A stretch of 64,000 nt of DNA from Runella sp. MFBS21 (GTDB lineage Bacteria; Bacteroidota; Bacteroidia; Cytophagales; Spirosomataceae), in contig NZ_JARNTW010000015.1 in assembly GCF_029433105.1 (NCBI RefSeq), positions 62,001-126,000 of the forward strand, in the 5' to 3' direction. The notes beneath the pieces were generated by a model. The model saw nothing but the letters and a program-made list of their open reading frames with translations. It did no database searches and was not told the origin of the DNA. A program made the position numbers and the translations under genes. This document shows, one piece after another, positions 1 to 64,000 of the stretch (the stretch's first letter is position 1; every line of letters starts with the position of its first letter).

Positions 1-3000
1 ATTCCCAAAAACACATTCTCTATCCTTATAGTTTTACTTTTAGGTTTACTAGGAAAGAGCTTTGGGCAAACTGTGGAAGGAACAGTTTTTAGAGATTTCA
101 ATGCGGATGGGCAAATCACTAACACCTCCACTTTCAATGAAATAGGTGTGCCTAATATATTGGTTAGTGCATTTAGAGCCGATGGTAGTTTGGCAGACTC
201 TGTCCGTACAGCTTCAGATGGTAGCTATGTTCTTACAGTAGGTAGCACGGCCGCTTTTCGTATCGAATTTAAAGATTTTTTAATCGGTGATTTTGAAGGT
301 CCTTTTGCAGTTTCAGGAAGCCACACTTCTGTACAATTCGTCAATGGAGGAAGTACAGGAATAAATCTAGGCATCAATTACCCTGCTAATTATTGTGAAA
401 CGGAAACTCCTCAAATGGTAACGACCTGTTTTGTCGCCGTTAACACTGCTATTGGGAGCTCTTCCTTGGGAGATCGTGATGCCTTGGTAGGTGCAGCTTA
501 CAATGCAACAGATGATAACAAAGTCATCTCTCACTATGCTACCGTCAATGATATCGGCTCTGCATGGGGATTGACTTATAAAAGAGAAACAAAACAACTT
601 TTTTCAACAGCTTTTACAAAACGTCATATTGGATTTACGCCCAAAGGGCCTGGTGCTATTTTTGTTACAAATATTAATAGCCTAGACACGACTACTACTG
701 AGTTTTTTAATTTCGGAACTGTGGCGGGAGTAGATATGCATACTGATGTACCCACTGAACTAAGCGGTGGAAGACTCGATAGCTATGATATTCCTGCCTA
801 CGATGCCGTCGGAAAGGTTGGTTTGGGAGATATTGATATTTCGGATGATGGCAAAACGCTATGGCTCACCAACCTTTCCAACCGAAAATTGTACTCACTC
901 GACATCGCGACAAAAGATACAGTATCATATACGATTCCTAACCCATGTGCCGGTAAAAGCTATCGGCCTTTTGCTACTAAATTTTACCGAAACAAAGTGT
1001 ACGTAGGGGTCGTATGTACGCGTGAAGATGCTTCTACTAAAACAGATAGCGCAGGTTTAGCCGCCACGGTCTATGCTTTCGAAAATGGCACGTTTAGTCC
1101 GGTTCTCAATTTTCCTCTTACGTATGTTAAAGGCGCAAGTAATGCCGATGTCTCAGGAATTGCGCGAGCAGAATTGTGGCGCCCTTGGATTCAAGATTAT
1201 AATCCAGACCGCACAGGGCCTGTCAGTTTCCCTCAAGCTTGGTTGACAGATATTGAATTTGATGTAGATGGGTCTATGCTACTCGGTATTCGTGACCGTT
1301 TTGGGGATCAAGTAGGTTATCAAAACAGGAAACCTATCCAAGACGACCCTGATTTTATAAGTGGAATTACCCCTGGAGAAGTATTAAGAGCGGGTCCATG
1401 TGGTCCAAATGGCACTTGGCTCATCGAACAAAATGGTTCTGTCTGTGGTAGTACTCCTTCTTCTAACCAAAGCTCAGCCAATGGCCCTGGCAATGGGAAA
1501 TATTACTGGGGAGACCGTGTCCAAAACGGAGACAATCACCGTATGAGTTCGCAAGGCGGTATAGCAATATTAGCGGGAAGTGGTAAACTCGCTATGACAG
1601 CAGTAGACCCTACTGATGTATTTAACACTGGTGGTATCAAACGCCTCATCAACTCGAATGGAAATAAAGACGGTAACGCCACTGGAACCTCAGTCAATAC
1701 AAATGGAGGCGTCGTATTGTACGCAAGTGATGCTTTCGGCTACGGCAAGGCCAATGGAGTAGGTGATTTGGAAATCCTCTGTGCTCCTCAACCTATCGAA
1801 ATCGGAAACCGCATCTGGAAAGACTTGGATAAAGATGGTATCCAAGATGCCAATGAGCCTGGTATTGATGGCGTCACAGTTACACTTTGTGACTCTACTG
1901 GTGCTACTATTGCATCCGCACAAACTGCCAATGGAGGTCAGTATTATTTTTCTTCTGCCAACACTTCTGGAGGGCCTGCTTATGTCCAATATGAAGTTCC
2001 CTTAAAAACCAACACGAAGTATATTATTAAAATAGAAAACTACGCTACCCAAACCGCTCTTCTAAACTGCATCCCTAGCACAGCAAACGCAGGTAATGAC
2101 AATATTGATTCTGATTTTGAGATAGAAGATAGTAACCTAAAATTTACTTTAATTACAGGAGGTGCTGGCGAAAACGATTTTAAAATAGATGCTGGCTTTA
2201 TTGCCTGTGTTAAACCAAATGCAGGAAACGATACCAGTGCTTGTGCTGGTGTATCATCAATCAAGTTAAAAAGTGTTGTATCTCCCGAAAGTTGGATTCC
2301 TGCTGCGGGTAATCCTTTAACCATCAACGCCACTACAGGGGTAATCACAGGCGCAGCGCTCAATACTCCGGGTACTTATTCGTTCATTTTATTATATGAA
2401 GGATCATCTACTTGCGCTGATACAGTCAATGTAACCATACGTACAAATGTCGAAATCTCCGTTACATCTCCCCAAAATGCTGAGGTGTGTGCAGATGAAG
2501 GTAATGCCCAACTTGCCGTGAATGTGTCGGGAGGAAATTGGGCAAGCGTTTCAAACTACCCTGGTGTAGTCATAAACCCTTCTACAGGAGCCATTACAGG
2601 TCTTAATACGCCTGGTATATATAAGTTTGTATATTTAGTAGATACTACGCTCTATTGTCTTGATACCGTCAGTATCAATGTCAAGGATTGCTGTAAGCAA
2701 CCAAGTTGGGAAATTACCGTACCCGCTACTTGCGCCGTAGAATCACAGACTTATTCCGTATCATTTTTTGTGAACAACAAAAATGGTATCATCAAAACCA
2801 ACTACGGAACAATCACTGGTAGTAACCCCTATTCTGTCACTAACATCCCTAACAATTTTAACCTCGTCATCACCGATAGCCTCAACGCTTCTTGCGTTTT
2901 TGATACTACTATCACTGCGCCTGATTGTAGCTGTCCACAAGTATTACCCCTTACACCTAATGCCTCCGCTTGTATCGGCGATACTCTTCCTACCCTTAGG

Positions 3001-3858
3001 GTGAGTCTGGCTGGATCAAACACAAACGGTGTCACTATTGAGTGGTATAGCTCTAGTACAGGAGGAACGGCGCTTGCTACTGGGCTTTCTTTCAAACCAG
3101 CTGGAATTATTACTCAGAATGATACTTTTTATGTTCAACTCAACAATACTTCTGGACCTTGTATTGACCTTGATAGAGCTCCTGTAGTCGTGACAGCCCT
3201 TGACTGTCAAGTGGATATTACCCTCAAAAAGTTCGTTAACAAAAAAATAGCAGCCATCGGCGATACGCTAGTTTTTACTATCAAAGTCTGGAACCAAGCC
3301 GACAACAACGCCACAGGCGTCGAAGTCCTTGACTCGCTGCCCAATACCGTCGCATTTGTCAATGGGTCGTTTCTCGCTTCAAGAGGTAGTGCATCTTTCA
3401 CTAACAATGTCATCACTTGGAACATCGGCAACATCGCCGCTAACGGAGATACCGTCACTTTGACTTACAAAATCAAAGCCGTCTCTCAAGGTTTACATTT
3501 CAATACCGCGCAGGTTTCTAAAACCAACGAAAAAGACAAGGACTCTACTCCGGGTAACAACGACGAAACCGAAGATGACATTGACCGTCAATGCTTTACT
3601 GTACCGGTCAAACTATGCCCAGGTGAAGTAGTAGAAGCTTCAGTGCCTGCTAAATATACCAATGTGCAATGGTTCCTCAACGGACAACCTGTCAACGCTG
3701 GTAATACCGTTTTATTTAGTGAGACGGGTAACTATACTTTCACCGCAACAAACAACAGCTGCCCCGCAGAAGGATGTTGTCCTATTATCATCGAACCTGG
3801 TGACAATTGTTGCCCAGAAAACATTTGTATTCCCTTCACTATCTCTAAATCGAAATAA
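1..3858 (+). CDS. Giant secreted SdrD_B/DUF11 surface protein, 5' end cut by window edge
   Basis: The reading frame is open from base 1. The 24 codons before the first in-frame GTG (73) encode a hydrophobic stretch ending in SFGQ, a signal peptide, so the true start lies left of the window and GTG 73 is not the start. About 1285 residues are visible. Order: a short SdrD_B-like domain (nt 73-380), a ~480-residue region of the kind folded as a beta-propeller (with GLGDIDISDDGKTLW), a second SdrD_B domain (nt ~1795-2200, motif GNRIWKDLDKDGIQD), Ig-like Cys-containing modules, a DUF11 repeat (nt ~3208-3570), and a Cys-rich tail ending ICIPFTISKSK. No Por_Secre_tail-type signal is recognisable. 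Inferred to be a cell-surface or matrix protein, possibly an adhesin. It is paralogous to the next gene along its whole length; substrate or partner unknown. Confidence 0.85.
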   Translation: MPKNTFSILIVLLLGLLGKSFGQTVEGTVFRDFNADGQITNTSTFNEIGVPNILVSAFRADGSLADSVRTASDGSYVLTVGSTAAFRIEFKDFLIGDFEGPFAVSGSHTSVQFVNGGSTGINLGINYPANYCETETPQMVTTCFVAVNTAIGSSSLGDRDALVGAAYNATDDNKVISHYATVNDIGSAWGLTYKRETKQLFSTAFTKRHIGFTPKGPGAIFVTNINSLDTTTTEFFNFGTVAGVDMHTDVPTELSGGRLDSYDIPAYDAVGKVGLGDIDISDDGKTLWLTNLSNRKLYSLDIATKDTVSYTIPNPCAGKSYRPFATKFYRNKVYVGVVCTREDASTKTDSAGLAATVYAFENGTFSPVLNFPLTYVKGASNADVSGIARAELWRPWIQDYNPDRTGPVSFPQAWLTDIEFDVDGSMLLGIRDRFGDQVGYQNRKPIQDDPDFISGITPGEVLRAGPCGPNGTWLIEQNGSVCGSTPSSNQSSANGPGNGKYYWGDRVQNGDNHRMSSQGGIAILAGSGKLAMTAVDPTDVFNTGGIKRLINSNGNKDGNATGTSVNTNGGVVLYASDAFGYGKANGVGDLEILCAPQPIEIGNRIWKDLDKDGIQDANEPGIDGVTVTLCDSTGATIASAQTANGGQYYFSSANTSGGPAYVQYEVPLKTNTKYIIKIENYATQTALLNCIPSTANAGNDNIDSDFEIEDSNLKFTLITGGAGENDFKIDAGFIACVKPNAGNDTSACAGVSSIKLKSVVSPESWIPAAGNPLTINATTGVITGAALNTPGTYSFILLYEGSSTCADTVNVTIRTNVEISVTSPQNAEVCADEGNAQLAVNVSGGNWASVSNYPGVVINPSTGAITGLNTPGIYKFVYLVDTTLYCLDTVSINVKDCCKQPSWEITVPATCAVESQTYSVSFFVNNKNGIIKTNYGTITGSNPYSVTNIPNNFNLVITDSLNASCVFDTTITAPDCSCPQVLPLTPNASACIGDTLPTLRVSLAGSNTNGVTIEWYSSSTGGTALATGLSFKPAGIITQNDTFYVQLNNTSGPCIDLDRAPVVVTALDCQVDITLKKFVNKKIAAIGDTLVFTIKVWNQADNNATGVEVLDSLPNTVAFVNGSFLASRGSASFTNNVITWNIGNIAANGDTVTLTYKIKAVSQGLHFNTAQVSKTNEKDKDSTPGNNDETEDDIDRQCFTVPVKLCPGEVVEASVPAKYTNVQWFLNGQPVNAGNTVLFSETGNYTFTATNNSCPAEGCCPIIIEPGDNCCPENICIPFTISKSK
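2692..3856 (+). repeat. Long direct repeat, copy A
   Basis: This 3' part of the first surface-protein gene matches 7395-8559 at a constant offset of 4703 bases with no indel. Similarity is moderate-to-high up to about 3200 and nearly perfect afterwards, with only scattered mostly silent changes. Upstream of 2692 the two genes are clearly diverged. Confidence 0.9.
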
Positions 3859-4307
3859 GGAGAAAAGCCTATTTAGGTTATAATTCCCATCTACTAAATA
3901 ATTAGGTAAAATCGAAAGACAAGCTAAGTCTCTCAGTTTTACCTGATTGTTTATATCCCTAACAATAAATTATAAAACCTTTAAGGCTATTTATTCCTAC
4001 GATTGGCATATTTTTTGAGCGTAATAAAATTAGGGCAACGAATATTTCGTGCCAAATCGTAATGTGATATCTTAAAATCTATCATAATCCTTTAAAAACT
4101 TATCAATACTTCCCCTATTTCCTATCAATTAAGGAATAAACTATCCCAAAAAATCATTTTCACATTTTTAGCTTTTGTGGATAATTTATCAAAACCATAT
4201 TTTTAATATAGAATAACTAGTTAATAGTCACCGATAGTGACTTTAGAACAAGCCAAGTTTTCCTCTTTCCAATAATTTTTCTTTTTCAATCTCATCTTAT
4301 TAACATT
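3859..4307. other. 449-base intergenic region between the two giant paralogues
   Basis: No coding potential seen. It is AT-rich and holds the hairpin at 3904-3944, a weak promoter candidate (TTG at 4175-4177, 20 bases, then TATTTTTA at 4198-4205, one mismatch to TAnnTTTG), and a small perfect stem-loop AGTCAC-CGATA-GTGACT (4226-4242) that would lie in the leader of the second gene. Confidence 0.5.
3904..3944 (+). terminator. Possible terminator hairpin after first surface-protein gene
   Basis: Arms AGGTAAAA (3904-3911) and TTTTACCT (3937-3944) enclose a second pairing AGAC/GTCT (3917-3920 with 3928-3931). It lies about 45 bases past the stop codon. The following bases are only moderately T-rich, so terminator function is tentative. 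Confidence 0.4.
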
Positions 4308-7300
4308 ATGAAAAATAGCTCTATTGCTTCTGAGAATGAAGAGGCTCCTTTTAGCAAGGGAGTATTCTCTCTTTTTTCTCAGGTGGGGACCAAGCTGTTG
4401 GTTTATCTGGTTTTGAGCCTTGCATCAATACCTGCCTTGGCTCAGGTCTGCCCACCCTCTAACGTTGTTAATCCCTACATAGGCGGGAAAGTGTTTTTGG
4501 ATTATGCCCACGACGGGGTTTTTACTACAAACATCGACCAACCTATTGCGGGAGTCACCGTCACGGCTTACAATAGTGCCAATGCGGCCGTTGGTACAGC
4601 TACTTCAATTGCTGATGGGACTTATCTTATAGAGAGTGCTCAACTAAGCACAGGGACTAGTTATCGAATTGAGTTTAGCAACTTCCCCGCAGGGCATGAA
4701 CAATCTTTTGCAGGAACCAACAATGGGACTTCGGTACAGTTTGCAGCAGCCAACAGCTGTAATATCAACCTTGCCTTAACCAATCCTGACTTTTATTGTC
4801 AAGCAGCACCTAAGTTTGTCACTAGCTGTTTTGTAGAGGGTGCCAACACAGGCAATGATGACGTCTTGATTTCGATGCATTACAATTCAACCCCCACCGC
4901 TAATGACGCTGGTGATGCCGTATTAATAGCTCACGAAGCGGTAGCAAGTGCTATAGGTACTACTTTTGGGCTAGCGTATCAAAGACACTCCAAAACTCTT
5001 TTTGCTTCTGCTTATATGAAGCGATACACAGGTTTTGGCCCGAATGGACCTGGAGCTATCTATAAAATTGACAATCCTTATGATGGCTCACTTTCGGGTT
5101 CATTGTTTGTTGATTTAAACACTCTTTTTGGTTCCGATGTATTTGGTGCTGACCCGCACGATTTCACTACATTGACATCAGGAGGAGATATTATTGATGC
5201 CAACTCTTACAACCAAGTAACAAGGATTGCATTCGGAGACCTCGATATTTCAGCAGACGAACGTACCCTGTATGGTATCAACCTCAACGACCGCTCGTTG
5301 TACATTATTCCACTTGGCAATGACCCTACCAACCCTACGCCCCCTAGTTCGTCGGCCGAAGTAACGGTAGTGCCTTTGGCAGATGCTGGCAATCCTTTGC
5401 CAGATTTACCTACTATCTCCGACAATTCCGAAATTCGCCCTTTTGCCCTAAAATATTACAAAGGTCTTTTGTACATTGGATTAGTAACCAATGGGCAAGC
5501 AGGAGGAGCTTTAAGAGGATTGGTTTATACTTTCAATCCTACCAATAGCGCATTCCAAAAGAAACTAGACTTTTCTCTTAACTACAACCGTGGTTGTGGA
5601 TTTGGCCAAAATTCTACGTGTTATGGAAGTGCCAATTGGCAACCTTGGCACAATGCCAATACGCGCCCTACTCCCACAGTAAATGGTCAAGGCGAGCAAG
5701 GATATCCACAGCCTATTTTGTCCGATATTGAATTTGACGCCGCAGGAAATATGATTTTGGGACTCCGCGACCGTTTTGGCGAACAAGAAGGTAATGAATC
5801 TGCAGAGCCTACTTCTCCTTTCACACTTCGTAGAGGAGATGCATTTGGAGACTTTCTAAAAGCTACCACCAATGGCGAAAACTCTTGGACTATCGACATG
5901 GCCAATTTTACTGATCCTAGCACTGCGAGTGGTACTTCAGAGCCTGTTTTTGGAACTGATAATTATGGTCCAGTACAGGGCTATTATCATGAAGAGACAG
6001 GAATGGGAGGACTTGGGGTACTATTGAGAAGCAATGGACTCGTAGCCACGGTCATGGACCCTCGCACGGCTGCTTTTTCCAACGGAATTGATTGGTATGA
6101 TTTATCCACCGCGGGCGTAACTCAGACTAAGGCCATTACTGTTCTTACAGGAGGTAGTTTCCCCTTCGGAAAAGCTTATGGGTTAGGCGAAATTGAGTTT
6201 ATTTGTGACTTGGCCCCTATCCAAATCGGTAACCGCGTATGGAAAGATGCCAACAAAAATGGCATCCAAGATGGTGATGAAGTCGGAGTAGATGGGGTAG
6301 AGATTGAATTGTACAAAGGTACGTCGGCTACTGGTAGCCCTATTGCTACTGCTACTACCGCCAATGGTGGCCAATGGTATTTTAGTGACAAAAACGCGGC
6401 TGGAGTAACTTGGACAGGTACAGGTGCTGATACTACACTCATACCTAATACTGATTATACCATTAAAGTAAAAACTGCTTTGGGAACAGGGGCGCTGGCT
6501 ACTTGTGCGGCTTTCTCTATCAAAGATGCCCCTAGCGCAGGCGTAGCTGATGTGGCTGATAGTGATGTAAACCCTGATGGAACTATTGTTTATAAAACAG
6601 GCAGTGAAGGTGTCAATGACCACACCCTCGACATCGGCGTTATTGAGCCAGTTGGTAGCCTTGGAGATTTTGTATGGAAAGATCTCAACAACAATGGAAA
6701 ACAAGACGCCCTTGAGCCTGAGGTAGCAGGAGTGATTGTTCAACTCCTTCAAAATAGCAACGTCATCGCAACCGACACGACTGATGCCAACGGTAAGTAT
6801 GGTTTCAATAATCTGTCGTCTGGGGCTTATCAAGTCAAAATTGTACTAAGCTCATTGCCTGATAGCTGCTTAATTTCGCCTTTGCAAAACGCCGCTGGTG
6901 TAGCCGATAGCCTAGATTCAGATTTCGACTCAAACGGTCTTAGCCAAATCGTCACTATCACCACTACTGGCTCGGGTATCAATAAAGACAATCCAACTAT
7001 CGATGCAGGTCTTTTCTCTCCTAAAGGTAGCCTTGGAGATTTTGTATGGAAAGATCTCAACAACAATGGAAAACAAGACGCCATCGAGCCTGGGGTAGCA
7101 GGAGTGATTGTTCAACTTCTTCAAAATAGCAATGTCATCGCAACCGACACAACTGATGCCAACGGTAAGTATGGTTTCAGTAATCTATCGTCTGGGGCGT
7201 ATCAAGTCAAGATTTTACTAAGCTCATTGCCTGATAGCTGTATTATTTCGCCTTTGCAAAACGCCGCTGGCGTAGCTGATAGCCTAGATTCAGATTTCGA

Positions 7301-8573
7301 CTCAAACGGTCTTAGCCAAATCGTCACTATCACAGCTACTGGCTCGGGTATCAATAAAGACAATCCAACTATCGATGCAGGACTAGTAAATCCTTGTAAA
7401 CAACCAAATTGGGAGATTACAACCCCAGCAGCCTGTGCTCCTCAATCACAGACTTATTCCGTATCGTTCTTTGTAAACAACAAAAACGGTATCATCAAAA
7501 CCAACTACGGAACACTCACTGGTAGTAACCCTTATTCTGTCACTAACATCCCTAACAATTTTAACCTCGTCATCACTGATAGCCTAAACGCTTCTTGCGT
7601 TTTTGATACTACTATCACAGCGCCTGATTGTAGCTGTCCACAAGTATTACCACTCACACCTAATGCCTCCGCTTGTATCGGCGATACTCTTCCTACGCTC
7701 AAAGTGAGTCTTGTCGGATCAAACACCGACGGCGCTACTGTAGAATGGTATAGCTCTAGCACCGGAGGAACGGCGCTTGCTACTGGACTTTCTTTCAAAC
7801 CAGCTGGACTCATTACTCAAAATGACACTTTCTACGTCCAAGTTAATAGCTCAACAAGTCCTTGTACCAATTTAGATAGAATGCCTATAGTGGTAGCAGC
7901 CCTTGACTGTCAAGTAGATATTACCCTCAAAAAGTTCGTTAACAAAAAAATAGCAGCCATCGGCGATACGCTAGTTTTTACTATCAAAGTCTGGAATCAA
8001 GCCGACAACAACGCCACAGGCGTCGAAGTCCTTGACTCGCTGCCTAATACCGTCGCATTTGTCAATGGCTCGTTTCTCGCTTCAAGAGGTAGTGCATCTT
8101 TCACTAACAATGTCATCACTTGGAACATCGGCAACATCGCCGCTAACGGAGATACCGTCACTTTGACTTACAAAATCAAAGCCGTCTCTCAAGGTTTGCA
8201 TTTCAATACCGCGCAGGTTTCTAAAACCAACGAAAAAGACAAGGATTCTACTCCGGGTAACAACGACGAAACCGAGGATGACATCGACCGTCAATGCTTT
8301 ACTGTACCCGTCAAACTATGCCCAGGTGAAGTAGTTGAAGCTTCAGTGCCTGCTAAATATACCAATGTGCAATGGTTCCTCAACGGACAACCTGTCAACG
8401 CTGGTAATACCGTTTTATTTAGTGAGACGGGTAACTATACTTTCACCGCAACAAACAACAATTGCCCCGCAGAAGGATGTTGTCCTATTATCATCGAACC
8501 TGGTGACAATTGTTGCCCAGAAAACATTTGTATTCCTTTCACTATTTCCAAATCGAAATCGGCTATAAAGTAA
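4308..8573 (+). CDS. Giant secreted SdrD_B/DUF11 surface protein (paralogue)
   Basis: A 1421-residue protein. The signal peptide is unusually long: an N-region of about 28 residues, a hydrophobic core, and a predicted cleavage after ALAQ (residue 46). Then come an SdrD_B-like domain, a ~500-residue propeller-like region homologous to that of the upstream gene (AFGDLDISADERTLY), an SdrD_B domain beginning at GNRVWKDANKNGIQD, two almost identical tandem SdrD_B domains (motif GSLGDFVWKDLNNNGKQD twice), Ig-like modules, DUF11, and a Cys-rich tail. The C-terminus carries four residues (SAIK) beyond the end of the paralogue. SdrD_B domains are known in Gram-positive adhesins, where they bind calcium; the acidic D/N-rich loops here fit that. 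It is probably surface-exposed; adhesion or matrix function is inference. Confidence 0.9.
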   Translation: MKNSSIASENEEAPFSKGVFSLFSQVGTKLLVYLVLSLASIPALAQVCPPSNVVNPYIGGKVFLDYAHDGVFTTNIDQPIAGVTVTAYNSANAAVGTATSIADGTYLIESAQLSTGTSYRIEFSNFPAGHEQSFAGTNNGTSVQFAAANSCNINLALTNPDFYCQAAPKFVTSCFVEGANTGNDDVLISMHYNSTPTANDAGDAVLIAHEAVASAIGTTFGLAYQRHSKTLFASAYMKRYTGFGPNGPGAIYKIDNPYDGSLSGSLFVDLNTLFGSDVFGADPHDFTTLTSGGDIIDANSYNQVTRIAFGDLDISADERTLYGINLNDRSLYIIPLGNDPTNPTPPSSSAEVTVVPLADAGNPLPDLPTISDNSEIRPFALKYYKGLLYIGLVTNGQAGGALRGLVYTFNPTNSAFQKKLDFSLNYNRGCGFGQNSTCYGSANWQPWHNANTRPTPTVNGQGEQGYPQPILSDIEFDAAGNMILGLRDRFGEQEGNESAEPTSPFTLRRGDAFGDFLKATTNGENSWTIDMANFTDPSTASGTSEPVFGTDNYGPVQGYYHEETGMGGLGVLLRSNGLVATVMDPRTAAFSNGIDWYDLSTAGVTQTKAITVLTGGSFPFGKAYGLGEIEFICDLAPIQIGNRVWKDANKNGIQDGDEVGVDGVEIELYKGTSATGSPIATATTANGGQWYFSDKNAAGVTWTGTGADTTLIPNTDYTIKVKTALGTGALATCAAFSIKDAPSAGVADVADSDVNPDGTIVYKTGSEGVNDHTLDIGVIEPVGSLGDFVWKDLNNNGKQDALEPEVAGVIVQLLQNSNVIATDTTDANGKYGFNNLSSGAYQVKIVLSSLPDSCLISPLQNAAGVADSLDSDFDSNGLSQIVTITTTGSGINKDNPTIDAGLFSPKGSLGDFVWKDLNNNGKQDAIEPGVAGVIVQLLQNSNVIATDTTDANGKYGFSNLSSGAYQVKILLSSLPDSCIISPLQNAAGVADSLDSDFDSNGLSQIVTITATGSGINKDNPTIDAGLVNPCKQPNWEITTPAACAPQSQTYSVSFFVNNKNGIIKTNYGTLTGSNPYSVTNIPNNFNLVITDSLNASCVFDTTITAPDCSCPQVLPLTPNASACIGDTLPTLKVSLVGSNTDGATVEWYSSSTGGTALATGLSFKPAGLITQNDTFYVQVNSSTSPCTNLDRMPIVVAALDCQVDITLKKFVNKKIAAIGDTLVFTIKVWNQADNNATGVEVLDSLPNTVAFVNGSFLASRGSASFTNNVITWNIGNIAANGDTVTLTYKIKAVSQGLHFNTAQVSKTNEKDKDSTPGNNDETEDDIDRQCFTVPVKLCPGEVVEASVPAKYTNVQWFLNGQPVNAGNTVLFSETGNYTFTATNNNCPAEGCCPIIIEPGDNCCPENICIPFTISKSKSAIK
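6654..7025 (+). repeat. Tandem SdrD_B repeat, unit 1
   Basis: A 372-base unit (124 codons) encoding one SdrD_B domain. The following unit is nearly identical at the DNA level, with only scattered substitutions and no indel, which indicates a recent in-frame duplication. Confidence 0.9.
7026..7397 (+). repeat. Tandem SdrD_B repeat, unit 2
   Basis: Second copy of the 372-base unit. Similarity is lost at about 7385, where the Ig-like part begins. Confidence 0.9.
7395..8559 (+). repeat. Long direct repeat, copy B
   Basis: Partner of 2692-3856 at a constant offset of 4703 bases. Identity ends exactly at the last shared codons. The first gene then stops, whereas this one reads on for four codons. 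Confidence 0.9.
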
Positions 8574-8584
8574 AACATACCAGA

Positions 8585-8638
8585 TTTCATAAAATAAAAA
8601 TAGGTGCGATTGCTCGCACCTATTTTTATTTTATGAAA
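8585..8638. terminator. Bidirectional terminator, 25-bp perfect stem
   Basis: Bases 8585-8609 and 8614-8638 are perfect reverse complements around a TTGC loop. The GC core GGTGCGA/TCGCACC is flanked by A- and T-rich arms, so a U-run follows the core in either direction. It sits between the plus-strand surface-protein gene and the minus-strand rfbB gene. Confidence 0.85.
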
Positions 8639-8658
8639 CACCTATTATTATCTCATAA

Positions 8659-9714
8659 TCAACGATTTACATACATACCTTCATAATATTTCTGGTAATT
8701 CCCAGAAGTAACATTATCAAGCCATTCTTGATTGCTTAAATACCATTCGACGGTTTTAGCTAACCCTTCCTCAAAAGTAACTGAAGGCTTCCATCCTAGC
8801 TCATTCATAAGTTTAGAAGGGTCGATAGCATAGCGCAAATCATGACCTGCACGGTCAGTGACATAGGTAATCAACTCTGCCGATGTACCTTGAGAACGAC
8901 CCAATTTTTCGTCCATGATATTACACAAGAGGTGCACCAAGTCAATGTTTTTCCACTCGTTACAGCCTCCAATGTTATAGGTTTCACCATTTTCACCTTT
9001 ATGAAAAATCAAATCTATCGCTCGGGCATGATCTTCTACATAGAGCCAATCCCTCACATTTTCGCCTTTTCCATATACGGGCAATGGTTTATTATGACGA
9101 ATGTTGTTAATCATCAAAGGAATCAGTTTTTCTGGAAAGTGGTTGGGACCATAATTATTAGAGCAATTGGAAATAACAACCGGAAGTTTGTAAGTATTAT
9201 GATAAGCTCTTACAAAATGGTCAGAAGAAGCTTTAGAGGCAGAATAAGGAGACCGAGGGTCATATTTGGTAGTTTCCACAAAAAACTCCTTAGGATCATG
9301 AAGCTCCCCATAGACTTCATCGGTAGATACGTGATAAAACCTTCTACCTTCTTCTTTGCCCTTCCAAACTACGCGTGCAGCGTTGAGTAGATTAACAGTC
9401 CCGATGACATTGGTCATGACAAAAGCCATCGGATCAGAAATAGATCTATCCACGTGTGACTCCGCAGCCAAATGAACTACTCCCGTAAAATCGTGTTCTC
9501 TAAATAGATTTTCGATAAAAGCAGCATCCGTGATATCCCCTTTCACAAAAGTATAATTAGGCGCAGATTCGATGTCGGTCAAATTAGCCAAATTACCTGC
9601 ATACGTAAGAGCATCTAAATTGACAATCTGCACATCTGCATATTGGTTCACAAACCGCCGTACTACATGTGAGCCAATAAATCCAGCTCCACCTGTGATG
9701 AGTATTTTTTGCAT
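8659..9714 (-). CDS. rfbB: dTDP-glucose 4,6-dehydratase
   Basis: A 351-residue extended short-chain dehydrogenase. It has the NAD-binding motif GGAGFIGSH at residues 8-16, the STDEVYG active-site region, and the YSASKASSD segment with the catalytic Tyr-x3-Lys. It converts dTDP-glucose to dTDP-4-keto-6-deoxyglucose, the second step of dTDP-rhamnose and related deoxysugar synthesis. Length is normal for RmlB. The rest of the rml pathway (rmlA, C, D) is not next to it. It lies 24 bases downstream of galE and is probably co-transcribed with it, giving a small nucleotide-sugar operon ended by the hairpin at 8585-8638. Confidence 0.95.
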   Translation of the reverse strand: MQKILITGGAGFIGSHVVRRFVNQYADVQIVNLDALTYAGNLANLTDIESAPNYTFVKGDITDAAFIENLFREHDFTGVVHLAAESHVDRSISDPMAFVMTNVIGTVNLLNAARVVWKGKEEGRRFYHVSTDEVYGELHDPKEFFVETTKYDPRSPYSASKASSDHFVRAYHNTYKLPVVISNCSNNYGPNHFPEKLIPLMINNIRHNKPLPVYGKGENVRDWLYVEDHARAIDLIFHKGENGETYNIGGCNEWKNIDLVHLLCNIMDEKLGRSQGTSAELITYVTDRAGHDLRYAIDPSKLMNELGWKPSVTFEEGLAKTVEWYLSNQEWLDNVTSGNYQKYYEGMYVNR

Positions 9715-9738
9715 ATTTTTAAGTCAATATTTCTAAGA

Positions 9739-10752
9739 TTATTTTGACAAACGCTGTTGCCATCTCCACGCATCACGCAAAGAATCTTCTAAAGTTTTTT
9801 CGGCTTTCCAGCCCATTACTTTTTCTGATTTATCTACTTGGGCGTAGATTTGTTCGATATCACCGGGGCGACGTGGCCCAATCGTATAATTCAATGTAAG
9901 ATTGTTGACTTTTTCGAAGGTCTGAATAAGTTGTAACACTGTCACTCCTTCTCCAGTCCCTACATTAAAGACATCATAATAATCCTCTTTATCAACTCCT
10001 GCCAACAGGGAAAGGGCTTTTACATGGGCTTTGGCCAAATCTACCACATGAATAAAATCACGAATGCAAGTACCGTCAGGGGTATTGTAATCACTTCCAA
10101 ATACTATCAGCTTTTCGCGAAGGCCCGCCGCAGCTTGGGTCAAGAAAGGAACCAAGTTGCTAGGAACTCCCCTAGGAAGTTCACCTATAACAGCCGACTC
10201 GTGCGCTCCTATGGGATTAAAATATCTCAAAGCAATGGCTTTTAATCCTGCCTTAGAAACTACTACATCTCTGATAATATCCTCACAAATACGCTTAGTA
10301 TTTCCATAAGGAGAGGCCGCTTCTTGGCGAGGGGTGGCCTCGGTCACTGGTAGATGTTCTGGCTGACCATACACTGTACATGACGAGGAAAACACAAAAT
10401 TTTTCACCCCAAATTCCCGCATAATTTTGAGTAATAATATGGTCGAGCCTAAATTGTTTTCGTAATACATCAAAGGTTTTTCGACCGATTCGCCTACGGC
10501 TTTGCTTGCGGCAAAATGAATTACTCCTGCCAATTGTTCCTTTTGAAAGATTTGGCGTAGCGCCTCAGCATCATTGCAATCTGCTTTGTAGCAAACCACC
10601 GACTTTCCAATAATACTTTGGATACCTTCCAAAACTTTTTCTTCAGAATTGCTAAAATTGTCGATAATAATTGGCTCAAATCCCGATTGATAGAGCTCAA
10701 CAACTGTATGGGAGCCAATAAATCCAGCCCCGCCGGTAACTAGAATTTTCAT
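9739..10752 (-). CDS. galE: UDP-glucose 4-epimerase
   Basis: A 337-residue NAD-dependent epimerase: Rossmann motif GGAGFIGSH at residues 7-15, SSSCTVYG active-site segment, and catalytic YGNTK near residue 146. It interconverts UDP-glucose and UDP-galactose in the cytoplasm, for the Leloir pathway or for surface polysaccharide precursors. The frame is open to 10779, but the ATG at 10752 (MKILVTGG) fits the family N-terminus and lies 24 bases after a -7 element at 10784-10777, so it is taken as the start. It precedes rfbB in the same direction. Confidence 0.95.
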   Translation of the reverse strand: MKILVTGGAGFIGSHTVVELYQSGFEPIIIDNFSNSEEKVLEGIQSIIGKSVVCYKADCNDAEALRQIFQKEQLAGVIHFAASKAVGESVEKPLMYYENNLGSTILLLKIMREFGVKNFVFSSSCTVYGQPEHLPVTEATPRQEAASPYGNTKRICEDIIRDVVVSKAGLKAIALRYFNPIGAHESAVIGELPRGVPSNLVPFLTQAAAGLREKLIVFGSDYNTPDGTCIRDFIHVVDLAKAHVKALSLLAGVDKEDYYDVFNVGTGEGVTVLQLIQTFEKVNNLTLNYTIGPRRPGDIEQIYAQVDKSEKVMGWKAEKTLEDSLRDAWRWQQRLSK

Positions 10753-10776
10753 GCAGTGTGTAGAAAGAATGAGTGA

Positions 10777-10784
10777 CAAAACTA
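10777..10784 (-). promoter_or_regulatory. -7 element of galE-rfbB promoter
   Basis: The minus strand reads TAGTTTTG, a perfect TAnnTTTG, 24 bases before the galE ATG. No clear TTG -33 box at the usual spacing. Confidence 0.45.
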
Positions 10785-10846
10785 TAAAATTTGGGTGCTG
10801 AAAAAAAATTGTTTTTATTTAAAGCTCAGAATAGCGATACAATCTC

Positions 10847-11704
10847 ATGAAAGAGCAAGAAATCAAAGCATTAGTTTCTCTTCTTGACGACGACGACAAG
10901 GAAGTGTCGCGATTGGTAGAGGGGGAAATCAAGAGGCAAGGCGAGAAAATTATTCCTTTTTTGGAAAATGAGTGGGAAAGTGCCGGCTTCAACCCGGCCG
11001 TCCAGCGCCGCATAGAGGAGTTAATTCATGAATTACAATACGAACAAACCCTCGAACGACTGGGACTTTGGCATCATGGTGGAGCTATTGATCTACTGGA
11101 AGGTCTATGGATTATAGCTACCTATCAATACCCAGACTTGCCTTTTGAAAAGCTAAAAAAAGAATTTGAACAGTTTTATTATGAAACATGGCTTGAGTTT
11201 AAAGTAGATATGCACCCTATAGACCAGATTCGGGCTTTAAACCATGTTTTTTTTACTAAACTAAAATTTGGTTCAAACACCAAAAGCTTCCATTCGGCGG
11301 GTAATTCTATGCTCAATATAGTACTCGACACCCGAAAAGGAAACCCCATTTCGCTTTGTTGTATTTATATGATTATAGCCCAACGGCTCAACATGCCCGT
11401 ATACGGGGTCAACTTACCCAATCTTTTTGTGCTTACCTACAAGCAAGATAGCATTCAGTTTTATATCAATGTCTTCAACAAAGGTTTGGTTTTTATGCGG
11501 TCTGATATTGACCATTATATTGCTCAACTCAATATCAAATCCAACGAAACATTTTATCAACCGTGTAGTAATCTTGATATTTTGAAAAGAGTTTTGCGAA
11601 ATCTTGCACTTGCTTTTGAAAAAACAGGCGATAGCGAAAAAATCAAAGAAATTGAACGGATGTCTGCTATTTTGAATGAGCCTTTGGAAGACCAAACGCT
11701 TTAG
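10847..11704 (+). CDS. SirB1-like transglutaminase-core protein
   Basis: A 285-residue cytoplasmic protein. The N-terminal ~90 residues are helical and acidic. The central part (residues ~105-200) carries the signature of the SirB1/transglutaminase-like core 2 family, seen in GNSMLNIVLDTRKGNPISLC followed by AQRLNMPVYGVNLP. The C-terminal part is helical. Family members are widespread and their biochemical role is not well settled, so none is claimed. The stop overlaps the stop of the convergent phosphopantetheinyl transferase gene by four bases. Confidence 0.75.
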   Translation: MKEQEIKALVSLLDDDDKEVSRLVEGEIKRQGEKIIPFLENEWESAGFNPAVQRRIEELIHELQYEQTLERLGLWHHGGAIDLLEGLWIIATYQYPDLPFEKLKKEFEQFYYETWLEFKVDMHPIDQIRALNHVFFTKLKFGSNTKSFHSAGNSMLNIVLDTRKGNPISLCCIYMIIAQRLNMPVYGVNLPNLFVLTYKQDSIQFYINVFNKGLVFMRSDIDHYIAQLNIKSNETFYQPCSNLDILKRVLRNLALAFEKTGDSEKIKEIERMSAILNEPLEDQTL

Positions 11705-12339
11705 ACTGCTAACACTCCCACAAAGTCCTCAATCTCAAATCGATGCAAACGATAATAATATCGCTGTGATTGATTACGGTGGCATATATATCCTTCCCAA
11801 AATTCGGTTTGGTCAGCAAAATCATGGATGAATATCTCTTGTTTGAAACTCAATTGCTTAGTGCCATATAGTTTATAAATGGCCTCTTTGGCACACCAAT
11901 AAGTACAAAGTCTCCTAAAATCAGTCAAAGCGTACTTTTCTTCTTCTTCCGACAAAAATTTGGGTGCGACTCGCAAAAGCTTCGGCGCAACTCGCTCTAA
12001 ATCTATTCCCAAAGGGGCCGACAGTGACAAACTCGCCACTACATATCGAAGCGTGTGGGTAAGCGAAATTTCGGCTACCCGATTCCGTAAATATGGTTTT
12101 CCATACTCATCTTTAACCATACCTTCGTAATGGAGGCCTTGGTTTTGGACCAAAGCTTGCATAGCCCGGCGTCCTGTTAGCCACTCAAGTTGTTTTTGGG
12201 GATGTGAAATAGTGATGTACTCTTGCCACTCCTCCGAAGTGACTACGATGTCTTGTTTTAAAGTTTCGATATTTTCGGCGATTTGCCAAACTAGAATTTT
12301 ACAATCCTCAAAAACGCCCCACTCACGAACGATAGGCAT
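11701..12339 (-). CDS. 4'-phosphopantetheinyl transferase (Sfp-type)
   Basis: A 212-residue protein with the family's two signatures: GIDLERV (the Mg-binding Asp) and WCAKEAIYKLYG (the W-x-x-KEA-x-x-K motif). It transfers the phosphopantetheine arm of CoA to a carrier protein. The substrate could be acyl carrier protein or a secondary-metabolism carrier; none of these is in the window. A TTG at 12369 would extend the frame, but it lies inside the likely promoter (12374-12367), so ATG 12339 is preferred. Tail-to-tail with the SirB1-like gene. Confidence 0.88.
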   Translation of the reverse strand: MPIVREWGVFEDCKILVWQIAENIETLKQDIVVTSEEWQEYITISHPQKQLEWLTGRRAMQALVQNQGLHYEGMVKDEYGKPYLRNRVAEISLTHTLRYVVASLSLSAPLGIDLERVAPKLLRVAPKFLSEEEEKYALTDFRRLCTYWCAKEAIYKLYGTKQLSFKQEIFIHDFADQTEFWEGYICHRNQSQRYYYRLHRFEIEDFVGVLAV

Positions 12340-12366
12340 AGAAGCAATGTTATGATTAAATTTGCG

Positions 12367-12374
12367 CAAAAATA
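12367..12374 (-). promoter_or_regulatory. -7 element before the phosphopantetheinyl transferase
   Basis: The minus strand reads TATTTTTG, a perfect TAnnTTTG, 27 bases before ATG 12339. It argues against the upstream TTG start. Confidence 0.4.
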
Positions 12375-12510
12375 CCCAAATAGCATTTGATAGCGAAGTA
12401 ATTTAAAAAAGCCGTCAAAATCCATATTTCATCAGCATGAATATTCTCTAAATAATTGACTGACTATCAAAACCATACCTTTACGCCATTTTCAATAGAA
12501 GAAGACAAAA

Positions 12511-13419
12511 ATGATTCAAGTCCAAAAAATAGATACTTTTTCGGGGCATAGAGACAGTGTATATGCTCTGCAGCCCGCCTTTACACCTGAGCGTTTTTTT
12601 TCGGCAGGAGGCGATGGGCTTGTGGTTCAGTGGGATCTTACCCGCCCTGATTGGGGAGAAGTGGTGGCACAAGTGCCCGCGTCCATTTACTCACTTTCGT
12701 ATCACGACCTTACGGGGCATTTGTGGATAGGCCAAAACTACGAAGGGATACAAATTATCAATCCTCAAAATAAGCAAATTGTAAGCTCTATCAACCTTAC
12801 CAATGCCGCTATTTTCGACATTCAATTTTTTGAGGAGAAAGCATTTTTAGCACTTTCAGACGGTATTCTGCTGGTTTTAGATCAGGTTCATTTAGCAGTA
12901 CGTAAACATATCAAAGCCAGTACCCAAAGTGCCAGATGTATTGCGATAAATGCCTATTCAAGAGAAATAGCCGTCGGCTATAGTGATCATTCTATTCGGA
13001 TATTTGATACAGACGATTTTTCACTCAAACACACATTACAGGCTCATACCAATTCTGTATTTACGGTTTGTTATTCGCCTGATGGCCATTTTTTGCTGTC
13101 GGGTAGTCGCGATGCTCATCTCAAAATTTGGGAAGTAAAAAACCACTACGCACTTCATCAGGATATTGTAGCGCATTTGTTTGCTATCAATCACATCGTA
13201 TATAGTCCCGACCAACAGTGGATTGCAACTTGCAGCATGGATAAGTCTATCAAAATATGGGAGGCCGATACCTTCAAACTCAAAAAAGTCATTGACCGTG
13301 CTCGTCATGCAGGGCATGGTACATCGGTCAATAAATTACTGTGGACACCTTATGAGCAGCAGCTTGTTTCGGGTAGCGACGACAAACGAATTTCGGTATG
13401 GTCTATAAAAAGTTCGTAA
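12511..13419 (+). CDS. WD40-repeat protein
   Basis: A 302-residue protein made almost wholly of WD40 repeats, about seven blades. The clearest units contain LLSGSRDAHLKIWEV, IATCSMDKSIKIWEA and LVSGSDDKRISVWSI. No signal peptide, kinase or other catalytic domain is present, so it is probably a cytoplasmic protein-binding scaffold. The partner is unknown. A MATE transporter gene follows 69 bases downstream but has its own -7 element overlapping this stop codon, so co-function is not implied. Confidence 0.88.
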   Translation: MIQVQKIDTFSGHRDSVYALQPAFTPERFFSAGGDGLVVQWDLTRPDWGEVVAQVPASIYSLSYHDLTGHLWIGQNYEGIQIINPQNKQIVSSINLTNAAIFDIQFFEEKAFLALSDGILLVLDQVHLAVRKHIKASTQSARCIAINAYSREIAVGYSDHSIRIFDTDDFSLKHTLQAHTNSVFTVCYSPDGHFLLSGSRDAHLKIWEVKNHYALHQDIVAHLFAINHIVYSPDQQWIATCSMDKSIKIWEADTFKLKKVIDRARHAGHGTSVNKLLWTPYEQQLVSGSDDKRISVWSIKSS

Positions 13420-13424
13420 CTTTG
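13417..13424 (+). promoter_or_regulatory. -7 element upstream of the MATE gene
   Basis: TAACTTTG, a perfect TAnnTTTG, overlaps the TAA stop of the WD40 gene, 64 bases before the MATE ATG. No good -33 TTG. Confidence 0.35.
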
Positions 13425-13488
13425 TCTCTCAAACGCTCATCCATTCTCTAACTACATATTTCTGAGCGCTTTATTTTGACAGACAGCC

Positions 13489-14874
13489 ATGAAAAAATTT
13501 TTCCAATTATTATTACAAGCCCTTAAAGGAGAAGAACAAGAGTATACTACAGGAAGTATCAATCGCGCCATTTTTCTATTGTCTGTCCCCATGATTTTGG
13601 AAATGGTAATGGAATCATTATTTGCCGTAGTAGATATTTTTTTTGTTTCCCAAATCAATACCAATGCCGTAGCCACAGTCGGGCTTACTGAATCTGTGCT
13701 TACGCTAGTTTATTCGATAGCTATTGGCCTCAGCACGGCTGCCACCGCGATTGTATCTCGTCGGATTGGTGAGAAGCAATTGGCAGAAGCAGGTCATGCA
13801 GCCGCGCAAGTAATCTTGGTCTCGGTGATATTGGGGGTTGTGGTAGGAGTTAGCGGTTTTTTGGGAGCCGAAAATATCTTGAGAGCTATGGGTGGTAGTG
13901 AAGAGCTTATTGCTTCGGGTAGTAACTTTACCCGTATTATTTTTGCAAGTAGTCCCGCTATTATTTTACTATATACACTTAGCGGAGTACTTCGCGGTGG
14001 TGGCGATGCGGCTGTAGCGATGCGTTCGCTCTGGATTGCCAATGGACTCAACATCGCTTTATGCCCTTTATTTATCTTTGGGTGGGGTCCTATTCCAGCC
14101 TTTGGAGTAGCGGGGTCGGCAATTGCGACCACTATCGGTCGCAGCGCAGGCGTCTTGTATCAATTGTCTGCTTTGGCAAGTAGCAAAGGTGCAGTCCAAG
14201 TCCTGAGGTCTCAACTACGCCCTGATTTTGCAATCATTCGCAATCTCATAAGTGTAGCAGCAGGAGGTACTGGGCAGTTTATAATCGCTTCGGCAAGTTG
14301 GGTATTCCTGACTCGCATTTTGTCAGATTTTGGTCCCTCTATTGTCGCAGGTTATACCATTGCTATCCGTATTATTGTCTTTACGATTTTACCTTCCTGG
14401 GGTATGGCCAACGCCGCAGCTACCCTTGTGGGCCAAAATTTAGGAGCCAACGAACCCAGTCGCGCTGAAACATCGGTATGGCGCGCTGCTTTTTTTAATT
14501 TTTTATTTTTGGTAGCAGTAGCTATTATCTTCTTTGTATTTGCCAAACCAATCATCTCCTGGTTTAACCATGACCCAATAGCAGTAGCAACGGGGGTCAA
14601 TTGCTTACGGATTGTATGCCTTGGATATTTGTTTTTTGCCTACGGTATGGTCATCAGCCAATCGTTCAATGGTGCAGGCGATACACTTACACCTACCCTG
14701 ATGAATTTGGTATGCTTCTGGGCCATCGAAATCCCCTTGGCATACTTACTTGCAAAGAAATTAGCATTAGGTCCCGAAGGTGTTTATATTTCAGTGGCTT
14801 TTAGTGAATCTCTCCTCGCAATCATTGGAGTTATCCTGTTTAGAAGAGGAAAATGGAAAATGAAAAAGGTTTAA
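13489..14874 (+). CDS. MATE-family multidrug/Na+ antiporter
   Basis: A 461-residue inner-membrane protein with 12 hydrophobic segments in two homologous halves, as in the DinF/NorM superfamily. The N-terminal part (IFLLSVPMILEMVMESLF, DIFFVSQINTNAVATVGL) and the middle segment with GWGPIPAFGVAGSAIATTIG are typical. Transporters of this family export cationic compounds in exchange for Na+ or H+; the substrate cannot be read from sequence. The N-terminus has about 20 extra cytoplasmic residues before the first membrane segment. Confidence 0.9.
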   Translation: MKKFFQLLLQALKGEEQEYTTGSINRAIFLLSVPMILEMVMESLFAVVDIFFVSQINTNAVATVGLTESVLTLVYSIAIGLSTAATAIVSRRIGEKQLAEAGHAAAQVILVSVILGVVVGVSGFLGAENILRAMGGSEELIASGSNFTRIIFASSPAIILLYTLSGVLRGGGDAAVAMRSLWIANGLNIALCPLFIFGWGPIPAFGVAGSAIATTIGRSAGVLYQLSALASSKGAVQVLRSQLRPDFAIIRNLISVAAGGTGQFIIASASWVFLTRILSDFGPSIVAGYTIAIRIIVFTILPSWGMANAAATLVGQNLGANEPSRAETSVWRAAFFNFLFLVAVAIIFFVFAKPIISWFNHDPIAVATGVNCLRIVCLGYLFFAYGMVISQSFNGAGDTLTPTLMNLVCFWAIEIPLAYLLAKKLALGPEGVYISVAFSESLLAIIGVILFRRGKWKMKKV

Positions 14875-14898
14875 TGCTTATGCCAAAGGCGTATCCTT

Positions 14899-14927
14899 TT
14901 GAATCACTGATAATTTCTCTAACTTTG
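14899..14927 (+). promoter_or_regulatory. Promoter of the uppS-bamA-skp operon
   Basis: TTG (14899-14901), 18 bases, then TAACTTTG (14920-14927): a full match to the Bacteroidota promoter pattern. The uppS ATG follows 20 bases later. The same 18-base spacing is seen before nadK. Confidence 0.65.
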
Positions 14928-14947
14928 TTGCCCATTTTTACGTGCGA

Positions 14948-15697
14948 ATGAAAGAACAAATAGACCGTACTAAACTTCCTCAACATATCGCCATTATCAT
15001 GGATGGCAATGGTCGTTGGGCCAAACAGCGTGGGGCTATGCGAGTTTTTGGACACCGCAATGCCATCAAAGCTGTAAGAGAAGCTACCGAAGGCTGCGCC
15101 GAATTAGGAGTCAAATATTTGACCTTATATGCCTTCTCTACCGAAAACTGGGGAAGACCTGAGGCCGAAGTAAGGGCTTTGATGGAATTGCTTGTGTATA
15201 CTATTGGAGATGAGCTACCTACTTTATTGAAAAATAATGTAAAACTTGATTCTATTGGTGATACGCAAAGTCTTCCATCCTCTTGCCAACGCGAACTGCA
15301 TGAAGCGATAGAACGCACCAAACACAATACTGGCCTTAACTTAATTTTGGCTTTGGGGTATAGTGGTAAGTGGGATATTGTACAAGCTACCCAGCAAATC
15401 GCGCGTAAAGTACAAGCTGGAGAATTGCGCCCAGAAGATATTACTGAAGACTTATTCAATACTAAATTAAATACTGGAGATCGTCCTGAAGTCGACCTTA
15501 TGCTTCGTACGGGCGGCGACCATCGTATTAGCAACTTCCTCTTGTGGCAACTTGCCTACGCAGAGCTTTATTTCTACGACAACGTATTTTGGCCAGACTT
15601 TCGTCGTGAACATCTTTATGAAGCCATTCTTTCATACCAAAACCGCGAACGCCGCTTTGGAAAAACCAGTGAACAGATTCTAAGTGAAGCGAAATAA
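14948..15697 (+). CDS. uppS: Isoprenyl (undecaprenyl diphosphate) synthase
   Basis: A 249-residue cis-prenyltransferase. Motifs in order: HIAIIMDGNGRWAKQRG with the catalytic Asp near residue 19, the GHR segment, LTLYAFSTENWGRP, and the C-terminal RTGGDHRISNFLLWQLAYAE. It makes the C55 lipid carrier for peptidoglycan and surface glycans by adding isopentenyl diphosphate to farnesyl diphosphate. A GTG at 14942 is also in frame, but ATG 14948 fits the family and the promoter spacing. First gene of an envelope operon. Its 3' end overlaps an upstream possible ATG of bamA. Confidence 0.96.
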   Translation: MKEQIDRTKLPQHIAIIMDGNGRWAKQRGAMRVFGHRNAIKAVREATEGCAELGVKYLTLYAFSTENWGRPEAEVRALMELLVYTIGDELPTLLKNNVKLDSIGDTQSLPSSCQRELHEAIERTKHNTGLNLILALGYSGKWDIVQATQQIARKVQAGELRPEDITEDLFNTKLNTGDRPEVDLMLRTGGDHRISNFLLWQLAYAELYFYDNVFWPDFRREHLYEAILSYQNRERRFGKTSEQILSEAK

Positions 15698-15743
15698 ACC
15701 CCTTTTTTTTGCGTTATACCCTGTGGGAAAGAACCGTGAACCT

Positions 15744-18389
15744 ATGAAAAAATTCAACCAACCTGCCAGATTAGCAATTTTCGTTGCTTTGTTAGTAAGT
15801 ATTGCTATATCTGCATCAGCCCAACAATTAGGCTTGGGAAGTCGCCTTGCTCCTACTACCCCTACCCAAACAAACGAGGATTTACTTAGTTATGCTGCTC
15901 CCAAAGACTATGTCTTGGCAGAAATTATCGTAACGGGCAATCAATTCCTTGACCCTAACTCCATGATCTCGATGTCGGGGCTTAGAGTAGGTGATAAAAT
16001 CAAAATTCCAGGCGATGCTATTACCACTGCTATCAAGAAATTGATGGACCAAAAAATCTTAGAAGATGTAGAAATCTTGGCCCGAAAAATAGAAGGCGAC
16101 AAAATTTGGTTGGAATTAAGAATCAAAGAACAATCTCGTTTATTCAAGGTAACATTTGATGGTATTCGTAAAGGCGAGCAAGAATCTTTGAACGATAAAA
16201 TCAAGCTTCCTAAAGGACGTATCATTTCCAATACTATGGTGAAAAACACACAGTTGGCAGTGAAACGTTTTTTTATGGACAAAGGCTTCTTGAATGTAAA
16301 AGTCAAAATTGCCCAAATCGCTGATACCGCACGGGGTAATGCCACCCTCAAGATATTTGTCACAAAAGGGCCTAAAGTAAAAATTCGTCAAATTGTATTT
16401 AATGGTAGAGAAGAAATTTATGAGCAAAAACTTCGGAATAAAATGAAAAGTACGAAACAAATGCGTTTTGGTCGTTTGTTTACTCCTTCAAAGTTTATTC
16501 CCAAAAAATATGACGAAGACAAAGAAAAACTCGTTGCATTTTATAATAAAAATGGCTTCCGTGATGCGACAATTATCTCAGATTCAATCATTCATAATCC
16601 AGACGGCAAGACCATAGATGTAGTTCTCAATATAGAAGAAGGTCCTAAATACTACATCAGAAACGTAACTTGGGAAGGCAATTATCTCTACACCGACGAT
16701 CAATTGGGGAGAGTATTTGGTCTTAAAAAAGGCGACATCTATAATCCCGAAGAAATTCAAAAACGCTTAGAAGCTAATCCAGGACAAGATGTAAGTTCAC
16801 AATATATGGACGACGGCTATCTTTACTACAACTGCCGTCCTGTCGAAAAAGCCGTCGAAGGTGATTCGATTGACATCGAAATGAGGATTTTTGAAGGAAA
16901 ACAAGCTACCATCAACAAAATTATCCTTAACGGAAACACTAAAACGAGTGACCACGTAGTAATGCGGGAGCTGTTTACCTTGCCAGGGCAAAAATTCAGT
17001 AAAACGGAAATCATCAATACCAACCGCCAACTAGCTCAGTTAGGATATTTTGATGCCGAAAAAATCGGAATCAACCCTGTTCCCCACCCCGAAGACGGAA
17101 CCGTAGACATTGAATATACAGTAGAAGAAAAACCAAGTGACCAAATTGAACTTTCTGGTGGCTGGGGCGGCTACATCGGATTTGTAGGGACGTTAGGGTT
17201 AGTGTTCAACAACTTCTCAACCCGAAACATCACCAACCTTAAAGCATGGAAGCCTCTTCCTGCAGGCGATGGGCAGAAGCTCGCCGTCCGATTCCAAGCT
17301 AGTGGTCGTCAATTTCAGACTTATTCGATTAGCTTTACAGAACCTTGGCTTGGAGGAAAAAAACCTGTCACTTTCGGAATTAACTTAAGCCGTACAGTAT
17401 ACCGAACTGTTGACCAGTTTAGCTTGTACACCCGTTCAAATGGTAAATTGAAGTTTTTAGGGGCTTATCACAATACCGGCGTAACCATATCTCTTGGAAA
17501 AAGACTTAAAGTACCCGATCGCTTTTTTGTGTTAAGTACCGCTCTTTCTTATCAGCGATATCGTATGGATAGCTTGGATTTGTTTAATATTGGCTACCCC
17601 AACGGTGTATCCAACAACCTCACGTTCAATCTTACGTTGTCTCGCAATACAATCGACAATCCTCAATTCCCTCGTCTTGGCTCGTCGTTTTCTTTGAGTG
17701 GGACATTTACGCCTCCTTACTCAGCTATCACTGGTCAAACAAGTTTCTCAAGCAATGAAAGCCGTTATAAATGGGTAGAGTACCACAAGTGGATGTTTGA
17801 CGCCAGTTGGTTCCAAACCGTGGCAGGCAAACTGGTTTTGAGTACACGAGCTCACTTAGGTTTCTTAGGACGCTACAACAAAAATCTTTCTATCAGTCCT
17901 TTTGAGCGTTTTGTATTAGGGGGTTCGGGTTTAGCAGGATATGGTATGTTTGCCTTAGCACAAGACATCATAGGACTTAGAGGTTATACTGATCGCTCCC
18001 TAGTACCTATCTACAATACATTAAGTGCTACAGATGCCTCACAAGCCACTACTACTACTATAACTGGTGCTTCAAGCCTTGGAGGTGTTGCTTTTAGCAA
18101 ATACGTCATGGAGCTTCGCTATCCTCTTTCGCTCAACCCTTCTGCTACTATTTTCGGGTTGGTATTTGCTGAAGCCGGTAACAACTGGGGTACTGATGCC
18201 CCTCAAAAAAAATACAAAGACTTTAATCCTTTTGATCTGAAACGTTCGGCAGGGGTAGGAGCTCGTATTTTTATGCCAGCTTTTGGACTTATCGGGATTG
18301 ACTGGGCATATGGATTTGATGCAGTTCCTGGCCAAACCCAACGGAGCGGACCTCAATTCCACTTCACAATCGGGCAACAAATCAGATAA
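15744..18389 (+). CDS. bamA: Outer-membrane protein assembly factor BamA
   Basis: An 881-residue Omp85-family protein. A signal peptide (MKKFNQPARLAIFVALLVSI, cleavage after SASAQ) is followed by five POTRA-like repeats to about residue 470, then a 16-strand-type barrel region starting near VEEKPSDQIELSGGWGGYIG and ending in an amphipathic strand FHFTIGQQIR. It is the core of the machine that inserts beta-barrel proteins in the outer membrane. The frame is open from ATG 15684, inside uppS, but that would put 20 charged residues before the signal peptide; ATG 15744 is chosen. It is followed by two Skp-like chaperone genes, the classical Bacteroidota order. Confidence 0.94.
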   Translation: MKKFNQPARLAIFVALLVSIAISASAQQLGLGSRLAPTTPTQTNEDLLSYAAPKDYVLAEIIVTGNQFLDPNSMISMSGLRVGDKIKIPGDAITTAIKKLMDQKILEDVEILARKIEGDKIWLELRIKEQSRLFKVTFDGIRKGEQESLNDKIKLPKGRIISNTMVKNTQLAVKRFFMDKGFLNVKVKIAQIADTARGNATLKIFVTKGPKVKIRQIVFNGREEIYEQKLRNKMKSTKQMRFGRLFTPSKFIPKKYDEDKEKLVAFYNKNGFRDATIISDSIIHNPDGKTIDVVLNIEEGPKYYIRNVTWEGNYLYTDDQLGRVFGLKKGDIYNPEEIQKRLEANPGQDVSSQYMDDGYLYYNCRPVEKAVEGDSIDIEMRIFEGKQATINKIILNGNTKTSDHVVMRELFTLPGQKFSKTEIINTNRQLAQLGYFDAEKIGINPVPHPEDGTVDIEYTVEEKPSDQIELSGGWGGYIGFVGTLGLVFNNFSTRNITNLKAWKPLPAGDGQKLAVRFQASGRQFQTYSISFTEPWLGGKKPVTFGINLSRTVYRTVDQFSLYTRSNGKLKFLGAYHNTGVTISLGKRLKVPDRFFVLSTALSYQRYRMDSLDLFNIGYPNGVSNNLTFNLTLSRNTIDNPQFPRLGSSFSLSGTFTPPYSAITGQTSFSSNESRYKWVEYHKWMFDASWFQTVAGKLVLSTRAHLGFLGRYNKNLSISPFERFVLGGSGLAGYGMFALAQDIIGLRGYTDRSLVPIYNTLSATDASQATTTTITGASSLGGVAFSKYVMELRYPLSLNPSATIFGLVFAEAGNNWGTDAPQKKYKDFNPFDLKRSAGVGARIFMPAFGLIGIDWAYGFDAVPGQTQRSGPQFHFTIGQQIR

Positions 18390-18405
18390 AATAAAGATTT
18401 GGTAT

Positions 18406-18438
18406 ATTCGCCATTGGCATCCAAAACCAATGGCGAAT
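18406..18438 (+). repeat. Inverted repeat between bamA and skp
   Basis: ATTCGCCATTGG (18406-18417) and CCAATGGCGAAT (18427-18438) pair perfectly around a 9-base loop in the 75-base gap between bamA and the first skp-like gene. No T-run follows, so it is more likely an RNA-processing or mRNA-stability hairpin than a terminator. Confidence 0.6.
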
Positions 18439-18464
18439 CTTTATATCCAAAAACCAAAAGAAAT

Positions 18465-19085
18465 ATGAAAACCCGTTGGCTTTTACTACTTTTGCAGTTC
18501 GTTTTGATAACGCACTCATTATCAGCCCAAAAATGGGGCTATATGGATTTGGAATACATAACCAGTAAAATGCCTGATTATCAAAAAGCTCAATCGGAAT
18601 TAGACAAATTTTCAGATAGATGGGCCAAGGAAATTCAGGATAAATATGCCGAAATAGATAAACTTCAACGATTGTATCAAGCCGAAGAAGTGTTGTTGAC
18701 AGATGATATGAAACGTAAACGTCAGCAAGAAATCATCGACAAAGAAAAAGAAGCAAGAGAGTATAACAATAAAATATTCGGTTTTGAAGGGATGTTGTTT
18801 CAAAAGAAAAAAGAAATTATCAAACCTATCACCGACCAAGTGTACAAAGCTAGTGAGCGCGTTTGTCGTCAGCGGAGACTTGACTTACTGGTAGACAAAT
18901 CAAGCAATTTTGTAATTATTTATGCCAATCCTGTTCATGATTATACAGACTATGTATTAGAGGAGTTGGGGCTAGGGACTGACAATAAAAATAATAAAAC
19001 CACCCCCGAAAACGTTAATACGCCTGCATCCAAACCCAATACCACAAATACCCCTAATAACAAAACAATCAAACCAAAACAGTAA
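18465..19085 (+). CDS. OmpH/Skp-like periplasmic chaperone, first copy
   Basis: A 206-residue protein with a signal peptide (MKTRWLLLLLQFVLITHSL, cleavage after LSA or SAQ) and KWGYMDLEYITSKMPDYQKA, the start of the Skp/OmpH domain. A long charged coiled-coil arm follows (residues ~45-125), and a low-complexity Asn/Thr/Pro tail lies beyond residue ~175. Skp-type chaperones hold unfolded outer-membrane proteins on their way to BamA, which is encoded directly upstream. The frame extends to 18399, but the ATG at 18465 starts the signal peptide. Confidence 0.88.
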   Translation: MKTRWLLLLLQFVLITHSLSAQKWGYMDLEYITSKMPDYQKAQSELDKFSDRWAKEIQDKYAEIDKLQRLYQAEEVLLTDDMKRKRQQEIIDKEKEAREYNNKIFGFEGMLFQKKKEIIKPITDQVYKASERVCRQRRLDLLVDKSSNFVIIYANPVHDYTDYVLEELGLGTDNKNNKTTPENVNTPASKPNTTNTPNNKTIKPKQ

Positions 19086-19091
19086 ATAAAA

Positions 19092-19766
19092 ATGAAAAGC
19101 AAATTGATCGTGGCTGTTATGGCCATTCTAGCTTTAATCGGAAAAGAGACCCAAGCACAGCAGGCCGCCGCCCTCAAAATCGGTTGGACCAATGTAGATT
19201 ATATCTTGTCTGTTTTGCCAGAGAGCAAAAAAATCCAAAACGAACTCCAAATTCAGCAGCAACAAATCGAAAAAGTGATGCAGGAAAAATCAAAAGAGTT
19301 TGAAGACAAGTACAAAGCACTACAACAAAACGCTACAAAATGGTCGGAGATTATTCTAGCAGATAAGCAAAAAGAGCTTCAGCGTCTTGAGCAAGATTTC
19401 CAAGAGTTTCAACGTACTTCACAAGAATCTTTGCAAAGAAAACAACAACAGTTGATTCAACCAGTATTGACAAAAATCAATACCGCTATCGATGAAGTAG
19501 GAAAAGAAAACAATTATACCTACATCCTCAACATGGACGGTGGTGCTCAAACTACCCCTATCATTTTGTATGCTGGCTCTGATGACTTAAATGTAAGCAA
19601 CTTGGTATTGAAAAAATTGGGTGTAGATCCCGCAGAAGTTGAAAAACAACAGAAAGCCGCTGCTGAAGCTGCCGTTCAACAATTGCAACAACAGCAAAAG
19701 CCTACAACTCCTGCTACCAACCCTGCACCAGCTAACAAGCCTGCAACTCCTGCTAAGAAAAACTAA
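19092..19766 (+). CDS. OmpH/Skp-like periplasmic chaperone, second copy
   Basis: A 224-residue paralogue of the preceding gene, only 6 bases downstream. Signal peptide with cleavage after TQAQ, then KIGWTNVDYILSVLPESKKI, a long Gln/Lys/Glu-rich coiled coil (residues ~45-130), the C-terminal Skp body, and a tail rich in Ala, Pro, Thr and Gln. Tandem skp genes after bamA are common in Bacteroidota and may form mixed trimers. The operon ends at the palindromic terminator at 19791-19822. Confidence 0.9.
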   Translation: MKSKLIVAVMAILALIGKETQAQQAAALKIGWTNVDYILSVLPESKKIQNELQIQQQQIEKVMQEKSKEFEDKYKALQQNATKWSEIILADKQKELQRLEQDFQEFQRTSQESLQRKQQQLIQPVLTKINTAIDEVGKENNYTYILNMDGGAQTTPIILYAGSDDLNVSNLVLKKLGVDPAEVEKQQKAAAEAAVQQLQQQQKPTTPATNPAPANKPATPAKKN

Positions 19767-19790
19767 TAAGGGTATTACCTTACCTAACAT

Positions 19791-19822
19791 ACAAAAGGCG
19801 CCGTGTACACGGCGCCTTTTGT
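19791..19822. terminator. Bidirectional terminator, perfect 32-base palindrome
   Basis: Two 16-base arms are exact reverse complements with no spacer. The GC core GGCGCCGTGTACACGGCGCC is flanked by AAAA on the left and TTTT on the right. It serves the plus-strand skp gene and the minus-strand corA gene. Confidence 0.85.
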
Positions 19823-19824
19823 CT

Positions 19825-20769
19825 TTAAATCCAATGCTTTCGCTTAAAGAAAAACCACATTCCTGCCATCGAAAAGGCCATCAGCAGCAGCGAAAACCAA
19901 AAGCCATAAGGATGAGAACTGCTGGGTAGTACGGTATAGTTCATCCCAAAAATCCCCGCAATCAGCGTAGGAGGCATAAAGATGATAGTAAAGACCGTAA
20001 AAATTTTGATAATCTGGTTTTGTTCAAGATTAATCAAACCCATAAAGGTATTTTGGAGGTACTCCAATCGCTCAAAATTGAAAGTGCTGTACTCAAGCAA
20101 AGAGCTAATGTCTTTCAACACTATCCGTAACCTTTCTTTTCTATCCTCTGGAAAAAACTGACTTCGCAAAATCCCCGATAATACGCGCTGCTTGTCGATG
20201 ATAGTTTCTCTCAAAAGCATGGTGTTTTCCTGCATCATGTTGATTTTCAACAGGATTTCTTGCTTGGCTTTTTGTTCGCGGTTGAGGTCTTTACTGATAT
20301 TAGAAATATCCCTCGACAAACCTTCCAGTACATCGGCATCGCTTTCAATACGAGTTTCGAGCAGGAGTAGTAGCATATCTACCCCACTTTGAAAGGTCTC
20401 TTGGCTTACCTTCATCTTCCGAACTGTATCCGCAAAGGTTTTAGAATCACCACTGCGATAAGTAAACAAAACGCCCTCTCTAATCAAAATAGATACTGGA
20501 TAAATCCCGTAGCCCTCCGCATTGATTTTTAGGAAATTTGAGTTGGCATTGATGGTATTGTTTTGCTCAAAATACCGCGAACTACTTTCAATCTCCACAA
20601 TCTCCTGGGGTGTCTGAAAACTAATGTCACATTTTGTTTCTACCCATTCTTCTTCTTCTTGAGAAGGCGACTGCAAATCTATCCATAAAATAGCCTTCAA
20701 ATGGCTTATTTCGCGCACATCCGTTTCACGTTTGATTTGCTTTCCTTCACGATAATATATCCTAACCAT
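19825..20769 (-). CDS. corA: CorA-family magnesium/divalent cation transporter
   Basis: A 314-residue protein with a large acidic, helical cytoplasmic N-terminal domain and two C-terminal transmembrane helices. The first ends in the family-defining GMN signature (IFGMNYTV). The C-terminus has the Lys/Arg-rich end FFKRKHWI. It forms pentameric Mg2+ channels in the inner membrane. A TTG at 20805 would add 12 residues, but it lies upstream of the likely -7 element (20800-20793), so ATG 20769 is preferred. Confidence 0.93.
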   Translation of the reverse strand: MVRIYYREGKQIKRETDVREISHLKAILWIDLQSPSQEEEEWVETKCDISFQTPQEIVEIESSSRYFEQNNTINANSNFLKINAEGYGIYPVSILIREGVLFTYRSGDSKTFADTVRKMKVSQETFQSGVDMLLLLLETRIESDADVLEGLSRDISNISKDLNREQKAKQEILLKINMMQENTMLLRETIIDKQRVLSGILRSQFFPEDRKERLRIVLKDISSLLEYSTFNFERLEYLQNTFMGLINLEQNQIIKIFTVFTIIFMPPTLIAGIFGMNYTVLPSSSHPYGFWFSLLLMAFSMAGMWFFFKRKHWI

Positions 20770-20792
20770 ACCACTTACTACTTCATTTGTGC

Positions 20793-20800
20793 CAAAGTTA
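20793..20800 (-). promoter_or_regulatory. -7 element of corA
   Basis: The minus strand reads TAACTTTG, 23 bases before ATG 20769. Its position excludes the more upstream TTG as the corA start. Confidence 0.45.
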
Positions 20801-20952
20801 GCCAATTGCTTTTAGGATTTTACGCAGATTTTGTAGATTTTGTACTGCATTTTGTGAAATGCTACCAAAAAAATTGTCAAAACATATATTTTTTTTGATG
20901 TAGATGCAACATTCCTTTTTGTTCATTGTCATTACATTGAAATTACAGCCAA

Positions 20953-21513
20953 TTGGAACCTAGACTTTACATAGACAAACACGTCGAACTCGTAGAACGC
21001 TGCAAACAGGGAGAACGAAAAGCTCAGTATGAACTATACAAGCTTTATTCAAAATCCATGATGAACGTGTGTATGCGGGTGGTCAACCACAATGGAGAAG
21101 CCGAAGACGTACTACAAGAAGCATTTTTGGATGCTTTTAGCAATCTTCATTCGTTTAGAGGACAGTCCACGTTTGGGGCGTGGCTGAAACAGATTGTGGT
21201 CAATAAAGCCATCAATCACCTTCGACAACGAAAAATGCAACTCGTAGATATCGAAGGCTATGGCTCTGGAGATAATGATACCGATATCGCCGATGAAGAG
21301 TCGCTGGATGAAGAAGGAATCCAAATGGATGTAGAACGTATTCGCCGAGGAATCGAACAGCTGCCCGAAGGATATAGAGTCGTACTTTCTTTATATCTCT
21401 TTGAAGGATATGACCACGAAGAAATCGGGGAGATTTTAGGAATTAGCGAAAGTACCTCTCGTACTCAGTACATGCGAGGAAAAAAGAAATTATTAGAAAC
21501 GATTAAACATTAG
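20953..21513 (+). CDS. ECF-type RNA polymerase sigma factor
   Basis: A 186-residue sigma-70-family protein. Region 2 covers residues ~20-90 (AEDVLQEAFLDAFSNLHSFRGQ in pieces, with the core-binding and -10-recognition helices). Region 4 covers ~125-180 (LPEGYRVVLSLYLFEGYDHE, EIGEILGISESTSRTQYMRG). The linker is acidic. The start is a TTG at 20953: an in-frame stop lies at 20938-20940 and there is no ATG before residue 35. It is followed by a one-TM protein gene and a DUF4097 gene, a typical sigma/anti-sigma layout. Confidence 0.92.
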   Translation: MEPRLYIDKHVELVERCKQGERKAQYELYKLYSKSMMNVCMRVVNHNGEAEDVLQEAFLDAFSNLHSFRGQSTFGAWLKQIVVNKAINHLRQRKMQLVDIEGYGSGDNDTDIADEESLDEEGIQMDVERIRRGIEQLPEGYRVVLSLYLFEGYDHEEIGEILGISESTSRTQYMRGKKKLLETIKH

Positions 21514-21575
21514 TGAGACGTAGAGCGTCTAAAATATAAGATAAGCCTCTTACGTCCCCACAAAATACCAATACA

Positions 21576-22193
21576 ATGAAAGATAAACTGCAACGATTCG
21601 TCAGAGACAACCGCGAGGCATTTGATGTGCATGAGCCTTCTGATGACCTTTGGAGTCGGTTGAGTGAAAAATTACCCCAAGTCGAAAGTTCAACACTTAG
21701 TGAAGAAAATATCATAACTAACATAACTCCTCAAAAAGGAGGTAGCGATTCACCTTTCTTCACTAAAGCTTGGAAAAATTTGAATTGGCGTATTGCGGCT
21801 TCTATAGCCTTGGTCATGGGCCTTGGATGGATAGGATACAAAGTAAACCAAACGCCTTCCATACCGACAGAGGTAGCTTCTTCTACTTCCACAGACTACG
21901 CCAAACAAGTCAGTCAATATACCCATTTGATAGATACTAAACGGGCCGAACTGCGGCAAATGACCCAAAGTGACCCCGCCTTATACAAAGAATTTGCAGT
22001 GGAATTGGACGAACTTGAGCGCTCATACAAAAACCTGAAAGCCGACCTTCCCAAAAACCCCAATCAAGAAACGGTGATTCAGGCTATGATCCAAAACCTG
22101 CAATGGCAGATTGATTTATTAAACCAACAGTTGGATATTATCCAACGCATCAAAAGCAAAAATAACCATGCAACCAATAATAAACTCACATAA
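21576..22193 (+). CDS. Probable membrane anti-sigma factor
   Basis: A 205-residue protein with one transmembrane helix at residues ~72-90 (IAASIALVMGLGWIGYKV). The ~70-residue cytoplasmic N-terminus has the DLWSRLSEKL-type motif common in Bacteroidota anti-sigma-like proteins, and the periplasmic part is a helical coiled coil ending in Gln-rich LQWQIDLLNQQLDIIQRI. The zinc-binding HxxxCxxC motif of ZAS anti-sigma factors is absent. Its position 62 bases after the ECF sigma gene suggests that it restrains that sigma factor; this is inference from context. Confidence 0.7.
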   Translation: MKDKLQRFVRDNREAFDVHEPSDDLWSRLSEKLPQVESSTLSEENIITNITPQKGGSDSPFFTKAWKNLNWRIAASIALVMGLGWIGYKVNQTPSIPTEVASSTSTDYAKQVSQYTHLIDTKRAELRQMTQSDPALYKEFAVELDELERSYKNLKADLPKNPNQETVIQAMIQNLQWQIDLLNQQLDIIQRIKSKNNHATNNKLT

Positions 22194-23241
22194 GTACAAT
22201 AACCCTTGGCTGACGGTCATTGTGTTGTTGCTCACCTTTACTGCCTATGCCAAGGAATCAGGCAATATCGAAAAGAAAAAGTCGGTCATCAAGATTTATG
22301 ACGTATCAGCCAAAGACAATCTAAACATCGACAATCAGTTTGGGCAAGTAAAAATCAACCTTTGGGATAAAAATGAAGTGCGGATTGACATCAGCATTAC
22401 GGCCAACTCCAATACTGACGAACGCGCCCAACAATACCTCGACGGCGTAGAGATTGAAGATAAAAAAGACGGGAATCAAATTTCGGTTCGGACCATTATC
22501 CGAAAAAATGGAAGCTCTAATTGGAGCTGGAAAAGTGGCAATGGCGAGAAAAATTTTGTTCAAATCGACTATCAGGTATCCATGCCCAAAAACATGCCTC
22601 TGAATGTCAAAAATAAATTTGGTGCCACCACCATCCCCGTCTTCAAGGCTCCACTTACTGTAAAATCTGAACACGGAAGCTTTAGGGCTGACGAACTCGT
22701 AGGCAGTAGAAATGACATTGACGTATCGTTTGGTAAAGCCGAAATTCAGCAATTAATCAACGGAAACCTCGATATCGCTTATTCTACTTTAGAACTTGAC
22801 AAAGCCAATAGCATCATACTTAATAATAAGTTTGGCAAAATGAAAATTGGGGAAGTTGATAAGCTTGACGGACGCATTAGTTATTCGGGAGGACGCATCG
22901 GATTGCTCAAAGGTTCTAGCAAAATTAAATTGGATTTTTCTGGTGGCTTCCGCATAGACCAACTCAACCAATCGGCTGATAATGTGGATATTCAAGCCAA
23001 CTATTCGTCGGTAATTATGCCCCTCGAAAGCAATGAGTGCGATTTTGATGTCACCGTAAGCTATGGCGGATTTAAGTATCCCACCGACCGCAAAATTACA
23101 TTTACCCAAAACGACGACGAACGCAAAGATAACGAACACCGTGGCCCTCGTATGACCAAACAATACGTAGGTAAAATCGGCAAAGGTAATGGCACAAAAG
23201 TAAAAATCGTGTCGAGATACGGAGAAGTAAGTTTGAGATAG
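22168..23241 (+). CDS. Exported DUF4097-like beta-helical protein
   Basis: A 357-residue protein with a signal peptide (hydrophobic residues ~13-26, LTVIVLLLTFTAYA). The rest is made of repeated short beta strands such as NIDNQFGQVKINLWDK and LNNKFGKMKIGEVDKL, as in the DUF4097 adhesin-like family. It probably acts in the periplasm or at the cell surface; molecular function is unknown. The start overlaps the 3' end of the anti-sigma-like gene by 26 bases, so the two are translationally linked and the trio is one operon, ended by the hairpin at 23260-23306. Confidence 0.8.
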   Translation: MQPIINSHKYNNPWLTVIVLLLTFTAYAKESGNIEKKKSVIKIYDVSAKDNLNIDNQFGQVKINLWDKNEVRIDISITANSNTDERAQQYLDGVEIEDKKDGNQISVRTIIRKNGSSNWSWKSGNGEKNFVQIDYQVSMPKNMPLNVKNKFGATTIPVFKAPLTVKSEHGSFRADELVGSRNDIDVSFGKAEIQQLINGNLDIAYSTLELDKANSIILNNKFGKMKIGEVDKLDGRISYSGGRIGLLKGSSKIKLDFSGGFRIDQLNQSADNVDIQANYSSVIMPLESNECDFDVTVSYGGFKYPTDRKITFTQNDDERKDNEHRGPRMTKQYVGKIGKGNGTKVKIVSRYGEVSLR

Positions 23242-23259
23242 TTTATTAAAACCAAACCC

Positions 23260-23306
23260 AATGGCGTCGTTCTTTCTTGCAGGTTTGAAGAGTGACGCCA
23301 TTTTTT
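23260..23306 (+). terminator. Terminator of the sigma/anti-sigma/DUF4097 operon
   Basis: AATGGCGTC (23260-23268) pairs with GACGCCATT (23294-23302). Pairing continues inward with G-U pairs, and a T-run (23301-23306) follows. The T-run overlaps the vanZ-like stop codon on the other strand. Confidence 0.75.
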
Positions 23307-23664
23307 AAGTACTTATCCCCACCCAACGCCTTATCCAAATCGCTATCGGAATAGCAATGATGATGCCCAAAGAGTTGGCTACGGCATCATACCAATCAAA
23401 AGCCCGCCCAACTCCCATGCTACCTTGGGCTATTTCGATACCAACACCATATAAAACACCACCCAAAATCACCACCCACACCTTAAGACTACTCCAGTAC
23501 CACAAAGCCGCCAACACGCCAAAAGCGCCAAAATGATGTAATTTATCCCATCCAAGCCCCGTCGGGACTTGGTCTTTGGGCATTAGGCAAAGTATCAATA
23601 TCAATACAGTCCAAGCAATCGCCAAATAAGGTTTATCAAAAAACCAGCGGAAAAGCTTTTGCAT
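23305..23664 (-). CDS. VanZ-like small membrane protein
   Basis: A 119-residue protein with four hydrophobic helices. The DKLHHFGAFGVLAALWY segment and the later GVGIEIAQGSMGVGRAFDWYDAVAN segment are characteristic of the VanZ-like family, whose members are linked to teicoplanin resistance in Gram-positives but have no firm role here. It lies 9 bases after the first MFS transporter stop and is probably the last gene of that operon. Confidence 0.85.
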   Translation of the reverse strand: MQKLFRWFFDKPYLAIAWTVLILILCLMPKDQVPTGLGWDKLHHFGAFGVLAALWYWSSLKVWVVILGGVLYGVGIEIAQGSMGVGRAFDWYDAVANSLGIIIAIPIAIWIRRWVGIST

Positions 23665-23673
23665 CTTGTTGGT

Positions 23674-24897
23674 TTATTTTTCTACAAAATCCAGTTCTTT
23701 ACCAAAAGTTTCGTCGGTTTTGGTAAGAGAAAGAAGAGCGATTCCATAACAAATCACCCCTAATAACGCTGCACCTCCGATGGTACCGAAAGAAGGCTTG
23801 AAGCCTTGAAAAGCAAGCGTCATCGGAATCGCCATGCCCCGCACTACACTCGGTACGGAGGTAGTAGCAGTAGCTCGAAGATTGGTTCCGTACAATTCGG
23901 CCACCATCATCAAATACAATCCGATATAGCCCGTACACAATCCCGACAAAAAACAGACAATATACAATCCTACCGAAGTAGAAACATTACCATACAAATA
24001 AACACCGGCCAAAATAGCTCCACAAAACATCAAATACCCAATAGCTTTGCGCCTCGAACGCAGCCATTGGCTCAAGGGTCCACTAAAAAAATCGCCTGCT
24101 GTGAGTCCAAAATAAATAAACATGACACATTTGCCCGGCGAGATTCCCTCCTCAATACCCAATACTTTACCAAACTCATTACCAAACGTTCCCAAAATAC
24201 CTACCACAAACCAAGTCGGAACGCCTATCATAACGCAACGCAGGTACTTGATAAATCGCGACCAAGTACTAAAAAAGTACAGGAAATTACCTCGACTTAT
24301 TCCCTGCTCTTTCACTTGCAAAAACAATCCCGACTCAAAGACCTTGATTCTTAAAAACAATAACATCAAGCCCATACCACCTCCCACAAAATAGGCCGTT
24401 CGCCAATCAAACCATTCTTGGGTCAAATAAGCAACACCCGCCCCCAAATACCCCACGCCCGCTACTAAGGTAGGGCCAAGGCTTCTGATTTCTTTAGGAA
24501 CAATTTCTGTTACCAGGGTCATAGCAGCACCAATCTCCCCCGATAAGCCCATCCCTGCTACAAACCGCAGCAAGGCATACATATTGGGGTCTTCTACAAA
24601 TCCACAGGCGATATTGGCAGTAGAATACATAATGATAGACCCAAACAAAACAGACAAACGCCCTTTTTTGTCTCCCACAATTCCCCACAAAATTCCGCCC
24701 ACCAATAGACCGGCTTGCTGAGAATTAAAGATAAAAGTGCCAATTTGAGAAACCTCCGCTTCAGAATACCCCAATGACTGCAAACTCGGAACTCGTACGA
24801 TGCTGAATATCAGCAAATCATATACGTCCACAAAAAAACCAAGCGCTGAGACAATGACTGGCAATCGAAAAAGCGCGCTGTAAGGAGAGTTTTTCAT
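23674..24897 (-). CDS. MFS transporter (copy 1)
   Basis: A 407-residue, 12-TM major facilitator. It has the loop 2-3 motif GDKKGRLSVLFGS, the N-terminal LPVIVSALGFFVDVYDLLIF, and a C-terminal ETFGKELDFVEK tail. It belongs to the metabolite:H+ symporter branch; the substrate is not readable. It is a clear paralogue of the adjacent upstream gene over its whole length, with a 24-base gap, so it arose by tandem duplication and then diverged. Confidence 0.88.
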   Translation of the reverse strand: MKNSPYSALFRLPVIVSALGFFVDVYDLLIFSIVRVPSLQSLGYSEAEVSQIGTFIFNSQQAGLLVGGILWGIVGDKKGRLSVLFGSIIMYSTANIACGFVEDPNMYALLRFVAGMGLSGEIGAAMTLVTEIVPKEIRSLGPTLVAGVGYLGAGVAYLTQEWFDWRTAYFVGGGMGLMLLFLRIKVFESGLFLQVKEQGISRGNFLYFFSTWSRFIKYLRCVMIGVPTWFVVGILGTFGNEFGKVLGIEEGISPGKCVMFIYFGLTAGDFFSGPLSQWLRSRRKAIGYLMFCGAILAGVYLYGNVSTSVGLYIVCFLSGLCTGYIGLYLMMVAELYGTNLRATATTSVPSVVRGMAIPMTLAFQGFKPSFGTIGGAALLGVICYGIALLSLTKTDETFGKELDFVEK

Positions 24898-24921
24898 GAA
24901 TAATCAAATGAGCCCAGTGAG

Positions 24922-26172
24922 TTAGGATTCAATAAAGTCAAGGTCTTTACCGTGGGTTTCGGGCACGGTAAGCGTCGAATAAAACCCTAGCACAAAGCAA
25001 ATAAGCCCCACGATAGCACCTGCATAAATCACATCGACAGAAGGTTTGAAATAGCCATAAAGCCCTGTCATAAAGATAACTGTTCCACGCACCATATTGG
25101 GAATCGTGGTGGCGGCAGTAGCGCGGAGGTTGGTACCAAATTGCTCAGCGCCAATCGTCACAAACATAGCCCAGTACCCAATGCCGAAGCCCATCGCCAA
25201 ACAAAGCACATACAGCATAGTAGCTGACTTTACGCCCGCAAAAAGATAAATTAAACTAAATACTCCCGCAAAAGCCATCAAAAGTGCCACGGCTTTTTTA
25301 CGAGAATGAAAATAATGACTGATAAAACCACTGGCTAAATCGCCTCCTGCCAGACCGACGTAACACCACATGATAGACAATCCCGGTTTGATGGGTTCTT
25401 CTATACCCAAAGCTTTGCCAAATTCATTGCTGAAAGTAGCCAATATCCCAATCACAAACCACGTAGGTAAGCCAATTCCAATACATTTTAGATACCTTAC
25501 AAAACGTTCGCCATTGGTAAAGAAAGATAAGAAATCGCCTCGGGCAATATGCTTCTGTTCGGTTACGCCTTTAAACATCCCCGACTCCACTACGCCAATT
25601 CTCAATAATAATAGACCAATGCCAAGCCCTCCACCTACAAAATAAGCCACTCGCCAATCCCCAAAAACTTCGACTGTAAAGTAGGCTACTACCGCTCCAA
25701 AAAGCCCAATCCCCGCTACGAGTGATGTACCTATGGCTCGTAGTTCTTTGGGCAAAATCTCCGAAACCAAAGTAATCCCCGCGCCAAGTTCACCTGCCAA
25801 ACCCACCCCTGCCACAAAACGCAAGTACTTATAAAGCTCTGTAGCAGGCAAAAAGCTTGTATCTTGAATAAATCCACAAAGAATATTAGCAATTGAATAG
25901 GTTACAATCGAACCAAACAAAACCGATAAACGGCCTTTTTTATCGCCCAAAACACCCCACAAAATCCCTCCTAAGAGCAGCCCCCCCATCTGCCAATTGA
26001 GAATAGAAGCCCCTACTTCCGACACTTGCTGCTCATTGAGCCCCAAATCTTTGAGACTTGGTACCCTCACAATACCAAACAATAGCAAATCATAAATATC
26101 GACAAAATAGCCAAGTGCGGCCACAATTACGGGAAGCCCAAAAAGGGAATTTTGGTTAGAAGGTTTAGACAT
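24922..26172 (-). CDS. MFS transporter (copy 2)
   Basis: A 416-residue, 12-TM major facilitator with GDKKGRLSVLFGS and a C-terminal ETHGKDLDFIES. It is homologous to the following gene from end to end. It is the first gene after the strong terminator that closes the LytTR regulator gene, so it should have its own promoter, although no good TAnnTTTG is visible in the short gap. The adjacent two-component system is a candidate regulator. Confidence 0.88.
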   Translation of the reverse strand: MSKPSNQNSLFGLPVIVAALGYFVDIYDLLLFGIVRVPSLKDLGLNEQQVSEVGASILNWQMGGLLLGGILWGVLGDKKGRLSVLFGSIVTYSIANILCGFIQDTSFLPATELYKYLRFVAGVGLAGELGAGITLVSEILPKELRAIGTSLVAGIGLFGAVVAYFTVEVFGDWRVAYFVGGGLGIGLLLLRIGVVESGMFKGVTEQKHIARGDFLSFFTNGERFVRYLKCIGIGLPTWFVIGILATFSNEFGKALGIEEPIKPGLSIMWCYVGLAGGDLASGFISHYFHSRKKAVALLMAFAGVFSLIYLFAGVKSATMLYVLCLAMGFGIGYWAMFVTIGAEQFGTNLRATAATTIPNMVRGTVIFMTGLYGYFKPSVDVIYAGAIVGLICFVLGFYSTLTVPETHGKDLDFIES

Positions 26173-26208
26173 TGGTTAAGGGGGTTTTTGATTTTTTGCA
26201 ATAATAAT

Positions 26209-26246
26209 AAAAAAAGCATGGCAGGACTAAAAATACCCGCCATGCT
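26209..26246 (-). terminator. Terminator after the LytTR regulator gene
   Basis: On the minus strand AGCATGGCGGG pairs with TCCTGCCATGCT (one G-U pair, 11-bp stem) and is followed directly by a run of seven T. It separates the regulator from the MFS genes. Confidence 0.85.
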
Positions 26247-26268
26247 CCGTGTAAGTCGGTATGTTTTT

Positions 26269-26958
26269 TTAAATTTTCGCCAATTGCAAAGGCCCATAAT
26301 TAGCTCCAATAGGGATGAGTTGTCCATTTACCCTTACTTCGTAGCGGTCAAACCGCTCTATCTTATCTTTGGCTACAATATACGAGCGATGAATCCTCAC
26401 AAACCGCTCGGGCGCAAGCATGGCCTCTGCTTCGCTCATGGTCATGCGAGAAGCTATTTTTTGTTGTTTTGTTACAAACAATACATAATTCCCGCCTGCC
26501 TCCAGATACAAAATATCCTCCAGCATTACCCTGACTTGTTCGTATCCATTTTTAACAAAAATACTCTCAGAAGCCGGCGTGAAAGCGGAGATAGTTAATT
26601 CTTTCACCTTAAAAGCTTCATGGGCTTTGGTGCAGGCTTTCAAGAATCGACTTATGGCAAAAGGTTTGAGTAAATAATCGACCGCGTCAAAATCATAACT
26701 CTGAACAGCGTGCTCGGCATAAGCCGTTGTAAAAATCACCAAGGGAGGGTTAGGAAGGGCCCTCAAAAATTCCAAACCAGAAATATCGGGCATCTTTATG
26801 TCCAAAAACAAGAGATCAACGGGCTCTTTTTGGAGAAAATCTAATGCCTCAAACGCATCTTGAAAGGTAGCTTTCAAATCAAGGAAAGGGACTTTTTCGG
26901 CAAAAACCCGCATAATATCCAACGCTTTTGGCTCATCATCAATAGCAATAGCAATCAT
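26269..26958 (-). CDS. LytTR-family response regulator
   Basis: A 229-residue protein. The receiver domain starts MIAIAIDDEPKALDI; the phospho-acceptor Asp is in LLFLDIKMPDISG near residue 53, and the conserved Thr and Lys are in IFTTAYAEH and DYLLKPF. A LytTR DNA-binding domain (residues ~130-229) contains AGGNYVLF and RIHRSYIVAKDKIERF. A TTG at 26973 is also in frame, but ATG 26958 gives the usual N-terminus. It pairs with the kinase gene just upstream. Confidence 0.93.
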   Translation of the reverse strand: MIAIAIDDEPKALDIMRVFAEKVPFLDLKATFQDAFEALDFLQKEPVDLLFLDIKMPDISGLEFLRALPNPPLVIFTTAYAEHAVQSYDFDAVDYLLKPFAISRFLKACTKAHEAFKVKELTISAFTPASESIFVKNGYEQVRVMLEDILYLEAGGNYVLFVTKQQKIASRMTMSEAEAMLAPERFVRIHRSYIVAKDKIERFDRYEVRVNGQLIPIGANYGPLQLAKI

Positions 26959-27030
26959 ACATTTTTCTTTCAATAGTATAAAAACAGAGGAACAAAGTAC
27001 CCTTAAAACGAATAAATTTACTTAAATATA

Positions 27031-27058
27031 AAAATAAACACGCTCTCAGAAAAGCGTG
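27031..27058 (-). terminator. Likely terminator between kinase and regulator genes
   Basis: On the minus strand CACGCT (27058-27053) and AGCGTG (27044-27039) form a 6-bp stem with an 8-base loop, followed by TTTATTTTTATA. It falls 14 bases after the kinase stop. Confidence 0.55.
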
Positions 27059-27071
27059 GTTATCCATACTA

Positions 27072-28670
27072 TCAAGTCATTTCATCATACTTAACTAACA
27101 CAGAATCTAGTTTTTTTCGCTTTCTTTTTCCTCGAAAATCAATCACCAAATGCACCGAAAACTCTTTTTCGGTCTGATGAATCAAAAGCTGATGGGTATG
27201 AGGATAAAGCAACTCTAATCTTTTTTTGACATTGACTAGCCCAATCCCCGATGAATGCTTCTCGGGGTCTTGGTCGTGGCGAGGATGTAGGCTATTATGA
27301 ACTTTGAAGTGCAAGCTCTCATTATCACAATTTAGCTTTATAAAAATCCAAGATTGATTACGTAAGCTTATGCCATGTTTGAAAGCATTTTCAACAAACG
27401 GAATCATCATCATAGGCGCTACTGACTTCAAGCAAAGCGAATCATCCAGATCAATTTTAAGTTCAAATTTATCTGACTCCGAAATTCTAAGTCGCTGCAA
27501 ATCAATATAGTTTCGCAGGTATTGTACTTCTTGCCTAATGTCGATTTGGTCTTGGTTGTTTTCGTGCATCATAAACCGCATCATATCGGCCAATTGCTGA
27601 ATTCCTAACGACGTTTTTTCGGCTTTTTCTTCGATAGCCGTCGCATACAGCGTATTCATGGCGTTAAACAAAAAATGAGGATTAATCTGCGCCCGTAGCG
27701 CCGAAAGTTCGGCTTGATTGCGGCTCAAGTTTACTTCTAGGGGTTTTATCAACAACTGCCGAACAATCGTCACCACCACAGCCCCTGCCAACGATATAGA
27801 CCAAAATGCAAACAAATCATCGGCTCTTACTGAATACAAGAAATAATAAATTCGACGATAGCCATTCAAAATATTGAAGAATTGGGAAAAAATAAGCGCG
27901 CCAAAACTACTCACCAAGCTAACTACCAAAACAAAAATTTGCTTAGGTCTGAGATCTGTCCGCTTGGTGCGAAAAGGCCATTCTATCAATTGATTATGAA
28001 ACAAATACGCATGAATAAAAGCCCCTTGAATCCAAAGCAATAGTACTGCCTGTCCGCCGTTATTTCGTAAAAACCCAAAGGCCAACACCACCCAAAAGCC
28101 CAAAATCGCCAACCAACTTCCCTCTTCCATGACTTTGGTTTGTGGGCTTTTTTGGTCATTCGATAGTTGTAAAGTCCACTGATACATTTGTGATAAAATG
28201 GTATAAACGGATAATATCGCAAAAAAAGCCACGGTCTTCACAACCACGTACAACAATCTATAATTAGATACCACTTTAGCCCCAATAGTATGATAATTAC
28301 TATCTTGCCGCAATGCCAGTTCTTTGCTAAAATACAAGTAATTCCAAATGCCAGTCATCAAAAAAACACCTAACAGCCCCCAAAAAGCCAATAAATGAAA
28401 TGGTTTTTGAGGCCAAAAACGAGGAAAAATGACATTGTTTAGCACATACCAACAGCCATAGGTAGTAAGAAAAACGCTGATTAAGGGCCAGCAGCCATTT
28501 TGCCACCAATTGTACCGTAAAAAGATACGGTCTTCTTCCAAGCGGTCGATACGCACTAATATTTGAGCATAATGACTGTAGTTGTCGGCAATCAGAATAA
28601 TCAAAAATAAAAGGGCGAGCGAGGTGATAAACCAAAACTCAATTTGACGAAAGCGGGAGAGTGTAATCAT
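27072..28670 (-). CDS. LytS-like sensor histidine kinase
   Basis: A 532-residue protein with about eight hydrophobic helices in the first ~300 residues. A His_kinase (PF06580-type) domain follows, with the phospho-accepting His in ALRAQINPHFLFNAMNTLYA near residue 333. A short HATPase domain contains PMMMIPFVENAFKHGI (N box) and SSGIGLVNVKKRLELLYP (G box). Such kinases phosphorylate LytTR regulators, and the cognate gene lies immediately downstream. The large membrane domain suggests sensing of a membrane or small-molecule signal. The signal is unknown. Confidence 0.92.
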   Translation of the reverse strand: MITLSRFRQIEFWFITSLALLFLIILIADNYSHYAQILVRIDRLEEDRIFLRYNWWQNGCWPLISVFLTTYGCWYVLNNVIFPRFWPQKPFHLLAFWGLLGVFLMTGIWNYLYFSKELALRQDSNYHTIGAKVVSNYRLLYVVVKTVAFFAILSVYTILSQMYQWTLQLSNDQKSPQTKVMEEGSWLAILGFWVVLAFGFLRNNGGQAVLLLWIQGAFIHAYLFHNQLIEWPFRTKRTDLRPKQIFVLVVSLVSSFGALIFSQFFNILNGYRRIYYFLYSVRADDLFAFWSISLAGAVVVTIVRQLLIKPLEVNLSRNQAELSALRAQINPHFLFNAMNTLYATAIEEKAEKTSLGIQQLADMMRFMMHENNQDQIDIRQEVQYLRNYIDLQRLRISESDKFELKIDLDDSLCLKSVAPMMMIPFVENAFKHGISLRNQSWIFIKLNCDNESLHFKVHNSLHPRHDQDPEKHSSGIGLVNVKKRLELLYPHTHQLLIHQTEKEFSVHLVIDFRGKRKRKKLDSVLVKYDEMT

Positions 28671-28706
28671 AGTAACAAAAAAAGGCTATCTTTAGGTTAG
28701 ACAATC

Positions 28707-28714
28707 CAAAAATA
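28707..28714 (-). promoter_or_regulatory. -7 element of the histidine kinase gene
   Basis: The minus strand reads TATTTTTG, 36 bases before the kinase ATG. No convincing -33 TTG. Confidence 0.35.
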
Positions 28715-28845
28715 CCCGAAAGGCCAGGCGATATGGAAAATCTGTGACGAATCCCTCAAAAAATGGGATGATTTACAACGAAATATTCATCCAAAGCGTC
28801 TTATTAAATAAATTCTCTCGTATAGCCACAAAAACGCGTCATGAT

Positions 28846-29265
28846 ATGAAAACAATTTTTTACTTTTTGATTTTTGTAGTGACCCTTAGTTGTAAAGAAA
28901 AAAACATTCCAGCTCCTATTTTGGAGCCTCTAGTAGGAAAGTGGCGTTTGGTAGCTAATGAGTACCTCGAAAACGGGCAGAAAATATGGCGCAATGCTGG
29001 CAAGCAATCCTACATCATTTCCTTTCGCTTTGACGGAGTCATTTTACAAGAAGACGGCCTTCCTGTTTGCTGTGGCCCTATCTCTCTTAGTATCAACGGA
29101 GAAAATTACCAAATCAGCCCACAGGAAAACTTACCTGTGAATCCAACCTGTTTTTTAGTAGATTGTGTTGGTTGTGATGTATGGGATATTGCGCTCACCG
29201 ACGATTCTTTCATTTTGGATGTATGTAAAATCGGAGCAAGAAGCAAATTTGAGCGTGTCCCCTAA
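28846..29265 (+). CDS. Small lipoprotein, lipocalin-like
   Basis: A 139-residue protein with a lipoprotein signal (MKTIFYFLIFVVTLSC; Cys at residue 16). The mature part begins with LVGKWRLVANEYLENGQKIW, the pattern of lipocalin-like/META-type Bacteroidota lipoproteins, and holds six further cysteines, including CCGP and CVGC. An upstream in-frame start at 28744 would add 34 non-signal residues and is rejected. Function unknown. It is divergent from the histidine kinase gene. Confidence 0.75.
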   Translation: MKTIFYFLIFVVTLSCKEKNIPAPILEPLVGKWRLVANEYLENGQKIWRNAGKQSYIISFRFDGVILQEDGLPVCCGPISLSINGENYQISPQENLPVNPTCFLVDCVGCDVWDIALTDDSFILDVCKIGARSKFERVP

Positions 29266-29268
29266 AAA

Positions 29269-30192
29269 TCAAGCAAGTGGAATTTGAGTTTCTTTGGCCA
29301 CTTTCATCACATACCCTCGTGCTTCGTCGTACTCTTCGGGGGTACGTAGGTGTTCAAGCATCAAGGGTACCTGACGCGGGAGCGCAGTTACGTTACGCAA
29401 GTACGCCACATAGTCCATTCCACCACGACCGGGCATGGTCTCGGCAAAATGCACATCTTTTCCTACTACGTCTTTGGCATGACATGATACAATCCACTTT
29501 CCGAGTTTTTTGAAAGTATCGTTGATAAGGGCCGTATTGTTGTAAAAACGCTCGGGAGAATTGATAATATTGGCAATATCCACGTGGGCAGCAAAAGCAG
29601 ACCGATCAATGGCTTTGATAAATTGCAAGCACGAATCGGCGTCGTTGGGCAAACTCCATCCCATCATTTCTAAAGAAAACTTAGCCGTTTTGGGCTTGAC
29701 GGCATCTATTATCTTACGGCAGTTTTCGACCGTAACATCAAAAAATTCTTTACTGAGATTGCGAGCATCAGGACCATCCCAGCTTTTGGGATTGAACGAA
29801 CCCGCGATATCGATACAAGTCAAAGCGCCAATCTCTTCGGCCAAAGCTAAGCGTTCGGTCACATAATCGAGATTTTTCTTTCTTTTTTGAGCATCGGTAT
29901 CCAGCATATTCACCCATGCTCCCACTTCGGCTATTATCACATTTTCGGCGGCAAATGCCTTACGCAAGGCCGCTATCCGGTCGGTATCTTTCAATTCGAC
30001 TTTGGGTACATAGGCCGCACTGTATCCCAATCTCCGATGTTCTTTAGCTAGTTCGACGGGGTCTTCTGTTTTGAGAAAAATAGGGCCACCTAGCCGCAGT
30101 GCTTGCCCTTTCCACTTCATAGAAGGCAATAGAGCTGCCCCCATAATCATACCCGAAGATTGTAAAAAATCACGACGTGAAATTGATTTCAT
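29269..30192 (-). CDS. Tat-exported sugar-phosphate isomerase/epimerase-like protein
   Basis: A 307-residue protein starting with a twin-arginine signal (SRRDFLQSSGMIMGAALLP). The body is a xylose isomerase-like TIM barrel with metal-ligand residues in VIIAEVGAW, FSLEMMGWS, AAHVDIANI and SCHAKDV. Family members isomerise or cleave sugars; export through Tat implies a cofactor- or metal-loaded periplasmic enzyme. ATG 30192 starts the Tat signal; the frame is open to 30267, but that part lies in the purF terminator region. Substrate unknown. Confidence 0.86.
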   Translation of the reverse strand: MKSISRRDFLQSSGMIMGAALLPSMKWKGQALRLGGPIFLKTEDPVELAKEHRRLGYSAAYVPKVELKDTDRIAALRKAFAAENVIIAEVGAWVNMLDTDAQKRKKNLDYVTERLALAEEIGALTCIDIAGSFNPKSWDGPDARNLSKEFFDVTVENCRKIIDAVKPKTAKFSLEMMGWSLPNDADSCLQFIKAIDRSAFAAHVDIANIINSPERFYNNTALINDTFKKLGKWIVSCHAKDVVGKDVHFAETMPGRGGMDYVAYLRNVTALPRQVPLMLEHLRTPEEYDEARGYVMKVAKETQIPLA

Positions 30193-30270
30193 AAAGATAC
30201 ATTTGAGACCTATTGTATAAGCGCCCAAACATTGATTTATAACCAATTCCCTGGTATATAAGCACAAAAA

Positions 30271-30303
30271 AATCCAGCTAAAGCTTTGACTTTTAGCTGG
30301 ATT
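30271..30303 (-). terminator. Terminator of purF
   Basis: AATCCAGCTAAA (30271-30282) and TTTAGCTGGATT (30292-30303) form a 12-bp perfect stem. On the minus strand the stem is followed by TTTTTT. It lies 19 bases beyond the purF stop. Confidence 0.85.
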
Positions 30304-30321
30304 AAAGAAAAACGTTTTTTA

Positions 30322-32229
30322 TCAATAAGCTCTTACAATACCTCTACCTTCGTAGAAGTTAACGTAGGCTTTGTTTACTACTCTATTGCCACCAGGAGTG
30401 GGATAATTGCCCGTAAAATACCAATCTCCACTGTGATTGGGACAAGCTTCATGGAGGTTTTCGACTGTTTGGAAAATAACAGATAGCTCGGCCTTCAAAT
30501 CTTTAGGGCGTACTATCTCCGCTACTTTTCGGGATACTTCTTCAGGAGTAAAACGATCAAACAATGCCTTCACAAAATTTTGTTGAGTAGCATTGCCCGT
30601 TTCCAACGAAGCTACACATTGAGCATAAACTTCATCGCGAAGATTGTCCAAACCACTCTCTTTGAGAAGCTGTAAGGCCGCTCTAAACGCCACAAAATCT
30701 TTGACTTTCGACATATCGATACCATAGCAATCGGGGTAGCGAATTTGGGGAGCCGAAGACACAATCACGATTTTTTTAGGCCCAAGTCGGTCGAGCAAGC
30801 GTAAGATACTTTTCTCTAGAGTAGTACCTCTTACGATAGAATCATCTACTACCACAATCGTATCCACTCCTTTTCTGACTACCTCGTATGTCATATCATA
30901 CACATGCGATACCATTTCTTCCCGAGCGTCGTCGTTGGTAATAAACGTCCGTTGCTTTACATCTTTCGACACTAGTTTTTCGATACGAGGTCTAAAAGAA
31001 AGCACCTTTTCCAATTCTTCGGGAGAAAGGTCTCGGTTGAGTATTGCACTTTTACGCTGCTTGGCCAAATAATCTTCCAAGCCTTCGATAAGCCCAAAAA
31101 ATGCGGTTTCGGCGGTGTTGGGGATATACGAAAAAACAGTGTTTTCAAGATCGTAATCTACTTCCTCCAAAATTTGAGGAATCAACAATTTACCGAGCAT
31201 TTTGCGCTCATGATAAATATCAGGGTCAGAAGCACGGGAGAAATAAATACGCTCAAAACTACACGAACGTTTTTCGAGTGGTTTGAGGATTTGATGTTGG
31301 TCATACTCACCATATTTGTCAATGATAAGGGCATGACCAGGATTAATCTCCTTAATATCAGCATAATTGGCATTAAAAGCCGCTTTGATGGCAGGTTTTT
31401 CGGAAGCCACTACAACCACTTCATCATCGGCATAATAATACGCCGGACGAATACCCGAAGGGTCTCTTACCACAAAAGCCTGTCCTGAGCCTGTCATACC
31501 ACACATCGCAAATCCGCCATCAAAATCGCGGCAAGAGCGGTGAAGTACGCGTACCATATCCATATTGTCTTCAATGACATCCGACAAATCTGGGTTTTCG
31601 TAAATTCCTTTGAAACGATCAAAAACACGTTGGTTTTCTTCATCCAAGAAATGCCCGATTTTTTCCATTACCGTGACTGTATCTACACGGTCTTTGGGGT
31701 GTTGACCTAATGACACCAACTTGTCGAAAAGTGAATCAACATTGGTCATATTGAAATTTCCGGCCACCACTAGATTGCGACTACGCCAGCTATTTTGGCG
31801 CAACATCGGATGGCAGTTTTCGATTTCGTTGGCACCGTGTGTACCGTAGCGCAAGTGCCCCAGCCAAACCTCACCCGTAAAGGCGACGTTTTCTTGTAGC
31901 CACTTGGCGTCGTAGCGAAGATCTTTGTCATCGCCTTTGAGTTCTTTGAAGGCTTTTTTGAATTTCTTCTGAACCTTCTTGAAAATCTCTGCCACAGGTT
32001 GCTGATCAACCGACCGATACCGACTGATATAGCGGTGTCCGGGCGGGACTTCCAGCTTGATGTTGGCAACACCCGCGCCATCTTGGCCTCGGTTTACTTG
32101 CTTTTCCATCAAAGTGTGCAACTTATAAACTGCGTAGAGGGGTGTGCCGTATTTGTCAATATAATATTGAAACGGCTTGCGGAGTCGAATGAGGGCTATA
32201 CCGCATTCGTGCTTTATGACGTCGCTCAT
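30322..32229 (-). CDS. purF: Amidophosphoribosyltransferase
   Basis: A 635-residue, two-domain enzyme that makes phosphoribosylamine from PRPP and glutamine, the first step of purine synthesis. The N-terminal nucleophile glutaminase has its catalytic Cys at residue 9 (MSDVIKHECGIALIRL), so eight residues must be removed, as in the B. subtilis-type enzyme. The C-terminal phosphoribosyltransferase carries the PRPP loop VVVDDSIVRGTT near residue 460. It is longer than the ~500-residue E. coli enzyme, with additional stretches in both domains. It is monocistronic: a -7 element lies upstream and a strong terminator downstream. Confidence 0.94.
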   Translation of the reverse strand: MSDVIKHECGIALIRLRKPFQYYIDKYGTPLYAVYKLHTLMEKQVNRGQDGAGVANIKLEVPPGHRYISRYRSVDQQPVAEIFKKVQKKFKKAFKELKGDDKDLRYDAKWLQENVAFTGEVWLGHLRYGTHGANEIENCHPMLRQNSWRSRNLVVAGNFNMTNVDSLFDKLVSLGQHPKDRVDTVTVMEKIGHFLDEENQRVFDRFKGIYENPDLSDVIEDNMDMVRVLHRSCRDFDGGFAMCGMTGSGQAFVVRDPSGIRPAYYYADDEVVVVASEKPAIKAAFNANYADIKEINPGHALIIDKYGEYDQHQILKPLEKRSCSFERIYFSRASDPDIYHERKMLGKLLIPQILEEVDYDLENTVFSYIPNTAETAFFGLIEGLEDYLAKQRKSAILNRDLSPEELEKVLSFRPRIEKLVSKDVKQRTFITNDDAREEMVSHVYDMTYEVVRKGVDTIVVVDDSIVRGTTLEKSILRLLDRLGPKKIVIVSSAPQIRYPDCYGIDMSKVKDFVAFRAALQLLKESGLDNLRDEVYAQCVASLETGNATQQNFVKALFDRFTPEEVSRKVAEIVRPKDLKAELSVIFQTVENLHEACPNHSGDWYFTGNYPTPGGNRVVNKAYVNFYEGRGIVRAY

Positions 32230-32262
32230 CAGGGAGTATGAAGTGTGTGACGATTTGTTAAC

Positions 32263-32270
32263 ACAAAGTT
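32263..32270 (-). promoter_or_regulatory. -7 element of purF
   Basis: The minus strand reads TAACTTTG, 33 bases before the purF ATG. I see no PurR-like operator or purine riboswitch fold in the 168-base gap. Confidence 0.45.
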
Positions 32271-32397
32271 AAGAAATCCGATTCCAAAACTTCATGTTAA
32301 ATTTTAAGAAAGTTTACAACCAAAACATTAAACACCTGTATTACAACTTATTAAACTATAAAAAGTTTATTAAAAAAATTAAATAAAACCCTATATC

Positions 32398-33393
32398 CTA
32401 CTCTGCCTCCACAAAGTGCTTCTGATTTTTGGCAAGGTTGTGAATGCTCCAATCAATGTCCTTTTTGAATGCCTTGGTACGCACATGGCACTCTGCCACC
32501 CGGCAATACTTACAGCAAGCTGGTAAGCAAGGATCGGCGTGAATAAAAAGCTCTACATTTCCTTCAGCATCAGCTTCGAGTGCATCTTCAAATTCGTGAA
32601 CAGCCTCATGTACCTGTTTTAAATCCCAATAATAAGGCAATGTCAAGTGGCAATCGATATGTAAATCAGAACCATATTTCTGAATACGCATATTGTGTAC
32701 ATCTATCCAATACTCCTTTTTGTGATCTTTGATTAGCTCTACTATGTGCTCCATCAATTCGGGGTCTGTTTCGTCCATGAGGGCTGCCGCCGACCGCCTT
32801 ATAAGCTTAAATCCATTATAAAATATAATCATCGACAATACAAGCGAAGCAGCACTATCTATCCACTGAAGCCCAGTAAGCATCAAAAGTCCTAATCCTA
32901 CCAAAATCAAGACACTACTCACGCTGTCGGTCATGAGGTGTTTACCATCCGCAATCAGTGCTTCTGAGCGGGTCTGCTTACCTACTTTTTGGAGATAATA
33001 TCCCACGCCACCATTAAGAATCACGGTCAACAAAATAAGCCAAACACCCCAATCTAAGTGCTGAATAGGCTCGGGATGAATAAAATGTTGGATGGCTTCG
33101 ACCGCAATCCAAACGCCCGCAATGATAATCAAAGCCCCTTCAAAACCCGAAGAAAAATATTCAATTTTGCCGTGACCATAGGGATGATCGTGGTCTTTGG
33201 GTTGAGATGAAAGATAGATACTATAAAAAGCAAAACCACTAGCAATAACGTTGATAATAGATTCTAAAGCATCACTCAATATGGCGTTGGAATGAGTCAG
33301 ATAATAAGCGCCAAACTTAATCACCATCAAAACAATACTTAAAGTAAGGGAAACGATTATCCAACGAAATTTAGATTTTTGGCTAACTTGCAC
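32398..33393 (-). CDS. CDF-family divalent metal exporter with Cys-rich tail
   Basis: A 331-residue cation diffusion facilitator with six membrane segments. Metal-site residues appear in ILSDALESIINV (TM2) and LMTDSVSSVLIL (TM5), and a His/Asp-rich loop DHDHPYGHGKIEYF follows TM2. The cytoplasmic C-terminal domain ends in an extra cysteine cluster, CLPACCKYCRVAECHVR, likely to bind metal. Start codon is GTG. Substrate is probably Zn2+, Fe2+ or Mn2+; the motifs do not settle which. Confidence 0.9.
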   Translation of the reverse strand: MQVSQKSKFRWIIVSLTLSIVLMVIKFGAYYLTHSNAILSDALESIINVIASGFAFYSIYLSSQPKDHDHPYGHGKIEYFSSGFEGALIIIAGVWIAVEAIQHFIHPEPIQHLDWGVWLILLTVILNGGVGYYLQKVGKQTRSEALIADGKHLMTDSVSSVLILVGLGLLMLTGLQWIDSAASLVLSMIIFYNGFKLIRRSAAALMDETDPELMEHIVELIKDHKKEYWIDVHNMRIQKYGSDLHIDCHLTLPYYWDLKQVHEAVHEFEDALEADAEGNVELFIHADPCLPACCKYCRVAECHVRTKAFKKDIDWSIHNLAKNQKHFVEAE

Positions 33394-33419
33394 AGCTTTT
33401 CAAGTGGGGTGATGAAGCC

Positions 33420-33446
33420 CAAAGTTACGAAGTTATTTAGAAGCAA
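33420..33446 (-). promoter_or_regulatory. Promoter of the CDF exporter gene
   Basis: On the minus strand TTG (33446-33444), 16 bases, then TAACTTTG (33427-33420), 26 bases before the GTG start. The spacing is two bases shorter than at uppS and nadK. Confidence 0.45.
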
Positions 33447-33464
33447 TTACTCATTTTTACGATT

Positions 33465-34022
33465 ATGTCATTACCTTTTGACCATACCAATCCTTGGAAA
33501 ACCCTGACTTCCAATGTAGTATATGACAACAAATGGATTCAAGTCCGACACGAAGAAGTGCTCAATCCTAGTGGTGGGCCCGGGATTTATGGTGTGGTTC
33601 ATTATAAAAATAAAGCCATTGGCGTAATCCCTATCGACGATGAAGGTTATACTTATTTGGTAGGCCAATATCGATATCCCTTAGAAGAATACTCGTGGGA
33701 AATCCCCGAAGGAGGGGGACCCATGAATGAAGACCCGCTCGAAGGTGCCAAACGCGAGTTGTTGGAAGAAACGGGCTTAGTGGCGGCTAAATGGACCAAA
33801 ATCGCCCGTGTACACCTTTCCAATTCCGTAGGCGATGAAGAAGGTTTTTTGTATATAGCCGAAGACCTCACCCAAGCCCAACAACAGCCCGAAGACACCG
33901 AGCAGCTCCATGTAGCTCGTATCCCTCTCCAAGAAGCCATTGAGATGGTGATGCGCTCCGAAATCACCGATTCGTTGAGCGTCATGGGTTTGCTAAAAGT
34001 AGCCCGTTTGAGAGGAATTTAA
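33465..34022 (+). CDS. Nudix hydrolase (ADP-ribose pyrophosphatase-like)
   Basis: A 185-residue protein with a complete Nudix box at residues ~82-104 (G-x5-E-x7-REL-x-EE-x-G; GGPMNEDPLEGAKRELLEET followed by GL). The preceding PLEEYSWEIPEGG is characteristic of the ADP-ribose/nucleotide-sugar subgroup (NudF type). It would hydrolyse ADP-ribose or similar nucleoside diphosphate sugars with Mg2+. Divergent from the CDF gene, with a 71-base gap. Confidence 0.9.
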   Translation: MSLPFDHTNPWKTLTSNVVYDNKWIQVRHEEVLNPSGGPGIYGVVHYKNKAIGVIPIDDEGYTYLVGQYRYPLEEYSWEIPEGGGPMNEDPLEGAKRELLEETGLVAAKWTKIARVHLSNSVGDEEGFLYIAEDLTQAQQQPEDTEQLHVARIPLQEAIEMVMRSEITDSLSVMGLLKVARLRGI

Positions 34023-34045
34023 TGTTTTAATGATAAACCGATAGC

Positions 34046-34672
34046 ATGTTTTTAGCCGCTTTATATGGTCTCATTACTGGGATTTTGTTATGTCTTACTT
34101 TTGGGACTGTTTTTTTTGCATTGATTCAAACTAGCATCGAACGAGGCTACCGTAGCGGCGTCCAAATCGCCTTGGGAGTAGTAGCAAGCGATGCTTTTTT
34201 TATATTTACCGCCATTTTTGGAACCTCTTTTTTACCTCAAATCAACCATTTTGATAAATGGGTTAGTGCCATAGGCATTGTTTTTTTGGTAATATTAGGT
34301 ATCAAAAACTTCTTTAAAATCCCCTCTTTAGAGCCCAAACCTCACAGTGACGACCGTAGTCGTCGCCGCTCTCATCTTAAGTATTTTTTTAAAGGTGTTG
34401 CCCTCAACGCCCTCAATCCCGTCAATTTTATGTCGTGGGCAGCCATTGCTACTTATCTCCGTACCAAAGGCCGCTACGACCTGAGCGAAATGATTTTGTT
34501 TTTTGGAATGAGTCTCATAGGAGTAGGCGGTACCGAATCTGCGCTTGCTATTTATGCCCATCGCCTCCGCCGAATGATTACGGTCAAAGTGATTCATTAT
34601 ATCAATATCGCTACAGGTTTAGTGTTTATAGCAGTGGCACTCAAGCTACTATGGGACGGGTTTCTGAAATAG
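34046..34672 (+). CDS. LysE-family amino-acid exporter
   Basis: A 208-residue, six-TM membrane protein of the LysE/RhtB superfamily. The first helix LYGLITGILLCLTFGTVFFA and GVQIALGVVASDAFFIF fit, as does the central ALNPVNFMSWAAI segment, which matches the conserved N-P-x-x-x-x-F-W motif region. It is 23 bases after the Nudix gene and probably shares its transcript. The substrate is presumably a small amphiphilic amino acid or related compound. Confidence 0.82.
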   Translation: MFLAALYGLITGILLCLTFGTVFFALIQTSIERGYRSGVQIALGVVASDAFFIFTAIFGTSFLPQINHFDKWVSAIGIVFLVILGIKNFFKIPSLEPKPHSDDRSRRRSHLKYFFKGVALNALNPVNFMSWAAIATYLRTKGRYDLSEMILFFGMSLIGVGGTESALAIYAHRLRRMITVKVIHYINIATGLVFIAVALKLLWDGFLK

Positions 34673-34675
34673 ATT

Positions 34676-36052
34676 CTACTGCTTTTTTAGCCAATCAGTA
34701 ATGAGGTCTAATGCTTCCGTCGAAAAGGTTTCTTCCAAAAGGCCATATTCGGCAACGGTGCATTTTTGACATTTCTGAAAAAGGTGATTGAGCCCGGCCA
34801 GCGCTACTATTTTAAAGTTTTTGTTGCCCGCAGCTTCCAACCCTTTCTCAAACCCTGCTAAGTTTTCTTTGGCCGACACTTGCAAATCACTGCCGCCATT
34901 GAGTGCCAATACTGGAATTTTGAGCTGGGTCAAAACAGGCTGTGGGTCGTATTTTAAAAAATAACGATACCATTTGGAGTTGAGCGTGTCAAATTGTCGA
35001 GTTACTGATTTTTTACCTATTTCGCTCTTAAATCCTATTTGCCCTAGCACTGCGTCGGGTTGTTTTTGGAGCCAATTATCGAAAGCGATTTGCAAGCTAT
35101 CTTTGAGGTCATTTTCTAAAGAATTACGAAGTATTACATCATACAAGGCCGAATTGAGCGACCGATAATGTTCCCTAAAAGCCTCTCCCACTCCTGTTTT
35201 TTTCAACATATCATCGTTTTGTTGGAGCAATAAATCATATCCTTTGACTCCAACCCCCGCCAACGACACCATAAAAGCCACCTGCTTTGAAGCCACGGCT
35301 GCCATAGGAGCAATAATTCCGCCTTCACTATGTCCTATCAAGCCTATTTTTCGAGGATTCACTTCTTTACGAGTATTGAGGTAGGCCATAGCAGCAAGTA
35401 CATCTTGGGCATAATCAGCCGAAGTACCTACTCTGCCTGTGGTCTGCCCTACCCCCCTGTCATCTACCCGCAAGACCGCAAAACCGTTGCGACTTAGATG
35501 ATCGGCGATTACCCAAAAAGGTTTATGGCCAAAGAGGGTTTCGTCGCGGTCTTGCTGCCCCGACCCACTTATCAAAATCACCGTAGTTGAGGGATGATTG
35601 CTAGGAGGGTAAGTAAAAGTTCCGCCAAACGTAATCGACTTGTCAACATTAGTAAATTTCACATCTTCTACCGCATAGGGATAAGGAGGAGCAGGATGCT
35701 GAGGACGCCTTAGAAAAGATAAATTGGACACTTTTTGAAGTTTCAAGGGCATTCCATATCCATTTTGTTTCCAGCTTCCGTCAAAATTGCTGTCGCTTAT
35801 TTTTCCTGTCAATACTGTATTAAAAGCTTTTAAATCAGCAATCAAACTATCATTTCGAAAAATAGGATTCTGAATATCATGCGCAAACACCCCCTGCTCA
35901 GGAATATAAAGAAGGGCCTTTCCAGTAGCAGGATTAAGTTCTAACCCCACTTTCAGCGTAGTTAGGGTTCCTTCGTATAGCCCTTGAGAAGAGGCCGACC
36001 AACTCACTAAAAATGTTATTAGGAATAAACAATATTTGAATTTAGCGTTCAT
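34676..36052 (-). CDS. Secreted alpha/beta hydrolase (S9/S33-like)
   Basis: A 458-residue protein with a signal peptide (MNAKFKYCLFLITFLVSWSA, cleavage after SSQ). A ~110-residue beta-rich N-terminal domain is followed by an alpha/beta hydrolase fold with the oxyanion segment VILISGSGQQDRDET and nucleophile elbow GHSEGG (Ser near residue 237). The Asp and His are in LNGGSDLQV and LAGLNHLFQ. Probably a periplasmic esterase or peptidase. A TTG at 36076 is also in frame; ATG 36052 starts the signal peptide. Convergent with the LysE gene, 3-base gap. Confidence 0.87.
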   Translation of the reverse strand: MNAKFKYCLFLITFLVSWSASSQGLYEGTLTTLKVGLELNPATGKALLYIPEQGVFAHDIQNPIFRNDSLIADLKAFNTVLTGKISDSNFDGSWKQNGYGMPLKLQKVSNLSFLRRPQHPAPPYPYAVEDVKFTNVDKSITFGGTFTYPPSNHPSTTVILISGSGQQDRDETLFGHKPFWVIADHLSRNGFAVLRVDDRGVGQTTGRVGTSADYAQDVLAAMAYLNTRKEVNPRKIGLIGHSEGGIIAPMAAVASKQVAFMVSLAGVGVKGYDLLLQQNDDMLKKTGVGEAFREHYRSLNSALYDVILRNSLENDLKDSLQIAFDNWLQKQPDAVLGQIGFKSEIGKKSVTRQFDTLNSKWYRYFLKYDPQPVLTQLKIPVLALNGGSDLQVSAKENLAGFEKGLEAAGNKNFKIVALAGLNHLFQKCQKCTVAEYGLLEETFSTEALDLITDWLKKQ

Positions 36053-36078
36053 GAGTACGACATTTGAATGAATCAAGT

Positions 36079-36726
36079 TTAATTACTTTTCTCTTGGCGG
36101 TATACCACATACGAATAAATCAACAAACCAAACGTAGTTACCATTGTAAGACCTACTGTCCAGACAATTTTCCAGACTTCAGGCAGCCATACCACCACCA
36201 ACGCCCCTACAATACCTATGGCAAAAAATAGACGAGCGCCCATTTGATGGGTTTTGCGCCAAACCGACTCGCTCTCTAAAGTCCAAGGGGTACGTATTCC
36301 TACAAAATAATTTGATTTGATATTGTTGAGATAATTGCCGATTCCAGCCAACAGTAAAAACACCCCCACAAACACCAAATTAACGAACAATTCGTCGGTT
36401 ACTCTTTGGATAGCCGACCGAATCACCAACACATGAACCGCACTCAAAAAAGTTAAAATAAGTAATATAAGCTTAGGATAGTGCTCCGAAAGCTGAGCTT
36501 GATCAAGGCGCGGATCGATTTTGGGTACGTATTTCATAAAAAAATACATCCCAATCGAAATCGCACTCAAAATCATTAACGTCCATTTTGACCCAAATCC
36601 ATCAGGCTCGCCACTAGGGCTAAAATGAGTCGGGACTATATCTGGCAGCTGATTCCAGACAAAAGCCAAATACATCATAGGGGCAGCAATTACACCCCAA
36701 GTCCAAAGGGCAATGTTCTTTTTCAT
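36079..36726 (-). CDS. SdpI-family membrane protein
   Basis: A 215-residue protein with six predicted membrane helices. The N-terminal DUF1648-type region (PDIVPTHFSPSGEPDGFGSK, with the HF/G-P-D pattern) is followed by the SdpI domain, with NYFVGIRTPWTLESESVWRK. In Bacillus SdpI gives immunity to the SdpC killing peptide and sequesters the repressor SdpR. Here it overlaps the ArsR-type repressor gene by four bases (ATGA), the same arrangement. No sdpC-like toxin gene is seen nearby, so the role is probably envelope-stress sensing or self-protection; inference. Confidence 0.88.
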   Translation of the reverse strand: MKKNIALWTWGVIAAPMMYLAFVWNQLPDIVPTHFSPSGEPDGFGSKWTLMILSAISIGMYFFMKYVPKIDPRLDQAQLSEHYPKLILLILTFLSAVHVLVIRSAIQRVTDELFVNLVFVGVFLLLAGIGNYLNNIKSNYFVGIRTPWTLESESVWRKTHQMGARLFFAIGIVGALVVVWLPEVWKIVWTVGLTMVTTFGLLIYSYVVYRQEKSN

Positions 36727-36980
36727 GATTGTTTAAGGTTAAAAATCCAAGACATTAATTCATCTAAAACGGTAGTATTGAGGCTATAATAAATAAACTG
36801 CCCACGTTTGTCGGCTACCACTAACGCCGCTTGTTTGAGCAAATCCAGATGATGCGAAATACTAGGTTTAGTCATCTCAAAGCGTTCGGCAATCTCGCCA
36901 GCAGTGAGGTCTCCCTCACGCAGTATTTCTAGGATTTGGCGGCGGGTTGGGTCGTTTAATGCCCGAAAAAGTGTATTCAT
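36723..36980 (-). CDS. SdpR-like ArsR-family repressor
   Basis: An 85-residue winged-helix protein: LNDPTRRQILEILREGDLTA, then the recognition helix MTKPSISHHLDLLKQAALV and the wing DKRGQFIYYSL. It has no metal-binding cysteines, so it is a SdpR-type member rather than a metal sensor. A TTG at 37001 is in frame, but it lies inside the operator-like palindrome at 36992-37011; ATG 36980 gives the family N-terminus (MNTLFRALNDPTRR). Translationally coupled to sdpI. Confidence 0.9.
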   Translation of the reverse strand: MNTLFRALNDPTRRQILEILREGDLTAGEIAERFEMTKPSISHHLDLLKQAALVVADKRGQFIYYSLNTTVLDELMSWIFNLKQS

Positions 36981-36991
36981 CTCATTTAAGT

Positions 36992-37011
36992 ATTTAGACA
37001 AATATCTAAAT
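36992..37011. promoter_or_regulatory. Operator-like palindrome upstream of the SdpR-like repressor
   Basis: ATTTAGA-N6-TCTAAAT, perfect 7-base arms, 11 bases before the repressor ATG. Position and symmetry fit an autoregulatory ArsR-family operator. Confidence 0.6.
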
Positions 37012-37157
37012 ATTGATTTGAAAAATTAAATATTTTTTAGGTAATTGGTCAAAAGGAATGTTGAACGGCCGATTATTAACTATTTTTAACAAACTGCTCG
37101 CACTAATCACTTCCTAAGGGCGTTATTGGGGCGAGAGAGTAACTACTCCTTTTGACC

Positions 37158-38426
37158 ATGAAACGAATCTTATATTCATTTGCCATTTCTTGCCTGATGG
37201 TCGTTGAGGCTTTTTCCCAAAAAATCACGACTCTTAGTCCTTATGTAGAGCGGCAATCTCAGGCTTATGTAACTATCACCAAAGTAGAACTCACTGATAG
37301 TTATACCATTATGCACTTCACCTATAAAAATACGCGCAGTATTTCTAATCGCCGAGGTGGCCGAGATATGGAAGAACTTTACAAAGTTTTTCCTGAGTTT
37401 AGGGGTTTGATGGAACGAGGCACTTCTACTGAATGGATTCATATTGACCCACGCAGTCGCCTCTACAAACCTGGGGATGCCACCAAAAAATTTCGGTTTG
37501 TAAGAGCTGAAGGGATACCTATTAGTCCCGATACTTTGGTGGTCAAACCAGGTATGGAAGTAAAATTTAGGGTTTATTTTCGACGACTCGACCCCGGTAT
37601 TGAGGTTTTTGATATGTTTGAAGGGGATGACCGTGGCTCTCAGCAGTTTTGGAATTTTTATGGAATTCATATCCGAAACCCAAAAACGCCCCCTCCTGCC
37701 ACACCCAAACCCCAACCCGAAACTAAAAAGGAAGAACCACCTGTAGTGGTAGAAAAACCACAAACTAATCCCGCGCCGCCTGTTGTTGAAACTCCCGCCC
37801 CAGCTTTAGTGACAGTAAAAGGCAGCATCATAGATGCCAAAACTAAAGCTCCGATTGCCGCTAAAATCAGCTATATAGTTCCAAGTGAAAACAATGGGCT
37901 AGACTCAATGCAACTATCGGCAAGTTCAGGGAAATTCAAAATCAGCTTAGATGCTGGCAACAAGTATGCCTATTCTACGTCGGCCAAGGGGTATTTTCCG
38001 GCCAATGGAGCCTTTGATTTAACCCAAACCAAAGCAGGCCAAGAAATAAGTAACGATATTTTGCTGACTCCAATTGCGGTAGGCGAAGCGATTACACTCA
38101 ACAATATTTATTTTGATGTCGCAAAATATGACCTTCTTCCTGCCTCTTCCTCTGAGCTCAACAATTTGTTGGTATTGATGAAGGAAAACCCTAATATGGA
38201 AATCAGAGTAGAAGGGCACACTGACAATCTTGGTGATTTTGACAAAAATGTGGAACTTTCCCAAAATCGTGCCAATGCCGTCAAAAAATATTTGGTGGAC
38301 AAAGGAATCGATTCGAGCCGCGTAGAAGCGCGAGGCTTAGGTCCTACACGACCCGTCACGAAAGGCAATTCAGAAAGTGAACGCCAACGCAATCGACGTG
38401 TAGAATTTATCATTATCAAAATGTAG
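37158..38426 (+). CDS. OmpA-family outer-membrane protein
   Basis: A 422-residue protein with a signal peptide (cleavage after EAFSQ, residue ~21). A ~160-residue N-terminal domain of unknown type is followed by a Pro/Lys/Glu-rich linker (residues ~180-215), a carboxypeptidase regulatory-like beta-sandwich (VTVKGSIIDAKTKAPIAAKI), and a C-terminal OmpA domain with NIYFDVAKYDLLPAS and IRVEGHTDNLG, which bind peptidoglycan. It probably ties the outer membrane to the cell wall. A TTG at 37152 is in frame, but ATG 37158 starts the signal peptide. Confidence 0.9.
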   Translation: MKRILYSFAISCLMVVEAFSQKITTLSPYVERQSQAYVTITKVELTDSYTIMHFTYKNTRSISNRRGGRDMEELYKVFPEFRGLMERGTSTEWIHIDPRSRLYKPGDATKKFRFVRAEGIPISPDTLVVKPGMEVKFRVYFRRLDPGIEVFDMFEGDDRGSQQFWNFYGIHIRNPKTPPPATPKPQPETKKEEPPVVVEKPQTNPAPPVVETPAPALVTVKGSIIDAKTKAPIAAKISYIVPSENNGLDSMQLSASSGKFKISLDAGNKYAYSTSAKGYFPANGAFDLTQTKAGQEISNDILLTPIAVGEAITLNNIYFDVAKYDLLPASSSELNNLLVLMKENPNMEIRVEGHTDNLGDFDKNVELSQNRANAVKKYLVDKGIDSSRVEARGLGPTRPVTKGNSESERQRNRRVEFIIIKM

Positions 38427-38578
38427 TTTTTGTAATTTCAAAATAGATTTTTCCTAGGCACAAGGCACGATTTTTGTAATTCGAAATTTAAAATGCGCTT
38501 AATATCAAAGAATTCACTCCATAATTTTGGAAACTTTAAATAACTTTTCTAAGTTTTCACAAAAAACACTTATCACCC

Positions 38579-39247
38579 ATGCTTGCCGAAGAACTCATCA
38601 ACCCTACCACCCCGATACTGAGACCATTTGACTCAGTAGGGCAAGCCGTTGACTTAATGGACGAATACGGTACAAGACAGCTCGCTTTAGTAGATGATGA
38701 AATCTACAAAGGCTTGCTAAGTGAGGATACTTTGTTAAACCTTCTTGACGATACACAAACACTTTCGGAGCTAAACTTACCTCCTAATCCTATCCATGCC
38801 AATCTATTTCAGCACATCTATGAAGTGATAGGAATTGCAAATCGCTATCAGCTCGATACAGTACCCGTTTTGGACGAAGACAATCTATACGCAGGTACTA
38901 TTCTGGTCAGTGATATGATGGCTAAGTTTGCTACGCTACTCGGCAGTCAAGAGACAGGGGCGATTATAGTTTTGAAAATGGCAAATCGAGACTACTCACT
39001 GACCGACATTAGCAGACTTGTTGAATCAAACAATACTAAAATTATAAGCACTTATTTTTCTGGTTCAGAATACGGTGCTCTCGACCAAGCTACCCTAACC
39101 CTTAAGCTCAATCACTCCGAAGTTTCGGCAGTAGTAGCTACACTCGAACGTTTTGGGTACACCGTCGAAAACGTATTTGGAAGTACTCCTTTCGATAGTC
39201 CAGATCGCCATCGATTGGATTTACTGATGAGATATTTAGAAACCTAA
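38579..39247 (+). CDS. CBS-domain protein with ACT-like C-terminus
   Basis: A 222-residue cytoplasmic protein. A tandem CBS pair covers residues ~5-120 (RPFDSVGQAVDLMDEYGTRQ; QLDTVPVLDEDNLYAGTILV), and a second part of about 80 residues (ETGAIIVLKMANRDYSLTDI, then SEVSAVVATLERFGYTVENV) resembles an ACT fold. CBS pairs bind adenine nucleotides and ACT domains bind small ligands, so this looks like a metabolite sensor. Partner unknown. NAD kinase is the next gene but has its own promoter. Confidence 0.8.
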   Translation: MLAEELINPTTPILRPFDSVGQAVDLMDEYGTRQLALVDDEIYKGLLSEDTLLNLLDDTQTLSELNLPPNPIHANLFQHIYEVIGIANRYQLDTVPVLDEDNLYAGTILVSDMMAKFATLLGSQETGAIIVLKMANRDYSLTDISRLVESNNTKIISTYFSGSEYGALDQATLTLKLNHSEVSAVVATLERFGYTVENVFGSTPFDSPDRHRLDLLMRYLET

Positions 39248-39363
39248 CCACTCAAGGCGCTTTTTCTTTTCTGACAAAACGCAATAAGGTCTTTAATTTT
39301 ATAATTTTAGGACCCAATATCTATTCTAAAGAGTCTTTTGGAGGGAGATTGTGCTCAAACGCA

Positions 39364-39392
39364 TTGTTTGAAAGAGTAATATCATACCTTTG
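39364..39392 (+). promoter_or_regulatory. Promoter of nadK
   Basis: TTG (39364-39366), 18 bases, then TACCTTTG (39385-39392). It is a full match with the same spacing as the uppS promoter, and the nadK ATG is 29 bases on. Confidence 0.65.
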
Positions 39393-39421
39393 CGTCCAAA
39401 TCTATCCCCGAAGCGATACAG

Positions 39422-40297
39422 ATGAAAATCGCCATTCATGGACGCAATTTTGCCTTAGAGACGGCACCTTTTGTACAAACCCTGTTTGATACCCTCCATC
39501 AAAAGCAGGTCGAAGTTTCGATTTCGTCTTCTTTTTATTCATTTCTACAAAGCGTAGGTATTAACTCCTATTCTGAAAAAACCTACCTCCATCCGCACGG
39601 AGCGCCTGACACTGATTTTATCTTTAGTATTGGGGGAGATGGTACTTTGCTTGAATGCGTCATGCAGGCTCGTTCTCGTCAAATTCCTATTCTGGGCTTT
39701 AATACAGGGCGGTTGGGTTTTTTGGCTACCGTATCACCCGCTAGTATACAAAAAGCCCTTGCATCTTTTTTTGATCAACAGTTTCAAATCGAAGATCGCA
39801 CTCTTGTGAGCCTGCATTCAAGCGCAGATTTGTTTGAAGATTACAATTTTGCCCTCAATGACTTTACCATTACCAAAACTGATACGTCGTCGATGATTAC
39901 CGTTCATGCATATCTAGATGGCGAATTTTTAAACTCCTATTGGTCTGATGGCCTGATTGTATCCACTCCTACAGGTTCTACAGGCTATTCATTAAGCTGC
40001 GGAGGGCCGGTGGTATTACCGACCAACAACGTTTTCATTATCACCCCTATTAGCCCTCACAATCTCAACGTGCGTCCCATGATTATCCCAGATGCTAGTA
40101 AATTAAGTTTTAGGGTAGAAAGTCGTAGTAACAATTTTTTGGTATCTCTTGATTCTCGCTTCCGAATCGTAGACGAAACTGTGACCTTGATGGTAAAAAG
40201 AGAAAATTTCAATGCCCGTCTGGTCAAACTCAACCAAGACAACTTCGTGGAGACATTACGCACAAAACTACATTGGGGTTTGGATGCCCGAAATTAA
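39422..40297 (+). CDS. nadK: NAD kinase
   Basis: A 291-residue enzyme with the two family signatures: the GGDGTLLE motif near residue 71 (catalytic Asp), and STPTGSTGYSLSCGGPVV near residue 180. Further conserved segments are LGFNTGRLGFLA and the late ITPISPHNLNVRP. It phosphorylates NAD to NADP with ATP or polyphosphate in the cytoplasm. Length is normal. Confidence 0.96.
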   Translation: MKIAIHGRNFALETAPFVQTLFDTLHQKQVEVSISSSFYSFLQSVGINSYSEKTYLHPHGAPDTDFIFSIGGDGTLLECVMQARSRQIPILGFNTGRLGFLATVSPASIQKALASFFDQQFQIEDRTLVSLHSSADLFEDYNFALNDFTITKTDTSSMITVHAYLDGEFLNSYWSDGLIVSTPTGSTGYSLSCGGPVVLPTNNVFIITPISPHNLNVRPMIIPDASKLSFRVESRSNNFLVSLDSRFRIVDETVTLMVKRENFNARLVKLNQDNFVETLRTKLHWGLDARN

Positions 40298-40384
40298 TTC
40301 TCGGCGCAATTTTTGTAAGGGTATTCAATAAATGTGTTCATTTATGCGTTGAAAGCAAAAGTCACGCATCAATCAGTAAAGCGA

Positions 40385-41368
40385 ATGAAATTCAAAGTAT
40401 TTTTAGGTTCTGTGTTGGTCACGCTACTATTGACGTACACTTCCGAAGCCCAACGCCGTCGGCGAAATCTCTTTGAGCAATACTCCACGGTCAATTTTGG
40501 ACTCGGTACTTCTAGTTACATGGGTGAACTTGCTCCTTACCGCACTCCCGTCAGAACAGTGTTCAAGATGATGCGTTGGAATGTAAATGCTGGCTACACA
40601 AGGCATTTTACACCTCATTTGGCGGCTAGGCTAGGTCTTACGTGGGCACGTATTGCGGGAGATGACGAATACTACAATCGAGGAGGAGAGCCACATCCTA
40701 GTTTTTATGTACGCAACTTACATTTTCGCAATGATGTCAAAGAGTTGAGTTTGGTGGGTATCTATAAATTCAGAGGAGATGGCCGTAGCCCTAATCGACG
40801 TGCTACTTTTACTCCTTATTTGTTTGGCGGTATCGCTGTTTTGGCGCATAACCCCAAAGCCAAAAGCCCCAACGAAGCACCTTTTAATAATGAGTGGGTG
40901 GCCCTCCAACCATTAGGTACCGAAGGACAAGGACAGCCTGGCTATGCCAAGCCTTATTCATTGGTCACGTATGCGATTCCTCTAGGAGTGGGGTTCAGCT
41001 GGAAGTACAACGAACGTTGGAATATCAGTTTCGAAGGCGGGTTTCGCTTCAGTGGTTCTGATTATCTTGATGATGTGGGCGGTTTATATCCAGATCCTAA
41101 TGTCCTCAAAAACGATTTGGCTCGCGCCATGTCAAATCGTACCTTAGAGCGTGTATCAGCACGTACCGGCAAAGATCGTACTGAAATGGTGAGGAGAATT
41201 ACTCAACCCAATGCTGATCCTTCAGTCGATCCTTTTGCCGAACCTTTAGGTGGGTATCAACAAGGTGATTATAGAGGCAGTTCTTCTCGCAAAGATCAAT
41301 ACCTTTTGTCGAGTATCACGGTCAGTTACGTAATTCCAAGTAAAATAAAGTGTCCTCCTATTCGTTGA
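40385..41368 (+). CDS. DUF6089-type outer-membrane beta-barrel protein
   Basis: A 327-residue protein with a signal peptide (MKFKVFLGSVLVTLLLTYTS, cleavage after SEAQ). It is followed by barrel-type alternating strands; NFGLGTSSYMGELAPYR and the YLFGGIAVLAHNPKAKSP segment match the Bacteroidota DUF6089 family. The C-terminal part after residue ~230 holds an Arg/Asp-rich insert. Function unknown. The frame is open to 40334, but ATG 40385 starts the signal peptide. It ends 29 bases before the GTG of a related smaller gene. Confidence 0.8.
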   Translation: MKFKVFLGSVLVTLLLTYTSEAQRRRRNLFEQYSTVNFGLGTSSYMGELAPYRTPVRTVFKMMRWNVNAGYTRHFTPHLAARLGLTWARIAGDDEYYNRGGEPHPSFYVRNLHFRNDVKELSLVGIYKFRGDGRSPNRRATFTPYLFGGIAVLAHNPKAKSPNEAPFNNEWVALQPLGTEGQGQPGYAKPYSLVTYAIPLGVGFSWKYNERWNISFEGGFRFSGSDYLDDVGGLYPDPNVLKNDLARAMSNRTLERVSARTGKDRTEMVRRITQPNADPSVDPFAEPLGGYQQGDYRGSSSRKDQYLLSSITVSYVIPSKIKCPPIR

Positions 41369-41397
41369 TAATCATTCAAAAGAGACGAGATAAAACC

Positions 41398-42087
41398 GTG
41401 AAGTATAGCATAAAAATCCTCTTTATTGGCTTCCTGTGGGGAGCCTTTTCTTTAGGAACAATCGCTCAACGTATCAATATAGGTGCTGGTTTAGGCGGGT
41501 TTAACTACAAAGGGGACCTATCACCTGCTTTTAATGTACAAAATTATTTGCCAGGTGGGCACGCCTTTTTTCGTTACAACATCAGCCCCTCGGTATCGCT
41601 GAGAGCAGGCGGGACATTGGGTATCACTGGTGCAAAAGACAGCCGCTCAGCAGATCCTTTCAATCAAGCGCGTAATGCTTCTTTTAGATCCCGTATTACC
41701 GAAGGAAGTCTGATTACGGAGTATAATTTTTTAAATTATAGTCAGAAAAGAAAGGCCAAAAATTGGACCCCTTACTTATTTGGAGGATTGGGCTTTTACA
41801 AATTCAAACCTCGTACCAAAACAAGTGATTATAAAACTACCCAGCTCAATATTCCTTTTGGAGCAGGTATCAAATGGGAATTTAAACGTCCCTGGAGCCT
41901 AGAGTTTGAGTTTGGAACTCGTAAGCTGTTTACAGACTACTTAGATGATTTGGGGAGTAATGTTCCTCTATCGCAAAAAACTCAGCTAGGCAATCCAACC
42001 ACCAAAGACATGTATTATTACACGTCGATTACGATAAGTTATACTTTTTACTCCATCATTTGCCCCCCTGGCTTTTCGACTGATTAA
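41398..42087 (+). CDS. Outer-membrane beta-barrel protein, DUF6089-related
   Basis: A 229-residue protein with a signal peptide (KYSIKILFIGFLWGAFSLGT, cleavage after IAQ), followed by INIGAGLGGFNYKGDLSPAF and YLFGGLGFYKFKPRTK. It shares its layout and several segments with the preceding gene, including the near C-terminal DYLDDLGSNVP compared with DYLDDVGGLYP, so the two are old tandem paralogues. The start is taken as GTG 41398; an upstream GTG at 41350 would overlap the previous gene and break the signal peptide. Confidence 0.75.
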   Translation: MKYSIKILFIGFLWGAFSLGTIAQRINIGAGLGGFNYKGDLSPAFNVQNYLPGGHAFFRYNISPSVSLRAGGTLGITGAKDSRSADPFNQARNASFRSRITEGSLITEYNFLNYSQKRKAKNWTPYLFGGLGFYKFKPRTKTSDYKTTQLNIPFGAGIKWEFKRPWSLEFEFGTRKLFTDYLDDLGSNVPLSQKTQLGNPTTKDMYYYTSITISYTFYSIICPPGFSTD

Positions 42088-42116
42088 AATAATACTAAGT
42101 TTGTATTTGACCTTTT

Positions 42117-42140
42117 AGCCTATCTTTCGGTAGGCTTTTT
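42117..42140 (+). terminator. Terminator after the barrel-protein pair
   Basis: AGCCTATC (42117-42124) pairs with GGTAGGCT (42129-42136), one G-U pair, TTTC loop, then a T-run. It ends 11 bases before the epimerase ATG. Confidence 0.75.
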
Positions 42141-42151
42141 ATATTATTGCT

Positions 42152-43171
42152 ATGCAACTTTTCTTTCATCAATTCGACTTACGCCTTCGTCATACTTTCA
42201 CTATCGCTCACGACTCGCGCGATTCACAGCCTACTCTTATTGTTGAACTAAAAGATGGCGCCTTCAGTGGGTTTGGAGAAGCTACGTCCAACAAGTATTA
42301 TGGGATTACTATTGATAGCATGATAAGTGCCCTAGAAAATATCCGCGAGCTTATCGAAAATCATTCGCTATCATCTCCCGAACAATTATGGGAAACTACT
42401 CATCCCTTTTTGCTAGATAACCCCTTTGCACAATGCGCACTTGATGAAGCGGCTCATGATTTGTGGGCAAAAAAACAAGGAAAAAAATTATACGATGCAT
42501 GGGGGCTTTCGGGAGAATCGCTACCCATTACCGATTATACCATTGGGATAGACAGTATTGAAAAGATGATTGCCAAAATGAACGAATTTCCTTGGCCGCT
42601 TTATAAAATAAAACTTGGTACCGCTCATGATTTGGAGATTATCAAAGAACTACGAAAGCACACAGATGCGGTTTTCAGAGTGGATGCCAATTGTGCGTGG
42701 AATGCCCCTCAAGCCATAGAATATAGTTTTGAACTCAAAAAATGGGGGGTAGAATTTATTGAACAACCACTTCCTGCGCATGATTGGGAGGGGATGAAAG
42801 AAGTATATCTTAAAAGTGCATTACCGTGCATTGCTGATGAAAGTTGTATTGTAGAAAGCGACGTAGCAAAATGTGAAGGGTATTTTCATGGAGTAAACGT
42901 AAAACTTACCAAATGCGGGGGACTCACTCCTGCCCGTCGAATGCTAGCAGAAGCCAAAAGACTCGGAATGCAAACAATGGTAGGGTGTATGAATGAAAGC
43001 AGCGTGGGAATTTCGGCGATTGCACATTTATTACCACTGTTAGACTATGTAGACATGGATGGTACATTACTCATCGCCAACGACCCCGCCACGGGAGTCA
43101 CTTTTGACAATGGCAAAATAATCTTTGCCAACGAAAATGGTACAGGAGCTTCTTTAAAAACTATCATATAG
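42152..43171 (+). CDS. Dipeptide epimerase (L-Ala-D/L-Glu epimerase type)
   Basis: A 339-residue enolase-superfamily enzyme of the muconate-lactonising subgroup. The KxK base motif is in YKIKLGTAHDL, metal ligands are in FRVDANCAWN, FIEQPLP and IADESC, and the second catalytic Lys is in VKLTKCGG. It probably epimerises L-Ala-D-Glu and related dipeptides released from peptidoglycan during murein recycling. Exact dipeptide preference cannot be read. The next gene begins 14 bases later and is likely co-transcribed. Confidence 0.88.
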   Translation: MQLFFHQFDLRLRHTFTIAHDSRDSQPTLIVELKDGAFSGFGEATSNKYYGITIDSMISALENIRELIENHSLSSPEQLWETTHPFLLDNPFAQCALDEAAHDLWAKKQGKKLYDAWGLSGESLPITDYTIGIDSIEKMIAKMNEFPWPLYKIKLGTAHDLEIIKELRKHTDAVFRVDANCAWNAPQAIEYSFELKKWGVEFIEQPLPAHDWEGMKEVYLKSALPCIADESCIVESDVAKCEGYFHGVNVKLTKCGGLTPARRMLAEAKRLGMQTMVGCMNESSVGISAIAHLLPLLDYVDMDGTLLIANDPATGVTFDNGKIIFANENGTGASLKTII

Positions 43172-43185
43172 GCAAAACTCTGAAC

Positions 43186-44259
43186 GTGAACCACTTTTAT
43201 CAAACAACACACCTTCCCAATCGCACTATTTTACTTGAGGGGAAAGAATACCTCTATTTCAGTGGCACCTCTTATTTAGGTCTCCCCCAAAACCCCCACT
43301 TTCAAGCACTTATCAAAGATGGAGTGGATGATTATGGAAATGTATACGGTAGCTCTCGCAACGGTAACTTACAGCTAGGTATTTATGAAGAAGCAGAAGC
43401 AAAGCTCGCTACATGGGTAGGAGCACCTAAGGCACTTACCTTGTCTTCGGGCATGTTGGCTGGGCAAGCGGTAATTCGGCAATTAATGCTCGAAGGCTAC
43501 ACTTTTGTGTATTCACCCGATGCTCATCCTGCGGTTTGGCATTTACCCCAAGTCGAAATTTCTACGCTTTCTTTTGAAGAGTGGAGTCAGTCTATTACTC
43601 AAATATTGGCAACTATTTCAAGTTCAAAAGTGGCGATTGTCACCAATTCTGTAGATGCTTTACGGGGTAAAGCCTACGATTTTGAATGGCTCAAATCCCT
43701 TCCAAATACACATGAAATTGTAGTGGTGGTAGACGATTCACATGGGCTTGGAGTCAGTGGAGCAAAGGGAAATGGGATTTGGGGGAGGTTGCCAAAACTT
43801 AACCATCTTCGCATAATCGTAACTGCCTCTTTGGCCAAAGGTATGGGTTTAGCAGGAGGAATTATTTTTTCTGATATAGATAGTATCCAACACATTCGTC
43901 ATTCGGCTTATTTTGGCGGCTGTTCTCCTATCGCTCCTACCAATTTATATGCTTACCTTCATTCAGATTCTTTATACGAATCGGCCTATCTTCAGTTACA
44001 GCAAAATCTTCAACAATTTTCATCGTCGGTAACGTCGCTCTCTCTTTTTCCATTTACAGACAACTACCCCGTTTTTTATACGCCCCACGACGAGCTGTAT
44101 GCTTTTTTACTAGAGAAAAACATTCTCATTTATAGTTTTTCCTATCCCAAACCCACCGACAAAGCCAATACTCGTATTGTACTCAGTGCATGGCATACCA
44201 CCGAAGATATAGCTAAGCTAAGTAGTGCTTGTCATGAATTTGCGGTTAGATATTTATAA
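43186..44259 (+). CDS. PLP-dependent alpha-oxoamine synthase-like enzyme (BioF family)
   Basis: A 357-residue fold-type I aminotransferase-family protein. The pattern YFSGTSYLGLPQNP, YGNVYGSSRNGNLQLG, VVVDDSHGLGVSGAKGNGIW and the PLP-Lys in ASLAKGMGLAGG match 8-amino-7-oxononanoate synthase and relatives, but it is shorter than BioF (about 385) and no other biotin gene is present. It may work on a product of the neighbouring dipeptide epimerase; speculative. Start is GTG, with no better ATG nearby. Confidence 0.8.
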   Translation: MNHFYQTTHLPNRTILLEGKEYLYFSGTSYLGLPQNPHFQALIKDGVDDYGNVYGSSRNGNLQLGIYEEAEAKLATWVGAPKALTLSSGMLAGQAVIRQLMLEGYTFVYSPDAHPAVWHLPQVEISTLSFEEWSQSITQILATISSSKVAIVTNSVDALRGKAYDFEWLKSLPNTHEIVVVVDDSHGLGVSGAKGNGIWGRLPKLNHLRIIVTASLAKGMGLAGGIIFSDIDSIQHIRHSAYFGGCSPIAPTNLYAYLHSDSLYESAYLQLQQNLQQFSSSVTSLSLFPFTDNYPVFYTPHDELYAFLLEKNILIYSFSYPKPTDKANTRIVLSAWHTTEDIAKLSSACHEFAVRYL

Positions 44260-44407
44260 AATAAGTTTATAAAACCCTCTTTTGTCTTACCACTTCAACC
44301 TCTTCTTCTGATTTCTGACTCTTCACTGGTGTAGATTCATCTGAAATCCTCTGTTTTATACTTCACTGTTCACGAGATTTGGTTCATCATTTTAAACCTT
44401 TACAGAC

Positions 44408-45109
44408 ATGAAACCTTTTCTCATCTTCGCACACGTATTCATTGGTTTTGTAGCACTTACTGTAGGACTTATCCCTATGTTTTCAAAAAAAGGAGGACGT
44501 CTACACAACGTCACCGGCCTCATCTATTACTGGTCTATGGTCGTTGTGGCTATCACAGCGTTGCTTTTGGTAGTCATTTCCCCTCTCAACGACGGGCGTT
44601 TGTTTTTAACAGGCATTGCTATTTTTAGTTTTTACTTATGTTTTACGGGTAAAAGATCCCTAACACAACGCAACGGAGCTCCTACCCGTTGGTATGATTG
44701 GGGTATTTCAGGACTTATGGCTCTTACTGCTCTAGCCATGCTTATGTATGGTATTAGCTTACTTTTTCAAAGTCTTACACACGAAACTGTTAATATGATG
44801 GGTATTCTATTCATTGTATTCGGGGTTTTTAGTGGCTCAAGTGCCCGTTATGATTTTCGGAAATACCTCCAACCCTCCTCTGCCAAATATGGCCCCAAAG
44901 AGTGGTTTTTTATTCATATTGAGCGCATGGGTGGTTCTTATATTGCTACATTTACGGCTTTTGCGTTGGTCAATGTCCGCTATGTTTTTCCTGATGCACC
45001 TAGTAGTGTGTATATCGCTACTTGGATTATGCCGGGGATGATTGGTGGTATGATCATTGGCAGAGTGATACGTCAATATTTATCAAAGCGTAAAGTATCA
45101 ACTACTTAA
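44408..45109 (+). CDS. DUF2306-like membrane protein
   Basis: A 233-residue protein with seven or so hydrophobic helices. The N-terminus FLIFAHVFIGFVALTVGLIP plus GGRLHNVTGLIYYWSMVVVA fits the DUF2306 predicted membrane family, which carries conserved His residues in the first helices and may bind heme. Further His and Arg residues are in WFFIHIERMGGSYIATF. Function unknown; the family placement is moderate. No signal of an operon with the neighbouring genes. Confidence 0.65.
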   Translation: MKPFLIFAHVFIGFVALTVGLIPMFSKKGGRLHNVTGLIYYWSMVVVAITALLLVVISPLNDGRLFLTGIAIFSFYLCFTGKRSLTQRNGAPTRWYDWGISGLMALTALAMLMYGISLLFQSLTHETVNMMGILFIVFGVFSGSSARYDFRKYLQPSSAKYGPKEWFFIHIERMGGSYIATFTAFALVNVRYVFPDAPSSVYIATWIMPGMIGGMIIGRVIRQYLSKRKVSTT

Positions 45110-45139
45110 ACGCTATATAAACATATCAAGATTAAAAAC

Positions 45140-45168
45140 TATATTTGCCTAGTTGATATATGTCAACT
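45140..45168 (+). promoter_or_regulatory. MarR promoter/operator region
   Basis: TATATTTG (45140-45147), a perfect TAnnTTTG, is followed by an 18-base near-palindrome at 45151-45168 (AGTTGA-N6-TCAACT) that would cover the transcription start. A partial half-site ACATATCAA (45121-45129) and another GACATATCA (45206-45214) flank it. Confidence 0.55.
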
Positions 45169-45234
45169 TTCTTGAAGCTAAATAGTATATTTTTATTAAC
45201 TTTAAGACATATCATTTGACATCCAATATAGGCA

Positions 45235-45705
45235 ATGCGTAAAGAAAAAACTGTTGACTTTCACATCAAATGGGCATGGCATGCTATTTCACGCATGTAC
45301 AACACCTACGCTTCGCGTCGCTATGGGATGACGATGGCTATCGGGTATGTACTCCTAAATATTGATACCGAAACCGGTACTCCTGCTACTAAGATTGGCC
45401 CTTCGATTGGGATGGAACCTCGCAGCCTCACCCGTACCCTTAAAACCCTCGAAGAAAAAGGTTGGATTAGGCGCGAAATTGACGAAAATGACAAACGTTT
45501 TGTGAAAGTGTTTTTGACCGAAGAGGGTCGGGTAAAGCGTGATATGGCTCGCGAAGGAGTCATTTCCTTCAATACTATGTTGCGAGAGCAAATCCCCCTC
45601 GAAAAATTGGTTATATTTTTTGAAGTTATCAAAGAAATTAACCGACTTGTAGATGAAGAAAACAACAAAATCAAAGCGGAGCCACAGATACAAGAAGAGT
45701 TTTAA
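45235..45705 (+). CDS. MarR-family transcriptional regulator
   Basis: A 156-residue winged-helix protein. The DNA-binding part contains GPSIGMEPRSLTRTLKTLEE and the wing segment GWIRREIDENDKRFVKVFLT (the conserved D-x-R-x-x-x-V-x-L pattern), with helical dimerisation ends at both termini. It probably represses its own promoter through the palindrome at 45151-45168; other targets are not visible here. It lies alone, between the DUF2306-like gene and the efflux locus. Confidence 0.9.
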   Translation: MRKEKTVDFHIKWAWHAISRMYNTYASRRYGMTMAIGYVLLNIDTETGTPATKIGPSIGMEPRSLTRTLKTLEEKGWIRREIDENDKRFVKVFLTEEGRVKRDMAREGVISFNTMLREQIPLEKLVIFFEVIKEINRLVDEENNKIKAEPQIQEEF

Positions 45706-45929
45706 ACTCTTCTTTTTCTTTTTTATACCCTGATTCTTCCCTTTTGTCCGCTTTTTCTCCCAGTTCGCACTATTTCAATAGCCTACCACAACTGCTGCTT
45801 TTACATTTGTAATACTTATTTTAAAAGAAATAGTAAAAACAATTTTTTCTAAAAAAAGTACCAAACTAGAAAGTGCCGCGCAGCACTATTTTTGAGTTTC
45901 TAAAAGTTTTTTTCTTTGACCCAATCACT

Positions 45930-45949
45930 ACTGACATACCGTTGTCAGT
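45930..45949. promoter_or_regulatory. Operator-like palindrome, distal
   Basis: ACTGACA-N6-TGTCAGT, perfect 7-base arms over 20 bases, about 150 bases before the tetR-type start. Size and geometry fit a TetR- or MarR-family binding site. Confidence 0.5.
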
Positions 45950-46029
45950 GTAGAATATTTTATTTGTAGTAAATATTTAGCCTATTAACAGCCCTTTCTC
46001 CAAATATTATCTTTCAATAAAACCTAAAA

Positions 46030-46073
46030 AAAACTTTGGAAACTTTGAACTTTCTTATAGTTTCCAAAGTTTT
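46030..46073. promoter_or_regulatory. TetR operator-like inverted repeat overlapping a promoter
   Basis: Two perfect 15-base arms (46030-46044 and 46059-46073; arm AAAACTTTGGAAACT) separated by 14 bases. A promoter-like pair, TTG (46036-46038), 19 bases, TAGTTTCC (46058-46065), lies inside, so binding would block it. It sits 25 bases before the TetR gene start. Confidence 0.75.
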
Positions 46074-46098
46074 CACCTAAAAAAAGTGAAAATAGATA

Positions 46099-46749
46099 GT
46101 GAGAGAAAGAATCCTTGAAAAAGCCCAAGAACTGTTTTTTCGGTTTGGGGTAAAGAGTGTTACAATGGACGATATTGCTAGAGAACTAGGGATATCGAAG
46201 AAGACCATTTATCAGCATTTTGAAGACAAAAATTCGATGGTTTGTGCCGGGGTAAAACATCATTTTGAATGTGACCATTTTATTTCTGAACAAATCCACA
46301 ACGAAGCCCCTAACCCTATCGCCGAAGCGGTAATGGGTGCCGAAATGATGCGCCAAACGATGTCAGGATTGAACCCTTCGGCAATTTTCGATATCAAGAA
46401 GTATTATCCCCAAGCTTGGGATATGTTTTCACAATACAAAAAAGGATTTGTACTAGAGTTAATCCGCCGTAATCTAAACAAAGGCATCGAAATGGGGCTT
46501 TACCGAGCCAATATCAACATAGAAGTGATTGCACGCCTACGACTCGAACAAATCGAAATGGGTCTTGATCCATACATTTTTCCATTGGGTCAATTCAATC
46601 CTTTAGAAACTCAGCTTGAGTTGCTTGACCATTTTTTGCGAGGTATCGTTACGGATGAGGGACTGATTTTGTATGAAGAATATAACAAAACACACATTAC
46701 CCTACCCCAATCTACTGCACACTTATTCAACAATAAAAGTACCTATTAA
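46099..46749 (+). CDS. TetR/AcrR-family repressor of the efflux locus
   Basis: A 216-residue regulator with an N-terminal helix-turn-helix (residues ~1-47: RILEKAQELFFRFGVKSVTM, ELGISKKTIYQHFEDKNSMV) and a helical ligand domain. Start codon is GTG. It precedes TolC, adaptor and RND genes on the same strand (116-base gap), so it is the likely local repressor, and the large inverted repeat just upstream is its likely operator. Ligand unknown. Confidence 0.92.
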   Translation: MRERILEKAQELFFRFGVKSVTMDDIARELGISKKTIYQHFEDKNSMVCAGVKHHFECDHFISEQIHNEAPNPIAEAVMGAEMMRQTMSGLNPSAIFDIKKYYPQAWDMFSQYKKGFVLELIRRNLNKGIEMGLYRANINIEVIARLRLEQIEMGLDPYIFPLGQFNPLETQLELLDHFLRGIVTDEGLILYEEYNKTHITLPQSTAHLFNNKSTY

Positions 46750-46865
46750 CAGCTATCTTAAATTGTTTCACTACTTAACTTCCTCTAAAACTATGATTAT
46801 CAAACCACTATACATCTTCTAATAACAGCCCAATTTCTTAACAATCCAATTTCTCAAACATTTAT

Positions 46866-48221
46866 ATGCAACACCTTCAACTCAAATGGAAATGGCTGGT
46901 AATGCTTTTGTTGCCGCTCTTTCCTGCCTACAGCCAAACGCGTTATAGTCTTCAAGAAGCTATTCAATATGGCATAACGCACAATATCAACGTCAAAAAT
47001 ACCCAAACTGATGCCCAAAGCGCCGAATCGCGCATTGGTGAGATTCGGTCGGTGGGATTGCCACAAGTAAGTGCATCCGTAAATATTCTAGACAACTTAA
47101 TTATCCAAAAGGCGATTCTACCGGCCGCATTTGTGGGAGGTTCGGCTGATGATCCTCCAGTGGCGATTCCCTTTGGTGTGAAATACTCTGGCACAGCAGC
47201 AGCTCAGCTCAACCAAATCATTTTCAACGCTCAATGGTTGTTGGGATTAAAGGCAGCACAAGCTTATCGAGAGTTGGCTATCAAAAACGTAACACAATCC
47301 AAGATTCAAGTAGCCGAAAATGTTGCAAAAGCTTATTACAGTGTTTTGGTAGCCGAAGAAAGAGCCAAACTTTTGGATTTGAATATTCAACGTCTCGATA
47401 GCCTCACTCGCGAAATGAGTGCTATGAACCAAAAAGGATTTGTAGAAAAACTCGATGTAGATCGTTTGGAAGTATCGCTTAACAACCTCAAAACCGAGCG
47501 GTCTAAAGTTCAGAATCTAGTAGATTTAAGCTATTACATGCTCAAATTTCAGATGGGTATGAAGCTAGATGAAGCTATCGAACTTACCGACCGCATCAAC
47601 GAAAACGAGGTAGCCCGCATCGAATCAGAGGTAAAAGCCGAAAACAGCGCCCCTTTCAGCTACGACCAACGTATCGATTACTCCATTCTCAAAAGTAACC
47701 TACTACTCTCTGAAATGGATGTAGAAAACAATAAGCGGGGGTATTATCCTACGGTAGCTGCTTTTGCGGGTTATGGGTACAACACGGGTCGTAACAAATT
47801 TTCAGAATTGTTTAGCTCTCCTTGGTTTAATAACTCAAATATTGGGATTAATGTCAGCATTCCAATCTTTGATGGTTTTGCAAAAAAATACAAAATCCAA
47901 CAAGCGAAATTTACCGTTGACAAAGTAAAACAGAGTTTGAGCTTGGTAGAACAATCCATTGATTTACAAATCCGTAGTGCCAACATTACGATTTTGAATG
48001 GCCTCGAAACCCTCAAAACTCAAAAGCGTAATCTTGATTTGGCCCAAGAAGTAGTGCGGGTCTCCAAAATCAAATACCAATCAGGTACTGGCTCAAACAT
48101 TGAAGTTATCAATGCCGAGTCGGCACTCAAAGAAGCGCAAACCAATTATTTTGCCTCACTCTATGATTTGCTTTTGGCAAAAATAGACTTAGACAAAGCC
48201 AAAGGGAAATTAAACTACTAA
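46866..48221 (+). CDS. TolC-family outer-membrane efflux protein
   Basis: A 451-residue protein with a signal peptide (cleavage after PAYSQ, residue ~24). Two outer-membrane-efflux repeats of long coiled coils follow: one begins YSLQEAIQYGITHNINVKNT, and the second ends with VVRVSKIKYQSGTGSNIEVI. It forms the trimeric exit duct of the tripartite pump with the next two gene products. Confidence 0.93.
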   Translation: MQHLQLKWKWLVMLLLPLFPAYSQTRYSLQEAIQYGITHNINVKNTQTDAQSAESRIGEIRSVGLPQVSASVNILDNLIIQKAILPAAFVGGSADDPPVAIPFGVKYSGTAAAQLNQIIFNAQWLLGLKAAQAYRELAIKNVTQSKIQVAENVAKAYYSVLVAEERAKLLDLNIQRLDSLTREMSAMNQKGFVEKLDVDRLEVSLNNLKTERSKVQNLVDLSYYMLKFQMGMKLDEAIELTDRINENEVARIESEVKAENSAPFSYDQRIDYSILKSNLLLSEMDVENNKRGYYPTVAAFAGYGYNTGRNKFSELFSSPWFNNSNIGINVSIPIFDGFAKKYKIQQAKFTVDKVKQSLSLVEQSIDLQIRSANITILNGLETLKTQKRNLDLAQEVVRVSKIKYQSGTGSNIEVINAESALKEAQTNYFASLYDLLLAKIDLDKAKGKLNY

Positions 48222-48295
48222 AAACCATCTGTCTTGGAAAAAGCTTTGACTTTTCTCCAACATAAGAGACAGACAATCAAAACCATATCGTCATT

Positions 48296-49432
48296 ATGAA
48301 AACACAATACATTCTTTTATTAACAGCCACATTGCTCATAACTGCCTGCGGAGGCGAAAAGAAAGCCAATACAGTAGCAGAGAAAAAAGAAGCCTTGGCC
48401 CAATTGAAAGCCGAAGCCAAAACACTGACTGAAAAGATTTCAGCTCTTGAGACCGAACTCAAGGCCGCCGACCCTACAATGAAGGCTGCCGAAAAAGTAA
48501 TGCCCGTGGTAACGACTGCGCTTCAAACCCGCAACTTCAAAAGTTTTATTGAAATTCAGGGCACTATCGAAACCAAAAATACGGCCACAGCCACTCCTCG
48601 TATGGCAGGTACTTATACCACTGTGTACGTCAAAGAAGGCCAAAGTGTAAAAGCAGGACAGCTGTTAGCTAAGATAGACAATGCGATTTTGATAGACCAA
48701 ATCGCCGCTCTCAAACAACAACTTGAACTAGCAAACACGGTTTTTGAAAAACAAAAATCACTTTGGGACCAAAAAATCGGTACGGAGATTCAGTACTTAC
48801 AAGCCAAAAACAATAAAGAATCTTTGGAAAAAAACTTGGCTGTATTGAATACCCAAATAGACATGTACAATGTGTATGCTCCTATCAATGGTGCGGTAGA
48901 AAAAGTAATGGCCAAAACAGGCGAAATAGCTGCCCCTGGTATGCCTCTTGCTAGCATTGTAAACCTTGGAAGTCTCAAAGCTACTGCCAATGTACCTGAT
49001 GTGTATGTGAGCAACATCAAAATGGGAGACGCTGTAAAGGTACTTTTGCCTGATTTAAACCGCGAAATCAACGCTCGTATTACGTTTATTAGTAAGCTCG
49101 TAAATCCCGCCAATCGTACCTTCAAAATCGAAGCCTCGATTCCTACAAGCGGCGACATCAAGCCCAATATGCTTTCTGTATTAAACATTGCTGACATCAA
49201 CAAATCCAACGCTCTCGTGATTCCTCAAAATTATATTCAAAGCACCGAGTTTGGAGATGTAGTATATGTAGCAGAAACCGAAGGCAATAAAAAAATAGCA
49301 AAAGCTCGCAAAGTAAAAACGGGAGTGTCATATAACGGCGAAATCGAAATCATAGAAGGACTCCAAGCTGGAGATTTGATTGTGACGGAAGGTTATCAAG
49401 ATTTAGTGGATGGACAGGCAATTAGTTTCTAA
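48296..49432 (+). CDS. RND periplasmic adaptor (membrane fusion) lipoprotein
   Basis: A 378-residue HlyD/AcrA-type adaptor. The lipoprotein signal ends in LLITACGG (Cys at residue 18). An acidic helical region (~20-60) is followed by lipoyl halves (TPRMAGTYTTVYVKEGQSVK and MYNVYAPINGAVEKVMAKTG), a helical hairpin between them, a beta-barrel domain and a membrane-proximal domain. It links the RND pump to TolC. It is 74 bases after tolC and 89 before the pump gene. Confidence 0.93.
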   Translation: MKTQYILLLTATLLITACGGEKKANTVAEKKEALAQLKAEAKTLTEKISALETELKAADPTMKAAEKVMPVVTTALQTRNFKSFIEIQGTIETKNTATATPRMAGTYTTVYVKEGQSVKAGQLLAKIDNAILIDQIAALKQQLELANTVFEKQKSLWDQKIGTEIQYLQAKNNKESLEKNLAVLNTQIDMYNVYAPINGAVEKVMAKTGEIAAPGMPLASIVNLGSLKATANVPDVYVSNIKMGDAVKVLLPDLNREINARITFISKLVNPANRTFKIEASIPTSGDIKPNMLSVLNIADINKSNALVIPQNYIQSTEFGDVVYVAETEGNKKIAKARKVKTGVSYNGEIEIIEGLQAGDLIVTEGYQDLVDGQAISF

Positions 49433-49521
49433 CAAATCGTTAATTGTTATTCGTTAATTTCGGCTATTGCAAACATACAGCTAGCCATTAACTAACAGCG
49501 ATTAACCTAAACCGTAAGGTT

Positions 49522-52500
49522 ATGACAACCCTAAAAGACTTTAAAATTACCCGTTGGTGCTTAGAAAACAAGACTACGGTATATCTCTTTACAGCCATTA
49601 TTTCGTTGGCGGGCTTGTTTATATATTTCACCATGCCCAAAGAGCAGTTTCCCGAAATCGCCGTTCCAACGGTGATTGTATCGACAATCTATCCAGGGGC
49701 TAGTCCTTCGGATATTGAGACAATTATTACCAAACCTATCGAAAAGCAAATCAAAGCAGCAAGTGGAGTTACAAAAATCAAATCCAATTCGATTCAAGAT
49801 TTCTCTCTTATTACGGTTGAGTTTTCGACAGGAATCAAAGCTCAAGAAGCCAAACAACGCGTAGCTGACGCCGTCGACAAAGCCTTGGTAGACCTCCCCA
49901 CCGACCGCAAACAAGACCCTTCGGTACAAGAAGTAAACTTCTCGGAGTTTCCAATCATGAACATCAACTTGGCAGGAAACTACTCATTGAAAAAATTGAA
50001 AGACTATGCTGAGCAATTGAAAGACGAAATCGAGTCGTTGCCGGAAATTACCCGCGTGGACATCGTAGGAGCGCTCGACCGCGAAATCCAAATCAACTTG
50101 GATTTGTATAAAATGCAAGCAGCGGGAGTGTCGTTTTACGAAATTCAAAATGCAATTCAGGGAGAAAATATCAATATTTCGGGTGGAGAGCTCAACGTTG
50201 ACAATGTTCGGCGAAACCTGCGCGTAGTAGGTGAGTTTAAAGATGCTCGTCAGCTAGAAAATATCATTGTTCGCTCTTCTACGGGAGCTACTCTCCGCTT
50301 GGCCGAGATTGCTGAAGTGAAAGACGGTTTTGCCGAAAAACAAAGCTACGCCCGTTTGGACGGAAAAACGGTAATTACCCTCAACGTCATCAAACGCGGC
50401 GGCGAAAACCTGATTTCGGCTGCCGACGAAATCAAGGCAATTTTGAAAAAATACGAAGAAACAAAATTCCCTGATGGCCTTAAAATCAGCTTGACCAACG
50501 ACAGCTCCGACCGCACCAAAGTAGAGCTAAATGACTTACTCAATACGGTTATTTTAGGCTTTATCTTCGTGGTATTGGTGTTGATGTTTTTTATGGGAGT
50601 CCAAGATGCGATTTTCGTAGGGCTTTCGGTTCCTCTTTCTACTTTGGTAGCATTTGTATTATTTCCTGTAATTGCTTCGGCTACGGGTATCACTTTTACG
50701 CTCAACACTATCGTTCTTTTCGCCTTTTTGTTAGGGCTAGGAATTGTGGTAGATGACGCGATTGTGGTTATCGAAAACGCCCACCGCGTTTATAACGAAG
50801 ACAAAAAACTGACTCGTAATGAGGCTATCTCCTATGCGGCGGGCGAAGTATTTGTGCCGGTATTGTCAGGGACTCTTACCACGATTGCGCCTTTCTTACC
50901 CCTTTTATTCTGGCCGGGTATTGTGGGTGAATTCATGAAATTCTTACCATTGACCCTCATTATTACGCTTTTTGCGTCGTTGTTTGTAGCCTATGTTATG
51001 AACCCCGTGTTTGCATCATCCTCACTCAAAAGAGTAGAAGAACATGCCAATGAAGACAAATCTTTCAGAGCGATTTTGAAGCCTGTTCTGATTTTGGCAG
51101 GGGTATCGATTGTGGGCTATCTTATCAATTTTGGTATTGGCAACTTGCTCGCCCTCATTACGCTTTTGTATATTTTCAATCACTATATCCTCACGCCTCA
51201 TATCATCGTACCATTCCAAGAGAATGTATTTCCTCGTCTTAAAAATGGCTATCGGAAACTCATCGCTTGGGTTATTACAGGACGGCGTCCGTATGGAGTT
51301 TTTGCGGCGGTCATTGGGCTACTCATCGGAACATTTATTTTGATGGGTGCCTTCCCTCCCAAATCAGTCTTTTTCCCTAGTGGTGACCCAGATTTTGTGT
51401 ACGTTTATTGTGTAATGCCTCAAGGGACAGATGCTTCAAAAACCAACGAGGTCATGAAGCAACTAGAAGACCGCGTGTATAGTGTCATTGGCAAAAACAG
51501 CCCCGTAGTGGCCTCTGTCATTACAAACATTGGTATCAACGCTGGCGACCCCTTCAATCCTGACCGCACCGTAGTACCGCATAAAGGAAAAATTACCGTG
51601 GCGTTTAAGAGTGTGGAGGAGCGGGTACATCATGGCGTTTCGACTTCCGACATTTTGGCCAAAGTTCGGGAAAAAGTAAAGGGGATTCCGGGTGCTCAAG
51701 TCACCGCCGAGCCTGAAAGTAATGGGCCTCCAACCGGAAAACCAGTAACGATTGAGATTGCAGGTGAAGATTTTGACCAACTTGTCAATGTGACCGCTAC
51801 TGTGAAGAATGCCATTATTAAATCTGGCATCCAAGGAATTGAGGATTTAAAGTCAGATTTGGTATTGAACAAGCCTGAAATTATCATTGATATTGACCGC
51901 GAACAAGCCGCTCGTGAAGGCATCAGTACGGCCCAAATCGCCTTACAGATTAGAGGAGCCCTGTTTGGAACAGAGGTTTCAAAATTCCGCGATGATAAAG
52001 ACGATTATCCTATCATGGTACGTTTGAAAGAAAGTGATCGCAATCAGATTGAAAAGCTTTTGAGTATGAACGTGGTGTATCGTGACATGAATCTGGGTGG
52101 AGTATTGCGCCAAGTTCCGTTGAGTACTCTCACAAACATCCGTTATGCCACTACCTATAGTGGTATCAACCGCAAAGATCAAGAACGTGTAGTGACATTA
52201 TCATCAGATGTATTGGGAGGTTTCAATGCCAACGATGTCAACGCACAAATCAAAGACGTAGTAGACGGCCTTGATATCCCACAAGGATACAATATCCGCT
52301 TAGGAGGTGAGCAAGAAGAACAAATGAAGTCGATGCAGTTTTTAAGTGTTGCATTTTTGGGTGCTATCTTGTTGATTTTCTTAATTTTGGTAACTCAATT
52401 CAACTCTACCAGTAAGCCATTCATTATCTTCTTTACGGTATTGTTTAGTTTGATTGGGGTATTCTTAGGATTTATGGTTACTGGCAAAACTATGTCTATC

Positions 52501-52980
52501 ATCATGACAGGGGTTGGGATATTTGCCTTGGCAGGGATTGTAATTAAAAACGGTATCTTGTTGATTGAGTTTACGGACGAGCTCAAAGGACGTGGATACC
52601 CTACTCGTCAAGCGCTTATCGAAGCAGGAGCTGCCCGTTTGACCCCTGTATTGCTCACCGCTTCGGCTTGTATTTTAGGTTTGATTCCATTGGCGTTAGG
52701 GATGAACATCAACTTCGTGACGCTATTTACAGAGTTCAATCCCCAAATCTTCATTGGAGGTTTTAGCGCCTTATTTTGGGGGCCATTGGCTTACACTATC
52801 ATCTACGGTTTGATTTTCAGTACGACCCTTACTCTACTTGTAGTACCCACAATGTACTGGATAGTAGAACGTTTGAAGGCTCGTTTGAGCAAAAAGCCAG
52901 CCGAGCAACCTGCTTATTCATTCTCAAATGGCACAGCCAATGGCAATGGAAATCATGTAGAACAAGAAGTAGAAATTTAA
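49522..52980 (+). CDS. RND-family efflux permease (HAE1-like)
   Basis: A 1152-residue, 12-TM proton-driven pump. TM4 carries the proton-relay acids in GLGIVVDDAIVVIENAHRVY. The large periplasmic loops follow TM1 and TM7, and each half has the family's GDPDFVYVYC and IPQGYNIRLGGEQEEQ type segments. It is longer than AcrB (1049), mainly from an extra membrane-associated stretch around residues 500-570 and a Gly/Asn-rich tail. Closest in type to the hydrophobe/amphiphile exporters; substrate unknown. The operon ends at 53009-53042. Confidence 0.93.
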   Translation: MTTLKDFKITRWCLENKTTVYLFTAIISLAGLFIYFTMPKEQFPEIAVPTVIVSTIYPGASPSDIETIITKPIEKQIKAASGVTKIKSNSIQDFSLITVEFSTGIKAQEAKQRVADAVDKALVDLPTDRKQDPSVQEVNFSEFPIMNINLAGNYSLKKLKDYAEQLKDEIESLPEITRVDIVGALDREIQINLDLYKMQAAGVSFYEIQNAIQGENINISGGELNVDNVRRNLRVVGEFKDARQLENIIVRSSTGATLRLAEIAEVKDGFAEKQSYARLDGKTVITLNVIKRGGENLISAADEIKAILKKYEETKFPDGLKISLTNDSSDRTKVELNDLLNTVILGFIFVVLVLMFFMGVQDAIFVGLSVPLSTLVAFVLFPVIASATGITFTLNTIVLFAFLLGLGIVVDDAIVVIENAHRVYNEDKKLTRNEAISYAAGEVFVPVLSGTLTTIAPFLPLLFWPGIVGEFMKFLPLTLIITLFASLFVAYVMNPVFASSSLKRVEEHANEDKSFRAILKPVLILAGVSIVGYLINFGIGNLLALITLLYIFNHYILTPHIIVPFQENVFPRLKNGYRKLIAWVITGRRPYGVFAAVIGLLIGTFILMGAFPPKSVFFPSGDPDFVYVYCVMPQGTDASKTNEVMKQLEDRVYSVIGKNSPVVASVITNIGINAGDPFNPDRTVVPHKGKITVAFKSVEERVHHGVSTSDILAKVREKVKGIPGAQVTAEPESNGPPTGKPVTIEIAGEDFDQLVNVTATVKNAIIKSGIQGIEDLKSDLVLNKPEIIIDIDREQAAREGISTAQIALQIRGALFGTEVSKFRDDKDDYPIMVRLKESDRNQIEKLLSMNVVYRDMNLGGVLRQVPLSTLTNIRYATTYSGINRKDQERVVTLSSDVLGGFNANDVNAQIKDVVDGLDIPQGYNIRLGGEQEEQMKSMQFLSVAFLGAILLIFLILVTQFNSTSKPFIIFFTVLFSLIGVFLGFMVTGKTMSIIMTGVGIFALAGIVIKNGILLIEFTDELKGRGYPTRQALIEAGAARLTPVLLTASACILGLIPLALGMNINFVTLFTEFNPQIFIGGFSALFWGPLAYTIIYGLIFSTTLTLLVVPTMYWIVERLKARLSKKPAEQPAYSFSNGTANGNGNHVEQEVEI

Positions 52981-53008
52981 GATTTTTGAAGGTTTAGAGA
53001 AGCTTGGT

Positions 53009-53042
53009 AAAAAAAAGCCGTTCCTTTGGAGCGGCTTTTTTT
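53009..53042 (+). terminator. Terminator of the efflux operon
   Basis: AAAAAGCCGTTCC pairs with GGAGCGGCTTTTT around a TTT loop (one G-U pair), with a T-run at the 3' side, about 30 bases after the pump stop codon. Confidence 0.9.
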
Positions 53043-53198
53043 GTGAGGGATTGTTTAAAATCGGTATAACTACAACCATTTTGAATTATATTTTAAGTAA
53101 ACTTTGCTTTAGACATAAGCGATTTAATATATTTAAGTAAGGAAAGGGTAACGTACTTACCTATTCTGAGTTTATCGTCAATTTTTAATCAAAAACGT

Positions 53199-53405
53199 AT
53201 GAATCAGAAAGTTAAGCGAGTAGCTTATAGCTACTTGACAGGGGCATGTCTTGCTCTTTTTACGGCCTTGACAGTTGCTTCTTGTAGTACTAAAAATGAC
53301 AATGTAAACCCATTGTTACAAGTTCAATCTGACTCTTTAAAAACAGCGGATGGTGATGACACACCTCCACCAAAACTACCTTGTGGCCCTGGTGGTTGTC
53401 CGTAG
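53199..53405 (+). CDS. Very small lipoprotein with Cys-Gly-Pro tail
   Basis: A 68-residue protein with a lipoprotein signal (residues ~12-29, ALFTALTVASC; lipid Cys at residue 29). The mature part has only ~40 residues, is polar and acidic, and ends in DDTPPPKLPCGPGGCP. I do not recognise a family. A clean signal, an intergenic setting and its own strong terminator make it a real gene. The two C-terminal cysteines could form a small disulfide loop or bind metal. Confidence 0.7.
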   Translation: MNQKVKRVAYSYLTGACLALFTALTVASCSTKNDNVNPLLQVQSDSLKTADGDDTPPPKLPCGPGGCP

Positions 53406-53416
53406 TAAGTGTACTT

Positions 53417-53453
53417 TTAAAAATTGGGTTAGCTAAGCTAATCCAATTTTTAA
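53417..53453. terminator. Terminator after the small lipoprotein
   Basis: A 17-bp stem (53417-53433 with 53437-53453, one G-U pair) with a TAA loop and A/T-rich outer arms. It could also serve the convergent msrB transcript from the other side. Confidence 0.8.
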
Positions 53454-53549
53454 TATGGCAAGTCTGTTCCAACAAACACAATATTAAATGGTGAAGAAGA
53501 GTTTCCTATCTATTCCAAATAGTATTTATTGTACAGTGTGCTGGATTAG

Positions 53550-54041
53550 CTATTTATAAAACTTCAACGCCAACGAATTCATACAATACCGCTGTCTAGT
53601 AGGCGAAGGACCGTCGTAAAAAAGGTGCCCTAAATGCCCATTACATCTCCTACAGCGTACTTCAATTCGCTCTTCTCGTTCTGAAAAATCTCGTTTGTAT
53701 AAAAGACAACTAGGCGTAGCAGGTTGCCAAAAACTGGGCCACCCCGTTCCGCTGTCGTATTTTTGGGCCGAATGAAAAAGCAAATTGCCACAGGCCGCGC
53801 AGTGGTAGTTGCCTTCTCCTTTAAAATCATGGTACTCATTAGTAAAAGGAGCCTCCGTAGAGCCTTCCCGCGTGATAGTATAGACCCCGTCGGTAAGAAT
53901 TTCTTTCCAAACGCTGTTTGGTAGACGTACCTCCGTGGTGTCCGTCAACGAAAAATAGGGATTGTGTTTAGGGCTGTTGCTTCCTCTTTGACAATTGCTA
54001 TTTATCACTAATACTAGTAACCCTATCCAACTTAGCTTCAT
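53550..54041 (-). CDS. msrB: Peptide-methionine (R)-S-oxide reductase, lipoprotein form
   Basis: A 163-residue protein with a lipoprotein-type signal (MKLSWIGLLVLVINSNC; Cys at residue 17). The MsrB domain has zinc-binding CAAC and CRRC pairs, the signature SGTGWPSFWQP, GHLGHLF, and the catalytic Cys in RYCMNS near residue 152. It repairs oxidised methionines of periplasmic proteins. MsrA is not fused or adjacent. Confidence 0.93.
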   Translation of the reverse strand: MKLSWIGLLVLVINSNCQRGSNSPKHNPYFSLTDTTEVRLPNSVWKEILTDGVYTITREGSTEAPFTNEYHDFKGEGNYHCAACGNLLFHSAQKYDSGTGWPSFWQPATPSCLLYKRDFSEREERIEVRCRRCNGHLGHLFYDGPSPTRQRYCMNSLALKFYK

Positions 54042-54062
54042 GCAGGTGTATTTTATAATAAT

Positions 54063-54424
54063 TTACTCTGGAAGTTTGTAGATACTAACGCTACGACCTA
54101 GTTCAAGATAAAAAGAATCGTCTTCGTTCAATTTTCCGATGAGAAGTAAATGCTGTTCAAATAGAGTAAGCAATTATTGGTTAGAAATGTTGCCTAAAAT
54201 AATACGAATTAATTTGCGGGGAGTATGCTGAAGAAAAAAGGAGTTGCGAAAATCTTCATCTTTTGTGACAACAATTAATCATTGTTATCAGCAAATTGAC
54301 AAATTATTGAATCTTTGGTGTACCACTTATTTTCTAATGAGTTGACATGAAATGCCTCAAAACCGTTGTTCGATAAAAATTTGACAAGCTTAAAGGGGAT
54401 ATGTACATCACAAATAAATTTCAT
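54063..54424 (-). pseudogene. Frameshifted DUF5615-type PIN-like toxin
   Basis: Reading the minus strand from ATG 54424 gives MKFICDVHIPFKLVKFLSNN, then ENKWYTKDSIICQFADNND, and a stop at 54277-54275. A one-base shift at that point restores LIVVTKDEDFRNSFFLQHTP and RKLIRIILGNISNQ, followed by a second stop (54176-54174), after which the frame runs on to 54063. The joined sequence follows the DUF5615 pattern (N-terminal Asp, central VTKD-D, RI-LGNIS). So one frameshift plus one nonsense codon inactivate it. Its start abuts the stop of the DUF433 gene (TAAATG). Confidence 0.85.
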
Positions 54425-54652
54425 TTAGGCAGCGTCTCTAAGTGAACGACCAGATACTAATACTTTGGCATAACTAAGACAAGCAAGTATATCTTCTCGT
54501 TCTAATTTGGGATGGTCTTCTAAAATATCATCAAAAGACATTCCTGCTCCTAGCATATCTATAATAACTTCAACAGGCCACCGCATACCCCGTATACAGG
54601 GTTTCCCATGACAAACTTCAGGGTCAATCGTAATTCTTTCAAGATAATGCAT
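54425..54652 (-). CDS. DUF433 antitoxin-like protein
   Basis: A 75-residue protein of the DUF433/VapB-type family: RITIDPEVCHGKPCIRGMRW, then a helix-turn-helix-like part (MLGAGMSFDDILEDHPKLER, EDILACLSYA). These proteins are usually paired with DUF5615 toxins as here, but the partner gene is broken. ATG 54652 is chosen over the in-frame start at 54685, because it gives the family N-terminus MHYLERITID. Confidence 0.88.
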   Translation of the reverse strand: MHYLERITIDPEVCHGKPCIRGMRWPVEVIIDMLGAGMSFDDILEDHPKLEREDILACLSYAKVLVSGRSLRDAA

Positions 54653-54712
54653 CGTATAAATGTTTGTAGTGCAAGTTAGCAACAACTGATTGGATAAACA
54701 ATTGTGAGATAA

Positions 54713-54762
54713 TCGCTGATACTGGTCGTTCTTTTAGTAAGCAACAATACCAGTATCAGTGA
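54713..54762. other. Long stem-loop beyond the esterase gene
   Basis: Bases 54713-54726 and 54749-54762 pair over 14 positions (one G-U; core CTGATACTGGT) around a 22-base loop, 10 bases after the esterase stop on the minus strand. No T-run follows, so it may be a mRNA 3'-end or factor-dependent termination structure. Confidence 0.5.
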
Positions 54763-54772
54763 AAGTAGAATC

Positions 54773-56482
54773 TTAATACCGCCAACTCTTCAAATCAGCA
54801 CCTACGGGTGCTTCCGCTTCGATACGCTTCAGGATTTTAGGAATGTACATGGTATTGTAGCGAAGCCGCGATACATAGTTGGGCACGTTGGGGTCGCCAT
54901 TCCAGCAATGTTCAAAACGATCACCGTATTTTACTTCGCCATCGTAGTGAGGATTTTTGGTAGTTTTTAAGAAATCTTCCATCAGATACACCGCGTTGTT
55001 GAGGTAATAATTGTCCATATCACCGCAGTAGATATGGATTTTGCCTTGAAGTTTTTTGCCGACTGTAGCCCATTGACGTTTGAGGATGTGCATCAAATCG
55101 TAGTTATCAGACCAGTATTTTGCCACACTATGGTCGATTTTACCCGTTTCTTTGTCCCAAATAGGTTTGGGGTAGCCATTTTCTCCCATAGGTGAGTAAG
55201 TGGCTTGCCAAATATCCCATTGGTCGCCCGAGCGAGAATTATCACCAATAGCCAATTCGCGGTGGTTGATTTCTTCAATGGTACATTTGACCTGCCCCAA
55301 ATAATTGCGCATTCCGGGGCGAGGCGTTTTCTTAAAATCGCTTGGCAAGAAATAGGCGTTTTCGTCTTTATAAATATTAATGACTGTATAAGCTTCAAAC
55401 GTAATGGGGTCGGGGCAAGCGGCAAAACAGCCGTTGTATTCGTCAGGATAAAAAACTTGTGCGGCAAGGGCTTCCCAGCCTCCTGTGCTTCCTCCGTATA
55501 GGAATCGCGCCCAACCTTGTCCGAGGCCTCTAAAACGCTTTTCAATCTCAGGAATTAACTCATACGTAATAGCATCACCATAAGGCCCCATGTTGGCCGA
55601 ATTGACGGCATAAGAATCATCATAGTAAGGCGTAGCGTGCTGGATTTCGACGATGAGCATTCGAGGAAAATCCTTGCTCGTCCATTGTTTATAAAAATTG
55701 TACGCCTCTTGCCACACAAACTTTTTGTACCCATAGATTCCAAATCGCGCAATGTAATCGGTCGTATCCATGTCGGCAGGTGGAGGAGTTTCTTTGAAAC
55801 CGTCAAAATCGGCAGGGAAGTGTCCGTGATTGATGCAAATGGGATATTTGGCTTCGGGGTGTTCGTCGAAACCGTGCGGTAAGAGGATATGCGCTCCCAA
55901 GTACATCGGACGTCCCCAAAATTCGGTCAAAAGCTTACTTTGAATTTTGATGTGTTTAATGTACTTCGTGTCTTTAGGCTCGGGAAGAAGCGGATTTTCT
56001 TGGTCAAGTACAATTTTTACTACTTGTTTGGCCGTAGGGTCGTACTTAATTTTGAAGGGTTTTGAATACAAATTACCAGGTGCTGTGCGGTAGTTTTGGC
56101 CTTCTCCTCGGTCCATAGGTAGTTTGACGGTATGGCCGGTTTTGAGTTTAAAAGTCTCATATTTGTGCAAAAGTGCTTGCACCCAATATTCACCTGCGGG
56201 AAAATCTTTGAGTGATTTGACGGGATACCCATAGGCCGACGTCGCTACCAATACCGGTTTATCGGCTTGCCAAGCATCCACATTTTGGCCGAATAGCTGT
56301 TGAGAACTTGGCTCATCGTTTACCTGAAAACGAGGTTCGGATTTGTTGTCTTTAGCCAAAAACAGCATCAAACGCCCGTCAAACGTACTTCCCTTAGATT
56401 TGGGAAAACTAACCGAAAACTGAGTTTGGGCAGAGGCAAAAGAAGCCCACAAAAAAGTAAAAAGAAGCAGAATTCGCAGCAT
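54773..56482 (-). CDS. Secreted esterase-like alpha/beta hydrolase
   Basis: A 569-residue protein with a signal peptide (MLRILLLFTFLWASFASAQ). The N-terminal ~190 residues are beta-rich and unlike known enzymes. The second part has an esterase D-type fold with nucleophile elbow GGSTGGWEALA, preceded by YPICINHGHFP and followed by CPDPITFEAY and a His in FEHCWNG. Probably hydrolyses an exported ester or carbohydrate ester; substrate unknown. A GntR-type sensor-regulator gene lies just upstream on the same strand, with an operator-like cruciform between them. Confidence 0.78.
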   Translation of the reverse strand: MLRILLLFTFLWASFASAQTQFSVSFPKSKGSTFDGRLMLFLAKDNKSEPRFQVNDEPSSQQLFGQNVDAWQADKPVLVATSAYGYPVKSLKDFPAGEYWVQALLHKYETFKLKTGHTVKLPMDRGEGQNYRTAPGNLYSKPFKIKYDPTAKQVVKIVLDQENPLLPEPKDTKYIKHIKIQSKLLTEFWGRPMYLGAHILLPHGFDEHPEAKYPICINHGHFPADFDGFKETPPPADMDTTDYIARFGIYGYKKFVWQEAYNFYKQWTSKDFPRMLIVEIQHATPYYDDSYAVNSANMGPYGDAITYELIPEIEKRFRGLGQGWARFLYGGSTGGWEALAAQVFYPDEYNGCFAACPDPITFEAYTVINIYKDENAYFLPSDFKKTPRPGMRNYLGQVKCTIEEINHRELAIGDNSRSGDQWDIWQATYSPMGENGYPKPIWDKETGKIDHSVAKYWSDNYDLMHILKRQWATVGKKLQGKIHIYCGDMDNYYLNNAVYLMEDFLKTTKNPHYDGEVKYGDRFEHCWNGDPNVPNYVSRLRYNTMYIPKILKRIEAEAPVGADLKSWRY

Positions 56483-56485
56483 AAC

Positions 56486-56530
56486 GATAAGTTGTAGATT
56501 GTTGATTGATTATCAATTTTACAACTTATC
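56486..56530. promoter_or_regulatory. Cruciform/operator between GntR gene and esterase
   Basis: GATAAGTTGTA (56486-56496) and TACAACTTATC (56520-56530) are perfect 11-base arms, 23 bases apart, enclosing a second small inverted repeat TTGAT/ATCAA. It lies directly before the esterase ATG. Confidence 0.6.
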
Positions 56531-56569
56531 CAGCATTTTTGGAACGATTGACGTCACAAAATCTTCTGA

Positions 56570-57589
56570 TTATAAAGACTTCCGGGGAATAAGCCCAAAT
56601 GGATTTTTGATTTTGGCTATTTTAGCTTCTAAAATCAACTTTGCCGCAGAGGTTCCCATCTGCTCATGGTCGGTCGAAACTACCGTAATACCATCCGCAA
56701 GTACTTCTTTAAGGGGGGTATCGTTGAAAGAAACAATTCCCATATTGCTACCTAGTACGAGCGATTTTTGCTTAGATTTTTTGACAAGTTCGGCCAAGTC
56801 AGAATCTTCAAAAACTACATAAGCACGCCCCGCAAGGTCATTTTCTTCTTTGGCAGTAGATATTATACGGCTCGCTTTTTTATGATGTGCACAAAAGTTA
56901 CGAAAACCCGTTACAATTTCAGGGGGATATTTTACGTCCTGCGGAAACACCAGCACGAGCTCTTCATACTTATCCAGCAGCTCTTTTCCTGCTTCTAAAG
57001 CATCGTACAAATCATGCGTAAAATCTTGATATACACTTGGGTGTGTTTCTAATAAATCAGGCAAATCCTTATCCAATAAAATCAACTCTTGGGGTGGAAT
57101 CTGCCGAAGGATAGCTAATAAAGCATTGGAATCCGTTTCGCTATAAAAATGCGGCATAATCACATAGTAATGATAGCGCCCTAAACTTTCTTTAATAATA
57201 TCTTTAAAAACTCGGGTATTGCCGTGATGAATATGCAAGTTTACGGTGGCTCGGTCTCCCAGTGTACTCACAAAAGCCTCATAAATGGCCTTTTTGTAAG
57301 CGCTCATTTTATTCATTACCAAAAGTACTCTCAGCTGCGTGGGTTTCTCATTCAAGATGTAGTATCCCTTTCCGCGCACCGAATCAATCACCCCCAAGGC
57401 TTTTAGTTCTTTGTAGGCCTTCTCGACCGTATCGCGGGCTAGATAATATTCTTCACTCAGTTCGTTGATAGAGGGCAGCTGATCGTTCTGCTTCAAGACT
57501 CCACGCTCTATTGAGCCAATCACAGATTTCACAATCTGCTTGTATTTAGGGGTTTTAGCGTCGTGGTTTAATAGAAGAGTGAAAGACAT
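56570..57589 (-). CDS. GntR-family regulator with LacI-like ligand domain
   Basis: A 339-residue protein. The N-terminal GntR winged helix (residues ~1-75) contains IERGVLKQNDQLPSINELSE, YYLARDTVEKAYKELKALGV and DSVRGKGYYIL. The C-terminal ~260 residues look like a periplasmic-binding-protein-type sensor (YHYYVIMPHF, LVLVFPQDVKYPPEIVTGFR, VVSTDHEQMGTSAAKLIL). Such hybrids respond to sugars in Bacteroidota. The target is probably the esterase gene downstream, inferred from its position and the palindrome. Confidence 0.88.
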   Translation of the reverse strand: MSFTLLLNHDAKTPKYKQIVKSVIGSIERGVLKQNDQLPSINELSEEYYLARDTVEKAYKELKALGVIDSVRGKGYYILNEKPTQLRVLLVMNKMSAYKKAIYEAFVSTLGDRATVNLHIHHGNTRVFKDIIKESLGRYHYYVIMPHFYSETDSNALLAILRQIPPQELILLDKDLPDLLETHPSVYQDFTHDLYDALEAGKELLDKYEELVLVFPQDVKYPPEIVTGFRNFCAHHKKASRIISTAKEENDLAGRAYVVFEDSDLAELVKKSKQKSLVLGSNMGIVSFNDTPLKEVLADGITVVSTDHEQMGTSAAKLILEAKIAKIKNPFGLIPRKSL

Positions 57590-57605
57590 ACGCTGGTACT
57601 TTTTT

Positions 57606-57613
57606 CAAAATTA
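57606..57613 (-). promoter_or_regulatory. -7 element of the GntR regulator gene
   Basis: The minus strand reads TAATTTTG, 16 bases before the ATG, in the 28-base gap after tcdA. Confidence 0.35.
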
Positions 57614-57617
57614 GTCT

Positions 57618-58418
57618 TTATTGTGGTTTATTGGCCTTTTTTCTTCGTTGTTTTTTCTTTAATTCTTTCAACGGATTTTTGTGTAACTCTACTTTTTGGC
57701 CCAACAATTCCCTAATCACCACCGAAGCACAGACGCTCCCAAAAGTAGCCGGAATGTAAGAAATAGTGCCATAGGCAGAGCGTTTGAAATTGTTGCCATC
57801 AGTCAGCATCAATGAGTCTTTTTGCATTTTTTCGGTCGAAAAAACGACTTTAACGCCTGATAAAATCCCGTATTTTTTAAGGCGCTTGCGCACATAATGC
57901 GCCAACAAACACTCATAAGTATCAAATAAGTCAGCGACTTTTAGCTGAGTGGGGTCGTATTTGCCTCCTGCTCCCATCGAACTAATGAGCGGGTATTTGT
58001 ATTCGAGGGTAGTTACCAAGAGTGTGAGCTTAGGGGTAATACTATCAATACAATCCATGACATAGTCATAAGGGCCTGCCTCTAAAATTTCGCGCACTTT
58101 CTGAGGGGTCAAAAATTCCTTTACTACTTTCAATTTCAGCTCAGGATTAATAGCCATTAGACGCTCCGCCATCAAATCAGCTTTGGGAAGTCCATGAGTA
58201 GTGGCCAAAGCAGGAAGCTGTCGGTTACGATTAGACGGGTCGACCACATCACCATCTACAATTGTCATCGTACCTACACCAGCTCGTGCTATAAACTCTG
58301 CCGCAAACGACCCCACGCCTCCTAATCCTACTACCAGCACATGAGCATTTTGAAGTTTATTCACTCCCGCTTCTCCTACCAAAAGCTGCGTACGCGAAAG
58401 CCAAGCCAAATCAGACAT
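57618..58418 (-). CDS. tcdA: tRNA threonylcarbamoyladenosine dehydratase
   Basis: A 266-residue ThiF/E1-like protein: the ATP-binding Rossmann loop GLGGVGSFAAEFIARAGVG at ~30-48, DGDVVDPSNRNRQ, DCIDSITPKLTL, and the C-terminal SVCASVVIRELLGQ segment, with a Lys/Arg-rich end. The enzyme dehydrates t6A37 of ANN-decoding tRNAs to its cyclic form. The MSDLAWL start fits the family; the in-frame extension to 58457 overlaps the upstream gene and is rejected. Confidence 0.93.
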   Translation of the reverse strand: MSDLAWLSRTQLLVGEAGVNKLQNAHVLVVGLGGVGSFAAEFIARAGVGTMTIVDGDVVDPSNRNRQLPALATTHGLPKADLMAERLMAINPELKLKVVKEFLTPQKVREILEAGPYDYVMDCIDSITPKLTLLVTTLEYKYPLISSMGAGGKYDPTQLKVADLFDTYECLLAHYVRKRLKKYGILSGVKVVFSTEKMQKDSLMLTDGNNFKRSAYGTISYIPATFGSVCASVVIRELLGQKVELHKNPLKELKKKQRRKKANKPQ

Positions 58419-58440
58419 AAAAATTATGAATTTTGAGTTT

Positions 58441-59148
58441 TCATTTAATCCCTCCATATGGTATAAACGGAGCTACAGCGGGAATAATCGTTGCAAAGTT
58501 ACGCCAAATTTGCGCTTCTAAGGCAGAAATTGATATTTCTAACCTTCCCGCTGCTACTTCATAGAGACTAAAAATCGAAATATCTTTATCATCATTTTCC
58601 AAAAACAAGCGATGCAAAGGGATAGTTGTAAGAGTTATTTGTGCGTTTGAGCCTGATTTTAGTAGTGCAGCACCAAGTGATAGATAAAATCCATGTTGTA
58701 CCAACTGCGCTGCAATCTGAGGATTATTATTAAAACCATGCACAATAAGCGGTATCGTCAATTTGGTTCTTTTTTTCCACGCTAACAATTCGTTGAAGGC
58801 TCTCACACAATGAATAATCACTGGCTTTTGTACCTGCTCGGCGAGAGCTACTTGTGCTTCAAAAACTAGCATTTGAGTATCCAAAGGCATTTCAATGAGC
58901 CGATCAAGGCCACATTCGCCAATAGCCACTACCCAAGGCGATCTCACTATCTTACTTACTACTTCTACTTGACTTTGCCAATCCGTAGCTGAAGCATACC
59001 AAGGATGTATCCCTATGGATACCCATTGATGACGCACATTATTTACCGTCTCAGCATCATGAATCATAAGATTGTAGATACTGTTTTCATTCTCCCCTTT
59101 AGATAAAGTGTGCGTATGAAAATTAAGTAAATGCCTCAATTTTGACAA
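58441..59148 (-). CDS. TatD-family metal-dependent hydrolase
   Basis: A 235-residue amidohydrolase-fold protein, slightly shorter than the typical 260. Metal ligands are in FHTHT near the N-terminus, GECGLDR, and IIHCVRAFNELL; a later VHGFNNNPQIAAQ stands where TatD enzymes have a His-containing motif. TatD proteins are Mg2+ 3'-5' exonucleases/deoxyribonucleases. The start is a TTG (59148, an alternative TTG lies at 59139); no ATG is available. It precedes tcdA by 22 bases. Confidence 0.85.
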   Translation of the reverse strand: MSKLRHLLNFHTHTLSKGENENSIYNLMIHDAETVNNVRHQWVSIGIHPWYASATDWQSQVEVVSKIVRSPWVVAIGECGLDRLIEMPLDTQMLVFEAQVALAEQVQKPVIIHCVRAFNELLAWKKRTKLTIPLIVHGFNNNPQIAAQLVQHGFYLSLGAALLKSGSNAQITLTTIPLHRLFLENDDKDISIFSLYEVAAGRLEISISALEAQIWRNFATIIPAVAPFIPYGGIK

Positions 59149-59164
59149 AGTTTTAGAACTTTGC

Positions 59165-59172
59165 CAAAGTTA
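59165..59172 (-). promoter_or_regulatory. -7 element of the tatD-tcdA transcript
   Basis: The minus strand reads TAACTTTG, 16 bases before the TTG start of the TatD-family gene. Confidence 0.4.
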
Positions 59173-59189
59173 TTAAAAATATAATTGTC

Positions 59190-59648
59190 ATGGCAAATAT
59201 CTCTTTTCAATGCCTTCCTTTTGATCAACTCACCCTTCGTCAGCTATATGATATATTAGCCCTTCGAATTGATGTATTTGTTGTAGAACAAAACTGTCCC
59301 TTCCATGATGCCGACCGAAAAGATTTTGTAGCATGGCATTGTGTGGGTTATGATACAGAAGGAGATTTGGTGGCTTATACCCGTCTTTTTGACGTAGATT
59401 TGTCTTTCGAAGGTTTTACTTCTATTGGGCGCGTAGCTACTTCTCAGAAAGTCAGAGGGCAAGGAGCAGGCCAAAAACTCATGACTTTTTCCATAGAGCA
59501 ATGTCAAAAACTCTACGGCACTCATCCTATCAAGATTGGTGCTCAAAAATACCTTTTAAGATTTTATGAGTCGTTTGGGTTTCAATCAACGGGCGAAGAA
59601 TACCTTGAAGACGGTATTCCTCACGTTATTATGATTAGACCTGCTTAG
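59190..59648 (+). CDS. ElaA-like GNAT acetyltransferase
   Basis: A 152-residue protein of the ElaA type: LYDILALRIDVFVVEQNCPF at the N-terminus (the R-x-x-VFVVEQ motif of this subgroup) and the acetyl-CoA-binding loop GRVATSQKVRGQGAGQKLM. The substrate is unknown. It is divergent from the TatD gene, with a 41-base gap, and tail-to-tail with dctA with only one base between the stop codons. Confidence 0.9.
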   Translation: MANISFQCLPFDQLTLRQLYDILALRIDVFVVEQNCPFHDADRKDFVAWHCVGYDTEGDLVAYTRLFDVDLSFEGFTSIGRVATSQKVRGQGAGQKLMTFSIEQCQKLYGTHPIKIGAQKYLLRFYESFGFQSTGEEYLEDGIPHVIMIRPA

Positions 59649-59649
59649 C

Positions 59650-60957
59650 TTAACGCAGATTATCGGTTTTGATGTCTTCAAAATGTTCTACGTGTCCAAA
59701 CGCATAGCCCATTTTACGGCGGTCAAATTCTTTTTCGTTGTTGGCAATCCAGATAGTAGCTACGCCATTGCCGATAAAATTGGTGATGGCACGCGCTTCT
59801 GACATAAACCTGTCCACTCCCAGCAGCAAAGCCAGCCCTTCTACTGGTATCACTTTGATAGCCGTAAGTGTACTCGCTAAGACAATAAACCCGCTTCCTG
59901 TCACACCGGCGGCGCCTTTGGACGTAACCATCAAAATCCCAATAATGGTCAATATCTGTGTAAGGTTTAAATGAACATTGAAAACCTGAGCCAAAAATAT
60001 CACCGCCATCGAAAGATATATGGTAGTCCCGTCGAGGTTGAAAGAATAGCCCGCCGGAACGACTAAGCCCACCACCGATTTGGAACAGCCCATGCGTTCG
60101 AGTTTTTCCATAAGTGAAGGAAGCCCTGCCTCCGACGACGAAGTCCCCAAAACGATTAGTAGCTCTTCACGGATATAACGCAAAAACTTAAATAAATTGA
60201 CCTGATAGTAACGCAGTATAAAATACAATACTACAAACACAAACAGCGCCATTGTGATATAAACAGTAAGCATGAGTTTGCCTAAAGGCAATAACGTATC
60301 AATGCCGTATTTGCCAATAGTATAGGCCATTCCACCAAATGCCCCAATAGGTGCTAACAACATGACTTTGTGCAATCCCCAAAAGATTTTTTTAGAAATA
60401 GGAGTTAAAAAATCCACAACTCTCTCTCGCACCGAATAGTTGCTAATCACCACTCCCAATGTGATAGCTACCACCAGTACTTGCAAGGTAACATTGTCCC
60501 AAAAAAACTTCCACCAACTAAAATCTCCAGCGCTTTTGGTGTATTTAGAAATATCTCCCCCTTTGATAGTGTCCGTTATCACACCAGCTCCTGGTTGTAT
60601 AATATTGGCTACCAAAACCCCTATTACCAGTGCTATCGTAGTCACTATTTCAAAATAAATAAGTGCTTTTGCGCCTACTTTACCCACTTTCTTGAGGTTA
60701 CCCATGCTGATAATCCCCAAAGTGATAGTCACAAAAATGATAGGATTGATAAAAAGCTTTACGATACTGATAAAAATACTACTCAAAAACTCGCTGAAAG
60801 TAGTCTTAATTTCAAATTCCGAAATCCAAAGATTAAACTTGATAGGTTTGTCAAGTATGGTTTTGAGGGCAACTTCGGGATAAAAATGCCCCAACAAAAT
60901 ACCAAGTGTAATGGCGGTCAATACCCAAAAGGTGAGGTTGGTAAAGAGTTTTTTCAT
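59650..60957 (-). CDS. dctA: C4-dicarboxylate/H+ (or Na+) symporter
   Basis: A 435-residue DAACS-family transporter with about eight membrane helices and re-entrant loops. It has the serine-rich LGTSSSEAGLPSLMEKLERM loop, SKGAAGVTGSGFIVLAST, and LLGVDRFMSEARAITNFIGN, whose DRFxSEAR motif is typical of the DctA branch rather than glutamate-type GltP. It would import succinate, fumarate and malate. The ATG directly follows the stop codon of the AEC transporter gene (no gap). Confidence 0.93.
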   Translation of the reverse strand: MKKLFTNLTFWVLTAITLGILLGHFYPEVALKTILDKPIKFNLWISEFEIKTTFSEFLSSIFISIVKLFINPIIFVTITLGIISMGNLKKVGKVGAKALIYFEIVTTIALVIGVLVANIIQPGAGVITDTIKGGDISKYTKSAGDFSWWKFFWDNVTLQVLVVAITLGVVISNYSVRERVVDFLTPISKKIFWGLHKVMLLAPIGAFGGMAYTIGKYGIDTLLPLGKLMLTVYITMALFVFVVLYFILRYYQVNLFKFLRYIREELLIVLGTSSSEAGLPSLMEKLERMGCSKSVVGLVVPAGYSFNLDGTTIYLSMAVIFLAQVFNVHLNLTQILTIIGILMVTSKGAAGVTGSGFIVLASTLTAIKVIPVEGLALLLGVDRFMSEARAITNFIGNGVATIWIANNEKEFDRRKMGYAFGHVEHFEDIKTDNLR

Positions 60958-61869
60958 TTACAAAAGGTGTATGATAAGGTTTAACAAAGCCACCACAATA
61001 AGCGATAGCGGAATGCCAACGCCTACCATCTGAGCTGCAAGAACTGGATTGAGTCGGTAATTAGAGGCTATAACTGCGATGGTATTCATGGGTCCTAAGG
61101 CTGCTCCAAGAACGCACATCTCGACTACAATACCTCTCTGTTTCAAAACTAACACGAAAAGTACAAAAATCAAGACAGGGGCCAGAATCAATTTATAACC
61201 TAAGCCCCACACTAACGCTTTCCAATTGATATTTTTGGGCTGTAGTTCAATCTGCATTCCTATCGAAGTAAGGGCTAAAAAACTAAATGGCGAAGCAAAT
61301 TTTCGTAGAAGCTCTATGGCAATATTAGGCACCGAAATACCCGACAAGTTGATGATAATCGCTACACAAAAAGCAATGAAAGTGGGAAAGCGAATAACAT
61401 CTTTTAGAAAGCCCCATCCTTGTGTTTCGGCATGAGCATAGTAAGATGCCGTAACGATACCCACTGTACTACAAACCAAAAAAGACCCCGCTTGACTCAT
61501 CAATACCCCAATGTGCATTCCTTCATCGCCATATAGCATTTCAAAAATGGGAAAACCTACAAAAGACACACTTGGAATACCAGCCGTCAGAATCAAAACC
61601 GCTTCAGTATGAGGGTGAAATTTTATAAATCGTTTTAAAAGATGAAAAAAGAAAAAAGAAAACCCAAAAGACAACCAAGGCATCAGAATAGGTAGCGCGT
61701 ATTGGGTGCTAAATTGTGTGGTAGACGTGTAAAGCAGGGTAGCTGCTGGAAGGCATATGTACAACAGTAAATTGTTGATAACAAGATGTGCATCTTTGCT
61801 CAATGCGGGGATTTTTTTTAGAAATACCCCAAACGAAAGGCACAAGACAAGAAAGAAGAGATTGGTCAT
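60958..61869 (-). CDS. AEC-family transporter
   Basis: A 303-residue, ten-TM auxin-efflux-carrier-type protein. The N-terminal FGVFLKKIPALSKDAHLVIN and the central MQIELQPKN fit the AEC family, whose bacterial members include MdcF-type malonate and malate transporters. The substrate may be a dicarboxylate, given the adjacent dctA, but this is inference. It starts 6 bases after the stop of the upstream NTF2-like gene. Confidence 0.88.
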   Translation of the reverse strand: MTNLFFLVLCLSFGVFLKKIPALSKDAHLVINNLLLYICLPAATLLYTSTTQFSTQYALPILMPWLSFGFSFFFFHLLKRFIKFHPHTEAVLILTAGIPSVSFVGFPIFEMLYGDEGMHIGVLMSQAGSFLVCSTVGIVTASYYAHAETQGWGFLKDVIRFPTFIAFCVAIIINLSGISVPNIAIELLRKFASPFSFLALTSIGMQIELQPKNINWKALVWGLGYKLILAPVLIFVLFVLVLKQRGIVVEMCVLGAALGPMNTIAVIASNYRLNPVLAAQMVGVGIPLSLIVVALLNLIIHLL

Positions 61870-61875
61870 TGTTGA

Positions 61876-62370
61876 TTAAAAAACATAACTCCAATCTTTA
61901 CCAGATTTGAATTTTGCTTCAGTTACGTCTTCACCAGTATCGGCATCAGATAAAATTTTCCAAGTGCCATTTTCTTTACGCAATATCACATTAAACATAC
62001 CGTAGTAATAATTCGTCTTGTTGTCTTTCTGACTCGTTACCCTGTAATACCCGATTTCGTAGGCAACACTACCTGTGACGGTACGATACGCAAAAGTAAA
62101 GTCTATGCTGATTTTGGTACCTGTATTTTTTTGATAGACAAAGTTTTGCTCATTCTGCACTTTGTATTGCTCAAATCTTGATATTTTACCTTCGCCAAGC
62201 GGCATTCGTACTAGGTTTGAAGAATGAATCTCCATAAATGCCTCCGTATTTTGTCCACTATAGGCTTCTACAAAGCGTTTCCACACTTGTTCATTTATTT
62301 CTTTTTGAGAGGAAGATTGAGCCAAAACAGCATTTATCCCTAAAATAAATATAAACAGCGCTTTTTGCAT
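61876..62370 (-). CDS. Exported NTF2-like (DUF4440-type) protein
   Basis: A 164-residue protein with a signal peptide (MQKALFIFILGINAVLAQ). It is followed by a SnoaL/NTF2-like cone fold: EINEQVWKRFVEAYSGQNTE, then FMEIHSSNLVRMP, and a late FNVILRKENGTWKILSDADT. No catalytic residues can be assigned. The in-frame extension to 62406 lacks the signal-peptide form. It lies 39 bases after the deacetylase gene. Confidence 0.82.
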   Translation of the reverse strand: MQKALFIFILGINAVLAQSSSQKEINEQVWKRFVEAYSGQNTEAFMEIHSSNLVRMPLGEGKISRFEQYKVQNEQNFVYQKNTGTKISIDFTFAYRTVTGSVAYEIGYYRVTSQKDNKTNYYYGMFNVILRKENGTWKILSDADTGEDVTEAKFKSGKDWSYVF

Positions 62371-62409
62371 GATAGACGAGATTTGAGAAGGTAAATATAG
62401 CTCCAATCA

Positions 62410-63423
62410 CTATCGAAACAAAAACTTATATCCCGACGCAATCGCGTGTAAATGAGCGGGCGTATCAATGGGTGGAAAAGCGAATCTAGGAAGTGCGAGC
62501 ATTGGATGGGAAAGCGAATGAGTTTGGATATTCATCAAGCCTAGCTGATAGCCTGCTTCTTGTGCGATGGCGATAGTAGACTCATCGATTTCGGCAAGGC
62601 TTCCGTAAGGATACACTATCGTATCTACGGATGTTCCTAGCTGATTTTCAAGGTGCTTTTTTGATTCTATTAGTTCATATTGTTTTTCGTGGTCTGGCAA
62701 AAATTTTAGCACTCTATGCGTCATTGTATGAGAAGCAATGCTATGCCCACGTCGATGCAAGTCTTGGATTTGGCTCCAATTCATGAACTGATACCGAAGT
62801 GGCTCGTCGTCCGACAACTCATACGACCATTCGTTTTTTTGGCATATTTCTTTCAATAATCCATAGATGTCTGCCACCTGCTGCTCATATACGTTCTTTT
62901 TAAGTTTTCGGGTAAGTTTATTGAGCGTTTCTCCATTGATACCCACTTGAAGAGGCTCACGATAATGGTTGAAAGGCAACCAAATAGGCTGATGTTGGTA
63001 TTGGCGCAGCAATAAAAACAGGTGGTCACGCCAGATGTGGGGATATTGCCCATTTACCAAAGCAGGACACACTGCAAAAAGCGCACTTATATCATACTTA
63101 TCAAGAATAGGTGCCAAAAGGCTATAATTGTTGGCCATTCCATCGTCTACAGTGATAAAAAATCCCTCTGCCTTTGGATTACCCAATTCTTGTATTGGAA
63201 GAATTCGAAAGTGCTTTTGAAGAAATTGGATTTGTTTTTCAAACACCTCCACCGTTTGGTCTACATTGTAGGTATCAAAATGAGGTAGTTTTGAAAGAGG
63301 AAGCACGTTGTGATACGAAATGATGCCCCGCTTTCTGCCCCACAGCTTTTTATATAGTTCACTTACACCCACGGCATAAGATGCAGCCAACCAACTATCC
63401 CGAACCGAATGCTTAAAACTCAT
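62410..63423 (-). CDS. Polysaccharide deacetylase
   Basis: A 337-residue carbohydrate esterase family 4 (NodB) protein. The catalytic-base and metal Asp pair is in EGFFITVDDGMANNYS (a TVDD variant of the usual TFDD). Metal His residues are in SIASHTMTHRVLKFL, and TIVYPYGSLAEIDEST gives the YPYG motif. The N-terminus is not a clear signal peptide. Likely acts on a surface or cell-wall glycan. A methyltransferase gene precedes it by 15 bases. Confidence 0.9.
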   Translation of the reverse strand: MSFKHSVRDSWLAASYAVGVSELYKKLWGRKRGIISYHNVLPLSKLPHFDTYNVDQTVEVFEKQIQFLQKHFRILPIQELGNPKAEGFFITVDDGMANNYSLLAPILDKYDISALFAVCPALVNGQYPHIWRDHLFLLLRQYQHQPIWLPFNHYREPLQVGINGETLNKLTRKLKKNVYEQQVADIYGLLKEICQKNEWSYELSDDEPLRYQFMNWSQIQDLHRRGHSIASHTMTHRVLKFLPDHEKQYELIESKKHLENQLGTSVDTIVYPYGSLAEIDESTIAIAQEAGYQLGLMNIQTHSLSHPMLALPRFAFPPIDTPAHLHAIASGYKFLFR

Positions 63424-63438
63424 TTTTGTGGGAATTCA

Positions 63439-64000
63439 TTATTTTTTCCAGCATAGATACACATCTTCATCAGGCATAAGGCCGTATCTTTTCCAATCCA
63501 GCTCTTGTACATACTTGCTTACTTCGACCTCAAATCCTGCGGCAACCAATCGTTGTCGATAATCTTTTCCGTATCGACGCACATGCTGATGAGCGCCCGC
63601 AATACGCTTGCGTTCGTCTGCACTCAAATCCTTGGTCTCGATTGTTTTTTCTATTGCATTGTTGACCGCCGCCTGAATGATCGCATAGCCTCCTAGCTTA
63701 AGTACGCGGTAGATTTCGCGCATTCCTTTGGCATCATCGGGGACAAGCTCAAAAACATGATTACAAATCACGACATCAAAAGTATCGGCAGGAAACTGAA
63801 TATCTGTCACCGACATCACCAAATCAGGTACCACCCCGATGGCATCCATGTAGGTAGTCATGAGGTCGGCGGTCTGATAGTGTAGTTTTGGGAAAGTACG
63901 AATCACATCGTGCAAGCACTTTTCAGGAGCAAAGTGAAGTATCTCTTTTTTACCTTTAAAAAAATCAGTGCGATTTTTTAGGTATAAATAAACCAACCGA
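63439..64000 (-). CDS. Class I SAM-dependent methyltransferase, cut by right edge
   Basis: The frame is open through the window edge: the apparent TTG at 63996 lies in coding sequence (an Arg codon precedes it), so the real start lies beyond 64000. The visible ~186 residues hold EILHFAPEKCLHD, QTADLMTTYMD, the core VTDIQFPADTFDVVICNHVF and DAKGMREIYRVLKLGGYAII, a Methyltransf_11 pattern. The LYLKNRTDFF beginning fits Bacteroidota homologues that carry a longer, often Cys-rich N-terminal part. Probably involved in glycan or lipid modification with the downstream deacetylase; inference. Confidence 0.87.
   Translation of the reverse strand, partial: RLVYLYLKNRTDFFKGKKEILHFAPEKCLHDVIRTFPKLHYQTADLMTTYMDAIGVVPDLVMSVTDIQFPADTFDVVICNHVFELVPDDAKGMREIYRVLKLGGYAIIQAAVNNAIEKTIETKDLSADERKRIAGAHQHVRRYGKDYRQRLVAAGFEVEVSKYVQELDWKRYGLMPDEDVYLCWKK

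Follow-up and report, generated by a model that had tools for sequence, protein, structure and literature searches.

How two giant proteins of Runella sp. MFBS21 reach the cell surface, and which part of their shared C-terminal end might direct them there, is the question raised by this locus. The window (the whole 64,000-nucleotide stretch of DNA analysed here) derives from a 7.88 Mb genome close to Runella zeae (Cytophagales, Spirosomataceae). It opens with two tandem genes (left edge-3858 and 4308-8573, both on the + strand) encoding giant proteins with SdrD_B, Ig_7, and DUF11 domains, and the closest named relative of their C-terminal module, 98% identical, lies in the same tandem gene pair of R. 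zeae. Gene 1 (1-3858, stop codon at 3856-3858) is open at the left window edge, its start codon lying upstream and the window beginning inside its signal peptide. The 1,285 residues within the window comprise SdrD_B, Ig_7, a DUF11 domain (3214-3570, residues 1072-1190), an Ig-like cysteine-containing module (3580-3798, with limits transferred from the structure model of the gene 2 copy), and a 17-residue tail (3805-3855). Gene 2 encodes 1,421 residues with four SdrD_B domains, Ig_7, DUF11 (7917-8273, residues 1204-1322), the Ig-like module (8283-8501), and the tail (8508-8558). The initial annotation had described the common end of both proteins (3583-3855 and 8286-8570) as one module of about 90 residues and proposed it as a new C-terminal sorting or attachment signal. 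Both proteins do end in the same module, with all of the quoted motifs present, and the second copy does carry four extra residues, SAIK (8559-8570), within the open reading frame 4308-8573; extensions of 0-12 residues after the tail are usual.

Both window proteins have, as the initial annotation held, signal peptides, which are of type I with a hydrophobic core. The part of the gene 1 peptide that remains in the window (1-66, +) reads IPKNTFSILIVLLLGLLGKSFG^Q, and that of gene 2 (4308-4442, +) ends in IPALA^Q, with both cleavage sites placed by eye. No lipobox pattern, the criterion for a surface lipoprotein, occurs in the first 60 residues of either protein. Among 29 mostly full-length proteins with the tail, two have such a pattern, by eye beyond the cleavage site. 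The suggestion that neither protein has a recognisable C-terminal domain (CTD) of the type IX secretion system (T9SS) also stands, as neither matches the type A models (TIGR04183 / PF18962) or the type B models (TIGR04131 / PF13585) at E 1.

The 17-residue tail of both proteins, NCCPENICIPFTISKSK in gene 1, belongs to NCBIfam NF058574.1, “CVP-CTERM putative sorting domain”, scoring 29.5 bits (gene 1, hmmscan) and 29.3 bits (gene 2) against a curated cut-off of 19. The matches end 0 and 4 residues before the stop codon, respectively. The signal is consequently not new, since the family already has a name, and its sorting role is putative by the label of NCBIfam itself. Nor is it limited to two proteins: in the source genome, 13 of 17 NF058574 matches exceed the cut-off, namely the two window tails and 11 more. 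The term CVP-CTERM was not found in the open-access PMC literature, and no report of the properties described below, separability of the tail from the Ig-like module and alternation with T9SS domains, was found in the open-access literature searched. One further Ig-like module protein of the source genome (locus L059) ends in CVKFEAKKIKE and lacks the C-x-P motif; no NF058574 match was reported for it in the source genome search, and its tail is either decayed or divergent.

The tail follows the consensus C-P-x-x-[IVL]-C-[VI]-P-[FV]-[TV]-[IV]-x-[KQR]-x-[KR], with a third cysteine one or two residues earlier. All 52 representatives, taken at 70% identity, have a cysteine five residues before C-x-P, another six or seven before, and K or R nine after; the rows were aligned on C-x-P, whose own conservation thus holds by construction. 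Over its last 14 residues, every representative carries a net charge of at least +1 (mean +3.7), and no hydrophobic transmembrane stretch is seen in the tail columns of the 52 on reading.

Position is equally constrained. A tail profile was run over the whole length of 6,926 non-redundant stop-ended reading frames of the collected loci (7,984 with duplicates), and all 78 matches of at least 20 bits lie within 12 residues of the stop codon, although the profile leans to terminal copies because its seeds were drawn from the final 32 residues of frames. Between 12 and 20 bits the proportion is 22 of 24, with the other two at 13 and 14 residues, which gives 100 of 102 for matches of at least 12 bits. 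The 137 matches in total include 29 below 6 bits and three of 6-9 bits, for which the distance from the stop is 21, 24, and 51 residues. One CVP tail, at G327:C1:3890489-3890539, lies in an open frame of 10,969 residues, a very large predicted adhesin.

The Ig-like module behaves differently. In an AlphaFold2 model of the last 215 residues of gene 2 (mean pLDDT 87), DUF11 is followed by an Ig-like domain (about residues 120-192, with a last stretch of low confidence where residues 179-184 fall below pLDDT 50) and then by the tail, which is modelled without secondary structure (block-mean pLDDT 62-71). The Ig-like part yields 125 matches of at least 20 bits, of which 34 lie at least 45 residues from the stop. 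Some of these internal matches are generic Ig repeats near 20 bits, and the clear ones score 82-92 bits (L149, L150, L178). In several proteins of another genus (g2), the module sits about 125 residues from the end and is followed by another domain, with the CVP tail still terminal. Conversely, the module directly precedes the tail in 37 of the 52 representatives, a share inflated because the named loci were collected by an Ig-like module search, and is missing from that position in 15. A DUF11-like match falls within the last 600 residues of 45 representatives, and six have neither the module before the tail nor such a match. One of these six is a 243-residue protein without any DUF11 or Ig-like match, from a genome with a single CVP match. 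Because 15 of 52 tails lack the Ig-like module before them and six lack a nearby DUF11-like match as well, the tail travels alone. The signal is the last ~17 residues and not the whole ~90-residue module, which was dropped in that role in view of the internal occurrence of its Ig-like part and of a tail that is terminal and kept without it. Internal occurrence, which the initial annotation had named as evidence against a signal, is thus found for the 90-residue unit (34 of 125 for the Ig-like part) and not for the tail. The companion expectation of C-terminal matches on otherwise unrelated proteins is borne out for position (78 of 78) and only in part for unrelatedness, because most of the proteins share DUF11 (28 of 29).

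The same data bear on the idea that the tail is a structural end cap and not a signal, a cysteine-linked strand that closes the stalk or cross-links adhesins while another feature provides export. Three conserved cysteines would suit such a cap, as would the Ig-like and DUF11 stalk domains that precede the tail in most cases. However, the tail closes 15 of 52 proteins whose last domain is not the Ig-like module, including the 243-residue protein with neither stalk domain, and its modelled end is unstructured. These features, together with the alternation described below, in which one N-domain bears the tail in place of a type A sorting domain, make an end cap quite improbable.

The two window copies count as about one piece of evidence, because they are homogenised within the genome. 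Identity between the paralogues is 97-98% in the terminal 600 nt (3256-3855 in gene 1 and its partner tract 7959-8558 in gene 2, both +), 83-84% in the next 600 nt, and 53-55% beyond 1,200 nt. Against their R. zeae orthologues, the window genes show 89-93% identity in the terminal 600 nt and 90-92% beyond 1,200 nt; the paralogues of R. zeae itself are 94-95% identical in the terminal 600 nt. This pattern is read as gene conversion between paralogues in both Runella species, and the identity of the two window copies was accordingly dropped as a sign of constraint. Concerted evolution of the C-terminal 600 nt in two Runella species, with the same gene pair in locus L104, is an observation in its own right. 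Homogenisation and the presence of DUF11 in 28 of 29 proteins would also fit a tail without a function of its own that reflects descent only, as the end of a DUF11-Ig-like block copied among adhesins through duplication and gene conversion. Such an account is highly improbable, as the tail motif is kept while the preceding domain changes and remains terminal even when the Ig-like module is internal.

The tail and the T9SS domains alternate rather than co-occur. In the source genome, 60 of the 62 matches to TIGR04183 exceed the cut-off, as do all 19 to TIGR04131. Neither model matches any of the 29 CVP proteins scanned, of which 26 match CVP-CTERM at E 0.01, three match choice-of-anchor A, and one matches choice-of-anchor C. 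A search of the source genome with the Ig-like module returns 31 matches, the last 15 of them weak (E 2e-4 to 1.7) and, in type A and type B proteins, marginal one by one. These 15 cover 11 distinct ORFs, six with a type A and five with a type B match in the same frame; of the other four matches, three fall in ORFs already counted and the last lies in an antisense frame of 27 residues. The type A proteins L122:10275-11942 and L123:10281-11942 likewise have a weak Ig-like match before their end.

An N-domain family with two kinds of tail is the strongest evidence for sorting. This domain of about 170 residues occurs in 20 proteins of nine loci, and each locus has a member with a CVP-like tail (that of L152 has the pattern and no NF058574 match). 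In six of the nine (L122, L123, L141, L160, L168, and L169), a neighbouring gene encodes this N-domain together with a C-terminal type A domain. The type A match is over cut-off, at 28-38 bits, in all five of these neighbours that were scanned; the sixth, from L122, is 93% identical to that of L123. The N-domains of the CVP-tailed members are 41-49% identical to one type-A-tailed query. The six loci come from two close Runella species (L122, L123), Spirosoma profusum (L141), and genus g2 (L160, L168, L169), so the independent cases of alternation are fewer than six, perhaps three or four. Taken together with terminal position, these comparisons make a putative C-terminal sorting signal distinct from the T9SS type A and type B domains well supported. 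The initial claim of such a signal is upheld by the 78 of 78 terminal matches, the 0 of 29 type A or B matches, and the alternation, and is narrowed from about 90 residues to the last ~17.

A third kind of ending is seen beside CVP genes, GDVNMDG...NDVEFIYQNIIKNHPGN...FFIIREQLP, which is dockerin-like by eye and in several cases follows the same N-domain. It occurs at L141:3072-6659, L122:1-6045, L160:14494-16035, L161:10841-13327, and L169:12528-16970; no NCBIfam tail domain was found in the three of these proteins that were scanned (L141, L161, L169).

The CVP tail is probably a minimal C-terminal sorting signal that is presented to the T9SS and exports adhesins to the surface. The type I signal peptide would take the protein into the periplasm, where the unfolded tail would offer a short, β-prone, basic end to the T9SS translocon, with SprA working alongside a shuttle that resembles PorV or PorP/SprF. 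Passage of the adhesin across the outer membrane would follow, and then its display or anchoring at the surface. The T9SS route is inferred from the alternation with type A domains, the universal presence of SprA, and the precedent of short signals. The tail would likewise be expected to be necessary and sufficient for export and to be read by a shuttle; it may be cleaved, and its cysteines may bond with one another or serve in attachment. Among the points against this reading are that the tail model shows no T9SS CTD fold and that CVP genes lack the PorP/SprF linkage seen for type B. In a Foldseek search with the model of the gene 2 end, Gram-positive pilins and adhesins stand at the top of the matches listed (50 of 1,838), none of which bears the name of a T9SS CTD.

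Neighbouring genes offer little in the way of a reader. A looser tail pattern marks 93 CVP genes among 825 ORFs of the collected loci, with ten loci lacking one. Among the 732 non-CVP ORFs, a PorP/SprF profile built from six sequences has one match (L117, five genes from the CVP gene) and a PorV/PorQ profile built from four sequences has none; in the searched loci, no linked enzyme or shuttle for the tail was found. The commonest neighbours, with the most frequent clusters judged by reading, are LytTR and LuxR-type regulators and sibling adhesins. Regulators one gene away from CVP adhesin genes include the LytTR genes L133:5040-5921 and L051:4522-5103 and the LuxR-type genes L139:8492-8944, L110:9061-9693, and L052:6192-7427, and such DNA-binding neighbours may point to regulation dedicated to these genes. 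Two related genomes have a C25 (gingipain-like) peptidase domain no more than about 8 kb from a CVP tail (tail G000:C34:237709 with C34:244422-245477, and G379:C15:147142 with C15:139420-140475).

At the genome level, SprA is present in all 44 family genomes tested, and its presence therefore cannot discriminate. All 44 also have PorV/PorQ (1-4 matches), PorP/SprF (3-7), and C25 peptidases (1-5), counts that by eye fail to tell the 26 CVP-positive genomes from the 18 CVP-negative ones. Exosortase (PF09721) occurs in ten of the 44, five of 26 CVP-positive and five of 18 CVP-negative, and has 0 matches in the source genome. An exosortase route was rejected on this distribution, since the enzyme is absent from the source genome and 21 of 26 CVP-positive genomes and present in five without the tail.

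These surveys also weigh on the alternative that the signal is read by a dedicated non-T9SS machine, a sortase-like enzyme or an outer-membrane receptor of its own, with the cysteines as the site of cleavage or attachment. In its favour are the strict retention of the cysteine and K/R motif in 52 of 52 representatives and the missing T9SS CTD fold; moreover, a further class needs a reason in a source genome whose T9SS is already served by 60 type A and 19 type B domains. Such a machine is nevertheless unlikely, given that regulators and sibling adhesins make up the most frequent gene families flanking CVP genes, that reading the gene lists around the CVP gene in four single-match genomes (L160-L163) gave no shared candidate, that exosortase is distributed as described, and that the tail has no hydrophobic transmembrane stretch.

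The tail has a narrow taxonomic range. Of the 200 genomes in the family sample, 94 carry it, as do 28 of the 36 genera. The order sample has 45 carriers among 391 genomes, 44 of them in the same family (source genome included) and one outside with a weak match (E 0.002). In the phylum sample, 4 of 296 genomes match, three in the same family (again with the source genome) and a fourth at 19.2 bits in a 22-residue frame. Absences in these samples are soft, because divergent tails escape so short a profile (17 residues) at this threshold. The 56 named loci are mostly from Spirosomataceae genera or are titled “Cytophagales”. One CVP-tailed gene (L143) lies on a contig titled Flavobacterium sp. SUN052, which may be a misnamed or mixed assembly or a case of transfer. 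On sequence evidence, the CVP tail appears nearly confined to one family, a lineage with SprA that is identified as Spirosomataceae through R. zeae. It presents itself as a real, nearly lineage-restricted C-terminal sorting tag that NCBIfam already lists as putative. A bolder form of the T9SS proposal, in which the 17-residue, unfolded, three-cysteine tag constitutes a separate T9SS signal class nearly confined to Spirosomataceae, with its own shuttle and perhaps thiol attachment, is possible but doubtful.

The T9SS signals described in the papers cited here are, as far as those papers describe them, folded domains, and a 17-residue equivalent, if true, would show the minimum that the machine reads. 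Export by this route would also extend the predicted surface proteome of Runella and related bacteria by a large class of adhesins. The CVP proteins, which number 13 matches here and up to 20 in a relative, escape tools limited to type A and type B. Adjacent genes that share an N-domain and differ in the kind of tail form a natural pair for a direct test.

Compared with known systems, the window tails show no difference from NF058574 CVP-CTERM and belong to that same family. PEP-CTERM is a short C-terminal tag with a basic end and a transmembrane helix, and it needs exosortase. The CVP tail resembles it as a short C-terminal tag ending in basic residues and differs in having no transmembrane helix and in a source genome without exosortase. 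With T9SS type A (TIGR04183 / PF18962), the tail shares its C-terminal position, type I signal peptide, basic strand-like end, and N-domain; type A models, however, span 72-75 positions and, in the literature, form a β-sandwich, whereas the CVP tail is 17 residues long, has conserved cysteines, and takes no secondary structure in the model. T9SS type B (TIGR04131) occurs in the same genome (19 matches), and weak relatives of the Ig-like module precede it in five proteins; it differs in its 85 positions, its other motifs, and its usual PorP/SprF clustering, a linkage that CVP genes lack. The short CTDs of Prevotella intermedia and the 22-residue HBP35 signal are like the CVP tail in being reduced C-terminal signals, and neither would be expected to carry such a cysteine motif. 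CTDs of types A, B, and C are described in a review, which also gives the usual clustering of type B genes with a PorP/SprF gene (PMC10202324). The P. intermedia CTDs are reported at 43-55 residues (PMC11969387), and these and the HBP35 signal keep type A motifs B, D, and E, or D and E (PMC11969387, PMC3120885). For the HBP35 CTD, the final 22 residues are described as conferring secretion and glycosylation on GFP in P. gingivalis (PMC4804311) and as needed for its porT-dependent transport to the surface (PMC3120885), and CTD exchange is reported to re-route adhesins to another destination (PMC12618676).
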